Shown here: in pieces, positions 1 through 64,000 of the stretch | Layout: each line of letters begins with the position of its first letter | Position numbering within the stretch: position 1 is the first letter of the stretch | Assembly: GCA_022494885.1 (NCBI GenBank) | Contig: JAGVSM010004586.1 | Location: 496,001-560,000, forward strand | Length of the DNA: 64,000 nucleotides | From: Micrasema longulum | Lineage: Eukaryota; Arthropoda; Insecta; Trichoptera; Brachycentridae | Reading direction: 5' to 3' | The notes under the pieces: model-generated | The model's database searches: none | The model's input: the letters and a program-made list of their open reading frames with translations, nothing else | What the model was told of the DNA's origin: nothing | Made by a program: the position numbers and the translations under genes

Positions 1-125
1 ATCCCAACTCAAGCAAAAAATGCTCGCTTGAACATGATTTTTAAAGACTTTTGACACTTACCAAGACGATATGCTTAACGATCGTCTGTATTTATCTACC
101 GAGCGACTACAAAGCCGGTCACATT
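1..125 (+). repeat. Dispersed repeat Q, copy 1
   Basis: CGATATGCTTAACGATCGTC and TCCCAACTCAAGCAAAAAA recur in the same order and orientation at 20,065-20,195. May extend left of the window. Confidence 0.7.
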
Positions 126-284
126 ATTTTTATTTTTAAGCATAGTTTGTAAGGGAAAAAATATAAATAAATAAAAATAATGGTTTATCAGAAAAAGACA
201 AAAAGTATAATTGTAAAAAAATTAAAATGTACATATTAAAAGCATTTAAGCTCTAACTTTGTGGAATATCATTAATCTGAATTT

Positions 285-560
285 GTTGCGACAGAGAGGG
301 AAAATATTTTTGAGAAGGGAATATGGAAGTCAAGGCATTTACAGGGCTTATGACCTGTAATTGGCTGGTTTAAGTGACCACATTACACACTGTGTAACAT
401 TCACCATTTTGCCTATGCTTAAACATCCACATTTCCTCAACTCTCCCATCTGCTGACTTTTGTGAAGTAAAAGAGCTGAAACCTTTATCATGTGGGTGAG
501 ATTTTTCCGGTTGAACCTTTACACCTACTAGACAACGCCTGAAAACAATTTTCAAGTTTT
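285..560 (+). repeat. Family R copy 1
   Basis: CATTTACAGGGCTTATGACC, TTACACACTGTGTAA palindrome (383-397) and AGAGCTGAAACCTTTAT, ending CAACGCCTGAAAACAATTTT. This is the most complete plus-orientation unit. Confidence 0.75.
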
Positions 561-584
561 TGCACTTATTCTTAATTGGTAAAT

Positions 585-770
585 TCAACAATGTTTTAAG
601 TTTGTCCAAATGTTTGCAGACAGGCTGGATTTCCTCCGCAGGGAGTTATTTATATTTTTATTTCTTTCAACAGAGAGAGAAAACATCTTTGAGAAGTCAA
701 TATGGAAGTCTAGGCATGTACCGGGCGTATGATCTGTCATTGGCTGGATTAAGTGACGACTTTACTTATT
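585..770 (+). repeat. Family R copy 2
   Basis: Begins TTTAAGTTTGTCCAAATGTT, has the AACAGAGAGAGAAAAC segment and TCTGTCATTGGCTGG, and stops before the palindrome. Confidence 0.7.
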
Positions 771-1494
771 TTTTTAATTTATTTTATTTGGGATTTTCAC
801 AGCTATTACAAAAACAAAGTAATTAGAAAAATCTCAACAATACTAAAGCCAATTAAAAAAATCCACTGTAAATATAATGACACATAATATATAAGAAAAG
901 AAGTTTAGTAATTGTATTTGTGTGACGTTTGTATTCATAGGATACATGTGCGTGTGGGAATGAATGAGGGAGAGGGTGCGTATGTGTGGGTGCGTAAGTA
1001 TGAAAAAAATATTTGCTTAAAACTTGTAAATTGTATTAAAAATGGTACAATAAAGAGCTTAGTAAAAAGTTAGAAACCTTTTTGTTAAAATTCGAATGAC
1101 GAAATGATATAAATTGTTTTTTTTTTAAAGTTATGTTAAATTTCAAAACCGTATTCTGAAAAAAAAAGCATTTTATTTTTTAAATTTAACTGATACACAT
1201 CGAATGAATAATGTGCGACGAGTCCTATACAATACAGTAGGTAACCACAAAATTCAGTAAATACGAAATAATGACAACAATAAAATAAGGTTTGACAATA
1301 CGCGAACGTTGATTCAAAACGAACACACAAATGCATATTATATGCACCTACATACGCACTGCGTGTACAATTCACAATGCTTTCAGGCATGCCTTTATAA
1401 TTCACCAACTTTTCTACGTGTTGACTTTTGTGAAGTTAGTAATTAAGTTTCTGTGATTAAACTTACTGGCATAATAAAATGATAAAACTTGAAA
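771..1494. other. Intergenic stretch, no gene seen
   Basis: AT-rich with a short GT-rich patch near 940-1,000. Short frames only, with no family resemblance. Confidence 0.5.
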
Positions 1495-1675
1495 AGTGTT
1501 TTCAGGCGTTGCTTTGTAGGTGAAATAATTCAGCCGGATAAATCTCACCCACATTAATTTATTGTTTAACGTTTAGGTTTCAGCTCTTTTACTTCACAAA
1601 AGGTAAAGTTGAGGACATGTCGAAGTTTAAATATTAGCTAATTGGTGAATGACAGGTCATAACCCTGTTAATGAC
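1495..1675 (-). repeat. Family R copy 3, diverged
   Basis: TTTTCAGGCGTTGC, AGGTTTCAGCTCTTTTACTT and GACAGGTCATAACCCTGTTA, partly rearranged. Confidence 0.6.
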
Positions 1676-2424
1676 TAAACATCATATGTTTTCCCTCACT
1701 GTTGCAATAAATTTCAATCCTAATAACTCCTCTGTAGCTCAATCACAAATAACCATCGACGCGCTAATAAGCTACGTGATAACGATTTCTCTCCATGGTT
1801 GTTTATCGTATTCGCGATCACAATGCAACATCCGTGAACACCTAATATTAAATGTCAAAATATTTACGTTTCGCGACGTATAATCCTGCTGCGCAATCAC
1901 ATATTTGAATTTCACCGGTGTAAATATGGAAAATATTTTAAAACTGCTATTTATTTACTTATTAATTATCATGCTATTTATTGCATTTAGCCGGCGTTTG
2001 GCAAGTCAAATGTCAGGTAAAGCGGTCGCCATAGTAATTGTTATTTAATTTTCACTTTTTTGTATGGAATACTCCTTACTATTTTGCAAATGCAACATAT
2101 TGTATTATTTTTTATAGTAAACGGCGATTTTTCGCCAGTGAACTGTATTTATTTACGAGGAAAACAAAAAACAAACCGACACGAGCGTTGACTTAGAGAT
2201 TACACACGCGTTGACTTATGACTGCTATAATTTAAGCATGTTCATTATTGTTCATTGTGATCGCTCAAATGTTTAGCATGTTTTTAAGCATGTCGACAGT
2301 TATTTGTGATTGAGGTACTGGGAGTGAAATCCAGTCTTGCCTTCAAAAAATTGACGTACTCAAAATACTGTTAAGTTATTTAATATTTTAAAGTTTTGTT
2401 GAATTCTTTTAAATAAATTGTTAA
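1676..2424. other. Intergenic stretch, no gene seen
   Basis: Somewhat less AT-rich; AGCATG repeated near 2,235-2,295. Nothing recognisable. Confidence 0.5.
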
Positions 2425-2645
2425 TATGTCGGCCTCGTGGTGTAATGGTTAGCGCGTTTAACTATTATGCAAGAGGTTTCGGGTTTGATTCCCGACATAT
2501 AGTCCCTGAACTGGTACCTGAAGCGTAAGACTAATCACCTTACCTTCATGTAACAAAATTGATCGAGATATGCTGCGATTTTATGTACCAATCCAGAGCC
2601 CTATGCACCATAAGGTGCGGAAAGGGAATGATGATGATGATGATT
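2425..2645 (+). mobile_element. tRNA-derived SINE with intact Pol III boxes
   Basis: tRNA-like head with box A (TGGTGTAATGG, 2,438) and box B (GGTTTGATTCC, 2,482), then a body (CACCTTACCTTCATGTAAC, GCACCATAAGGTGCGGAAAG) and a (TGA)n tail. The anticodon arm is degenerate, so it is not a functional tRNA gene. Confidence 0.8.
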
Positions 2646-2689
2646 TTAAATTGATGAATGTTCTTAATAAGTATTTAAAACAATATTTT

Positions 2690-3085
2690 GAGTTTGTCTA
2701 AATTTTTGTAGACAAGGGCTGAATTCACTCAACTCAAAATATTGTTAAGAAATCCACCTGGTCCATGAAAAAGTATAGAAATTGAAAAAAATAAAGTTTT
2801 CATGTGTTGCCTAGTATGTAGATGATATAATTCAATTAGATGAATCTCACCCGCATAAATAAAGGTTTCAGCTGTTTAACTTCACAAACATCAACAGATG
2901 AAAGGATTTAAGGAATCTAGATGTTCAAATATGGTCAAAATGGTCAATGTTACACAGTGTGTAAAGTGGGCACTTAAACCAGCCAATGACAGGTCATAAG
3001 CCCTGTAGATGCCTACACTTCTATATTACCTTCTCTTCTAAATTACATTCTCTAATATGTTCTTCATCGCTGTTGTAATATGTTA
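2690..3085 (-). repeat. Family R copy 4
   Basis: A head piece (GAGTTTGTCTAAATTTTTGT) then an inverted unit with GTTACACAGTGTGTAAAG and GACAGGTCATAAGCCCTGTA, ending CTGTTGTAATATGTTAA. Confidence 0.7.
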
Positions 3086-3897
3086 AGTATTTTAAAGTTT
3101 TATTTATGAAACTGCAAGTACTATAAAAAATGCACTTTGGCGGGCTTATTGCTAAGCAATATCTTCTAGCCAATTAAAAAGCAGACTGGTCACACACATT
3201 GTTTAGCAAAGATGTTTACTTAATTTTTAATTATTTTAATTTAAAAATTATGTATTTTTTAAAATATGATTTAATATTTAATAAACATGCATAAAATAAA
3301 GTTTTTTTTTACGGTGGTCTGCAAAATGTGGTACACTAATTTAATAATATATCTGCTTAACAAAATGTTGCGAATTGAGAATATAATATTAAGATCCAGT
3401 ATTTGACAAGTTATTAAGATAAAATTTAGTTTTACAAAACTTACATTAACTAATTGCAGCGCCGCAAGGACGAAGAAAGCTTTTCGCATCTGTCGTTCCA
3501 TGGTCCTTGGCGGAGGAATCGAGGAGAACTAATCCTCGGGAAGGAAATCAAAGATCATGAACCACGAGAGGTCCTGCCAAAAACTGGTTTGCCCTTTGCC
3601 CAGGCGAGTGGAAATAAAAATACAAGTACGTTTGATTGAGAATGCAGATTTAATTGCAGTTTGCAACGCTGCAAGAAATGAATCAAAAACAAAAAAGAAA
3701 ATAAATGATCGAGTATTGTAGTATGTATGTATAAGAATTATTACGTATAGTAGATTACATTATGGGTAACTTATGCCCGTTCAAGAACGTTGACATAAAA
3801 ATATAAACTGATAACATAACCTCAATAAGTAATAATTCACTAGATTTTTTATTTTAAGTTTTTATAATTTTTGAATGCTGCCGAACTTTTTTTAATT
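3086..3897. other. Intergenic stretch, no gene seen
   Basis: A 61-codon frame at 3,454-3,639 lies in a GC-richer patch but matches nothing I know and has no clear start context. Confidence 0.45.
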
Positions 3898-4465
3898 TTT
3901 GAATGATAAGTGCTGTCGAAATGCGATCTCTCAGGCGAATGTGTGGTAAAACTATGTACGATAGATGCACAAATGATGAGATCCGTTTATTATGTAAGGC
4001 TGAGACAAGCATTATCGACGAAATCAAGAAAAGAGCTCTGCGCTGGTTTTGACATGTAGAGCGAATGGACAGCGAGAGAACGGCTAAGTTTATTTACAAT
4101 GCAAATGTTGATGGATGCAGAAATAGAGGAAGACCGAGAAAGACGTGGCATGAAAAAATCCAACAAACAATGTTTGATTATGTCCAAATGCTTGCAGACT
4201 GGCTGGATTTCTTTTGTTCATATTTAAACTTATTTCAACAGAGAGGGAAAACATTTTCCATATTCCCTTCTCAAAAATGTTTTCCCCATACGAAATAAAT
4301 TTTAATCCAACAAATACTTAAGAGAGGAACTTGTTAAAAGTCGGAATAATCGGCACGCATGCATTAGAAGATGTATGAATGCAGGGGAAGCGAGATCTGT
4401 ATGCAAAGATAGAGTGATGTGGCGTTCTATCCTCTCTGCCTATCCATATGGGGAAAAGGCGTGAT
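3898..4465 (+). mobile_element. Non-LTR RT C-terminal fragment, interrupted by a family R insertion
   Basis: [33 protein letters not shown], a stop, then [14 protein letters not shown] and RNRGRPRKTWHEKI. Interrupted at 4,168-4,303. The 3' part (GATGTATGAATG, GGCGTTCTATCCTCTCTGCC) recurs at 28.8 and 53.1 kb. Confidence 0.7.
4168..4303 (+). repeat. Family R short composite, with 11-bp target duplication
   Basis: 136 bp inserted in a retroelement fragment; AATCCAACAAA stands on both sides (4,157-4,167 and 4,304-4,314). Carries the head (TGTCCAAATGCTTGCAGAC) and a GAGGGAAAACATTTT / AAAATGTTTTCCCC inverted pair. Confidence 0.7.
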
Positions 4466-5704
4466 GGTTTGTTGTAATTTTTAAATTACTCCGCCCTTAT
4501 AGAATTCACGTATGTTCCAGTCAGTGAGTTCTACTGATTGATAAGTTGACTTCCCGGAAACCGGAAATCTATGACAACACTCTTTCATTGGTTGATTACA
4601 AAGAACCTGTCACGTAGTTAGAAGAATTTCTTTTTTTTAAACTATTTTTTTTCATACATTTTCGAGAAGTTCGCCGTACAATAAATTAAATGCTCTAATT
4701 TTTACGGCTCTAAGAAGAAAAAAAAACATTTGATTTCCCGTAGCACTGAACTTCCTCGTTATTTTACTCATTAATTTTTGTGAGGATAAGCCAAAAAAAC
4801 AATCACTAAACAGAGTTAAATGATTCTGTAAATACAGAAGAAAATGCTTAATCAGCATGAAAAATTAAAAATGTTATTACCCACTTTGCAATATTCAATA
4901 TTTCGTGGTTCGTATAGGTTATAGGCAAACATCTCTGTTGAAAAATATCTAATGTATAAAGTTATTATGTATATATTTTATGGGCCCAAAAATTTTTTAA
5001 TTGATAATATTTCATTGATCCTAAACATTCCAAATTTTCCTTCTTTTAAAATACATGCACTGTCTTGGATTCAAACAAAAGATATTAACTCTTTTTTTCT
5101 ATGATATATTTTGTTGCCCTTTAATAATAAGGAATATTTTAATGTTTATTATACTTTTTATTTCCTTTTTTAATTACGATAAAAAAAAGCACCTTCTCAT
5201 CTTTTGCAAAATATTTTCTTTCCTATTTCTTATATTACACAAAAATATTGTTTACTATAGGAGCGAAAAACTTAAAATTAAAAATTTCTTATATACCCTC
5301 GAACAGGCCATGTCTTTGTGGGATTTTTTTGTGTACCATTTTTACTGTTAATGTATTTGATTGTTATGTAATTTTCCTTTATTTTTTTAATTCTCTGTTT
5401 TACCTCGAATGTATATTGTAAAAAAATTCAAAAAAAATATAATTAAAAAAATATATATATATAATGCAAAAATAAAACACAATTTTCAATCGTATTTTTT
5501 AATAATTATATTTTACCCAAAAATGTTAAATTCATAAAAATAAATAATTAACAACAAATTAAACAGTTAAAATACATGGTACTTAGAAAAAAAAATATTT
5601 TGAGTTTATTGAAATAGATCGGATTGAAATGACGATTCGAAGGATTTTTTAAGTGTTAGCTAAGATAAAATGTATAAAGTGCTATTTTTATTAAAGTCAT
5701 CTTA
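4466..5704. other. AT-rich stretch, no gene seen
   Basis: Low complexity. ACAGGCCATG...GTGGGATTT near 5,306 resembles 58,246, perhaps a shared repeat end. Confidence 0.45.
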
Positions 5705-5970
5705 AGGGCCCTGAGCAATAAACACCCAAACACTTCCTGTAGCTACAGTGTACAAAAGTAGATGATATATGTAAATAGTTCATCGTGTAATTAAAGTAAC
5801 AGATAATACGCCTCCCAGTTCATGGGCCCTTAAAGTTCTGGCTTCTATTTAATAAAACAAAGATCTTACAATGAATAAAGTATTTCGATTGTAATATTAG
5901 AGAATAATTTACGCTATAATAGATTACCACACGTCCTGCAGCCACAGAGCGCATAGGCAATTAAAGAATT
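5705..5970 (+). repeat. Two diverged copies of the GCAGCTACAGAGCGCAT motif
   Basis: CACTTCCTGTAGCTACAG (about 5,731) and ACGTCCTGCAGCCACAGAGC (about 5,930); matches the array at 16.7-17.2 kb. Confidence 0.5.
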
Positions 5971-6040
5971 GTCAAGGGCTTAAACCTCGTTTAAAATATT
6001 CGGTTTAAAATTCGTTTTAATACCATTTGAAATATTTTTC

Positions 6041-6046
6041 TTTAAT
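6041..6046 (-). terminator. Possible poly(A) signal of the protease homologue
   Basis: ATTAAA on the minus strand about 90 nt after the stop codon. No canonical AATAAA in the next 300 nt. Confidence 0.25.
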
Positions 6047-6137
6047 GTATGTACACTGTGGCTAAGAGCGTTAATAAATAAATGTTATAAATAAACGTGA
6101 ATAATAATTTAAGTTTTTCGTTAAGGATTTAGAATCC

Positions 6138-6314
6138 TTACAGCCTACAAGAGCAGCCTGTGTTGATAATTTTGGTAATCCAGGAAATGTGGTCCCAGAT
6201 CCTGACAAAGAGAGCGGGGTTAATTACGTCACAGACGTTGACATCTGTCAAAATACCGAGAAGTTCATATCGGCCATAACTGTTGAGAAACTGTACGGGA
6301 GCTCCTACGTCACC
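6138..6314 (-). CDS. Serine protease homologue exon 6 (GDVGAP, stop)
   Basis: 177 nt. Starts GDVGAPVQFLN where active enzymes have GDSGGP, then YELLGILTDVNVCD and FVRIWDHISWI, the terminal helix; ends CSCRL and TAA. Confidence 0.92.
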   Translation of the reverse strand, partial: GDVGAPVQFLNSYGRYELLGILTDVNVCDVINPALFVRIWDHISWITKIINTGCSCRL

Positions 6315-9300
6315 CTGAAAAATAAATAAATAATGTTGAAAACAGATTGCTCCCTACCCATAATTAACATACTATAATATATATCCATGAAGGGCATTAC
6401 ATTGACTAACCAAATAAGGTTCATTAAACTTCTTAGATTTTCACGGCCGTTAAGATGCACAATAAGTTTTTCTGGGTTTTTATGCCGTGTGTCGTTCGTA
6501 CTCTCTACCGACGTTTCGGATCGCGTTACAGCGTCCATCATCAATCCATCATCCACATCAACCCTGATGATGGACGCTGTAACGCGATCCGAAACGTCGG
6601 TAGAGAGTACGAACGACACACGGCATAATAACCCAGAAAAACTTATTGTGCAAATAAGGTTCATATGTTCTTTTTCTTATCTTTCCTCTCCCCGATGGAG
6701 ATTAGAAATCATCGCAGCAATTCTTACTTTGTTAGCTGAAATAGCACCAGTCATGGAAGTTTTTTTAGCCATGAGATGCACCTTCTACCTACACTGCGTC
6801 TTCCTTCAATCCTCCCCTGTAGAATGACTTGTAAAATGTTATATTTTTCACTCATCACATTCCCAAAGTACTCAAGTTTTCTTATCTTTATGGTCTTCAG
6901 TACCTCTTTATCTTTTTTCATCCGTCGGAAAACGTCATCGTTTCAGACCCTGTCAACTAGGGAGATTTTTAATATCATCTTCGATCTTTTCGAAGTGGCT
7001 TGGGTGAGTGACCACGTTTGACGCCGTAAAAGTACTGAGAAGACATAACATCGTAAAATGCGCATTCGGTGGTCTAAATAGAAGTCTCTACTGCAAAGAA
7101 GGTCACGCATCCTGAAAAAGCAGTCTCGCGCCTTCTCTATTCTGACTTTGATCTCTTGTAAGTGATCCCATTTATCATTCAGCCAGCATCCTAAATATTT
7201 ATATTGATGGACTTGCTCAATAACCTACGTTCCAAGTTTTAAAATAATTGGGAAAGTTTATGGCTTTTTCTGATACATTTAGTTTTGGAAATCATCGTTT
7301 CTAGCCCTTTATTCACACTAGCCTTGTGAACTTTGTCAAATAATATCTGCAGGCTTTCCATACTATCTGCTAAAAGAGCAGTATCACCCGCATATCGGAT
7401 ATTGTTTATAATTTGTCTATTTATGTTAATGCCGTCTGTTATTTCATTAAGCGTATCTTTAAAAATGTCTTCGAGTACACATTAAAAAGGAGAGGAGATA
7501 GAAAATAATTTATATGAATGCCTCGACACGGACTTTGCCCAGTGAGGTGTTCATATAGAAAAGAAAAATTAAAAGGTTTATGTGAAATAAAATAAAATAA
7601 AAACAAAAATTCTCTAAGAGGAAACGACGTAATAGTTTGTTTATGTATTTTTAAATAAACTTACCGGGCAAAATACTCCCCTAGCACCAAACACTCCCAG
7701 GCAGGACTTATCACTCGTCAAGTACGTAGCTGTAGTGAGGGCTCGACTGCATTCGTCCTTGGTCATCACGGGCTGGCTGACCCTGCGAGGAAGGCAGCCT
7801 GGCGCGGGTAAGGGCACCAGGACGTTAGGAGCCGTTGGAGATAGCCATGATATTACGGAGGCCACTTCTCCTTTGTAGGAGTTTGCTGAAAAAGATTTAC
7901 TTGTTCATTTGCATCGTTATTATTACCTTTCTGCACTTAGGCACCATTAGTGGTGCATACGGAGCTACATTGGTACATTGATCATTTTTATTACATGAAG
8001 GTTAGATGAACAGTTTTATGTTCATTGGGGTTCGAACCGTCAGTAGGGTCGCAGTGAGTCACATCTTGCTGGAGGGTGTGATTCTATTAAATGCTACCAG
8101 TAACACTACTGACTAGTACAACTCGTTATCGTCCACGTCGCAAACCCCGAGCAATGGGATCACACTCATAACGGTGTGATCACAGCAGATAACTAAAGAA
8201 TGAAAGGCGAGTTTCTTGCGCCTCCAAACCAGAACCAACCAGCTAAGGGAAGGTAACCCCGACAGAAAAATCCACCATAGAAAGCAGCCGCCTTATTTTT
8301 ATCGTGCCATTTGGATTTGGACGATTTGTGTTTATTGGGCCTACATGTTCAATAAACACACACTTGTACACTTCGGAAATGTTTATAGTTAGAGCAAATG
8401 ACTATGTATGCGTGACTTCAACTAAAAAAAATTTACCCACACTTGACACAGAATACGGACACAATCGTTGCGAACGAATAAACTAAATGAGCTAAAGATA
8501 TAAAAGATACGAATGATACAAAAAATACGAAGATCCGAATGACACAAAGATCTATTTAGTTAGGTGCTCTTTTCGTTCGCAAACTAACTGACAGAGATGA
8601 AATAAACATACATCTAGTTCAATGCTTCCGACCTTGTCGGTATGACCGGGTCGTTCGCGAACTACACATATCTAGTTGTGACCCGCTTATGAGTAATGTG
8701 TCGCCGTGTCGATGATGTTAAAAATATCGTCACTTTTTTTTCCCGAATCCTCTTTCTTTTCCTTTCCGAACTCCATACACAATCGTACACTTCATGAATT
8801 TCGTTCCTTATCATATAAAATAGTATAACTCATTATGTTTACTTAACGATGCACCCAATATGTTTTCATCGGTTAAATAAGTACTATGTAGGTTAGATTG
8901 GGTTTATTGGTAAAATTTCTTCATACTTACCAAAGCCCGGTAGGCAAATTGGATGAATGAAGTTATTGTAAAACAGTTGAGTTTTCAGAGTCAAAATTGC
9001 CAAGTCGTGGGATCGGTCTGTCATCCTATATGAGTCGTGGATGTCGATGTTTTCTACACTTGTGTTGGTCGATGTCAAGTCTGCCATACACCTATCGTGC
9101 AGACCCAGAGATACTTTCACATCTACGGATGGGATACTGAAAAAACAAAATGTTAAATATTCAACCCTCAAAAGCCTATTTGCAACAAAAAAACATACAT
9201 ATTTACGGCCTAAATCTTACATGAAGAAAAACACATGCAAGAAACTTAACTAAAAGTCCATTAAAGACAATCAAGGACAATAAAATTGTTAAGTACTGAA

Positions 9301-12300
9301 TTTACATTTTTTCATACTTGCAACTTGAGTTATGTAAGACTATAAATAAGATAAATATTCTGACCCTACCTACATCATTCCTTTTTCAAATTGTTGTTGG
9401 TTCTATCGTCTTGTGAACAAGTCACATTGTGAAAAATGTTATCCCAATAAATCCTTATCATATCCTGTGTCAGAATACTTCTGAGAAAGTGCAATTAGTG
9501 TTACATAAACATCCTAAAATATGCATCTCATTATCATCTAGACGAAACCGAAATAAACGTAAGAATTTAAAAGTGAGTAAACAATTCATATACAGTCTAA
9601 AAAATTCTAATTCCCGTTGTGATCAGTGTACTATGCCTGAAATGTATCGAGCTGACTAAACAAAAATAAATGGTATTCATATACTCGCACAGTACTTACG
9701 TATATTAAAAAAATCGATTTAGATATTTATTGCAATGATAACAATTATTTTTATATTAAAAATATCGTAATACGTTTTAGTTAGGTAATAACTAGTTTTT
9801 TAAATTTATATTGTATAACTAGCTAAAATAAATACATTCCATAATATATAAGACTTCGAGTTAAGCCATGCCATTTTTTTATCTTTATGCACTTGGTTAG
9901 TGACGTGAGATCTACGAAAAGCTGAAAAATCCAAATAACTCAAAGTTCTGGGACTAATCGCCTAATCTACATATTTTGGAAATAAGGGCATAAAAACCAT
10001 AGTTGCTTTTATAAGATTTGGGGCCTAACTTATAAACCTGGTGTAATGTTATGCTTTGGCATGCCTAGGTATAAATTTATAGCCCTTGATAATTAGAGCT
10101 TTTTTTTACTTCTAGTAACGCAGTTGGGAACATAAAACGAGGTTTATTGCGTCAGAGATGGAACATTTCTTTTATTATTAAGTATTTTTAAGGTCCTTTT
10201 TGTTCCTGAATGTTTTTTTTATTGAAGGCAGATTAAGAGATTGCTCTTTTTCAACATGAAATATCAAATAAAATTATATATTTTATTCAGTTTTATGAAA
10301 ATTTACAAAATGTGTAGCAAAAACAAAAGGTATTACAACCCGCGTTATCAATTTCGAAAAAAAACCAACCATTATTTAACGTTAAACTTTTTTTACGTAT
10401 TTTTTTGTCCAACTGATTTTTAGGGTCTTATAAACCTGGTAAAAATTACGCCAAGGCATAGTAGTCGAATAAGGATCGTAAACCAGTCCTTATTTTACCA
10501 CTATAATAATGATGGTACTTCCATCCTTATTCTACCACTATGCCTGGGTGTATTTTTACCAAGTGTATTTTATGAGTAGGCCCTTGGAGTTTAACTTTGT
10601 CATAATAATATTATTTCAGTTAAAAGGTTCAATAGTACAGATACAATTTTACCATATAAATAAATAAACGTATTTTATTTTCATTAACGATATTGAAATA
10701 GCATATCATGTTTTAAAAAATAATAATTAAAAAATAAATTTCTAAAAAAAAAAAACTCTGTAAATAAATCGAAACAAAATAAAAATTAATTTTAATTGAA
10801 AAGCTAGATATGGATTTTTTTATGATCCCTTCCCAACTTACGCGAATAATCTCTTAGTAATAAATTTTAATTACAAATATTCTATAGAAACTCGTGCGCA
10901 ACTTATTTTGTAAAAGAAATATATACAATAACACTCTCATGTATTTTTTTCTATTCTGTGTAATTCTGTAATTTAAGATATACGCTTGTGGGATTGTTTT
11001 GATAACTATCTAAAAAAATATTATTTTTCAAATATTTATTTTTGTTGAATTACCTAATGAACTAAAATAATTTTAAAAAATAAAAGACAAATAAATGGTT
11101 AAGAAAGAAAAAGGAATGAGTTTTTACAGAAAAAAATCTTATTGGCGGTCGTTCCTTTTTACATTTATTAATTTATTATTCTATTTCAGAATATAATGCG
11201 AATAGGGCACTGCATTGGTACACCAAACGCTGCGTATCTTGAATAATTTTGTTATATGAAAGAATGAGGATCCATATAATTCTTATAAAATATGCCGGCG
11301 ATCGTAGAATAAATTACAAACAAATTTACTTTGACATAAACGTAAGTCTATATCGAGGCTTTACTGTAAGAATGCATTAAGTCATTAAAACAAGTATTAT
11401 TTCTCCCACAATTTTTTTTTTAAGCTTTAAAAGAGTAATCTTTTTTCTAGGTAAAGCATAAAATTTGAAATCAACATCTTGAATCTTTATTTTAAAACAT
11501 TTGAAATTTATAAAGACTGTTGACTTAATGCATTCTGTCAGTATAGCCTCGATATATTCGCAACTGATTTATGTTAGAAAACGTGTTTGAATAATTAAAA
11601 TCGTGACATTGGATCGAGAACTTATTAACGAGGCGAGAATAATTACGCCAAAAGAAAGCGGGCGCTTTAAGTAATTTGTTTTTAATACATTTCAATTGTG
11701 AAAGTTGTCAAAATTAAATATAATCAAACCCTTTAGAAAAAAATGGTATCCAACTCACTACTAAAAGCTTCAAAAAGTTTTTTGATAAAATTAGCTTATA
11801 ATGTATATTTGCGTTTGTACGCTTAACGCAACCTTGTAGTTTTAGCGATGTTTATCAAAATGAAAACTGTGGTCATAATAAAATTTAAAAAAAACATCAA
11901 TCCTAATGTTTAAACCAAACATTGATTTAAGTCTACTAATTATTTTTTGTTTTAATTTAATGGACGCAAATCATTGAACGATTTAATTATTAAGACACAA
12001 AGGTAAACAAAGTAAGACTCCCAGCTTAGTAAGTTTAAAAATTGTGACCATTCGCGCTTTAACTAACTAATGGATGTTGAATTAAATTTTAAACTTTATA
12101 TACGAGTACCTATATACTAAATATAATGATACATCAAATGACGCTATTGTGTATTGCAAGGTCATCATTATAAATTGCAATCAATGTCAGTCCAGGCAAA
12201 ACCAGTATCACGTATGATTAAAAAATGAAAAATTACTTGACTAATGGTGAAGCTGCAGTGATGACGTGCCGATCTGTCAGGATGGCCCCTCCTGCCGCGG

Positions 12301-15300
12301 GTCGAGACTTGATCATGACGATAACCTGCCAGTTATATTCGTAGGGAGGAGACAAATCTCCCCCGAGCAATCTTCCCTTTCTTCTGTTTCCATCAGATGT
12401 TTCCACGGGGGTTTTGACCGGCAGTTTCTGAGTAACTTTAGAGACAACTTGTCCTTTTGGCTTGGAGTCAGAGACCGCTGACCCGATTGGCTTTTTTTCG
12501 CCAGCTTTCGAAACTCCGTCGATTTTTTCAGTCGATTTCAAATATAATTTCTGATTGATGTCTGCGAGATTGGCACGATCTATGGTCTCGTTTTGTTGTT
12601 TTTTACCGCCGTCGGCATTTGCGGTGTCATTACCTTCTGGGGAATAGGAATCCGCGGTCAGAATCGTCTCTACTGGAGCGCTGTCATCATCAACCTCGCA
12701 AATTGTATTTTTGACTGAGTACTTTTTGTCGTCGACCTGAATTATTCTAGTTCCGTTGGTTTTGCACTTTTCGCCATTTTTATCTACGAAATCGTCGCTC
12801 TGGGAGTCCGTCGCGTTTCTTAGTCCTTCTCCAGATGACGAGACGTCATCAAGATTCGTGTCACTTTTCAAACTGTTAATATTAGTTTTTGCTTCATCTC
12901 CGAAAAAATTGGTTCGGCTCGAAGAAGTTGGCGCTACCCCGCACCCTAAAAATTCGAAAAATATTGAAGTAGAAGAAAAACGGACATCTCAAATTTAAAA
13001 AATTACTTTAAAATTCAACTTACTACAAAAACATCTGGTCTGAACCAGTAATGTCTCGATAAGTCCACGACCTCTCGGAGAAACCTAAAACATACATAAG
13101 TTTATAAAATCTCGTCAGCACTAACGTCAGCATTGATTTGCTTTTGAATATTTGATATAGGTAATGAATACTCATCGCAAAAATAACGTGAAAGAAAACA
13201 TTTTTTCAGTTTTTTAAAAACATATTTATGTCCCAAAAAAATTCATTTGCAAATTTCTATTATATAATACATAATATTATGTATTTATTAACAATTCATA
13301 AATTGTATTTGGTACTTATAAATTATTGATTATCAACACTCAAGGTTGTATCTAGTTAGCAAACTAGACACAATCCAGAGAAATCTATTTCCTAAATCAT
13401 GTTTCAGATAAAGAAATTGTAATTTTTGTTAATAAATCGTGATTATGATTATAATTAATTAATATATTTTAGATTCTCATATGAAGCTTCAGATCCTGCA
13501 TGTTTTTTTTAAATCCACATACAAAACAGTATACTTACACAAAACCCGTCAAGAAAAGTAAAAACAAATGTGTATTGATATTTAGATTAATGTATCAAGT
13601 TATGAAAAATAACAGAACGGCCCATTTCGCACCTTGGTAAAAATCCAAACCGCACGATAAAGTAACATAGAGCGGATCGATATTTTTCGTATTAAAATTG
13701 TTTTTATTAATTAATTGACTAGTAATCGCAATAATCAGTACCCCGTGAGGCCGAATAGTCTCCATTTGATTTCATTTCGCAGGATTTTTACCAGAATAGC
13801 AGCTGAATAAATTTGAAATAATTACAAAGCAATAAATTAAATGTCAATCCACCCTAATTTGACCGTGCCGTGTGGATTTGGAAGAAACGTGTGAAATGGG
13901 CCAACAAATGAGCATTGTAACGATGATTAACGTATCTATAACTCAGCTTTAATATTGTAATTGTGTTATATTTTATCATTATTACTAAGACTGGTCATCT
14001 TACCTTCATGTAAGAAAAAATAATTAATAAAAGCTGCGATTGGTGTACCAATACAGTGCCTTATGTACCATTAGGTGCAGAAAGCGAAATGATGATGATG
14101 AATTAAATACAAATAAATTATATATTAAAACCTGCTTTTAAGGATATTACTGCGATGCCAGTCCTGAACTTAAATCACAAGTAATATTTGTAAATATTTT
14201 TAAACGATTTTTTCAAACTTTCAATAAAATTTCTTGGTTTTTGAAAAAAAAAATATTGGCCAACGAGCATTTTCGCATAAATGGGCATCTTAAGGACTGT
14301 TAAGGTTTGATATGTTTATCAAAATCTGTGAGCATGGAGTTTATTTCAAAAATATCTACAATAAACATAAATTTAAATTTAAAATATTATATTTTTAATT
14401 GAATCGGCATTCACTTCGTAATACTTCATTAAAAATTATTATGAAAATACTCTGTTCAATGTTTTTGCTTCTCTATAAGCGCCGAGTTTTATTATTTTAT
14501 TCAAAAGTTAGACAAACTAATTTTACGTTTATGAAAACAGAGATGGAGGAGTTTTTAGAATATGTAATTAAACATTAATTACTTATATGAAAAAAAATTT
14601 TTTTTTATTTTTTGTTGACCAGTGAGTTTTGAAATTCTAAAACATTAATTTATTTACTCGTATGTTTAAGAACAATGCAATTATAATGAGATGCACTGTA
14701 TGAGATTGCTTCGGGAATAAATACATAACATCGCTGCGGTTTTCATTATTATCCATATACGTATATGTGTATATCATCACTGTCATATGTATTATTATAT
14801 TACATTTCTACATTCCATTTTTCGACATGTATAAATTATTATTATTTATATTTTTCTATTATTATTTTGTATATTGTTTTGATTATTTTGCATATTGTTT
14901 TGATTACCTGTATATTGTTTTAATATGTAAATAAATATTTTTGATGTATATATTGAAGAGTCCCGACTTAACACGGAATTTTCTAACAAGTCGGGACATA
15001 AAAAACAGATAATTGTGTCTATGTAAAATTGTGTATTTTGTGCATTAAATAAATAAATAAATGATTATAATTATTTCGTACTCCTTTACATTACAAAGTA
15101 TAAATGTACAGAGAAAACACTCCCTTCACATACCCAAAAACCGTTTTTTTAAGTAACGAAGATCTTCCTATCGGTTTTGCTTTTACTAACAACCCCTTTT
15201 TTGAAAAAAAAATGTTTTTATTTAAAAAACCGACATTAAAATACATTTGTCGCTTCTTCTTTCACTACCTATTTTACTGTTAGTTTAGTCTTTTGTCGTA

Positions 15301-17731
15301 TATTGTTAGTATTTCTCATGACCATATTGGAGTTTTTTATTTATTGTTTTACAATTCTTCGTATATTTTTTTATCAATCGATTTAAAAAGTCAACAATAT
15401 TTTAAGTTTGCTCAAATTTTTGTAGACAAGGACTGGATTCAACTCCCCGGGGAGCTGTTTATATTAACATATTACTACAGAGATGAACAACATTTTAGAG
15501 AAGGTAATATAAAAGTCTAACTTCACAAACATCAACAGATAAAAGAATTGAAGGAATATAGAATATCAAATATGGGCAGAATGATCAATGTTACACAGTG
15601 TGTAAAGTGGCCACTCAAACCAGCCATTGACAGGTCATAAGCCCTGTAGATGCCTTGACTTCTATACTACATTCTCTTAAATATTCTTAATCTCTGTTGT
15701 AATATGTTAATTTAAACAATGTTCCCTTACTGGGGTGTGTCCGTTTTTCAAATATTAATTATACGAATAAACAAACTAGGCGTTGCCTAGTATGTAGGTG
15801 AAATAATTCAATTAGATGAATCTCACCCGCATAAATAAAGGTTTCAGCTCTTTAACTACACAAACATCAACGGATGAAAGAATTGAAGGAATATAGATGT
15901 TCAAATATAGGCAGAATGGTAAATGTTACACAGTGTGTAAAGTGGCCACTTAAACCAGCCATTGACAGGTCATAAGCCCTGTAGATGCCTAGACTTCTTT
16001 ATTACCTTCTCTTAAATTTTCTTCATCTCTGTTGTAATATGTTAATTATACGAATGTTTGTTAATCTATTTTTTATAAAATTCATTGTAAATATGGTATT
16101 TTCTATAAATTAAACACAACACATTATATTATTTATGTTCAAAGCATTAACATTGTGGTCAAAAATTTCAATTAATTATAGTAAATATTTTTATAAAGTT
16201 AGGGGTGTTTGCATCCCTTTTAACTCTGTATGTAATTGATGTTTTTTTCGTAAATACTATGCATACTATGGTAAAGGTGAAAGTGTATTTTAGTATTTGC
16301 AGGTTGGTGTAGTGAATTTCCTGACGAAGAGACGGGTACGTTTCTAAACCGGTAGACATAAAAAATCGGTAAGTGGTTAAATACTTATATTTATTAACAT
16401 TAATTACATAACGTCATTATTATTATTTTGAGAAATTACTCTCTTAAGCCCTTCATTCAAATCACCAGGATATTAATTCCATAGACATGTAATTAACATC
16501 GTTTGTTTAATCGAGTCGCAGTGAAAGGGTTTTCAGTACAGCGTTATTTGGCAATTACAAAACCAAGAGTAACATAAACAACAATACTTGTCTTTGATGG
16601 GTAAGAAAAGACAACTTAAAATAAATAAATTTTAAAGAAATAAACATTATAACAATAAAAATAATAATGTCTGGATAATTTATATAGCGCCATTTTTGTG
16701 AAAATCACCTCAAGGGCACTGTACAATAAATAAATATCCCAGCACGTTTTGCAGCTACAGAGCGCATGGACGGTTGGGATTCTAGTTCCTCGTCTCAAAT
16801 TATGATATAAAACAATTATGATATATAGGAGCTAGATAACAGCACGTCTTGCAGCTACAGAGCGCATGGACAATAAGAAATCTAGCCCCTATTTACAAAT
16901 TTATTTTAAAAAAAAAATATTTGACAATGATGCTTAGAGTTTAAGTGATATTTTAAAAAACGAAATAAAAAGCAAATTTATAAAAATAGAAGTTAGATAA
17001 CAGCAAGTCTTGCAGCTACTGAGCGCATGGACGGTTGAGGTTCTAGACCCCATTTACTAAATTTAGAAATTTGATAACATTTACATAATATAATAAATAA
17101 AATATGATAGTTAACATCACAAAAAGTCTTGCAGCTACAAAACGCATCAACGAATGGAATTTTAACAACATAAAAATGATTTTAAAAAGTTAACAATAAA
17201 AAACATAACACAACAAGTGCCAGTTCCAGGAAGAGGGAAATATTGCAGTAAAAATCCGCCTTTAAAATAAGTTTTTTTTTCCTATCCAAAAAAATGCATC
17301 CCTAACTCTATGAGGCCAAGAGCCCTGTGTTGAGTTGGGAGATAACATAATAGAAAAGGAAACACGCATATTATTAAGGAATACTACAAATAAAAATTAT
17401 TGCATTAATATAAATTTCAATAAACATCCACCTTCCCAGGAATTGGACCCGGATCCTCACGTATGGCAGGCGAATTCGCCAACCACTACACTACGGAATG
17501 TATTTTTTTTTTCAGGATTTTTACCTGAGAGTAGTCAAATCAAAAATATTCGTCCTGGACTTTTTTTTCTTTTCACACGCAGAATCGTACACGCATATAA
17601 AAAAAATAATGTTATTTTTTTATTTAAATTAATAATAAAAATATAAATGTGCTTACATTTTTTTTTGCTGCCCAAGTTAGTGAAGATGGTACAGTGACTA
17701 TCAAAATTAAAATAACTATGAACTTGAACAT
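6138..17731 (-). CDS. Clip-type serine protease homologue, catalytically inactive, secreted
   Basis: Six exons (75, 61, 709, 206, 221, 177 nt) close in phase to 482 aa. Residues 1-22 are a signal peptide (MFKFIVILILIVTVPSSL). A short Cys-bearing segment (residues 26-48) may be the end of a clip domain. Residues about 49-237 are a low-complexity Asp/Ser/Lys linker. A trypsin fold runs from LLGGD (residue 238) to the end. The catalytic triad is broken: HVITAASPL has Ser278 instead of His, and GDVGAP has Val427 instead of Ser; only Asp326 (HDLAILTL) remains. Known homologues of this class act as cofactors in prophenoloxidase activation and Toll pathways; this role is inferred here. An extra clip exon between 13.1 and 17.6 kb cannot be excluded. 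Confidence 0.85.
6457..6651. mobile_element. Near-perfect 87-bp inverted repeat (foldback MITE)
   Basis: Arms 6,457-6,543 and 6,565-6,651 differ at one position by eye, around a 21-nt loop. CAAATAAGGTTCAT occurs at 6,411-6,424 and 6,651-6,664, a candidate target duplication. Lies in the protease-homologue last intron. Confidence 0.85.
6665..7560 (-). mobile_element. Decayed RT fragment between two protease-homologue exons
   Basis: Minus strand reads NIRYAGDTALLADSMESLQI, DKVHKASVNKGLETMISKTK and further RT palm/thumb blocks in shifting frames with many stops. The catalytic YADD is YAGD, so it is dead. Sits in the last intron of the protease homologue. Confidence 0.75.
7665..7885 (-). CDS. 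Serine protease homologue exon 5
   Basis: 221 nt, phase 1 to 0. Contains VASVISWLSPT (the usual Gly-Trp-Gly is Ser-Trp-Leu), CLPRRVSQPVMTKDECSRAL and CLGVFGARGVFCP before the active-site exon. Confidence 0.9.
7900..8115 (-). mobile_element. SINE copy, minus strand
   Basis: Reverse complement shows GGTTCGAACCCC (box B), CCTTCATGTAAT, ATGTACCAATG and TGCACCACTAATGGTGC, the body of the SINE at 2.4 kb, in a protease-homologue intron. Confidence 0.7.
8293..8345. repeat. Fragment of the GGCCCATTTC element
   Basis: CGTGCCATTTGGATTTGG and TTATTGGGCC match the right arm at 13.87 kb. Confidence 0.35.
8931..9136 (-). CDS. Serine protease homologue exon 4
   Basis: 206 nt, phase 2 to 1. VDVKVSLGLHD and HDLAILTL (Asp retained), ending NNFIHPICLPGF, the classical S1A block around Cys122. 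Confidence 0.92.
9137..10019. other. Protease-homologue intron, no element recognised
   Basis: Part of the intron between exons 4 and 3; AT-rich, short frames only. Confidence 0.5.
10020..10083. mobile_element. Short relative of the 10.4-kb foldback MITE
   Basis: CCTAACTTATAAACCTGGT is shared in modified form with 10,422, and the piece ends GCATGCCTAGGTATAAATTT. Confidence 0.45.
10422..10585. mobile_element. Foldback MITE
   Basis: GGTCTTATAAACC and GGCATAGTAG with GAATAAGGA at the left are inverted at the right (TCCTTATTC, CTATGCC, TATTTTTACCA). A shorter relative lies at 10,020-10,083. Confidence 0.65.
10586..12236. other. Protease-homologue intron, mostly featureless
   Basis: Very AT-rich; one SINE fragment near 11.2 kb. 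Confidence 0.5.
11203..11275 (-). mobile_element. SINE internal fragment
   Basis: GGGCACTGCATTGGTACACC followed by TTTTGTTATATGAAAG corresponds to the inverted 3' body of the SINE. Confidence 0.4.
12237..12945 (-). CDS. Serine protease homologue exon 3 (linker and start of protease fold)
   Basis: 709 nt, phase 1 to 2. Starts CGVAPTSSSR, then a long acidic/Lys/Ser linker, then RLLGGDLSPPYEYNWQVIVM and GGAILTDRHVITAASPL. The His57-loop Cys pair is absent: CGG has become AGG, and the Cys after the catalytic His position is Pro. Spliced at AA|GTAATT. Confidence 0.9.
13024..13084 (-). CDS. Serine protease homologue exon 2
   Basis: 61 nt, phase 0 to 1, acceptor GTTTTAG, donor GTAAGT. Encodes RGRGLIETLLVQTRCFC. 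GLI plus a Cys pair resembles the end of a clip domain (DGxGLIDIR...CC), weakly. Confidence 0.55.
13612..13910. mobile_element. Inverted-repeat element with GGCCCATTTC ends
   Basis: GGCCCATTTCGCAC and AATCCAAACCGCACG at the left are mirrored by CCGTGCCGTGTGGATTTGG and GTGTGAAATGGGCC at the right. Related pieces at 8,293-8,345 and 61,626-61,760. Confidence 0.65.
13985..14105 (+). mobile_element. SINE, 3' part only
   Basis: CATCTTACCTTCATGTAAG, GGTGTACCAATACAG, ACCATTAGGTGCAGAAAG and (ATG)n tail; no tRNA-like head. Confidence 0.7.
14106..14939. other. Protease-homologue intron, AT-rich
   Basis: No frames of interest. Tandem-like TATTGTTTTGATTA units at 14,870-14,905. Confidence 0.45.
14940..15061 (+). 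mobile_element. 3' end of a non-LTR element with stem-loop and (AAAT)n tail
   Basis: A perfect 10-bp stem (GTCCCGACTT, 14,960-14,969, with AAGTCGGGAC, 14,988-14,997), an AT-rich spacer and a TAAATAAATAAA tail. Same architecture as the 3' end at 21.3 kb. Confidence 0.6.
15385..15715. repeat. Family R composite copy (inverted halves)
   Basis: A plus head (TTTAAGTTTGCTCAAATTTT) to GAAGGTAATATAAAAGTC, then an inverted unit through TTACACAGTGTGTAA and CTGTTGTAATATGTTAA. Confidence 0.7.
15777..16050 (-). repeat. Family R copy
   Basis: GGCGTTGCCTAGTATGTAGG, AGGTTTCAGCTCTTTAACT, TTACACAGTGTGTAA, CTGTTGTAATATGTTAA. Confidence 0.7.
16737..17160 (+). repeat. Spaced repeats of a CTTGCAGCTACAGAGCGCAT motif
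   Basis: Four copies at about 16,741, 16,841, 17,002 and 17,122 (spacings about 100, 161 and 120), each with CATGGAC or a variant and usually GATTCTAG downstream. A related pair is at 5,725 and 5,929. Confidence 0.7.
17435..17505 (-). mobile_element. tRNA-Gly-like SINE head
   Basis: Minus strand: TAGTGTAGTGG (box A like), TTCGCCTGCCATACGTG (Gly GCC anticodon-loop context) and GGGTCCAATTCC (degenerate box B). No acceptor stem closure, so a SINE head rather than a tRNA gene. Confidence 0.5.
17657..17731 (-). CDS. Serine protease homologue exon 1 (signal peptide)
   Basis: 75 nt, phase 0 to 0, donor AAT|GTAAGC. Hydrophobic core FIVILILIVTV. Linked to the downstream exons only by strand, order and phase; it could belong to a neighbouring secreted protein. 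Confidence 0.6.
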
Positions 17732-17989
17732 TTTGACAGTTGCGGTTCAGAAGTTTTGCAATGTCTATCACAGCCGGCTACTTTCGGCGTAATGGCCAAT
17801 AATCTAATAACTACAGGTCCAACTTTCGCAGAGCAGATGATCGGTAGTATTTGGTTTAATCAAAAGTAGACGGTTAAAAAAAACTAGTTTTATTTAGGTT
17901 ACATGCTTCAAAGCGTAGATTACTAATATTTATATTGACTCCCTAATTAAATAAAAAAATGTCTGTTCGGGCGAAAAATAATTTATTTC

Positions 17990-18740
17990 ATTATCATTTT
18001 TTTTGTCTAGTTTATTGTATTATTTCAGTCCCCGGTTTATTAGCCTCGGCTGTCTTAGCCTCGTTTTAGAATGTTGTAAATAATATTGTTCTGATATTTT
18101 AGCATTGTGTCCATGTTTACTACAATTTTTATTCATGTTTTAGTTCTTCGTGTACAATGACATCAGTGGCTAATTTCTAAATAAATTACATCAGTGGCTA
18201 ATTTCTAAATATTTTTTTAGGATTCTAGTTGAAAGAGAAAAATTACATTTAATTATTTAGTTTGTTCACATTCTACTGTTAATGATAATATTTTTAACAT
18301 CTTTTGTAAAGGTTGTCTGAGTCTTTTGTTTAGTTTTGTCTGGTTGTTTATTGTATAATTTCAGTCCATGGTTTATAAGCCTCGATTGTCCTTTTCTCGT
18401 TTTAAAAGATTGTCTATGATATTTTTCTGATATTCTCGTATTGTGTTCATATTTACTACAGTTTTTTTCAAGTTTTAATTCTTCGTCTACAATTACATCA
18501 GTGGCTAATTTATGAATAAATTTTAAAGATTCTAGTTGAAAGAGAAAAGTTACATTTAATTATTTAGTTTGTTTATAGAGCTCTTTAGTTGTTGTTAGAT
18601 AAGGTAGGTCATAAACTAACTTTAATATTTTGTTTTGCTGTCTTTGTAGTCTAAGTATGTCATTTTGATTTGCTGTTCCCCATAGTTGTTGGATATAACA
18701 TATTTTAGTTTTAACATAGGCTTCTACTATTTCGTTTATT
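17990..18740 (-). mobile_element. Decayed non-LTR retrotransposon C-terminus with internal duplication
   Basis: Minus-strand translation gives WGTANQNDILRLQRQQNKI and YDLPYLTTTKELY, then LATDVIVDEELKLE and a Gly-Ile/Leu-LYN motif typical of RT C-termini. The terminal coding part occurs twice (about 17,990-18,235 and 18,330-18,575; the ACATCAGTGGCTAATTT block recurs). Confidence 0.7.
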
Positions 18741-19014
18741 TATTTATTATTGAAATCATACAGTCTTTTTAATAAATAGAAGGTTCAAGAGAACCATTTG
18801 AAAAAATAAGACCAATAAAAGATTTCACATGAATTTATTATGAATACAGGAGAGGGGAAAAAGTTGAATACTAAAAAAAAGAAGTACTACAAAAATGAAA
18901 TAAAAAGTACATGAAATGGAGAAGACATAATATGGTTCCAACTCTAATTTCCCCCCCTCTTTCTGCTTCCATGAACATTTATATTTCTTAGTAAAAATTC
19001 ACAACTAACAATAA

Positions 19015-19269
19015 TTACTGAAATATGTTCACTTAAATTGGGAATTATTTTGTAATAATTTAAATCGTATTAGCAATATATCCGATAGTGTATTGTCAGT
19101 TCCAGGATGCAGAACTAAGTTCGCACAGAGGCACTCCTTACATGTTGGTCCAAGATCCTTCAATCTTCTACCTGAAGAATTACAAAACATTAAATCGCTG
19201 GTACAGTTTAAAGTAGGTTTAAGGTCTTGGATTAGCATGGAAGGAACAGATGGAACTTTTTTTATTTAA
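19015..19269 (+). mobile_element. 5'-truncated non-LTR RT C-terminus
   Basis: Plus-strand frame with FAQRHSLHVGPRSFNLLP and VQFKVGLRSWIS, then TAA; alignable by eye with FFQRHFAVLGPRFFNML of the intact element. A dead C-terminal remnant. Confidence 0.75.
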
Positions 19270-20064
19270 AAAAAGTAAAAATAAAATGCATACTGCAAAT
19301 GAATCCTGTTTTCGTAATATCAACAAATGTTAATTTTTTTTTACTTTTCATGGTCATGTCAAACCATATTTATAACTTATAAATCATTAAAAAAAGAATG
19401 GCTCACGCTCAGACGTTGAAGTTTTTGTGGGCATTTTTTCCAAATTATGTTATAGCTTAATTTTAAAATGTATTTTTTTAAAGTGTACGTTTGTAAATAA
19501 AATTCTATTAAATGTAAATATGTATGGAAAAATGAACAAATAAAAAATAATTCATTAGATGCAGGTAGAAGGTGTACATATGTTTAAGCAAAAATTAAAA
19601 ATGAGGCGGGAGATTAACTTGAATGTCTAACAGATCTGATATAAATATAGTATTAACAAAGTAATATGTCGATGTCACTAAAAAAGTAATGCAGATTTAA
19701 ATGAAAACTTTCATTTTTAAGCAAAAAATCAAAACAATAAATGTTAATTACTTTGTTGTTATTATTTGGACCTTAAAATTAACTTTGACCTCTTATTCCT
19801 TCCTGTACCTCGATTATGAACGCTATCTTCATCTAAATATATCGAGACGGTATACTTAACTTCCGTACTATCTGTATCTTACCTCGGTATGTTCTAACTA
19901 CTTGTCATATCGACATCATATGATCGAAACTAGCCAATGAATAGCCGGAAACAATTAGTCCACGTTCCTTACGTCATTAACATTTCAAATAATTCTCATT
20001 TATATTTTAAATAGGCTTTTGTGATAGAAAGTGCCCACTTAAAAGCGATTATAAACTCCAATAA
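19270..20064. other. Intergenic stretch, no gene seen
   Basis: Probably includes the 3' tail of the RT remnant ending at 19,269; otherwise featureless. Confidence 0.45.
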
Positions 20065-20195
20065 ATCCCAATTCAAGCAAAAAAAGCTCGCTTGAATATG
20101 ATTTTTATATGATTTTTAACCATTGCCAAAACGATATGCTTAACGATCGTCTGCATTTATCTACTGAGATAGTACTGAGTGATTACAAGGCCGAC
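20065..20195 (+). repeat. Dispersed repeat Q, copy 2
   Basis: TCCCAATTCAAGC, GCTCGCTTGAATATGATTTT and CGATATGCTTAACGATCGTC match positions 1-125. Unit function unknown. Confidence 0.7.
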
Positions 20196-20449
20196 TCTCG
20201 ATATGTTCTCTCAGAAAGATAGTAATATAATATATTATTTTTCTCTTTACTGTGTAACATGTTCTCTCATTATATTTGTAAAAAATCTTTAACTGGATGT
20301 ATGTACTATTTTTATATTTTGTATTCTTATATAACAACTGTTGTTTTTCGTTAATAAATAAAAATTAAAATAATTAAAGGAAAAATTGCTCGATGGAAGA
20401 AAATTTTTGACACTTTTAATGAGTAGATAAACGTATTGAAGGATTCTAG

Positions 20450-20735
20450 ACCCGTCGGTATAAACCGATGTACTTACATCAAAACTTAATGGTGGGGGGT
20501 ATCGGTTGTATACCTTTGTAGTCGGTCGGGAGACTTTTATCTTCAACTATGACGTCATACTAAAGCTATGTCATTTTAGCGCGTAGATATGTGTTCCGTG
20601 ACGTACACTTCCCCTTGTTTCATATCAATGTACCTACTCAAAACTTGAAGGTGGGGGGTCGATAGTATATCTTTGTAATCGCTAAAAGGAATTTATCGTC
20701 AACTATACCGTCAAGGTGAAGGTATGACGTCTTTA
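20450..20735 (+). repeat. Imperfect tandem duplication (about 165-bp spacing)
   Basis: AAAACTTAATGGTGGGGGGT with CCTTTGTAGTCG and TCAACTATGACGTCA is repeated as AAAACTTGAAGGTGGGGGGT, TCTTTGTAATCG and TCAACTATACCGTCA. Confidence 0.65.
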
Positions 20736-20844
20736 TCTTCTCATCACAATCGAGGCCCTGGTTGACATTAAAGATTGTCGAGAAGCTTCTGCAGCATCAG
20801 TTAGCGATCGCTCAGAAAACAAAGCCAGAAGGGCACTGGGATGA

Positions 20845-20922
20845 ACGATCATCATCATCATTCCCTTCCCGCACCTAATAATGCAAAGGGCACTGCATTT
20901 GTAAACCAACTTTGGAAACTAA
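20845..20922 (-). mobile_element. SINE 3' fragment
   Basis: ATCATCATCATCATTCCC, CCGCACCTAATAATGC and GGGCACTGCATT mirror the tail and 3' body of the SINE. Confidence 0.55.
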
Positions 20923-21281
20923 AATTTGAAAAGACTCGACTTTTGTAAAAAAAATGTTTAAAGATATGAGCAAACGGATTTCGGGTTGTGGAGAGAGTGC
21001 TTTCTCCGAAACATTCTGTGTATGTTACAAGGAAAATCCACAATGATCATAAATAAGAACACTCTTAACTATTCGTGAATTTATTATTTTGTTTTATTTA
21101 TTTCCTCATTAGTAAAATTTCAAGCCGTAAAAATGTCATTTTTTATTTTAATTGCCTTCGTAAATATTTTTACCAACATGAGTTTTTTATTTACTGAGAA
21201 TGTGCTTAAACTGTAATTAGATAAATTTATTTATTTATTTAGTATTTCACAGTTTTAATATGTACAGAGTTTATTTGTTTC

Positions 21282-21324
21282 AGGTCCCGACTAGCTAGGA
21301 AATTCCTGTGTTTAGGAAGGACCT
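21282..21324 (-). other. 3' UTR stem-loop of the non-LTR element
   Basis: AGGTCC/GGACCT closes a loop containing TAGTCGGGAC and AGGAAATTCCT; the element's (TAAA)n tail lies about 45 nt further on the minus strand. The related element at 14,960 has a comparable stem-loop before a similar tail. Confidence 0.5.
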
Positions 21325-21847
21325 TATTTTATTCATGTGTTTTTTTTATTTTTAATTTCATTAAATGATGCTTAATAAATTCAAAGAATAATAATAACAT
21401 TATTAAAAATCAATATAAATTTAAATTAGAAAACATGCAAGTAATAATAATAAAATTGAATCATAAAAATAGATTAGAAAATATGCCATTAATAGTAAAT
21501 AAATGAGACACAATTATTATAAATTATAAAACATACCGATAATAATAAAAATTGAACCACAAATACACATTATAATATATAAAATGAGTAATTAAGAAAT
21601 TAAACAAAAATATAAATTGGAAAACATACCGATAATAATAAAAATTGAAGAACAAAAATAAATTACAGAATATACCATTTATAATTTTTTTTTAAAATAA
21701 GATAGGTACGGTTAAAATACTAGTTTTAAAAAGAAAAAAAAAACATATGTAAATGAATAAACATAAAAAGTAAAAATGAAATATACATAAAAACAATAAG
21801 AGATTTTTTTCAATTAAAAGCAACACAATTTTTAGTCATGAAAATAA

Positions 21848-24776
21848 TTACAGGATATAAAAAGGTCTACCCCTAATCCACTTGCTCACCTTCTTCTTAT
21901 AAACATTGTAACTGACAGACGTCTTTATGTCAGGGTCCAACATGTTAAAAAACCTAGGGCCCAATACTGCAAAATGCCTCTGAAAAAAGGCAGTTCTACT
22001 TAGAGGTACCCCAAAGTTTATGCTCATTGCATATCTTGTTTTAATATTTTGTTGTGTTCTATTTTTTATTGAAGACCAGAAATTTGTAAGGACTTCTCTA
22101 ACATAAAGTTGTCTGATAGTTAGTAAATTTGTTGTTTCAAATAGAGTATGAGAGGGGTAAGTAGATGGCAGTTTTAGCATTATTTTCAATATTGTTTTTT
22201 GGAGAATGACCAATGGATTAAGTATGACCTCCGAACAACCACCCCATCCAATTATTCCATATGACGCAACCGACTGGAACAGTGCAAAATATACCGATTT
22301 AACTGCTCCGTAGTCTAAAACACCTCTCAATGAGTAGAACACATGTATCAGTTTTCGGAGTTTTTTGACAGTCATAGAAATGTGAGATTCCCATTTAAGA
22401 TGGCTGTCAATCATAATTCCCAAATATTTAATTTCATTAACTCTTTTCAAGGGAGAACAGGTACACGGCACTTTATCTTGTCCAGGAATTTGGTTTAAAC
22501 CACAAGTATGAAGCATAACATTGAAAGATGTGACTGGTTGGGTAGCTCCACTGAGGCTAAATGTTATGTAGTTTGTTTTATCAATATTGAGGGAAAGTAA
22601 ATTTATGTCTAACCACTTTCTCACCATTTCCATTCCTTCTGTGGCCTTACAAAAAACATCGTTCCATGAGCATCCATCGAAAACGATTACGGTATCATCT
22701 GCGAAAGAAATAATGGCTTTGCCAAGTTCCATGTTACAGAGATTATTAATGTATACAAGAAATAGTATTGGACCCAGTACACTACCTTGGGGCACACCGT
22801 TTATGACTGGTTGATTTTTGCTTCTAGTTTCTTTTCCCGTCTCATCCGTTATTTTTGTAGTTTGAGTTCTCCCTGTCAGATAATTTTCAAACCATTTTAA
22901 TGCAGTTCCATTGACTCCTATTTCTGATAGTCTTCTACACAGTATCGAGTAGGACACAGTGTCAAAAGCCTTAGCTAGATCAAGGAACACAGCTATAGTT
23001 TTACTTTTTCTATCTAAACATTCGGACAGTATATTTGATAAATTTGCTATCGCATCAGATGTGCTCTTTTTTTTGTCTAAAACCGTACTGATTATTTGAT
23101 AAAATGCTATTGCTCTCTAGGAAGAAATTAAACCTTGTTTTAACTATCAATTCTATGATTTTAGAAACTACACTAAGAAGAGAAATTGGTCGGTAATTGT
23201 TAACTGAGCACTTATCTTTGGATTTAAAAATAGGAATAACAATAGAGTTTTTCAGACAATTAGGGAAAATTCCCTCCTTAAAGCTGCAGTTTATAATATG
23301 TGTTAGAGGAAAAGCGATTATGTTTTTTAGGTGCTTAACACATTTAGTAGTAATATTGTCAGTACCTGAAGAGCAACAATTCTTTAGCGAGGAAATAACT
23401 GCATTAAGCTCAACATGATTAGTGGGTGAAATATTAAATGGAGGGTACGGTATATTGGAGCCGTTTATTCGCGAAGCCAATTCTTGTTCGGAGTTTTTCA
23501 GTCTATTTTTGATAATATTAGCTAAATTAGATCCTATGTTGGCGAAAAATTTGTTAAAGTGGTTGGCGATTTGGTCAGGGTTTTTCAGTACGTTATACGG
23601 TTTTCCATCTATGTTAATATCGTTTATAGAATTTCTTATCCCAGATGTATAAGAAATTTCTTTTATGATTTGCCATATTCTTTTTCCGTCACCTTTAGCA
23701 TCGAGAATCTTACTTCTATAGTATTCCTCTTTAACATTTTTTAAGGTTTTGTTGCATCTATTTCTATATTTCTTATAGTAATGATTTAAAATTCGATCAG
23801 TAGGATTATTAGTACAATATCGATGAAGTTTGTCTCTTTTTCTAACACATTTGATAAGTCCTGTTGTTATCCAAGGTTTGATTTTACGTTTCTTTGACGA
23901 TGTTCTCCGTGTGATGCTTGTAGCATTTGTTATATGTGCATCGAGTATATTAACAAAGTGTTTGCAAGAAATATTTGGGTCGTTGTTTGAATAGACTGGA
24001 GACCAGGTCTCTTCAGTTATTTTTTGGAATAATAAATTGTAATCAATATTTTTGCTATTATATTGTCGCTCAGGTGGAGGTGGTGTCGAGGTTGCTACAC
24101 TGATAATGTTAGCATAGTGATCGGTTATGCTACATTTGTAAACAACTGCCCTAGTGTGTAGTAAACTTTTTAAGAAAACGTGGTCAATGCAGCTACTAGT
24201 TGTTTCCGTTACCCTTGTGGGTACCATAATTGCCGGATAGAATCCATATGTACCAAGAAGGTTCAGGTATTCATTGGCTTGTGGGTGCATATTATTGATT
24301 ATATTGATGTTTGTATCTCCTAAGATAAAAAAGTTTTTTATGTTCTTGTTAAGTTCCAAATATTCGTTTAACGATGATAAGAAAGACGTTATGTTTGTGT
24401 TGTGAGGAGAACGGTAGATAGCTAGAATAGTCATCATATTATTAATTTCAATTTCAATACAATTGGAATGTGGAAAGCATACTTCCTTACTTGTAAAAGC
24501 TAGTTTACTTTTTACAAATATAACGACACCGTCATTTTGTAGTTTATTATTACAAGAATGACATTGGTTGTAGTTTCCAATAGTTTTAGGAATATAATAT
24601 TCATTTATCCAGCATTCTGACAGTATGATAACATCTATATCACAATTTAGTTCAGTTAAAACAACCATTAGGGCATCAAAATTTTTGTTTATGCTTCTAA
24701 TATTCATAGAAAATACCTTGATGGAAGAACCATTATTTAAAAATTGTTTAGCAACATTTGATTTTATGGTTTCCAT
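21848..24776 (-). pseudogene. ORF2 of the non-LTR element: endonuclease plus reverse transcriptase, one frameshift
   Basis: N-terminal apurinic-like endonuclease: MNIRSINKNFDAL, IILSECWINE, FILGDTNINI, CIDHVFLKS and SITDHYANI. Then the RT: VNNYRPISLLSVVSKI, YGFRQ, FLDLAKAFDTV, INGVPQGSVLGPILFL and the catalytic ISFADDTV. Thumb and C-terminal region end in WIRGRPFYIL. The frame breaks after YGFRQ at a run of eight A (about 23,075), where seven would keep it; intact length would be about 975 aa. All visible catalytic residues are present. Confidence 0.93.
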
Positions 24777-24816
24777 CAGAGGTATAGGGTCAAATTCATC
24801 AAACGTACTATGTGGT

Positions 24817-26601
24817 TCACTCGCGCCCTAGAGAAAACATTAATACAATGAGTGATACAAAAATAATTGACGGATTTACAGAATTTACAAGATAATTCAG
24901 CAGAACAGTTTGAATAAGATTATTTTCAGTCGTTAACTCTTTTGAGAAAAGCTTTATATAAAAGATTATAGAGTGAATCGTAGCACTTGCAGCATCCAAA
25001 AAAATAGTAAACATTGTCAAAGTCATTATAGAGATTACTGGGAGTGATACTATGTAGATCATTTTATACGGTAGCAGAGTCATAGAAATTTTACAGCATA
25101 TACTTAAGATACATACAGTGAGAATTTTACAATTATTTAATAGAAAGTACAGATACATATATTTAAAAATGTTGATAAGAGTCAGTATATAGTATAAAAG
25201 AGCAAAATAAAAATCATTGTAATTATTACATTTATGACAAGAAAGTATAAATGCAATATTTAAATCCTGGTATAAGAGGTAAATTGTGGAGTCATTTAAA
25301 TTAACCTTAAAATAAACCGTAGTTATAAATATCATGATATACAGATATAAAAAGTGAGCTGACAAAGAAAAATAGAACATGCTATAAAAACAATATAAAA
25401 ACTTTGGCTTAATAAATAGAAGCACAAAAATAAAGTTAAATGTATATGAAACTAAGATGATATTAAAATAAATCATTTTTAAAATTGTTAAAAAGTAAGG
25501 ATACAAAAAATATAGGCATTCTTCACAAAAGTAGAGATTCAATGTAAATAATATAAAGAGAAAAGTAAAATCGTTATAAACATAGGTATAAAGGGTGACA
25601 AATTTTACAGTATTTAGATTCATTTGGTTAGAGTCAAAAGTGTTCAAGGTTATAGTAGTATATAAATATGTAAAATTCAGTGTAGTCTCATTCAGTGCTG
25701 TGTAATCTTTTGCCACACAATACGAAAATGACAGTATAAAGAGGACGTAAACAAAAATAAAACGGTAGCAATAAAGTAAAAAACAATAATAAGAACATAC
25801 TTTAGCATTGTAATAACGTAATGAAATAATATAGTTTAATTTTTCATGACTTGTATATATATGACGTAATAGAATTATACAATGAAAAAATAAGAGAACA
25901 ATAAAAAAGTAGCATGAGATAGAAAAATAGTTTAAAACTATTTCTCGTATCTGAGGTAGAAATATAGTATATTTACAGATCAGTAGCATAGTAATCCAAT
26001 TTGATTCAAATATAGAGGAACGTAATTCCATATCTATAATATAATTTGAATCTAAGAAATTGAATTTATAAGTATATAAATAGTATAAATAATAAGGCCA
26101 TTTTTTTAAAACTTGGAAGAAAGATAGAATTTCGTATGAACATATTTGATTAAAACTAAAAGTAGTTTTTTTATTCTGATTCTCTGGCATATAAGATTTT
26201 AACACAGCAAAATAATAATACGGCACGAGAAAGAAAAGAAAAATAAGTATATAAATAATGAATACAATAAATCTATGGTTTAAAATAATTTGTTTTTGAA
26301 TTTCTATGAATTGACTATGACAGTTTGTCGTTCTATGAATATATTTGACAACAATACTATTTCTGTGTGCATTGCTCCGGTTGAATTGAAAGTGATGTAA
26401 TGTTGTTATATCATTATATAATAAAAACAATCTCTGAGATCTCTTTGGGATTGTGTGTCTCGTGAATATAGAACTTGCTATGATACACTGAAAGTTCTTT
26501 AAATATTGAATAGCACAAGTAATCTGCTCAATTTTATCTAAAATACTATAACGTATTATGAGACTTATATCAAGCTTAACAATTAGCAGATGTACATGCA
26601 T
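24817..26601 (-). CDS. Long hydrophobic ORF between ORF1 and ORF2, unknown function
   Basis: Uninterrupted frame of about 594 codons from the first ATG (26,601), open upstream to about 26,655. It starts about 230 nt after the ORF1 stop and ends 40 nt before the ORF2 ATG, in the same sense. The protein is dominated by Phe, Tyr, Ile and Leu, with perhaps ten or more membrane-length stretches, for example FIVFIIYILIFLFFLVP and CYFFIVLLFFHCIILL. Only the first 100 residues are mainly polar. I recognise no family: no transporter, odorant or gustatory receptor signature. The sense strand is T-rich here, which favours hydrophobic codons, but cannot explain the absence of stops. Whether it is translated is unknown. 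Confidence 0.6.
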   Translation of the reverse strand: MHVHLLIVKLDISLIIRYSILDKIEQITCAIQYLKNFQCIIASSIFTRHTIPKRSQRLFLLYNDITTLHHFQFNRSNAHRNSIVVKYIHRTTNCHSQFIEIQKQIILNHRFIVFIIYILIFLFFLVPYYYFAVLKSYMPENQNKKTTFSFNQICSYEILSFFQVLKKWPYYLYYLYTYKFNFLDSNYIIDMELRSSIFESNWITMLLICKYTIFLPQIREIVLNYFSISCYFFIVLLFFHCIILLRHIYTSHEKLNYIISLRYYNAKVCSYYCFLLYCYRFIFVYVLFILSFSYCVAKDYTALNETTLNFTYLYTTITLNTFDSNQMNLNTVKFVTLYTYVYNDFTFLFILFTLNLYFCEECLYFLYPYFLTILKMIYFNIILVSYTFNFIFVLLFIKPKFLYCFYSMFYFSLSAHFLYLYIMIFITTVYFKVNLNDSTIYLLYQDLNIAFILSCHKCNNYNDFYFALLYYILTLINIFKYMYLYFLLNNCKILTVCILSICCKISMTLLPYKMIYIVSLPVISIMTLTMFTIFLDAASATIHSIIFYIKLFSKELTTENNLIQTVLLNYLVNSVNPSIIFVSLIVLMFSLGRE

Positions 26602-26673
26602 CAAGATTAAAGGTAAAATATTATGACGTTCTGCATTTTGTCTAGTAGTCGGATCTAATTATTTTTAAATACT

Positions 26674-26925
26674 TTACTCTAAGCTGAGTGGTTGATATGG
26701 ATGAGAATTATGAGTAAGGTTTGTAATGGTCGACATTTCTTTAATTATTTTTGTAATTTTATAAACAGAGACGCACAAAGTATATTGAGTGGAGCAATGA
26801 ATCATATTACAGTGCGGAGATTTTATATATTTATAGCTTACGTAGATCTGTCTCGCTTTTAACCCGAAAACATCCTTCACCTTCTGCTTTACGAGTAAAA
26901 ATATTTCCGTTTTTGGTCCATACAT
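26674..26925 (-). other. Short overlapping frame across the ORF1 end
   Basis: 84-codon frame overlapping the ORF1 C-terminus and running toward the hydrophobic ORF, ending HPYQPLSLE. The hydrophobic frame opens 20 nt later with a polar stretch (DPTTRQNAERHN). Could be a leader separated by a frameshift, or chance. Confidence 0.2.
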
Positions 26926-27692
26926 ACTTTATTCCTTTGGTTTTAGCTAACTGTTTGGTTTTAGCCAGCAGAAACTTGCACCTTCTTGTCAATTGTTCCG
27001 TAATAAAAATGTTTGTATGTTTTATGTCCTTTAAGCCGATAAGGGTTGAATTTATACACTGTTTTTTATTTTTTATGCACTCCCTATTGTATGTTTTGAT
27101 TTTTTGCAGGAAAGAGTCTTTACCTTCTTTGGTACGCATTGTTAAAACAATGGAGCTAGGAGTATTTTGTGTTGGAAGCCTCCTCGAGCGTTCTATGGAT
27201 GCGATTTCTTGGCCCGGTTCCCAGCTTATTATCGTAGCTATATTATTGATGATTTTCGACAGATAACTATTTGTTTCCTGGGGATTATCAGGGCATCCTC
27301 GGATTTCAATATTATTTTGTATTTTTATTTTTTCTTCTTCGTCTAATTTTCCTTCCAAATAATCCACTCTCTTTATCAATTCTAGTTGATTTTGATGATT
27401 TTTTTTTATTCTCGTTTTCTTTTCCTTCCAGTTCTGTCAGGCGTTTGCTAAGCGTTTCATTCTGTTCACTGACAAATTTGATGGCCTCCAGAATAGTTGC
27501 GTATTGGTTGGTGACCTGACTTATCTGCTGATGGATTATTTCAAAACTTTTACTTAGCCGATTGACCTCTGTCTGAAGGGCAGATAGCGCGTTTGCCAAC
27601 TCCAAGTTAGCCGAGAAGGGTTGGGCGGCTGCAGCTGGTGATGCTGGAAAAGGTTCAGTAGTCTTTAATTTTGAGTCCTTTTTTGGGGCCAT
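26831..27692 (-). pseudogene. ORF1 of the non-LTR element, single frameshift
   Basis: Starts MAPKKDSKLK, followed by a Pro/Ala stretch and a long heptad-like coiled coil (residues about 30-105). The second half, in another frame, has IEIRGCPDN, ASIERSRRLP and ends VKSETDLRKL, typical of an ORF1 C-terminal nucleic-acid-binding domain. No CCHC knuckles visible. The frame changes in a run of nine A at about 27,405; a run of eight would restore it (about 286 aa). Confidence 0.85.
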
Positions 27693-28127
27693 CTTTAAAG
27701 TAGGTAGGTTTTTTGGGAATCTTTAATCACTCTTTTCTTCAGCACAGTTCAGTATAAGAATAAACAAAAACTATTTTAAATATTTAAAATCACTTCTTTG
27801 CACTATTTAGATAAAAATTATGTTTATTTTAACACTTAAATTTCTAAAATTCTTGATTTGTTTAGAGGAGTAAATTTTTGACGTTTGTAATTTTGACAGA
27901 TGACCTAATGCTTTCGTCATATGCTTTCGTCATTTCGTCATTGTCATATCATATTTCGTATATCGCGGATGGACAATGCACAGCATAGACAATAGCAACA
28001 AGAAATAAATAGATTTCAATGATTATTGAAATTGAATAATTATTTATTCAATTTCATTTGCAAATACAAACAATATTTTAATGACGTGTGCTAGACACAA
28101 TATTTAAAGTATTTCCGAATTTGAGCT

Positions 28128-28225
28128 TTCTACACAAGTACTGCATTTAGAGGAGATGAAGAACATTTTCGAGAAAGGAATATGGAAGTCTAGGTATTTA
28201 AAGGGCTTATGACCTGTCACTATTT
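28128..28225 (+). repeat. Family R partial copy
   Basis: GAGATGAAGAACATTTTCGA, GGAATATGGAAGTCTAGG and GGGCTTATGACCTGTCA. Confidence 0.6.
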
Positions 28226-28767
28226 ATTATTTACCTTCAGCACACTACCTGAAACAATTATTTAGACATATGTAACCTGAACAAACGTTAAACAAACTCA
28301 AACCTAACATAATCTGAAGTAATAAATCAAAACAAACTTTAATAACTTTTTACTGATTTAACAAATATAATTTTACTTCTAATATTTTTTATTTCCTATC
28401 CTTTCTGACTAATTTCACATATTTTTTCCGTATATTCTGTGTTTATTATTTAGTATGTTAGCATGTATTTTATTTTATTTTTTGTTAATGCCTTTGGGCG
28501 TTAATGAATAAAATAAATAAATAATTAAACATTTACTTCACATACTATTTTTTCTCAATTTAGGAGATAAATTTGTGAATTAAAGTACGTTTACTGTCGA
28601 TAATGACAGTTGACTACGGGCAATATGTCAGGGCCGCACTAGGCATCCATATAAAGTTTGAGTTTTTATCGAGTAAAGGTCGATTCAAATTTTACTCGAA
28701 AATAGCAATGTTAACCTTGAAATCTATCTAAAATGACGTGTCCAAATTTCAGGCTGCTACGACTCGC

Positions 28768-28918
28768 CATTTCGGAGATGTGACATGAGAAGATGTGCGT
28801 GCATGAGAAGATGTATGAATGTAGAGGAAGCGAGGTCTGTATGCCAAGATAGAGTGTTATGGCGTTCTATCCTCTCTGCCTACCCCTACGGGGAAACGAC
28901 GTGATGGTTTGTTTGTTG
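28768..28918 (+). mobile_element. 3' fragment of the 3.9-kb-type non-LTR element
   Basis: Shares GATGTATGAATG, GGCGTTCTATCCTCTCTGCC and CGTGATGGTTTG with 3.9-4.46 kb. Confidence 0.65.
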
Positions 28919-29555
28919 AAATTTAACATAGGCACTTGTTACTGGAATATGTGGTGCCTCATTTATTGGATGGTTTCCCATACCGGACTGCATAATATGC
29001 GTTATTGACATTCGCAAAATATAGGAGAGTTAAAAATAATAAAAGATAAATAATCATTAAAATATTTTTTATTGATTTTAATAAATTTGAAACAAATACC
29101 TATATAAATTACGAAACCAGCGAAACAAAATAGTGTTCATAATATAGAAACTCTCACAAATCATCACACATTTTTCAAAAAGACAATTTTTTCTAAATCA
29201 ATTTTACTGGAGACTACATATTAGGAATGTGCTAAGAAATTTTTGCTTTAAAAAAATGATGAAATATTAATCTAGATGTTTGTAACAAAAATACATATAT
29301 ATCTCGATGTAACTTAATTTTTAAAAATACCATTTATCATAATAATATCCATAACACTTATCAATCTGTCTTTTAAGATGATCGGATTGACAGATTATTG
29401 TTTTTTTTTTTTTTTTTTAAAACACTTGAAATACAGTCTGATTAATATTTCATAATTTTTAAAGGCAGTCGTTTCTAAGCAAATTTGTGAAAAATCTTAT
29501 CCTGTAAAATAAATCAATTTTATATAAACCTCTTTAAAAGATGGACAATGAAATA

Positions 29556-29775
29556 TGTGGCTTGGACTGAAAAGGGCCAATGTCGTAAATCGCAATATTA
29601 TGGGAGTCAGCCATTTTGTGGTGTTATTATTAACCATGTGAATATTGATAAAAAACATAACCACAAATGTATTTGTATATAAAATGGTAAAATAAATATT
29701 CATTTTAAAGGAGTCAACAAAATGCTGGTAAGAAAAAACGACATCTGACATTGGCCCTTTTAGATCCAAGCCACA
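29556..29775. mobile_element. 220-bp MITE with about 35-bp inverted repeats
   Basis: TGTGGCTTGGA and AAAAGGGCCAATGTC at the left are mirrored at the right; GAAATA occurs directly outside both ends, a likely target duplication. Confidence 0.75.
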
Positions 29776-30519
29776 GAAATATCAGTCGTAGTGTTACAGG
29801 TATACATGCTCAGTCAGCCGTTATGTTGTTTGTTTTAATATTTGTAAGCCGTAATTTATCGAACCCCTCCGTTAAACATAACTTAACAAACCAATAAAAT
29901 ATTTTTTTAACTTAGCATATTCATTAATAATTAATAACATAACATCAAAACGTTTGTACACAAAATAACATGTTTTCATTTTATGTACATAGGTACGAGT
30001 ATACAATATACAACCAAAGTGCAAATAAATAAAATTTATCAAAATTTGATCATTGTACATAACATTCAGAATTTTGAAAAAATGTTAGTTTATTTTGTAA
30101 TAATGTCATTTTGAAGTTTGACAAACAGTATCTACATGAAATAAGAGAAAAATTTGTCCTAGATGAGAATAAAACTAACTACATAAAAGTGAGATAAGTC
30201 AGTTTAAGTGCTCATTCTTTTCACTAAGTACATTTCTATGCTTTGCGAGTGCCAAATACTTACATTAAAATATCATTTCCGAAAATTATCATACAGCTAA
30301 AGACGATGAATACTGTAGAAACCATAACTGATAACATTTTATATTAATTCCACTTCAGACACATAGAATGTGCTCGGGATGATAAAATGTTCAATAATAA
30401 CTAAATGAAATAAATAAAATGCGATATATGTATATGGTAAACATTTTGGTTAATACGAAATTTTCTAATATTAATGTATGGAAAATCTTCGACTCATTTA
30501 AATATTCGAATAAATAAAT
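29776..30519. other. Region downstream of OGDH
   Basis: AT-rich, no coding signal; may contain further 3' UTR if a distal poly(A) site is used. Confidence 0.4.
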
Positions 30520-30525
30520 TTTATT
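30520..30525 (-). terminator. Candidate poly(A) signal of OGDH
   Basis: First AATAAA on the minus strand after the OGDH stop codon, about 200 nt downstream. Position is the only evidence. Confidence 0.35.
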
Positions 30526-30723
30526 GAATGCGTTGATTGAGAGTTGAAAAGTTATTCAATAAATAATAGGAAAACACTCTCTTCTACAACTAACTGCACC
30601 GCAAACAAAGGCCAACTAATGAAACATTAATATACTCGAGTTGCGGATTCGTGTACAGAAAGAGGTTTAGTTTGAAGGATGCAATGATAAGAGATTGTCT
30701 AAAGACTAAAGTATGAAGTAAGT

Positions 30724-30823
30724 TTAGATGCTAGTGCTGTCGTCTAGTAGGCTATGTAACTCCTTATAGTGAGCCGCCTTGGAGCCGGTGGCCGGGGAAG
30801 CAGCGGACGCCCTGCCGATATAA
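30724..30823 (-). CDS. OGDH: OGDH last coding exon
   Basis: 100 nt, residues 991-1022 and TAA, acceptor [22 protein letters not shown] matches the E1o C-terminus (YxGRxxAAxxATGxK); ends LLDDSTSI. Separated from exon 19 by a 3.2-kb MITE-rich intron. Confidence 0.95.
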
Positions 30824-33800
30824 CTGAAAACAGAATATTGCCATTTTAATAACACAAAATCCAACTTGTTTGTAATGTACATATTCATTCAAAATCAATA
30901 AATTTGCACATTTTTTTACACTATAATACTCATCGGTCTGAAGACGAAGGTTAGAAGATGAAAGCGCTAATCACTCAAATAAAGAAGCAAAAGTGTAACC
31001 AGTAATTTTTATTTACAACTTACATGAAAATATAAGTTACCACAATAGAATAGGTAACATCAATAATTTTATCAATTAAAAATGTAAACTTACAACAATA
31101 CTCTAAAAATTAATATTTAAGTACGATTCGATACTTATATACATAATCATATTTTTAAAAGAATGTAGGTATGTACACTGCTATGATTTTGGCAATTAAC
31201 AGCCATATTTCACAATAATTATGTATATTTTTCTTTGGTAAACTCTTACTCATATATCTGTTAACAGATAGAAAAAGACTTAAAACATGGCATTTATTTT
31301 ATAGTTTTAAAGACATTTTTAGTTGATTTTCATTACCTTTTGACAAAGAAACGTTTGAGTTCCAAAGCTAGGCAGCATTTTAAAGAAAAACTATTACTGG
31401 GCAATACTACAGCGAGTTAGTTATTGAACCGCTTTGATAAGAAACTGAAGGAAACACGGCCCCATTTAGCAAAGAAGAATGTGCTGTTTTACCAAGACAA
31501 TGCACCAGCACATACATCAGGAATTGTCGATGCCAAACTGCATGAATTGCATTATGAACTATAGTCGCACCCCCCCCCCCTCTTAACCCGACCAGGCTCC
31601 ATGTGTTTTTTTCTTCTTATTCCCGAGAACATGAAGAAATAGCTTGCAGGAAAAAAAATTTGCTCAAATGAGGCTATTGTCAAAACAGAGGCATATTTTG
31701 CAGAGCTCGACTATACCTATTTTTTGGAGTGGTTAAAAAATGGCAGGGTCATTGGGAAAAGTGTGTAACTCTAAAAGGGACTATGTTAAAAAATAAATAA
31801 TTTGTTTAAAATAAATGTCTTCTTCATTCCTAACGCGGGTTATTATTGAACCGCCCTCGTACATAAATATAATGTATACTAAAGTGTCATTATAAAAAAC
31901 AAACAGAATATAAACAAATAAAAAGCAATTTTGATCAACAAAGCGGTGCAGAAATAGGAAATGGTAAACAATAGCTGTCATTGGCAATACACAAGCTAAA
32001 CCAATTATTGAATGTCAAGTTTCCAAGGTATGTGTGTCTACATGTATGACATATGTTAAGTCAACTGAGAATCAAATCCCGAGACCATAAGACGGGTAGC
32101 ACAGCATGCAAACCACAATATCTAGGAGCAAACTTGTAACCATAATACATAATAGGATATGTAGCAAAAAAAATTCATTTATTTATATGACATTTTAATA
32201 AAAGTTTTGAGTATCTGGACGATGCGCAAATATAAGTATTATAGAAATATAATGTTGATAGTTTCATACATTAATTAAATAAGCTATAAATTAAAATACT
32301 CAGAATTATTATCTAAGGATTTAAATTTATGTTTCGTAATAGAATCTAAAATAACAACTATTTATTCACCAGTGTTATTAGGTGAGGGACGGTAGCGAAA
32401 ATAAATATAAGCACATAATAATAGGGCCATATTTTAAATGCATCAATAAATAAAGTAAAAAAAACATTCAACATGTTTTTTACTTTTTTTGTAAAAAAAA
32501 GGAAATATTAGCGTTCTTATTATTTACCCAAATATTTCGATTTTTGGGGCCATTTTCATGTTGATGAGATATATTATGTATATGACAAGAGTCGCATACA
32601 TATTTACATTAGTTAAAAATGTTTTTGAGATAAACCAAACATCGCTAATAAACTGTTCACACGGAGTAAAAATCATATGAGACAAAAAAGCTTTTTTCTC
32701 AATATATTAGTTTATTGAAAAGTTATCCTCGCATATTGATTCAAATAATAAATTTTAAAAGTGGATGTTTTAAAAAAAAAACAATCTTACAAGTGTGATA
32801 CAACACTTACATAAAAATTTTTAAAAAAGAGTATGTCATTAACTCAATTTCATTCACAATCTGTAAATGGAATACTCGGAAAAAGTTTTAGAAATATGGC
32901 CCCATAAAAGAAAGAAAAGAATAATAAGAGACGAGCACAAAAAGCAGGTTGCTAGCTACAGTTTCCCGTCCCTCACCTAATTTCTCTCGGCTTATCTAAT
33001 TCCTTGTTCACACTTTGGTCTGTTACAGGCTTTTTAGAATCATCACTTTTGAATAATGATGAAAACCAACTTTTCGATGCATTTTCCTCAACACTGAAAT
33101 CCACAAAAGTGTTGAAAGGTAAAATATTGTGATATGAAAATCTCATAAATAAATTTAATTAAAAAAACCCTTGTACACATAAAAGAAACGTGCATTACTC
33201 ATATTATATAATAATTTTAAAAAACAAATGTAATCATAAAAAGAAAGCCATTTCGTCCTTTACCTAACACTGCATAAGTTATTTTTGTTTGTTTTTTACA
33301 GGATGACAAAAAAACTGCTGATCTTATTAAATGCTCAAATAAACTGTCTTTAAATGTATTAAAATAATATGTTTATCCATTAATACCCGTATGCAGAGAC
33401 AAAACTTAAGATGTGGGAAGCACATTCTAATTTCAAATGCAGAGAATAACCCAAAGGTGAAGACAATAGAATGTACTTTCCTCACCTTAAGGTTTGTCTC
33501 TGCATACGGGTATAAGTGTCGCCTATTTAAAACTCTAAATCTAATTTCTCTTCAAATCAATAGAACAAGCAGTTTTTTCATAGTCCAGTAAAAGAAAAAA
33601 AAGACTTATGCGGTGATATTAGCTAAGTGACAATTTATAAAATTCAATATATGTAATTCATTTCTGATTATATTAGTCCATGCGCATAATAGGAACTCAT
33701 TTGAGAAAGAAAAAAATAGCTCAAATGTACATGCTGAGAAAAAAATCCATTTTGTTTTGGAATAAAGAGGTTTGCAAAATATTTACTTAAGAATCAGTAC

Positions 33801-36800
33801 ATAATAAGATGACTCATATATTTAGTTGACTTATTTAAATTAATTTATAAAAAACAACAATATTTTGAATACGTCCTAATGTTTGTAGACCTGGAGAATT
33901 ACCATAATTTTTTAAACTTACTTTAAAATAAAACCAGTATAAAACGATGCATGTTTTGAAAAATAATATTCACACGATAAAAGTAAATGTGTTAAATTTA
34001 CATACAAACATTCCAAGGTTTCTTCCTTACCTGATATCGCGTTGTCCATTGAGACATGTATTGAATCTGGGCTGAATGTAGGACCACGCGCCTTGATTCT
34101 TGTGTTCCTCCTGTCCCCACACTAGCTTCGCATTCGGATACTTCTCGGACTGCATCTTCACCAGGTCATATGGGAAGGGGCTGATCTGTTCCATCCTCAC
34201 AATGGCAATCTGGTCAGTCAGTTTCTTGTCTTCGCGCGCCTTGCGGAAGTCGTAGTACACTTTGCCAGTGCAGAATATCACTTTCTTAACATTACTCGCA
34301 TTCTCTGAGCACGGGCCATCATCGGGAATTATTCTAGAATACAAACATAACAATAAAGTTAAAACGCATACCTATAAAGTTGATTGAATTTAATACTTTT
34401 GTATTTTAGTCAGGTCATTGGGCTTTGTAATTGTCTACCTCACTGGTTCTTTGCGGGAATTCATTTATTTGTTAAATGCAGACATATAGATACTAGATCA
34501 ATAATGAGTCAGTGACATTAATAAATAATTATTGTTATTTATGTTCGTTCTAACGGATTAACCAATCAACATTCAAAATCAATTCAACATAAATTCTTGG
34601 TTAAAGTTATGAACTTTTTATTGCTCAGTAGTTTTATCTGCTGTCTTCGGGCGCATGGTATACAAATATAACTACATATTTCTGAAAAACTCAAAATGTA
34701 CCGATACGGAAAATTTTATTCTGATGCTCTGTCTAAAAAAAATAACAAAATCGGTTCAGTTTTGAGGTGCGGAAAACGGGACAGCAAAATGTCGATTTTG
34801 TCTATTCTAACAAAAGGTCTAACATGCAGTTTTCTTTTTCGCACAGTATCGGGGAGGCATCTGCGAGACAGTGAAAACAATTTTCGAATAACTAAATATC
34901 AAAATTTTCTGTCCTCACAATTTATGTAAACCGAAACACAAAAATAATAATGCATACGTACATATCTAATTTGGACTAAATGCAATAAATTATATCAAAC
35001 TTTTGATTGTGTTCATTTAATCTATATACGAGTATGTACTCAAATCTAGCAATAGCAAATCATTGTCGGGTTCAGCTCGTACTATATAAAACATGATGCA
35101 TTTTGATAAAAGTTATTGCAATCAAAATACAGTAAAATCTCGTTTATCTGTTCCTCAATTTTATCCCATTTTTTCCCATACATTCTGATTTAAATATTCC
35201 CCCTGATTTTCATTTTTCATAACTCCGGTTTTACATTGAAAATGTTTCATAACTCATTTGATTTGTCAGAGGCCGAGCTACGCGCCACTGTGTTTGCTCA
35301 AAATATACGATACAATCAGGGTAAATAAAAAAAAAGCATAAATTATTGTGTCAAACTAAATTCACAGTAGGTGCAGTGCAATTGACCTTTTTGTTTAAGT
35401 GTCTGGTTTGGACATCCTACTAAATTGTGACAGGCAATTGACGCATGTTTAGAAAAAATAAAGTCTTTACATCAATAAATTACGATGCAGAAAATTAAAA
35501 AATGTGGCAATAGAAATATTATTCAAAGTTATAAACATAATGTGAAAAGAAGATGGTTTAAACAGTTTTCATAAAAGTGCAAAACAGTTTTATCGCGATG
35601 TACACGACAGTTGAAATACTGTGGTGCCATAGTAAAAAAAAATGATACAATATAAAAAAAAATTCCCAACATTTATGGGAAAAATCATTGTATGTATTTT
35701 AAGCAAATAAAAAAAAATATTTTCGCATTTTTAAATTTATTAAATAAGTACATAAAATTATTTAAACATGTTGGAATAAAAAATTATTAAATCAAAAAAA
35801 TAACACATTACAATATTAACAAATTACAACAGGGATGGAGAATACCTTAAATAAGGGAATATGGAAGTCAAGGCATTTACAGGGCTTATGACCTGTCATT
35901 GGCTGGTTTAAGTGGCCACTTTACACACTGTGTAACATTCACCATTTTGCCTATGTTTGAACATCCATATTACTTAAATTCTTCCATTTGTTGATTTTAG
36001 TAAAGTTAAAGAGCTGAAACCTTTATTGTTGTGAAAAGATTCATCTGACTGAATTATTTCACATACTAGGCAACGCCTGAAAACAATTTTTCAATTTTTT
36101 AAACTTCTTCTTGGACCAGTTGGTTTCATTACAATATTTGAGTTTGTCCAAATGTTCGTAGACAAAAGACTGGATGGAAGCATTACAATATTGATTGCAA
36201 AAAATACAAAATATTTCTAATGAAATCATTGGAAATGGGTAAAAATATTCATAATCCTCAATTATGACGGTTTTCAGAATTTTTCTAGCAGTATATTTAG
36301 ATTATAGTCTAGTAAAATGATATTATTTTTATGTAATTTCATTTATTACATACATTTTGAATTTCCTCACTTTAGCGTTTTCCTCAGTTTTTTTTTTTTT
36401 CGTTGCGCCCTTGAAAAATGCAAAAAGGGGGTTTTACTGTACTAGCAAAATGTTAAGATATTTAATTAAAATAAAAAATATATTACCTGAGGAAATTCGT
36501 TCCTTCCTTCATGAGGTCGAAGGATGAGCGAGCTTCGGGGTGACGCAGTAAGGACTTGGGAGTCATAAGGATGAGCGGCTTACGGAACGGAAGAGCAATT
36601 TGCCGTCTCAGGATGTGAAAGTAATTAGCTGGGGTCGTGCAATTGGCCACAATCCAGTTGGCATCGTGAAGTTGTCTCACTAAAAAACAGAAAACAATTT
36701 ATTTTTTTTTTAAATATGTAAGTATATATTTATATATTACAGATAACACTCTATCTAGATTGGTATCTGAAGCGTAAAATTGATCACCTTGCTTTGTGTG

Positions 36801-39800
36801 AATATATTTGATTGTCATTCATGCATGTTTAGTAATTATACATTATACATATTTCAGGATGCACGAACCTGCAAAATCCTCTCCTAGTGAATGCAACCCG
36901 AATGTTTGCAGCGTAAGTTAAGTTCTCATTAGACTAAGAACGTATTACAATGTCACTTTGGTATGTCAACTAATGGATGTATACAAACCTTCAAACTCTT
37001 CACTTTCAGGTGGGTAGTAGTCGGGATCATCTGATGACATTTGTAAGAACCTTTCCAGGCGTGCGGATGAATGTTCGGGACCCTATAAACAAAATGAATA
37101 ATAAAAGGAGTGATTTATTCTTAAAACTCTTACAATACAAATAAAAACAGATATTATAGACTTTCTATAATGATTTTATTTAGAGTGTTTTTGGTTTGTC
37201 ATTTTCAGGGAATTTACAAAATGTTATTGATAGATTGCACATATTTGTAATTCTCATGTAGGACAATACAGTGTAGCAGAATTTAGCTATGCGACTGACC
37301 ATTCCTTCCAGTCCATGTGGCTGGAGCATAACGAGGCCAGACTGCCGAACCCACTTGGCCTGGCCGCTGGAGATGAACTGATCGATGATGCACTGTGCCG
37401 TGTTATTGAAGTCACCAAACTGGGCTTCCCAACATACCAGGGCATTAGGATTTGTCATGGAGTAGCCCAACTCAAAACCGAGGACACCTGTCGATGAAAT
37501 AATGTTATTGATTAATTTATTTTTTATATTTTCAGTATTCACATTGTAACAGTATTTGTTACAACAAAGTAACAGATGTCCCTTGTTACATGAAACACAC
37601 ATATCCACCAATACTCTTACACCTGAGTTTTAAATTAAATCATTTTAACCTTTCAGTCATTTAAAAAAATAAAAAACTACCATTTAAGGATGCCTACTGC
37701 AACCCAACAGTGTAGGCATCCTTAGCAGGTAGCGACTCTATCCGGAAAGAGAAACTAATTGACCTTTTATGGACCCAGATTACGGCTTTCATCTCAGTAT
37801 ACCGAGATCCCATTATACCGGGATAGTGCATGGTTTTCTGATCTCGCTCAGAGCAAGATTGCGTGTACGGGATCCCTCAGGATTTACGCGATCCGGGTTC
37901 CAAATGCTTAATTAGGTTGATCACAAACTTTTAGCTGTCAACTGTCAAATATATTTTAACAAGATATTTTTCTTCACTAGTTTCAATTAGGCATGGGTAA
38001 CTCAATTTTGAACTGATTTAAAAAGACGATTCGAACCCATCGAGTTGTTGAGCTGCAACCGAAATTTTGAATATGCGTCTTACAGCTCACAGCAGTTCAT
38101 TGCGAGTTTCGTTCGAATCGTACGTGTACGCTATGCTTTATAGAAAATTAAATATCAGGTCAGCTGACTCAGCACATTCGCGGTGATTCGGTGAACCATA
38201 CATTTATTTGAGCCAAACTGCGACCTGTATCGTTTGGCTCAATGTGAGCTGATCTGCGAGCCAGTTCAAAACTCCAGCTCAATTACTTGAGCTGCGAGCT
38301 GACCTGCAGCTCAAAAAATAATCTCGCGTTACCCATGCCTAGTTTCAATGCCTCTAATTAATTGAATAAATATTACAATGTCTGAACACTAAATACGAAT
38401 TATTTAAGTTCTGCACTGAAACACGTGGAATCCTGCTTATACCGGGATCCCGCAGGACTGAAAATCTTTGATCCTGCAGATACCGAGATCGCAAGTCAGC
38501 TGCAGGATTGGAAGCCCTAATCCAGATATTATTTTGACATAAACTTTACAATATGGTTGCACATTTATTTGATAAATAAATGACGATGTGCAACATAATA
38601 TTTTAAATGAAATAAAGAGGTACTGAATTTTTACCATATTCAGAGAGTGAACTGTTACAGACAGTGTAGGGTCCTTGGTCAGGGTACAGGTGACACAGGG
38701 GCCGGTACGTTGCCTTGTCTACATTCTGATGATGCAAGACGTGATGTCTGGAATAAATTATTTTATGAAGTAAACGTGATCAATAATGTTTTGTGAATGT
38801 CAATATATTTTTACAGAAGTATTGGATTAGATATAAAATATGGTGAATGTTACAGTGTTTAAAGTGATTACTGGAATCAGTTTATAGGTCACAAGTCATG
38901 TGAATGCCTAGACTTGCATATTCTCTTCTCAAATACTTTATCTGTCTTTGTTATAAAATAAGAGCGCTTAATGAATAAATTATGCGCAATCAAAAATTTA
39001 TCAAATTAGAAAAAATTTATCAAAATTAATTTTGTTGTAATTTTTTAAAGAAAACACACTAAGAGGGTAAACGTAGTATAAAAATCATGATTTTATTGAC
39101 TGTTTTTTTTTCTCAGCTTTATACATTTCGCATTTCATTTTGTGGTAATATACATTTAATCTCTGTAACCAAATGAATCACAATACACTTTACTGTTTAT
39201 CATTTTATTTTGAAGTCAGCTTCCTTCTGTTAATTTTCATATCAGTGGTTGGTTATCTCGGTTAATAGTTATATGCCTGACTTTCATTGTCCCGAAGTCA
39301 GTAAACAAAGTATGTAACATAGACTTTTCATAACCTTTAAATATATAATGTATTTAGATCTAAATTTATTGCAACAGAGAGGGAAACACTTTTGAGAAGG
39401 GAATATGATAATCGAGGAATTTACAGGGCTTATGACCTCTCATTGGCTGGTTTAAGTGTCCACTTTGCACACTGTGTAACATTCACCATTCTAAAGTGGT
39501 CACTTAAACCAGCCGATGAGAGGTCATAAGCCCTGTAAATGCCTCGACTTCCATATCCCCTTCTCAAAAATGTTTCCCTCTCTGTTGCAATAAATTTAGA
39601 TGTAAATAACTAGGGAGGAAATCCAGCCTGTATACAAACATTTGGATATACTCAAAACGTTGTTGATATAATACATTATTTGTACTGCATTTGTAACTAA
39701 GTTAAACTGATAAGATTGCCATTACAATAAATAAAAAAATAAGAGCACAAATTGTTAGTCGAACATAGGCCTTCAATCATTTTACTGAATCTACATAATA

Positions 39801-42800
39801 TTATGAAAGTAGTAACTCTCAACATAAGATTTGCATCATCGCAAGGTTATTTCGTAATTTTCTCAGAGCCGGTATCTAGCAGCACAGAAAATACTATTTT
39901 TCAGTGGAAAAAATACCATATTATTAAATCCTCCATTGTTGTCGAGTGAGGAAAAAGATTGATAAAGTAATCACCGGTGTGAAAAGGTTCCTCTCTCTAC
40001 GTCCTGGCCAGAAAGGCGAACATGCACTCCCTCCTTGAGCAGCGAACCGAAGGCCATGGCTTCTCCCAACGCCCAGTCGGCCGTACGAGACTCCACCATT
40101 TCCATACGCGCCTTCAGGATGCGTTCAATACCCTTGTGGATCACAAACTCGGCAGCATTCGGAGGGGGAGCGCTGAAACGCTTGCCAATATGCACCAAAG
40201 TCTCTTCCAGCACTCCAGTCGAAGAAGACTGAAAATTAAAACAAATAAAAATAATTACTCGTTTTTAATATTTCGTATCCCGATATTAATTCCACTGATA
40301 CAGGATGATAGAATATATTATCATATTGCACCGGCAATATCTGTTAAGTAACAATGCGAAAACCGTTAAGGAGATTAATAAAACAATGTACCTTTGATGA
40401 CATATTTTTTATTAATAAAAAAAAGAAAAAATACATGTTTTATTTTGAAAAAATATTAAAGTATAGAAATAAAATTGTGTAATCATAATGAGAAACCAAA
40501 AATATTTTAGGAAAGAAAAAGAACTTAACAGATATCACCGGCGTAAGGATGATATATATACAGTGATCACAGTGTTGAATTAGATGGAGAGGTTCTTGAG
40601 AAAGTTGAAAGCATAAAATATCTAGGAGTTTGGATTGACTCTAAATTATCTTTTTCAAGACTATACGAGTAAGAAAATCGCAAAGAAGGTATCCCTGTTT
40701 GGAAGGATAAAGAATAAATTAGACATTAAAACCTCTCTGCTGATATTTAAAAGTATTATCGTTCCCCGCATTGATTATTGCTCCAGTATTTTATATTTAA
40801 GTAATGAACGAGATCTAAAGAGTCTCCAAATAATACAAAACAAAGCGATGAGAATAATATTAAGATGTGGGAGACAAACAAAAGTTAAGAAAATGATTCA
40901 ACTTCTGGATATCATGACAATTGATCAAAGAATCAAATTCAATGTTGCTAATGAAATAAACAAAATTATTAAAGGAATAGTTCCGAGATATTTTCAAAAT
41001 AAACTAAAAAATAATGAGTTCTTTCATAGAAACTATGCAACAAGAGGATCTAAAAATATAAGGCTGGAAAATAAATCAAAAGCAATGTCCCAGAACTGCC
41101 TTATGTACAAGGGAATACAATTATTTGAGGAAATGCCAGAAAGCATAAAAAATGAATTAAATGTAAATATATTTAAAATTAAATGTAAAAAGTATATATG
41201 TGAAAAATATTAGGTAATATATAGTGTAAATAGTGGATATAATTAATGAAAATGTACATGTGAAACAGTGAATATTATAAATTAGGATATTAAGTGTATA
41301 ATAGTGTATAATAGTAAAAAATAATGTTAGAATAAGTATAGGTGTAAATATTGTGTTGTAAATATATATTAGACTATGTTAATCATAGAACTAAATAAAA
41401 TAAATAAATAATATATAAAATAATAATCACCTTAAGAGGATCTTTGCCTTCGAAGAATCCAGACCAGGGAGAATCTAACCAATCCTTATATTTGATATGG
41501 GTTTCCAGTTTAGCTTGATTGTAAGCATCTTCGCAAATTTTTTCATATTTATCACGGACGTCTTTAACTTCCTCGGCATTTACAACTCCTTCTTTGACCA
41601 GTTGGTCACCGTAAATGTCCAAAACTTGAATCAAAACCGATGTAGAATATTTATTAAAGTGCATGTAACAAAATGCTATAATGCTAGGGCTGGTTTTCCA
41701 TATTTCTTTTCAGCAACGGAACACTTTGCAAATCCAAAAATTTTAACAAAACATTTAGCTTATTTTTTAGGTTGAGTAATCCATAAGAGTAAAAATAAAA
41801 AATAAAATTAAAACATTTCTTATTTATTTAGTAATTATAACAATTCACATAAAAATATGAGTGAATAAAACTCTCGATGACTCTGATGATTTTGAGTTCT
41901 TGAATCGAAAATCTTTTTGATATCAGGCACTTGGTGAGTTGAGTTCTTAGATATATCTATTGTGGCATCGAGCCAGTTTCTGCACTTTTTTGCGGCATTG
42001 TAGAAAACGAAAGTAAAACAATGATAGCTTGTTTCAACACATTGATGTACTCTTTTAACAAACTCGTCCTCATTTAATCTTTGTATTTTTGTTTCAAATC
42101 AGTCACTGATTGAATCAATTAGATTTCCATAATCACTTGCGCTTAAACCTACTTTATCTATCACGGACGATGGATTCCAAACCCAGGAACCGTCCTTACT
42201 AGTTTTGGGAAAATATTGCAAAAGAACACTGGTGTTCCGCAGAACATAGTAGAACATATCCGCATGGTTTGGGAAACCCTGCTATACTGCGATGGAAGAA
42301 TGTAAATGGCCATTACCTGGTTTGGTGTTTTTGATTTTGCGGTACATGAGAGGCTGTGTGAACATCGGTTCGTCAATCTCATTGTGTCCATTTCTACGAT
42401 AGGATACAATATCGATAACTACATCCTTGTGGAAAGTTGCTCTCCATTCAGCGGCAATATTACAGACGTGCATTACAGCTTCCGGGTTGTCACCATTCAC
42501 ATGAAAAATTGGTGCATTCACCACTCGAGCGACATCTGAAAACGTAATATTTATATAACAATATTACCAAATTTGAAATACATATTTAAGCTCTAAATTA
42601 CAACAGAGGACGAAATATGGAAGTCTAGGCATTTACACATTTAAGCCATTTATTATTTACCTGTACAGTAAGCGGAAGATCTGGAATGCCTGGGATCCGT
42701 GGTGAATCCAATCTGGTTATTAGCGACAATGTGAATAGTGCCATGTGTGGTGTAATCGGGCAAGTCTGAAAGATGCATTGTCTCAAATACTACTCCCTGT

Positions 42801-45800
42801 CCAGCAAAGGCAGCATCTCCGTGGAGAAGAATAGACATTACCTAGAATTGTATATTCATTTCATATTTTGCGAGCGTACATGTTTTTAAGCACAATATTA
42901 TTGAAAAGCGCTAGTTATTGATGGTAAAAATAAAAATAGAAACCAATACTACCTTCTTTCCCTCACCATCTCCTCTGTAGAACTGCTCGGCCCTGGTCTT
43001 GCCTTGTACAACAGGATCGACAGCTTCCAAGTGAGAAGGATTAGCACAAACGGCCAAACGGATGTTCTTGTTCGTAACACGATTCAAGCGCTCGATATAA
43101 GTACCCAAATGATATTTCACGTCTCCAGAGCCCTAAGAAATATAAGATATAGTTTTGTTGTTTTAAAAATAGAGTACAAAGGTGAAATTACACATCCTTA
43201 CATCATCAGCAGCTTCTAATCCTGCGAATTGCGTGAACAACTGAGGAAGTGGTTTACGGCAGACATTGGCCAAAACATTCAATCGACCTAAAAAAAGTAA
43301 GTTTGATATAATAAAGAATCTTAACTACATACACGGAACAAAATGAACAATATTGAAAATGACAATACCTCTATGAGGCATTCCCATGACAATAGATTCT
43401 ACTCCGAGTTTGGTAGAAACATCAATGACTTGTTTCATAGCGGGAATGAGAATTTCACAACCTTCCAAACCGAAACGTTTTTCGGATGACCATTTCTTGG
43501 CGAGAAAACCTTCAAACCTAGAAATGGAATGTGCATATGGTTAATAAAGAAAACAAATTATTGAATGGTGTTCACATGTGAAAAAGTAGCGTTAGTTTAC
43601 ATTGTAGCTCTGGTGAGCCGAGCAAGAATTAGTCTCTTCTGATCATTGCTCATCTTGGTTACTCCAGGAGTCTCCAGCCTCTGCCTGATCCAGTTACATT
43701 GTTCGAGAGAGTTGATGAACATGAACTCTACGCCGATATTCTTACAGTATGCTGTTTCCAATCTTGTCAAAATTTCTCTACAAATAAAAAAAAAACGTTA
43801 ACAAAAAATCTATTTTAAATTTAACTTTGTGGGTATAAAAAGGTCCAGGTTAGATTTAACTGAAATGGGTACATGAAAAGAAATAACCTATTGGTCTGAT
43901 TCAATGACTAATTAAATAGATCGATTTCTGGTTAACTGAAGTTATAGGTGAGTTAAATTTATAAAGAAATAATAAGTAACGAGTAATATAAACTATAGTA
44001 AATTTAAAAATTACCTCAGCGGAAGAGCTTTATCCTTCTCCCCACCAATGAATGTTGTAGAGGGTAACTTGAATACTCTATCCATGTCAGCTTCCTCTAC
44101 ATAACATAAATAATTCAATCAATTTTATAAGAAAAACATAAATACTAACATCTAATAAAAAACATTTCTATGCTAAAATGAACATATTTTGAAATTAATG
44201 ACTGATGAAGATTTTTTTATAAATCACTGCACTAATGTTGCATGTTAAGTGAATTATTTTGAGAAATTATAGTAATTTTTAGAACGTAAAAAATAATAAT
44301 GAGTCAAAATGAAAGCACATAATAGCGCATAATATAGAAAAACTATCCACAGTAAAATATTAATATTTTAAATAGCATATTAGTTTACAGATACATACTA
44401 CAATCAAAATATGTACATATTATTTACACATTTGCATGATGGTTTTCAATATACATCATATACAAAAGTACTGTATTTATACTAGATAAACATATATTTG
44501 TAAATAATATACATTGTATTCTGTATAATAAAAAGCGGTGAATGGAATTGATGAAATAAAAAACTAACACAAAATAAATTTCTACAAGTGCAAGGAGTTT
44601 AGTGAAAATATGCTGTTTGGAACACTGCAAATATTGGGTGTAGGTATTATGTTAATAAATATTAGGTGAATCGTAATAAAAAAATAAAGATAAAACAAAT
44701 ACTCTATACTTCTGAAGAGGATTATTGCAACTATTCTTGCCCTTTAAAAGTTTACCACAAATATGAAAATATATATACATTAGTGTGTGTTTTGGACAAG
44801 AATTATGAATACAACATGTGGTATATGCGGGTTATGATATAAATATATTATAATCCCATAAAAAAATAAATATGCATAGGGGTTGTGAATGTTTAGCGCA
44901 TCCATATTGCAATACATTAATATTCGTTTAATTACATGCTGTTAATAAAATACTGCCATGACATTGTCTCCTTGCCCAGTAGTACGAGGGTTGTCTTTAA
45001 GTTTTGCATATAGAGCTGGAATAAAACAGTAGATAGCTTTTAAAGACTTCATTATTTTTCGAAGTATTCTCCACGAAGATAATTCCATTTTTGCATGTGC
45101 TGAAACCAATTCTGGAAGCAGTTATTCAACTTGTTTGTTGGTACAATTGAAATTGTGTTTGAAGGCATCGACTGCTCCTTCTGGCGACTGGAACCTTTGA
45201 CTACGCAGTCTGTTCTTGATTTTCAGGAAGGTAAAAAAATAGTTAGAACTTAGTTTAAGACTGTACGGAGGATGATTTAGCAATTCGGCCAAGATCTTTC
45301 TTGATGAGCTTGCGCACAGCATCGACGTTTTTCTGGGTGACTGCCATATTTGGTGCACCTATTACAAAGACTCAGCCGTTTGCGTTTGAATTCGCCATAC
45401 CAACGAGATATTGCCGATTGATGTGGTGCTTCATTGCCGAAAATAGAAACCAACTCGGCGAGGCGTTCTTGTCTTCGAAAGTTGTAAAAAATTATAACAC
45501 GTAAATTTTCTCCGTTCAATTCCATTGTTCAAATAACTTGTGAACTTTGACAATTTGCTGTATATGTATCGCACTGAAACGTTGGATTTAGGTCAAATAA
45601 AGATGAAGGTTTATTTTTTATAATGACATTTAATTTGTGTCGCCCTCTTTGTCCCTGTATGCAAAACTAAAAACACAACCCTCATAGTTACATACCCAAA
45701 TCTAAATTTATTATATATTTATAAAAAAGCTGAATCAACCAACATTTCAATCAAAGGCAAAGAAAATACTGTGGTTACTTTGTTAATGTTACAGTGAATA

Positions 45801-48800
45801 TATTTTTGAATAAAATATTATTTTTAATATTTACTGTAGGTACTACAGGTATAATAATATATGTGGTATATTTCACAGTAACTATTATGTAGATATTATA
45901 TTTTTTAAATTATTAATTCAGTACTTTTTAATATATAAGTATTATAATACTGATTTCTGTTTTTTCAATTCTATATACTCCTGAAGCTTCATGTTTTTTA
46001 GGAACTTTTATAAAGGGATCATCATATAATAATACAAATAATGTAGATGTACAAATTAGATGAATGGTTAATGAAGGTAATGAGATAAATGTTGGATTAG
46101 ATTTTTTTATTTATTTCTAATCATGTACGACTAAAAACAGTTTACCAGCAACAGAGGAAGCAGAAGGGTTGTTTTTATGTCTTATAATTACATATTCAAT
46201 ACTGAATATTCAGTTCATTCTCCGCCAAGCTTCAGATTACCCAAACCAAGATAACAGTTGATCTAGAAATTTCTTTTATAACAAGTTTCAACCGGTCCGT
46301 ATATGATAAATAAATCCATTCGTGATCAAACAAAATCTTATATAAACAGAAATTTCTGGATTTTACAATCTAATAAGGTGTGAGAATAATAGGGTGCCCA
46401 ACCCAATTCTACAATGAATTATTTGTATTCTTACTGAAATATTCAATTCGTCTTAGATGCAGTTCCATCTTCTGTCGTTCTCGTGCGCGATCTCCGAAAC
46501 AAATAAAATAATACTACAAATTTTAGAAATAAACTGTAAGGTCCATGCAAAACCTTCAATTAAATATATGAATTGATGTAAGCTAACATGCGTTTGTAAA
46601 AATGCTTAACAATGTATTGACAAAAAAGGGAATGCAAAAAAATACACTAGGGTAATGAATATATTAAAATATAATGTGTACATTGGATTGATTGAATATA
46701 TATTATATCGCTGATTATTCAACGTCTTCTTGTGTTTAGAGAGCTGGTATTGTCGAGAGAACATGAGGTGATAGTATAGATTAGGGGGGCCTTGTAGACT
46801 CTTACCAAAGCGATAACTGGAGTAGACAAGTTCCTGTGGAGGCCTTTCATCCAAATCTGCTGCTGAAATTTCCAGCGGGTCTAGCTTGGCTATGTGGTGG
46901 CCACGAATCTGTTTTTTGTTTATTATTAATATTTTGTTAATTCCATGACAGTAAGCAGTTGGGTTAATTTTCGAAAATTCTCTATTGGAACAGTTTATTG
47001 ACAACATTGCAAGAAAGGCTTTCTTGTTAATTTTATTTCAATATTGAGTAAACTTACAAATAATATGCATTTGGTAGTATGTATTTAAGTACAGTGTATT
47101 ATGTATTTTACTACTATTAAATCACACAAAATCAACTTTTAGTGAAGGCATCTACTCAAGAACGCGAGGAATGTTACTGGAGTTAGAAAAAATATTTTAT
47201 TTGCTGAATCAGAAGATAACTTTAAACTGTAACTTTAAGAGAGATAAAAATAAAAATAAATCATTACTGTGACATTGGATATTAGAATATAAAATTATTA
47301 TAATATTGTCTTAAATATAAAAACATTTTTATAAAATATGATTTATTTAAAAGAATTACAAAAAACATGAATTTTAAAGTATTAGGATGAAAAATATATG
47401 CACATACATTTTTATAGAAAAAAACTTTGAACGAAATGTAAATATCACAGAAATTATAAACACTCTATGTATTATATTTAACTAGAAAATGAAATCTACA
47501 CGGGTTCATAAAATGTACTCCCCATCCAATTATAAAATTAGTATTAGACTAACATATAGAGAATGACACATGTTAAATAATATAGTAAAATTAGTACAAA
47601 ACAATAAAGTTTTGATTACTTAAAAAGGCAATAACACAAACACAAAGCTAAAAATGCACAAACAAAACACATAAATGAATGCTCAAAATACCATTAACCG
47701 CCAAATTGAATGTTTATAATCTGACCCCCTCATGGCACACCTACTGATAATTATATTTCCTTAACGCATAATTGATAAACAAAAACATAACTTACCTCCT
47801 TTTCAGGCACGACTCTAACTTGTACATACACTTGAACCCAGTGTCCTAGATGTGTAAACATTCACAACCATATCTACGTATATGATAGAACCTATTTATT
47901 TCCCAATCGCTGTATACGAATATTTACAGCATGTCGACGTAAAATATCAACCCCGAATTATAAATATATTTTTAAATTTAAAAAATGTGTTTCAAATCAT
48001 ACATAAAAAAAATTAAATGATAAAGGAAAAGCATAAAGCGTTGTATTTACATACATTGTATGCGTTAGTTATAAATATAGTGATAAGCAAGTTTTTACAT
48101 AGGAATGTACAGTCCATTCAAATCTTCAATAGCCTCTGCTTTATGTTACAATAAGTTTTCAAATAAATAATTCCAGTGTGCCTGTTAACACAAGAGAAAT
48201 GTGTATGTTTACTTGGTTCACCGACAGACACTAACACATTAACATAGGCTTATTAAACATTTTGACGCGCCGTACCTACATTAAAGAATATTCAAAATAT
48301 GTTCAATCTAAGATTTGAATATGTATTTAAGTTGAACAAAGTATGTACGTATTAGGCAACATTATATAATAATAAACGGGCATAATATATTATTCATGAG
48401 ACAATAATTGATTTCAAAAAGCTTCATTCAGTGAAATTATGTTATAGTATTACTAGAAACCATAAGTTACGAAGCGGCATACAGTTCTGTTAAACTATAC
48501 TAATGATGATCAAAGCAGGAATATTTGTATTTTAAATAATATACAATGATTAATTTATAAATCACTTGAATATGTTAAGTATTGAAATATATTTTTTTAA
48601 ATATTACACAATTAAAACATATTTAAATGATTTATAATAAACTAGTCACGTTGAGTCCTTCCATTTACACAAGTGAAATTGGAAAATATAATACAAATAT
48701 ACAAAACCAATCTCATATTTTGTTTAAATTTACAAGCATGATTATGTAATTTTTTTTATAATAAAAAAATAAAGTAAATTTTGAAGCGTGTTTTCCTGAG

Positions 48801-51800
48801 CTCAGTAAAAATTATCATCGAATTTGAAACAAAAATAACATCGAGCGGATATTTTTTTTTTAAATTTCAAAGTAAAATTTATAGTAAAATGCAATTTCAA
48901 TGCTGATATAAAGCTTAAAAATGTTGCTACCTATAGCACACACTTGTAATATTTTGAGTTCTTTAAATGAATAATTGTTACCTATTTTAAAAAAGTAAAA
49001 TTATCCAACTCAACATAAAATTTCAATAAAAAAAATAAAATGGGTGTAATATCTTTACAACTCCGCTACTTTTTTTTATAAAGGGAATAACAGGTATAAT
49101 GTTTTTAATATGTAAATGAATAAATAGGTGCTGCGTGTTCACGTGTGTTTTCTTGCTTTGTTATATTTTTCATGCAAAGTATCAATCAAACTTCTTGGTT
49201 TGGTTTTACTTCTTTCTTTATTGAGCAACAAAACTTACGCATAAACGGACATCTTCAAAACTGGTTAATTAAGAACTGAAGGTCAATAAAGAAATAGAGA
49301 AGTTTAATCGTGTATCAAAATTATAAACTTTGGAGTTTTATCAACTGCAATATAATTTTCCTCGGCATGACTTGAGATATCGTGTAAGTGGAAGGGCCAC
49401 GTGGGATGACAGGAATGTGTGTGCATACCAAACTGCATGTACTGGCGCACAACAGCTTCACAGGCCAGCGCCTTCCCGGAAACAGAGACATCCTTCTCAG
49501 CTTGCTTGATGCCCAGCGGATCCAGGTCTGCCCCGAGATGCCCGCGAGACTACGCCATGCATTTCCCTTTAGAGCCCGCCCACATTGCACCTGAGCCTGA
49601 CACTACCGTCTAGCCCTATACCCCGACAGTATAGTCACATCCCCAAATATCTAACATATGTATATTGAAAACGTTTTCAAGAAAGAACTAAGTATCGGCA
49701 TTGATTTACTTAAATAATCACTTTACACTTAAAATTTAAAAAAGTAACTCAATATTTGACAAAAAAAATTGTTTGAGGTGTGAGCAAAACCAACAAAAAG
49801 ACCCTCGGTTTCTAAAACATTTTCAGGTGTGTGAAGGGAGTACTTTAACTGTTGACTTTTATGAAGTAAAAGATCTAAAACCTTTATTACAGTAAGTGTG
49901 AACAGATGGAAGAATTGCAGAAATAATATGTACATTCCAACAGACAAAATGGTGAGTGTTGCACAGTGTGTAAAGTGATTATTCAAATCAGAAAATTACG
50001 GGTCACGAGCCTTGTAAATGACCAGATTTATATTTCTTTCTCAAAAGATTCACGATATCTGGTTTTATGTCAGTCAAGTAAAAAAATATTTGAGAGTTAA
50101 TTCTAGTAGAAAGTTAACACTATTCTCGAGACAAAATAAAAATATCAGTACACATGGTGTGTAGAAACGTGGTGACCCCTTTCCAATAAGCATCGGTGTA
50201 AACAGGGCAAAATACAACTAAGAATCTAAAATACAAAGCAAGGATGACTGATATTGGGGCACACAGAATATAACTCTCAACAACCGGGCTCATAGAACAT
50301 ACAATATGAGTGAATGGTGGTTATAAAGACTATTATTTTGGGGATAACTAAACTTGAGTTGAAATGAGCTTTTTAATCTGAATAAAACTATAAGACAGTG
50401 CAAACATATATTTCACACTAAATAATAAATATTTATTTTTGTTTCCTTACAAATAGAGTAAAAAATACTAAAAAATACATATTTAAGTGGCAACAAATTT
50501 TAATTAGAAAATTGAATTTCTAAAATAAGAGTTCAAAAAGTATGTGTCAACCTCCTGCCAGTCCTTATTATTAGTGGAAAAATTATCAAATTTTATCAAA
50601 ATAAAAATGTATTTTAAGTGTATAACATTAAAAAGTTTTGAGACTAATATAGGTTTTTTTTTTAAATGCACATTTCCAAAATTCAAATTTATCATTTTAT
50701 GAAGCCATAAAAGTCACTTGGTATGACTACAAATATTTATGAATACAAATCTAAAGTTTAAATGAATAGTCAATAAAAATATTGTTTCTTCAAATAATTT
50801 CAAAATTTTCAGTACCTACAATATCAAAAACATTTGCTTATGAAAAAAATAAAATTTAAAGCAGGTTATATTTATATACATATATTTTTTAAACCAAAGA
50901 ATATTACGATTGTAAGCCTGCGCTGGCCGTCGCAGTGTAATTATTATCAAATTCAAACAATTTGCGGCCGAACGCTGGAAGATGATTAAGTCCAAATTAG
51001 GGCCTTTGAATCTTTGTTTGATAAGCTAAGGACTTTATAAGATGTCAATATTATTAAGATCTGAGATTTTTAACCCATAAGTTTCGCCCTCTTCTAGTAT
51101 GTTTTCACTTATTTATTGCGGAAGAAATTTGTGACTTATGCACGAGTCATCCGCGTCCAATGGGTTAATATATGGAGAACTCATATATCGAAATACAAAC
51201 TTAGTATACATTCTAATATCATTTTTAAGTCAGAGGATAAATAAATAACTCATTTCAACTCAATCCTTGTTACATAATACATTATTATCATACACGTTAC
51301 AATTGGAGCTGTTCAGTCTCTTGTTAGTTATGTGCAATGTGAATGGGCTCTATATATATCAAGCAATACATCTATGTATATGTGTACTCATTTTGAAGAG
51401 TAAGAATTCTCCTTAATGAGATTACGTATATATGTGGCTAGCATACATTACAACACTTGGGAAAACACGTCATAAACAGGTAACCATTTTTAAAAGTTGT
51501 CTAATAGCTTGAAAATCAATCCATAATATATTTTTTGAAATATTAATCAATTTCCTTTTTTGTAAAATTTAACAACTCGCAATAATTTCCATATAAAAAT
51601 ATTTTTTACCTAGATATGATAAAATCTGTTGAAGGAAGCCAAGCAAATTAATTATTATAATAATAAAAATACCAAAAATAAAGAATTTCAGTTGTTTTTG
51701 TATTGTTTTTTAGTATTCATGACAAAATGGTTTTTATACTTAAATTATGAAAAATATTTGATTTTTTACTGAAATTCTTTATAAAAGGGGTTTAATTATA

Positions 51801-54800
51801 ATATTGAAAGGTAAAATATTCTATAAATGATAAAATTCTAGGGATATAAATAGCCAATCTAAAAGTATTTTCAAATGTGTAAATAACAAGAATAATGATA
51901 CAAGCCTATCGTAGGTACTGGAAATTATAAGATTGATGCTACAATGCAATCGTAATATTTTATTAATTATTTAATTTTTCAGAATGGTATGATAGAATAA
52001 AAAAACTAGCAGTAACACCAATAATAACCGATACCTATTATGTTTGTATCTCGAATTAACTTATAACAAAAAATATTTTATTATTTGGTTTGATATTAGT
52101 AGATATTTCTGTTAGCCCAACCATTTGCATAAAACCGCCTCTTATTTAACCTACATCTTATTAGCTCCTCCTTGTAAAGTAGCTGAATACTCGGAATCAT
52201 TCATGTTCAAACCTTTCCTTATTTCATTCAAGAAAAAAGCTTAAAACAACATTATTTGAGCAAAAGGAATAAACGTAAGACATTAACAAATAATATTAAC
52301 CAAACCATTACGGAACTCATCCCTCAACCCTGACTAAATTAGTGTAATTTGTGCATGATTCCCTTTACCACTATTAGCTCTTTACTTAAATTAAAGTAGC
52401 GAGGTTTTGTTTTATTCCTAATTGAGAAGAGGTCTATAAAAGAAAGTAGTTTTGAGAAGTCATATGAAATTTTACCGTGTAAATCAGTCACGATCGAAAT
52501 GGGATTGTTAAATGCCTTAAGTGTTTTGATGCGCTCTCCGTTTCCGTGCTCGAAGGGCCGGACATACAAAAATATTCCAAATCGAGTATTCCAAATGAAC
52601 GGTAAATAATTTGTGTTTATAACTGTGCAGTGTTCAACTTTTAAATGTCAATAACACTCACTGACCTGAACTCGTAACATCACGATGGTGTAATTTCGAA
52701 GTTTCAGCGCAGATTTTCAAAAGTAAAAAACTTAAAAAAATTATAGCGATGATAATATGATACATAAAAATGAAATGATTTATTTTGGCATAGTTTGAGT
52801 CTTATCAACAAATAATTTATTTAGGCGTAGTATGAGTCTATTAACAAATACATAATTTTGTTTAAAATCACCGAACTTCCTCGTTCCATTATTTTGTCAG
52901 TGGACACAGACTGACATATTTAGTGTGCTCTAATTGAAAAAATCAACATCTCTTCCAATATTTATCAGTGACACATAAATGTACTATGTAGCAAGGTTTA
53001 AATAAAGCGCAGGTGAATCAGATAGTGATAACCTAACCTAACCTACTGTATTGCACTGATGCAACAATTGTTCAGAGACAACAACAACAATGACAACAAA
53101 CCATCACGCCGTTTTCCCGTAAGGGTAGGCAGAGAGGATAGAACACCACATCACTCTATCTTTGTATACAGATCTCGCTTCATCTACATTCATACATCTT
53201 CTCATGCACGCACATTCGCATTATAAATATTCTTAGCCGTTCTTTCGCTGTCCATTCGCTCTATATGTCCAAACCAGCGCAGAGCTCCTTTCTTGATTTT
53301 GTCAAAATGCTTGTCTCAGCCTTACATAATGTACGGATCTCAACATTTGTGTATCCATCGTACATAGTTTTACCACACATTCTTCTGAGAGATCGCATTT
53401 CAACAGCATTCAGCCTACTTTCATCCCTGTTTTCCGTTCAGAGACAGAAATACAGAATTCTACTTTTTAAATGTTCATTCTGACATTTTCAATTTGGGGA
53501 ATTTATATTTTGTAATTTATTTAAAATATCTACAGAATTTAGGGTCAAGATAAGCGCACCAACAAAAATTTTACTAAGAATATTAATATCAATAGACAAA
53601 AATACAACAGACTTGAATAAAAATACAAACTTGACAAAATTAATTTTCTACACATAAAATATTTTGTCACTACTACTATAGTAAGTTTATTAGATGCAAA
53701 TATTTGTTTATTATTTATTTGTTTTTTAAAAATATATGTATTACTTTTTCTACATTAAAGTTAATGTTAATGTTCCTTACTGGGGTGGGGTCCTGTGCCG
53801 AAGGAGACATTTTGTATAATTTTGAAACATGCCTCATTAGACATAATTAAATCATAATCTCAAATACATATTTGATTTTATGATTACCATAATTTATAAT
53901 TGTAAAATAATATTTCCAACTTTTTGACGTACGATCATGAATGGGAAATATATCCAAAAATATAAATTGGCATATTGTATTGGCACATGCAAGAGCCATG
54001 TCTTTTAGCTTATTAAATGCATTGTAATATTATAATATACGTATTTTCAGTTTTAAAACAGCTTATTAATTATAATTAATAAATACCCCGTCATTTTAAA
54101 ATACAATATTATATCATGCAATTATTTATATTGATCATTGGCTTGTTTCTTGATGAAAAGAAATAATTTCATATAATAATTCAAATTGAAAAGGAATTGA
54201 TAATATTATTTATCCGTGGAATCTTACAACAATATGTAGTGATATGAGTGCAATGCATTCCTTATACATCAGCAACATAAAACATAGATAAAATAATACA
54301 AATAACATCGACACATGAGGGGGAGATGGTATAGTGATAAACGTTCCTCCAACGAACAAAGCTTACATCGACTTATTATGAAACGTGGTTCATAATAAAA
54401 TAATCAAGTCCTATCGATGTTGTATGAAGACTCTCGTTCCAGATAAATAGCTAAAAGATAATATGAAACAGTGGATTTTACCTCAGTATGCTTGGAATAC
54501 ATATATATCTTACACTGAGATACCTTCTATGTGGCCACGTGAAATAGGTTCACTAAAATAATCACATTTCACTGTTCAGAAAGGGGACTAGCGGATGCAA
54601 AATGAATCACGCTAATAAAAGTGAGAGATTTAACAAGATTCACCTGGTAACTCCTAATGATTGCCTGTACAGCAAGGTGGTCGTCAATAATTTTTTCGTT
54701 TACCGGAGAACCTAAAACAAATTCGTTTTAATTGTAAAATTAGCACCAACGAGATAAAAAAATAGGTTAAACAAGGATATCATTTTTTATCTTCGTACGT

Positions 54801-57800
54801 ACATTGATTTTCAGGAATAAACCGAACAGAATATTAAGGTTTTATTTCTAATTTAAGATTGTATTCGGGTATTCATAAAGTTTTTTAGGGTTTTAATTAA
54901 TTAGATCCTAAATGGGTTTGTTTCATAAAAGTATAAATTGATGTTTATTGTTGTAAATGTAAAATGCTTAAAATACGTGAGCAATCTTTAGTAATGACTG
55001 CAATTTGGAAAACTTCATTGGCATCAAGTTTTTTCCAACAGAAGCTTAAATAATAATTAGTTATGATACTACCAAAAATATGGTATTAACCTGAAAGAGA
55101 AGGTGACGAGAATCCGCCTGAAGGTACTAGGGCAGAGAGGGGTAGGGTGTTGCGTGGGGAACCAGCCAAGCTGGGGGGGGCTTGGTAGGCAGAACCCGGT
55201 GCTGCGCCGCCTGATGAATTGCGGAAGAATGCATCCCACGACTAAAAACAAAATATCTTTATAAAAAATAACTAAGCATATTTTTATGTGACATTCTGAA
55301 AAGCACCAAATCATTAAGAAAAGGTAAATTATCAATAAAGGAAGAATAAAACATTTTTAATTTAATAACTACACAAATTTCTGGTTAAAAATTAGTTTTA
55401 CGTCACATATTCAATAATGGATGAGTAAAACAAATAAACAGCTTTTGTAGCCATTGGCATTCCATAAAGTTAATGACAAAATAATAAAAGATAAAAAGTA
55501 CATTGAAACCTTGAAAATCCTGCATCGTAAAAGAAATGCAAAATTGTGATCTAACATAAAAGTTGAAACATTGGTTTATCTTATCAGATTGTTTTATATG
55601 ACTTTTGTTTATCTTATAAATTGATATTGCCATTGAAATTTTCACTGTTGTTGATTTCTATCACCCTTAGGTTTTTTCAAATGTAATTCGTTTATGCCAC
55701 TTTGCATAAGCTGACTTGGATTATTGTGATTTCTTATGCAGTCAAATAGCAACCCATAAAAATAGGATTCTAAGAAAATGTGGTCTCTGTTTAAGGGAAA
55801 TCTATAATATACAAATTAGTTGTATTTCGGTAAAGTCCCACACATGCTTTTTGTAATTATTTTTAAGAATAAATAAAATCAAAAAAAAAATACATGTAAA
55901 GACTAATTATTACCTAGTAAAATCTGCTTTATTACGAATCATAAAGCAAATTCAGTTTTTTCTAACTGTTGCTGTTTATTCACTTGTCTTAATGTAAAAT
56001 AAATAACAACTGATTAATTATATTTTGAATGACACACTAAATTAATATGAATATCAGTTAATAAAAATGAAGATGAAATGAAAATCGTTTTTGTTTCGTG
56101 CTTTTCAAAAATATATTTCAATATTTTTCTAGTGATTTTCTTGGCTTTTGACAATACTCACAGCGTGGACGGACTTGGGATCAGCAAGCCACGAATTGTA
56201 CATGTCCTCCACGTACGCTCCACTGGAGCCGTTGAGGAAGGGTTCGGTCGCAGCAGCGGAAACATGTCGTCGCGGGCTGTGGGTGACCGTGACACATGGC
56301 GCCTGTAACACAAACATCAAATTATACATTAAAGAGAAGCGAATGTTCAACCTTACAATTCCAACAATACTAATACAGTATACATATACAGGTAACCCCA
56401 GTCGATCATAAACACGGCGAGTGCGTATTTGTTATAAGGCAATATTTTTTGCATGTAGAAATATTATCAGCTGAAAAATATCTGATAGTTCTGTGAAAAA
56501 TGCCCCGTTGATCGCAAAATTTTGCTTATCGTGGCCATGTCCAGAACGTATCCCCCGCGATCAGCCTGTATGTATTTATTAAGTATACTTTATTTAGTTA
56601 GTTCATACCAACTCTTTTTTAATCGATTTAAATTTTCGAATTATTTCTTTTTTTTTTTCAGGTAACTTATCATATAATGACACTTTTTTTTTTATTAGAC
56701 GATAAGTATACATAGGAATTTCACAAATTTAAAATGAAATCTATTATATTATTTCAAAAATGAACTAACAATTATTATTATTAATACATACAAATATGGG
56801 CATCTATTGATAAGGTGCCAGATTCAACAATGTAAAGGCATTTATAACTTGTTGAACTTAGGTTATCAGTTAAATTTACTATCAACAGTGTATACTCATA
56901 TACTCACTTTTTATATTTCTAAAACTGTTCAATGCATTCTTTAAGGATAGTTAAATATTATTATGAGAGAGATTAATAATTTGAATTTGTTTGGATTAGT
57001 TAATTTTTTTCATGTATGTCTTTTTTAATGTACAGCATGTATTTTATATTTAGTAACATTATTTTTCATTTTTATTAGATAAAATTTGTTTTAATTATAG
57101 AATTAAGAATAGTCCAGAAACCGGAGTGACTAACAGAAGGTGACTGAACTACTCTTAAACGAGTAGTTTTACATTTTGACCCAGTAGTTTCTTTGTAGAC
57201 GTCGCTCAGAACGCAACTCCCGATTTGAATTCAACTATGCCGTGTTGTGTTATTTTAAAGTGTAGAAATGCTGCTGGGATCAACAAGAAACAGAATGGGA
57301 TCACATTTCATGTGTAAGTATGCATTACTCAAAAAAAATATTATTTTTCCACCTGTCAGATTGTCAAAGAAAACAAAATGGACATTTTGTTTGTGTTTCC
57401 AGGGTAGTGTTTTTTTTACGCTACTTTTTATTAATAAGAACATTGGTTTTAATTGATTGAGAGGAATTTTAGCTTTCCTGCTGATGAAAGAAGGAAAACA
57501 GAGTGGATAAAAATGATACAAAGAGTATGGCGAGATGAGTTTTGGAAACAAACAAAGCGAAGCATAATTTGCTCAATGCATTTTGAGGAGAAATGTATTT
57601 ATGACACAAAAGGTGGGTTGAAAAGATTAAGCAAAAGAGCTTTTCCAAATAAGGTAGGTTAAATTTAAATAAATATATTTTAAACATTATTTACATCCAT
57701 CTCGTTTCCTTTTCAAAACACATTGAATATTCTGTTAGGATATGGAGACCAAATAGTATTTTTTAAGTATTGTTTTATGTCTTATATTTAAAACATCAAA

Positions 57801-58520
57801 TATTATTTAACATGACATGAAAAAAAATATCCAGTTTAGGTAAAATATATTTTTATTTATTTTTAAGTTCCAAGTTCATTGATTCAATTACTCTTCTTAA
57901 ATGACCCTTTACTTATCTACTCTGTTGTGTCAATCAATGGTTCCACATGCACAATAAGATTTTAGAGAAATTAACAAATTGCTTTTTTTTAAATATAATT
58001 ATCTTATATTTGTGTTATGGTTATATTTTTCGCGATCTGGCAACATTACGCGGCGACTTCAAGCATGCGCGCGGCAAAAGTGGGGGGATTTTTGGACACA
58101 GTCCGATGTATTCAAATATGATTCTACGCTCCTTCTGGACTATTCTTAATTCTGTGGTTTTAATATTACCACTTTTTGAAATTTTTGATAAATATTGTAT
58201 TCTTATAGTATCCTTTGCCGAATAAAAAAAAATGTGTACCCACACACAGGCCATGCATTAGTGGGATTTATTTTGTTTACGTAATAGTGCATTTTGTACC
58301 TATATTTAACATTATTTATTACAAAAAGCAAAAAGCAAAAAACTTAAATAATAATTATGCTTAAAATTATTTGGAGTTTTCAAACGAGAATGAATTAAGT
58401 ACTAATGGAATATATGAGAGATTTAACCTGTGATGGTGTCTTCTTGAGGAGCCAGGTGGCGAAGTACCTGTCACCAAGTCTAGGAGTGAGCTGGTTAAGC
58501 ACCGTGCGTGCGCGATGCAT
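30724..58520 (-). CDS. OGDH (Nc73EF orthologue): 2-oxoglutarate dehydrogenase E1 subunit, mitochondrial; complete multi-exon gene
   Basis: Thiamine-diphosphate-dependent decarboxylase of the 2-oxoglutarate dehydrogenase complex (TCA cycle, mitochondrial matrix). Twenty coding exons join in phase to 3069 nt, 1022 aa plus stop, close to the 1023 aa of the human protein. The Arg-rich N-terminus ([11 protein letters not shown]) fits a mitochondrial presequence. The E1 N-terminal motif ([20 protein letters not shown]) lies near residues 51-70. The ThDP/Mg site [10 protein letters not shown] starts near residue 417 and ends in ANNQIGF near 450-456. The transketolase-like pyrimidine domain follows ([13 protein letters not shown], residues about 681-693; WEAQFGDF). 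The C-terminal domain has QEEHKNQG and ends in LLDDSTSI. Introns of up to about 8 kb are full of transposons. Exons at 46,806, 49,429 and 46,435 are alternatives. The family call is certain; the splice choice between alternatives is inferred. Confidence 0.97.
31395..31861 (+). mobile_element. 5'-truncated mariner, decayed transposase
   Basis: [20 protein letters not shown] (second catalytic Asp region) and, in other frames, [16 protein letters not shown] and [12 protein letters not shown], then stop and a terminal ATTGAACCGCCCTCGTA. Frames are broken around a run of C. Different lineage from the 45-kb copy. In the last OGDH intron. Confidence 0.8.
32381..32977. mobile_element. TA-flanked MITE, about 600 bp
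   Basis: GGTGAGGGACGG at the left and its exact complement at the right, each flanked by TA; inner arms remain partly alignable (AGGGCCAT / ATGGCCCC). No ORF. Confidence 0.75.
33386..33510. mobile_element. TA-flanked MITE, about 125 bp
   Basis: CCCGTATGCAGAGACAAA at the left with its complement at the right; arms of about 30-45 bp leave almost no loop. TA on both sides. Confidence 0.8.
33858..33900 (+). repeat. Family R head fragment
   Basis: CAATATTTTGAATACGTCC and AATGTTTGTAGAC match the family's left end. Confidence 0.35.
34031..34333 (-). CDS. OGDH: OGDH exon 19
   Basis: 303 nt, residues 890-989, phase 2 to 2. Contains [27 protein letters not shown] and [12 protein letters not shown]. 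Confidence 0.97.
34334..35825. other. OGDH intron, no element recognised
   Basis: A 77-codon plus frame at 34,696-34,929 has no recognisable domain. Rest AT-rich. Confidence 0.45.
35826..36180 (+). repeat. Family R copy in an OGDH intron
   Basis: Near-complete unit: GGCATTTACAGGGCTTATG, TTACACACTGTGTAA, AGAGCTGAAACCTTTATT, CAACGCCTGAAAACAATTTT, then a second head. Confidence 0.75.
36487..36679 (-). CDS. OGDH: OGDH exon 18
   Basis: 193 nt, residues 826-888, phase 1 to 2. [20 protein letters not shown] and [10 protein letters not shown] are conserved. Confidence 0.97.
36758..36805 (+). mobile_element. SINE internal fragment in an OGDH intron
   Basis: TGGTATCTGAAGCGTAAAAT and TGATCACCTTGC match the mid-section of the SINE at 2.5 kb. 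Confidence 0.4.
36989..37082 (-). CDS. OGDH: OGDH exon 17
   Basis: 94 nt, residues 794-824, phase 0 to 1. [15 protein letters not shown] continues EGM. Confidence 0.96.
37300..37487 (-). CDS. OGDH: OGDH exon 16
   Basis: 188 nt, residues 732-793, phase 1 to 0, donor ATG|GTCAGT (C at +3, slightly weak). Contains [37 protein letters not shown] and PHGLEGM. Confidence 0.96.
37685..37724. other. 13-bp stem hairpin
   Basis: TAAGGATGCCTAC at 37,685-37,697 pairs exactly with GTAGGCATCCTTA at 37,712-37,724 around a 14-nt loop. Possibly the tip of a decayed MITE; ACCGGGATC motifs nearby at 37.8 and 38.44 kb suggest another repeat. Confidence 0.45.
37988..38341. mobile_element. hAT-type MITE in an OGDH intron
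   Basis: 354 bp with exact 14-bp terminal inverted repeats TAGGCATGGGTAAC and an 8-bp target duplication GTTTCAAT on both sides (37,980-37,987 and 38,342-38,349). No coding content. Confidence 0.9.
38635..38747 (-). CDS. OGDH: OGDH exon 15
   Basis: 113 nt, residues 694-730, phase 2 to 1. [17 protein letters not shown] and NSSLSEY are conserved. Confidence 0.96.
38815..38955 (-). repeat. Family R partial copy in an OGDH intron
   Basis: AATATGGTGAATGTTACAG, TTTATAGGTCACAAGTCATG and CTGTCTTTGTTATAA; diverged. Confidence 0.5.
39358..39601. repeat. Family R hairpin: two 109-bp inverted arms
   Basis: Arms at 39,358-39,466 and 39,493-39,601 are nearly identical inversely (GGGCTTATGACCTCTCATTG / its complement) with a 26-nt loop holding CACACTGTGTAAC. 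Ends TCTAAATTTATTGCAACAG. Confidence 0.85.
39975..40228 (-). CDS. OGDH: OGDH exon 14
   Basis: 254 nt, residues 609-692, phase 0 to 2. [17 protein letters not shown] and [12 protein letters not shown] begin the transketolase pyrimidine-binding domain. Confidence 0.97.
40560..41412 (+). mobile_element. 5'-truncated non-LTR retrotransposon in an OGDH intron
   Basis: [15 protein letters not shown], then after a frameshift [33 protein letters not shown] and [17 protein letters not shown]: the thumb and C-terminal part of a non-LTR RT, ending in TAG. A 3' UTR with ACTATGTTAATCATAG and an AAATAAATAAATAA tail follows. Inserted antisense to OGDH. Confidence 0.85.
41431..41624 (-). CDS. OGDH: OGDH exon 13
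   Basis: 194 nt, residues 545-608, phase 1 to 0. The acceptor TTCAAG gives [11 protein letters not shown] in frame. Contains [13 protein letters not shown]. Confidence 0.95.
42317..42535 (-). CDS. OGDH: OGDH exon 12
   Basis: 219 nt, residues 472-543, phase 1 to 1. [20 protein letters not shown] and [17 protein letters not shown] are textbook E1o. Confidence 0.97.
42597..42640 (+). repeat. Family R fragment
   Basis: TTACAACAGAGGACG and ATATGGAAGTCTAGGCATT, about 20 nt from an OGDH splice donor. Confidence 0.45.
42661..42841 (-). CDS. OGDH: OGDH exon 11 (ThDP/Mg site)
   Basis: 181 nt, residues 411-470, phase 0 to 1. [10 protein letters not shown] with [11 protein letters not shown] makes the GD...NN thiamine diphosphate motif (Gly418-Asp419 to Asn451-Asn452). 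Confidence 0.97.
42953..43132 (-). CDS. OGDH: OGDH exon 10
   Basis: 180 nt, residues 351-410, phase 0 to 0. Contains [22 protein letters not shown] and [16 protein letters not shown], all conserved in E1o. Confidence 0.97.
43202..43287 (-). CDS. OGDH: OGDH exon 9
   Basis: 86 nt, residues 323-350, phase 1 to 0. [17 protein letters not shown] continues the [13 protein letters not shown] signature. Confidence 0.97.
43369..43517 (-). CDS. OGDH: OGDH exon 8
   Basis: 149 nt, residues 273-321, phase 2 to 1. Contains [19 protein letters not shown] and MGMPHR of the ThDP-binding fold. Confidence 0.97.
43601..43777 (-). CDS. OGDH: OGDH exon 7
   Basis: 177 nt, residues 214-271, phase 2 to 2. Contains [20 protein letters not shown], close to [18 protein letters not shown] of vertebrates. 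Confidence 0.97.
44015..44096 (-). CDS. OGDH: OGDH exon 6 (site 2, EADMD)
   Basis: 82 nt, residues 187-212, phase 1 to 2, acceptor TTATGTAG. Encodes [23 protein letters not shown] aligns with ESDLD of vertebrate E1o (proposed Ca2+ site 2). Constitutive. Confidence 0.95.
44985..45684 (-). mobile_element. Internally deleted mariner element in an OGDH intron
   Basis: About 28-bp imperfect terminal inverted repeats (GAGGGTTGT...AGTTTTGCATA) with TA on both sides. The minus strand encodes [33 protein letters not shown], then jumps to [13 protein letters not shown] and [13 protein letters not shown]: transposase N- and C-termini. The middle with the first two catalytic Asp is missing, and the SPDLAPNDF-type block reads SLKLSSNYF. 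Non-functional. Confidence 0.88.
46435..46491 (-). CDS. OGDH: OGDH cassette microexon (57 nt)
   Basis: 57 nt between TTTCGGAG and GTAAGA. It enters in phase 1 and leaves in phase 1, with no stop. Inserts 19 residues of very basic, charged sequence ([18 protein letters not shown]) between exon 5A or 5B and the EADMD exon. Skipping also stays in frame, so it behaves as an optional cassette. Confidence 0.65.
46806..46908 (-). CDS. OGDH: OGDH exon 5A (site-1-bearing alternative exon)
   Basis: 103 nt, residues 152-185 plus one base, phase 0 to 1, acceptor AAAAAACAG, donor TTTG|GTAAGAG. Encodes [19 protein letters not shown] and ends SSYRF. ISAADLD aligns with ILDADLD of vertebrate E1o, the proposed Ca2+ site 1. 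It joins in frame to the EADMD exon. Confidence 0.92.
47796..47845 (-). CDS. Possible extra OGDH exon, weak candidate
   Basis: 50 nt between acceptor ACATCTAG and a consensus donor AG|GTAAGT. Its only open frame with neighbouring exons enters in phase 1 and leaves in phase 0 ([17 protein letters not shown]). That fits only as a link from exon 5B into exon 5A, giving a protein with both. I recognise no homologue, and it may be an intronic coincidence. Confidence 0.25.
49429..49549 (-). CDS. OGDH: OGDH exon 5B (candidate mutually exclusive exon)
   Basis: 121 nt, phase 0 in, phase 1 out, exactly like exon 5A. Encodes [16 protein letters not shown] followed by a Lys/Val-rich stretch ending RQYMQF. 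RGH(L)xADLDPLGI is an E1o signature and is homologous to [13 protein letters not shown] of exon 5A. The donor is TTTG|GTATGC. An in-frame TAG abuts the acceptor, so the exon must start at TAG|TCT. The acceptor lacks a pyrimidine tract, suggesting a weak, regulated site. It lacks the ADLD motif of site 1. Confidence 0.8.
49800..50050 (-). repeat. Family R diverged copy in an OGDH intron
   Basis: TTCAGGTGTGTGAAGG, AAAACCTTTATTACAG, GCACAGTGTGTAAAGTG, GGGTCACGAGCCTTGTAAAT. Confidence 0.5.
50051..53094. other. Large OGDH intron (exon 4 to 5B), no gene seen
   Basis: Three kilobases of AT-rich sequence without conserved blocks apart from short low-complexity runs. Confidence 0.5.
53095..53430 (-). 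mobile_element. Third copy of the 3.9-kb-type non-LTR C-terminus
   Basis: Reverse complement of the same element: CAAACCATCACG, GGCAGAGAGGATAGAAC and the antisense of the RRMCGKT and ALRWF blocks. Lies in an OGDH intron in the gene's sense. Confidence 0.7.
53431..54643. other. OGDH intron, no gene seen
   Basis: AT-rich; no repeats identified. Confidence 0.5.
54644..54711 (-). CDS. OGDH: OGDH exon 4
   Basis: 68 nt, residues 130-151 after a split Gly, phase 1 to 0, donor GTGAAT. Encodes [17 protein letters not shown], directly upstream of the RGHH segment in other E1o proteins. Its phase-0 end fits both exon 5A and exon 5B. Confidence 0.95.
55091..55241 (-). CDS. OGDH: OGDH exon 3
   Basis: 151 nt, residues 79-128 plus one base, phase 0 to 1, acceptor TTTTTAG. 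Begins [16 protein letters not shown], then a Pro/Ser/Gly-rich linker as in animal E1o. Confidence 0.95.
56162..56302 (-). CDS. OGDH: OGDH exon 2
   Basis: 141 nt, residues 32-78, phase 0 to 0, acceptor GTTACAG, donor GTGAGT. Contains the conserved E1 N-terminal stretch [19 protein letters not shown]. Confidence 0.95.
57099..58153 (+). mobile_element. THAP-containing segment bounded by 21-bp inverted repeats
   Basis: AGAATTAAGAATAGTCCAGAA at 57,099-57,119 is matched exactly in inverse at 58,133-58,153. Between them lie two THAP exons on the plus strand and a GC-rich block (58,040-58,080). This resembles an internally deleted P-like element, whose transposase begins with a THAP domain. No transposase catalytic part or target duplication seen. 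Confidence 0.5.
57237..57653 (+). CDS. THAP zinc-finger domain, two exons, C-terminus not found
   Basis: Exon 1 (57,237-57,313) starts [11 protein letters not shown] and ends ITFH plus two bases before GTAAGT. Exon 2 (57,473-57,653) follows acceptor ATTTTAG and restores [14 protein letters not shown], matching the THAP FHxFP signature. It continues with CSMHF (C2CH ligands) and RAFPNK (AVP-box position), then donor AAG|GTAGGT. The 86 residues are a complete THAP domain. Nothing recognisable follows, so it is a gene fragment or the 5' part of a transposase gene. Nested antisense in OGDH intron 1. Confidence 0.75.
58428..58520 (-). CDS. OGDH: OGDH exon 1 (start codon, targeting peptide)
   Basis: 93 nt, residues 1-31, phase 0 to 0, donor CAG|GTTAAA. 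Encodes [15 protein letters not shown] and KKTPSQ. Arg/Lys without acidic residues until Asp17 is typical of a mitochondrial presequence. Confidence 0.85.
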
Positions 58521-58560
58521 CTTTACTCACTGAGGGACCACTTCCTCGGTCTTGTTACTG
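58521..58560 (-). other. 5' UTR of OGDH, visible part
   Basis: About 40 nt precede the start codon on the minus strand. A TTTATTGTAAGCAG string just upstream could be a 3' splice site, so a non-coding first exon may lie further up. No promoter was identified. Confidence 0.4.
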
Positions 58561-59407
58561 CTTACAATAAAATTCAAAAATATTATTTTACAGTAGCCAA
58601 GCGTATACAGACTGTTTACTGTTTAATGTTTTTTTTTTAAGAGCAGTTGGATAGATTACTAAAATTAACTTTTAAAATTATTTATTGATAAATCATTAAT
58701 TAATCATTTAGTTGACTAAGATGGCTGATTATTTCTGTGTGCTGTGTGCGCATTACCACACCCATTACAATAGGCTATACATCCAAAGATTAAAAGTGCG
58801 AGGATTAATGGCCTCACAATCAAATTTAATGAAACATTATTTTTTTATTGTTATCGACTCCTAATCAATCTTCTGAACACATTTTGTCCCTTTACTTCTC
58901 TCTATGAATACAGAATGGAGCTTCTCCTTACTATCCAAGATTTTTTTTAGGTCCTGTCAGATACATAAATCAGTGGCTTCCAAAAAAATTTCAGGGCTTT
59001 TTAAAGGTTCAGAATCATTTTGGCAAATTGCTAATATCCAGTTCATTTAATCCCAATCAGTCGAGACTACACTTCACTCTTTCCTCAATCCAAAGAAAAA
59101 CATACTTCGTACTTCTGGTTTTTTTTTTCAGCATAAAGATATTAAAGCTACCACATTATAGAGAGCTTCTTCGGGCAACTTTTCTCATCCGGTAATGAGC
59201 TATTTATCTTTGTATTTTTACTGCCAAGAAGTCTTCAGATGCAATGTGCAGTATAAAGTGGGGGAGCTGACCTCATTGATGTCAAATTAGTGTATTTTTT
59301 CCCATAAAAATCTATATTATACGCCACAATGAACATTTATTTATATTTGTTATCAATTACATCTCTAATCATCTATTTTAATATAATACATCACAGGGAA
59401 ACACACA
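58561..59407. other. Region upstream of OGDH exon 1
   Basis: No clear TATA or initiator, and no second gene. The promoter may be here or beyond a non-coding exon. Confidence 0.4.
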
Positions 59408-59608
59408 GTATATATGTCACCGCCAAATGGTTAAATCAGCCACTAAAACAAAATTAAACAGGCTAAGCGACGTTCAGCCCTTTTGTAAATCGTTGCTTTC
59501 AACATTTTGGCTAAGCATCCATTAGCTATTTGATTGAATGCCGGCATTCAATCAACAGCCTAGCCGCGCAATTGAGTGGCTGATTTAACTATTCGGCAGC
59601 GACATATG
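59408..59608. mobile_element. 200-bp MITE with internal 26-bp palindrome
   Basis: TTAAATCAGCCACT and ATATGTC at the left are mirrored by AGTGGCTGATTTAA and GACATATG at the right. 59,530-59,555 is a perfect palindrome centred on GCCGGC. Confidence 0.75.
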
Positions 59609-60374
59609 TACGATTTCTATTTGCACCATAATATGCCACAAGGCCGATTTAGTCATAAATGATTTAACAATAGACCCAGGCGTGAGACTTCGCATGATTT
59701 CACACCTGTTTAAAAAATTAACAGTCATTTTTAAAAAACCATAAACATTATTTTCTGCATCAAAATATTATTTTTTTGGAAAATACCTTTTCAATTTGTT
59801 TACAGCACTGAACAATTAAGTTATTTCAACCAATTTCAGATTGTCAGATTCGTTTTCAAGGCGTATTATAACCCGAAGCCGGTTGACTGTATTTAATAAT
59901 TCAGTGTTGTAAATAAAAAAAAAAAATTATGAATAATGAATACTTAATAGTTTCTACCTCAATGTTGACATTTCTCAAAATACCTAAACAAAATAAAAAA
60001 TATATAGATACATAAGTATTTACAAAATAAAACTATCATAAAAAAAAATTCAAATTTTCAGGTAGAATAGTCAATAAGTTAAAATTAAGAGAAAATATTC
60101 TAGCACAAAATATACCTATGGCAATTTTTTTTTTTAACAGATTTTTATGTGATTAGTTATAACCTATATTGTTTCATTTTTTGTTTCAACTTTTCTAACA
60201 TAAGTAATCAGATAGAAATTAGAATAAAAAATTCCAGCAGAGTTTGGATTCAAACACTAAACTTCACATGAAAAAATGTTTAATTTGAACTGACACTGAA
60301 TCAAAAACTAAGCGTCTAATTTATTATCATTTACTTTCTAAAGGTTTCAAGTCTCAAAAAATTGCCTAGCATGA

Positions 60375-60880
60375 ATTATCTAATAAATCAATCTGAAGAA
60401 GTTCTTTAACATTCCCCAAAGTCTCAAACCCAGAGTATATGACCAATGTATACTTCCAGTATCGACATATGAAGCAAAAACACTAGCACTCGAATCGACT
60501 ATAAAGAAGCTCCGTGTAGCACAGAGAAAACATGAAAGAGCCATGCTACATATAAAACTCTCGAGCTGAATAAGAAACACCGAGATACGTAGAAGGTCGG
60601 TAGCGAGGGACGTACTCCTTAAAGAAAAGACTTAAATGGTCACTCGCGGGACATGTTGCCAGACTAAAAGACCAAAGATGGACCAAAATGGTAGTCGAGT
60701 GGAAACCTCGCAAAGACAAAAAAGTAGAGGGAGACCCCCTACACAATGGTCAGATGATATAAGGAGTGATGAATGATATAATAGTGAATGGATGCAGAAA
60801 GCGCAAGACATGAATATATGGAGGAATATGGGAGAAGTTTATGACTAGCAGTGGACAGAAATGACTGTATAATAATGATA
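60375..60880 (+). mobile_element. RTE-like non-LTR C-terminal fragment
   Basis: VSTYEAKTLALESTIKKLR, RVAQRKHERAML, KDKKVEGDPLHNG in one frame and RGRPPTQWSDDIR in another, then QKAQDMNIWRNMGEVYD and QWTEM: the C-terminal block common to RTE-type elements. Several frameshifts; no 5' part. Confidence 0.75.
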
Positions 60881-61625
60881 TTTTCAAAACATTATTGCGA
60901 TTTAAGCAGCTTGTAACCCGATGAACAACAGTGACAATAAACATAATTATTTAAGTTGCAATATTTACATTTGGATTAGTCTCAAACACGCGACATTTAA
61001 TAAGGGCACTCGAAATAGAAATTGATTGCATAGGTTAGGACTTTTAAATATTATCAATCGGACTTTTTAGATTACAACTGCGCTTGCATTCAACCCAAAT
61101 GAAATCCTTTGAAACAATAATATTGAATGCTGTCAATGTTATCTAGTTGACATTTTCTTATAATACCCATGATTAATATTAGGTACAGATAAGTCATTTT
61201 TTGTATGGCATATTACTTTTTCTGGTTTTCATAAATACTGTGGAATATGATGAAACTGATAATGAAACATCTGGAGCTAAGTAATTATATTTATTTAGGT
61301 AAATTATATTAAAACTTTGTATATACCCTAAAATATACGGAAACGCGATTTTTTCTATCAAATATTCTCCCTATTAAATGCCATATGGTGCATACCGTCA
61401 TGCATCAAGCAGATATCAATTTTTTAAACAGTACCAACATACGTAAGCCAAATTTGGTAAAGCCAAACAGTAAATATAATCAATCTACCCTTATCCCAAG
61501 CCTAGTGATGAGCCCTGAATTAGAATATTATAAGTACTGATTATTTATTACATGAGTCTACTGTGTGTTCGTTATTACTAGAATTTCTGAATCAACAAAC
61601 CAGCTGTGATATCCGAAAGAGAATG

Positions 61626-61760
61626 ACCCATTTCACACATATTGTCCGAATTCACACGGCACGGTAATATTAAGGTGGATCGACGTTCACTATATTCTTT
61701 TGTATTTAAAAAACAATATTCAGCGGCTACGATTTTTACCATGGTGTGAAATGCAGTACA
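61626..61760. mobile_element. Partial copy of the GGCCCATTTC element
   Basis: CCCATTTCACACATATTG, ATTCACACGGCACGG and AAGGTGGATCGA correspond to the right arm at 13.86-13.91 kb; GATTTTTACCA to its internal part. Confidence 0.55.
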
Positions 61761-62002
61761 GCAGTCCAGTCTCCGTGAATGAACTTTGGCCCTGTACAGT
61801 ATATTAAATACTTACTGTAATAAAAAAAGCCTGAACAAAAATTACATGTCAAATAGCCAATCAAACAAACACACCCCCCCCAAATTAAACAAATCAATTT
61901 TAAAAATGTAGTTAACTAAAGACCTAATTTTTTTTAAATCATGCATTTATTCACGCTACTTAAATGAATTATACAATATAATTTATTAGTAAACAATACT
62001 TT

Positions 62003-62205
62003 GGGTATGTCCAAATTTTTAAAGACAAATTCTGGGCTTACCCTGACGGAATACATATCAACATCAGTTTTTATTATATTTTTTAACAGAGATGAAGGTG
62101 TTGAGAACAGGGAAGTCTAGGCATTTACAAAGCTTATGATCTGTCATCGGCCGGATCAAGTGATTGCTTTGCACACTGTATAGCATTCACCATTCTGCCT
62201 AAAGG
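62003..62205 (+). repeat. Family R copy
   Basis: TATGTCCAAATTTTTAAAG, AACAGAGATGAAGG, GGAAGTCTAGGCATTTACA, GCACACTGTATAGCATTCAC. Confidence 0.65.
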
Positions 62206-63184
62206 TAGTGGCATTTTTCAATTTTATTTATTATGCTCAGTTTATCCCCGAGTGCTCAGTGCTAGAGGGTGGACATATTAAGTGCTAAGGAATCGTACAA
62301 CAATAACATTCATATAAGATCTTTTCAATATTTTTTTTTTGTTTTAGTTTACTGTCTGCCGGCAGGGTTGCCACAAATATTTTTTTTTCTGTTCCTTACA
62401 TTTTATTTTCTAATATTTTCCTGATTATTTTATTAATAACTTACGTATAGTAATTATTTATAATTATATACATATTTTTTTCTAATATGTATTTTTATAT
62501 AAATAATTATTTTTTTAAATAGTTTCGTTCTTTACGACTATTTAAGATGGAGGGGTATGTTATTCCTTTTCATTCTCCGGACCCCAAAAATATTTTTAAT
62601 TGAATACACAATGTATATTCTAATAAACAAAATTTATAAGAGAATTAAAATTATTTGTATTAAATTAAATATATTTATTATTCAGCCCTGTTTTTTAAAT
62701 TGAGTACTTGTGATCCAATCATTAAATATTGTCAACTTACTTGAATTCTTTTGTTAATAATTATTGCAACAATAACTTTAGTAAATTACAGTGAATTACG
62801 GCATACATCACTCAAATTTGGGTGCTTTGCCAAGAAATTAAAAAATATATATAAGCTTGGCTTTGGATAAACATTTCAGATATTAGAGAATGGAAGTATG
62901 GAGCAAACTAGCAACATCTACTATTGAAATAAAATCATCCACCATCAAAGATGTTACTACAGTATCTCTATTTAAAACATGTTTGAAGAAACATCTTTCT
63001 CTTCCTTAATCTCTCCTCCTTTTCTCTTTCCTCTTTTTTCCCTTTTCCTATTGAGTATTGATTTAAGGGTATTTTTATACAAATCCAGTTATTTCTATTT
63101 TTATATATCTTTAACTTTTTTATTTTCTATTGAATACGTTTTGTAACTTGAATTATAAAAATTAAACTTTTATTTTATTATAAA
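62206..63184. other. AT-rich stretch, no gene seen
   Basis: Pyrimidine-rich tract near 62,995-63,050 (TCTCTCCTCCTTTTCTCTTT). ATTTAAAACATGTTTGAAGA upstream of it resembles the end of a retroelement RT frame but is too short to assign. Confidence 0.4.
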
Positions 63185-63660
63185 ATAAATAAAAACAACT
63201 TTGTTTTTAACCACTATTTTTTTTTTTTCCACCAACCAGTTTCAAAGCAAAAAAGCTTCTTCGTCAAGGTTTACGTTACTAATGAAATATTTCCTACTTT
63301 ATTAAAAATAAATTATAAAATAAAATGAAAATAAAATATTAAAATTAAACAACTTGGAAATCTTAGAAATTAAAAAGGCCATTCATAATAGGGAAAAAAT
63401 AATTAATAACCAAATAAACAATATTTATTTTAGTCCACTCCTGTCTAGTTTCCAAAATATCCATCTCAAACTACCACCCTTTTAGAAAAAAAACTTGATT
63501 TATTAGCTCAATGTGTAGTATTTAGTAAACATGAATAAAATAAAATAGGAAATAATTCATTAATTACGTAAACCTTGACGAAGAAGCTTGTTTTCTTTGA
63601 AACCGGTCGGTGGAAAAAAAAAATAGTGGTTAAAAACAAAGTTGTTGTATTTATTTTATT
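63185..63660. mobile_element. MITE with about 100-bp terminal inverted repeats
   Basis: Left arm (TTTTTAACCACTATTTTTTT, CTTCTTCGTCAAGGTTTACG) is inverted at 63,565-63,650 (CGTAAACCTTGACGAAGAAG, ATAGTGGTTAAAAA). TTTATTTTATTATAA stands at both outer edges. Confidence 0.75.
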
Positions 63661-63902
63661 ATAATGAATAACCACAAAGTTAGTGCTTCAAATATAAAAT
63701 TTATATTTTATTTTATTGGTTGGTTGGAAGAAATTGACATTTGACAATAAGCCCGCCAATGCACAATTGATATTATGTACAAATATATATTTTTTAAATA
63801 TGTTAGGGTTTTTATGATTTGCACAAATATTTCAATTTTAGTGGCCATTTTCAACGAGTTGTAAATAACTCACTATTAGAAAATATAAATCAAATTGGAG
63901 TA

Positions 63903-63985
63903 ATCCAGCGGATGACGGATCATAAGCTCTGTAAATGCCTATACTTACATATTCTTAACAGCTTTATCTCTGTTAAAAAAAAAGT
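63903..63985 (-). repeat. Family R fragment at the window end
   Basis: GGATCATAAGCTCTGTAAATG and TATCTCTGTTAAAA; lacks the palindrome. Confidence 0.45.
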
Positions 63986-64000
63986 CTAGAGTTCACAAAG

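Follow-up and report, generated by a model that had tools for sequence, protein, structure and literature searches.

A long stop-free frame in a Micrasema longulum non-LTR retrotransposon may mainly lead ribosomes from ORF1 onward to ORF2

A non-LTR retrotransposon of Micrasema longulum contains a third long open reading frame, here referred to as ORFX, between ORF1 and ORF2, and the main role of this frame may be to bring ribosomes that have translated ORF1 to ORF2. The element lies in the window, i.e., the whole stretch of 64,000 nt of DNA that was analyzed. The explanation that fits best, to which slightly less than an even chance is given, is that ORFX serves as a ribosome bridge, the frame of which is kept open by selection to couple ORF2 translation to that of ORF1, while the encoded peptide is largely free. 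Under such a mechanism, a long G-depleted RNA spacer would be kept between ORF1 and ORF2, and selection would keep one frame of this spacer free of stops in several lineages. Ribosomes would leave ORF1, enter the overlapping ORFX frame, cross the spacer, and reach the start of ORF2, where they would either restart at a stop-start overlap or use a +1 shift or a non-AUG start at the motif GGCGC. The ORFX peptide would mostly be a by-product, and hydrophobic since U-rich codons specify Phe, Leu, Ile, and Tyr. Ribosomes meeting an in-frame stop would be stranded, which would explain the absence of stops from spacers that do not resemble one another. Translation of ORFX, a dependence of ORF2 on it, and coupling by one of these routes are inferred from the sequences.

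The window element (Table 1) appears to be a Jockey-superfamily member, and its CR1/L2-like placement would follow from the type of ORF1 and the tail; the terms CR1/L2-like, signal-peptide-like, PHD-like, and splice-acceptor-like are used here as the analysts' readings, not as program calls. Its non-LTR nature is reflected by copies truncated at the 5' end (L012, L014, L015, and L036) and the lack of an LTR. ORF2 matches the Pfam families Exo_endo_phos (E 1.5e-7) and RVT_1 (E 5.9e-24), and the relative with a name among the matches listed was from Heliothis virescens (36%). Twenty loci with ORFX matches were fetched, i.e., ten of family A, to which the window copy belongs and which has (AAATA)n tails, and ten of family B, with poly-A-like tails; further partial ORFX matches were left unfetched. 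ORF1 is frameshifted in the window copy and forms one frame of 296 codons in L010, L011, L016, and others. ORF2 spans 992-997 codons in L009 (992 codons), L012, L014, and L018, and it carries one frameshift in the window copy, near 23055-23116. A single ORF2 frame is present in four of the ten family A copies that reach the whole of ORF2 (the window copy included and L013, at a contig end, excluded). The window copy, alone among the four compared, has an unrelated patch of ~62 nt in an otherwise ~99% identical sequence; the patch breaks the upstream frame of ORFX and displaces a signal-peptide-like stretch and upstream AUGs near the ORFX start.

Table 1. Coordinates of the window element and its parts, and of the stop-filled spacer in two related loci
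Feature	Position	Strand	Basis or remark
Family A non-LTR element copy	21225..27904	(-)	Alignment to copies L009, L010, L011
Element limits	5' end ~27904; (AAATA)n tail ending ~21225	(-)	
ORF1	26831..27722	(-)	Two overlapping frames in window copy; C-terminal Baculo_FP_2nd domain
ORFX	24817..26658	(-)	613 codons open in window copy; 705 in six others
ORF2 (endonuclease + reverse transcriptase)	21848..24827	(-)	First AUG 24776-24774
Patch of unrelated sequence, ~62 nt	26638..26699	(-)	Alignment with L009, L010, L022
ORFX/ORF2 frame overlap, 11 nt	24817..24827	(-)	GGCGC motif; TTTTCTCTAG just upstream, splice-acceptor-like by eye
7-codon mini-ORF 3' of ORFX stop	24776..24799	(-)	UGA overlaps first ORF2 AUG as UGAUG
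L030/L039 stop-filled G-poor spacer	L030:3853-4925; L039:2382-3454		

ORFX of the window copy has zero stops, each of the remaining five frames there contains 44-66, and 32.9 +/- 5.7 stops (minimum 15 in 400 trials) would be expected in its frame from a second-order Markov model of its own content. The original prediction of a frame of ~610 codons without a stop, where about thirty would be expected, is thereby confirmed, as is the prediction that this non-LTR element has a third long frame that would encode a hydrophobic product and is open in many copies and several lineages. The predicted spacing of 230 nt after ORF1 and 40 nt before ORF2 holds when taken to the first ATGs and fails for the open frames, since those of ORFX and ORF2 overlap. 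In the host assembly (584 Mb), at least 64 matches to ORFX were found. Further genomic copies, the collection of which had been proposed as a check, bore out the open frame, i.e., ten matches, including that of the window copy, span the whole of ORFX without a change of frame (residues 8-613 or 1-613) at 96-100% identity, and all ten are stop-free. Among the nine others, the six with the longest frame overlap the end of ORF1, and three, with 641-671 codons, are 5'-truncated. In the intact copy L010, the overlaps of ORFX are 98 nt with the end of ORF1 and 11 nt with the ORF2 frame. An eleventh family A copy spanning ORFX, L018, carries a 1-nt frameshift. The copies compared are young and all come from one host assembly, and L016 and L017, which have a common 5' flank, may be one insertion counted twice.

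Several other candidates were set aside. L048 has only the last ~200 nt of ORFX and ORF2 in common with family A and is probably 5'-truncated, and L090, an old copy that contains numerous stops, ceases to align near the ORFX end; both were excluded from the inference of selection. C2788, considered as an ORF2 with a different 5' end, seems to be just a 5'-truncated copy. In viral contigs, 75 pattern matches were checked for ORF2 relatives and none was confirmed, and 40 distant ORF2 loci (22-41% identity over the best segment) in microbial genome records were judged by their titles to be animal contamination and were not used.

Comparison of the two families places a breakpoint inside ORFX. L010 (family A) and L022 (family B) have ~2.15 kb in common at 98% identity, comprising the 5' end, ORF1, and ORFX up to ~codon 390. 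Beyond this point no nucleotide similarity between the two is detectable, the tails differ, and the ORF2 proteins of the families are ~36% identical, so two highly divergent 3' halves have become attached to the same 5' half. Likewise, L032 and L035 are 95% identical over 1154 nt and then diverge inside ORFX, the frame being 619 codons long in L032 and 451 in L035. These two pairs indicate recent exchange of 5' modules between deeply diverged ORF2 lineages at least twice, and L049 looks like a further join. That such a frame, over 600 codons long, is under selection for openness alone, as a sequence-agnostic bridge that is refilled with dissimilar sequence by recombination, is rated somewhat less probable than the bridge itself. 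In family B, ORFX is uninterrupted in four of ten copies (644-651 codons), has one in-frame stop in two, and is frameshifted in four; these many broken copies, together with the frameshifted family A copy L018, count against the bridge. The C-half of ORFX in L022 has an internal tandem duplication of ~175 nt (70%) at 4791-5135 (element-sense strand), a possible way for the frame to grow.

Open frames also precede ORF2 in other lineages. In the L032 family, all five matches that cover ORFX (residues 1-619 or 13-619) are stop-free, and numerous stops occur in C41, an older relative of L032 (39-51% over separate pieces). In L029, a hydrophobic frame of 250 codons precedes ORF2, and L034 and L046 have one of 104 codons, which in L034 is insignificant alone (3.8 stops expected, minimum 0 in 400). 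In L034 (3589-4926, + strand of the locus), this frame comes after the ORF1 UGA and in phase with ORF1, and readthrough of this UGA could lengthen ORF1 as far as the start of ORF2. Taken together, five stretches, namely, the C-halves of families A and B, L032, L035, and L029, are stop-free where 13-30 stops would be expected in each, with no mutual similarity detected. This recurrence in the same slot speaks against a recent neutral accident, i.e., a stop-free stretch that arose by chance and is merely young, as do the under-representation of stop-creating changes and the in-frame bias of indels relative to ORF2 described below. The near-identity of the family A copies and their omega of about 1 would fit such an accident, which is nevertheless considered very improbable.

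Not every relative has an open spacer. L030 and L039 have a spacer of 1073 nt with 33-43 and 34-36 stops per frame, respectively, and L043, L044, and L045, which were fetched in part, have the same sequence. L030 has an ORF2 open over 988 codons and is 5'-truncated inside ORF1, and L039 has an ORF1 open over 265 codons and an ORF2 frame of 610, so neither has both complete. This stop-filled spacer is evidence against the bridge, in that an open bridge is not always needed. In L031 and its copies L041 and L042, the gap between ORF1 and ORF2 is 48 nt; that L031 manages with so little is a further point against the bridge, which leaves unexplained both the length of ORFX and the keeping of a spacer of 1-2 kb.

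The sense-strand G content of the measured spacers is 0.09-0.11, and the L038 stretch, which takes in DNA beyond the part common to L033, has 0.166. Outside the element, none of 434 overlapping 1500-nt strand windows in the window has a G content of 0.105 or below. Since the stop-filled L030 spacer is equally G-poor, G-poverty seems to be a trait of the spacer and not of a protein. ATG-initiated frames in the L030 spacer are short, with a mean of 3.7 codons versus 8.3 expected (P 0.006, Markov), as they are in L039 (mean 3.0 codons, P 0.001), which is 98% identical to L030 and so not independent. Short ATG-frames as a second bridging strategy were rejected, as they are absent from the L033 spacer (P 0.75). 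Folding energies of the spacer RNA were weaker than those of ORF1 and ORF2 and no different from those of shuffled sequences.

Amino-acid change in ORFX looks neutral. With a mutation spectrum drawn from the copies, coding sites included, omega was 0.84 for the N-half of ORFX and 1.25 and 0.97 for its other parts, versus 0.43 for ORF1 and 0.59 and 0.54 for ORF2. Pooled omega was 0.96 (0.66-1.49) for ORFX, with 98 nonsynonymous and 34 synonymous changes and 99.1 nonsynonymous ones expected under neutrality, versus 0.53 (0.41-0.71; 130 and 83 changes) for ORF1 plus ORF2 (Fisher p 0.014). A dN/dS comparison of ORFX with ORF2 had been proposed earlier, and by the present counts the frame seems to be kept while the amino acids look neutral. 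Plain Nei-Gojobori counts, which leave out mutation bias, gave a pN/pS of 0.56 for the ORFX N-half, 0.79-0.81 for the C-halves, 0.28 for ORF1, and 0.41-0.43 for ORF2, and by this measure some constraint on the N-half is possible. Stop-creating changes in ORFX numbered 2 against 7.6 expected (p 0.019). Indels comprised four in-frame and four shifting events in ORFX versus 0 and 23 in ORF2 (Fisher p 0.002), where identical common indels of ORFX were counted once and the 23 of ORF2 per copy, these being partly one event and the single-base ones among them possibly assembly errors; halving them gives p 0.018. The substitution and indel counts cover 18 of 21 copies for ORF1, nine of ten for family B ORF2, and all fetched copies of the family for the remaining regions, with the first 63 nt of the window-copy ORFX N-half (the patch) left out. 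The scarcity of stop-creating changes, the in-frame indels, and an omega of about 1 together suggest that openness is kept while the residues of ORFX drift. Against this reading of ORFX as a bridge stand the omega interval, which reaches down to 0.66, and the lower omega and pN/pS of the N-half.

These N-half values are among the evidence for a different explanation, namely, that ORFX is a real, fast-evolving multi-span membrane protein, constrained for hydrophobicity and not for exact residues and possibly under diversifying selection, which might, for example, tether the RNP to the ER or to the nuclear envelope, or might antagonize the host. Such a protein, which is regarded as rather unlikely and is the foremost of the alternatives, would account for a frame open across copies and lineages and for the in-frame indels. 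It would also fit the 11 (Kyte-Doolittle) or 15 (octanol scale) hydropathy windows of L010 ORFX, the mildly high hydrophobic clustering (z ~2.1) in both proteins that contain the N-half, and the signal-peptide-like start seen by eye at M79 of intact copies, the last two of which also weigh against the bridge. Set against it, the hydrophobicity of ORFX is about that of composition-matched stop-free Markov sequences, in which predicted spans are similar or more numerous; across seven ORFX sequences (two being halves of two others), the span count gave z -1.97 to 0.23. This control takes composition as given and is blind to selection acting via composition. Moreover, T is about as common at third as at second codon positions, Gly makes up 3 of 705 residues in L010, the stop-filled spacer is just as G-poor, no similarity between families A and B was found in ORFX past their common 5' part, and searches of Pfam, PDB sequences, and a protein database yielded no relative of ORFX. 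A single-sequence AlphaFold model (mean pLDDT 41) was uninformative either way. Hydrophobicity as a sign of a multi-span membrane protein, as originally proposed, is therefore not upheld, given that composition-matched sequence is as hydrophobic and omega looks neutral.

The same database searches bear on the suggestion that ORFX was captured from a host or a virus. Retroelements are known to capture genes, and a long frame inside a mobile element would fit such an origin. The lack of relatives in those databases, the spacer-like composition and amino-acid make-up, and the dissimilar sequences that fill the slot in related elements all argue to the contrary, and capture, of a host gene in particular as first suggested, is scarcely credible. 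Of the three options raised by the original prediction, i.e., an element-encoded membrane protein, a captured host gene, and a spacer with unexplained stop avoidance, the last fits best, and the junctions between ORFX and ORF2 suggest why stops are avoided.

At these junctions, the ORFX stop overlaps or lies close to an ORF2 start directly in L032 (AUGA), L034 (AUG-n2-UAA), and L035 (AUG-n8-UAA). The proximity is reached through mini-ORFs in L031, where the second of two ends as AUG-n5-UGA, and in family A, where a mini-ORF 17 nt after the ORFX stop leads to the ORF2 AUG; it is absent in family B, L029, and L030. The family A junction is matched in 10 of 11 copies, L018 being the exception. 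Stop-start proximity is, by estimate, not rare in AT-rich DNA. A second feature is the motif GGCGC, which in family A, family B, and L029 occurs once in 1.6-2.2 kb and begins 7-10 nt before the end of the ORFX stop (10 nt in L010, 2.2 kb scanned). By chance, 0.05-0.09 occurrences per scan would be expected, and the ORFX C-parts of the three are dissimilar. Scanning of L032 and L035 gave no GGCGC. The family B junction with GGCGC is matched in five of nine copies tested. As GGCGC encodes Gly-Ala in the ORF2 frame, its conservation may be at the protein or the RNA level. In family B, the ORFX and ORF2 frames overlap by 107 nt. The first 110 codons of the family B ORF2 lack an AUG, which makes entry by a +1 shift or at a non-AUG codon likely. 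For the bridge, several of these details are unfavorable, namely, the 40 nt between the family A ORFX stop and the ORF2 AUG, the AUG-less start in family B, the missing GGCGC in L032 and L035, the family B copies in which the GGCGC junction was not matched, and the estimated commonness of stop-start proximity in AT-rich DNA.

The same geometry might instead reflect an ORFX-ORF2 polyprotein, in which a +1 shift at the ORFX stop gives the reverse transcriptase an ORFX-derived N-terminal extension. The +1 position of ORF2 in family A, family B, and L029, the frame overlaps in families A and B, the AUG-less family B ORF2, and the position of GGCGC are all in line with this. It is nevertheless improbable, as L032 is in the other frame with its AUGA overlap and as an ORF2 AUG that could be used is present in family A, L034, and L035; in addition, most of 120 listed ORF2 relatives start with Met ~40 residues before the endonuclease motif, a weak point because such a Met is a convention of gene prediction.

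The ribosome bridge would have partial parallels in known systems. In PMC5972666 and PMC2881922, termination-reinitiation is described for SART1 (UAAUG, Kojima 2005) and L1 (Alisch 2006); AUGA, UAAUG, and AUG-n-UGA (n = 2, 5, 8, or 14) are listed as sites for it (PMC5972666), and ORF2 translation of both elements depends on that of ORF1 (PMC2881922). The likeness lies in an ORF2 presumably reached by ribosomes from the preceding ORF, in the stop-start overlap at the ORF2 AUG in L032, L034, and L035, and in the UGAUG before ORF2 in family A. SART1 and L1 couple ORF1 directly to ORF2 (by an overlap, or a 63-nt spacer in L1), whereas here the two are separated by a third frame of 104-705 codons, the amino-acid sequence of which is apparently free. 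CR1/L2 elements with modular ORF1, as presented by Metcalfe and Casane 2014 (PMC4120745), have a similar endonuclease-reverse transcriptase ORF2 and FP-type C-terminal domain of ORF1, and the PHD-like Cys/His stretch of L034 ORF1 (by eye) and the microsatellite tail of family A also resemble them. ORF1-bearing 5' parts are exchanged between ORF2 lineages in both, although the breakpoint here is inside ORFX. The covered text of PMC4120745 has no occurrence of "transmembrane", "third ORF", or "between ORF1 and ORF2". Bdelloid LTR retrotransposons (PMC5408684) likewise have an extra ORF beside the standard set, but are another element class; captured ORFs are common to several retroelement types, according to the title of that paper. 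No description of such an ORFX in non-LTR elements was found in the literature searched.

If the bridge is true, a frame of coding length would have a nearly irrelevant product, and conservation of an open frame could not be taken as a sign of a functional protein; the ORF1-ORF2 coupling known from non-LTR elements would be extended to a relay via a giant intermediate frame. If ORFX instead acts through its protein, this would be a membrane protein new to non-LTR elements. The natural series within one genome, i.e., mini-ORFs, frames of 104, 250, 451, 619, 650, and 705 codons, and a stop-filled spacer, provides a test bed for the need of a bridge.

In the window as a whole, Rfam gave no match at the gathering threshold. 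Outside the element, a weak trypsin-like match at 12233-12985 (-) (E 0.003) was below the Pfam cut-off. Probable 2-oxoglutarate dehydrogenase exons (OxoGdeHyase_C and Transket_pyr) lie near the element at 34027-34371 and 37180-37629 (-).
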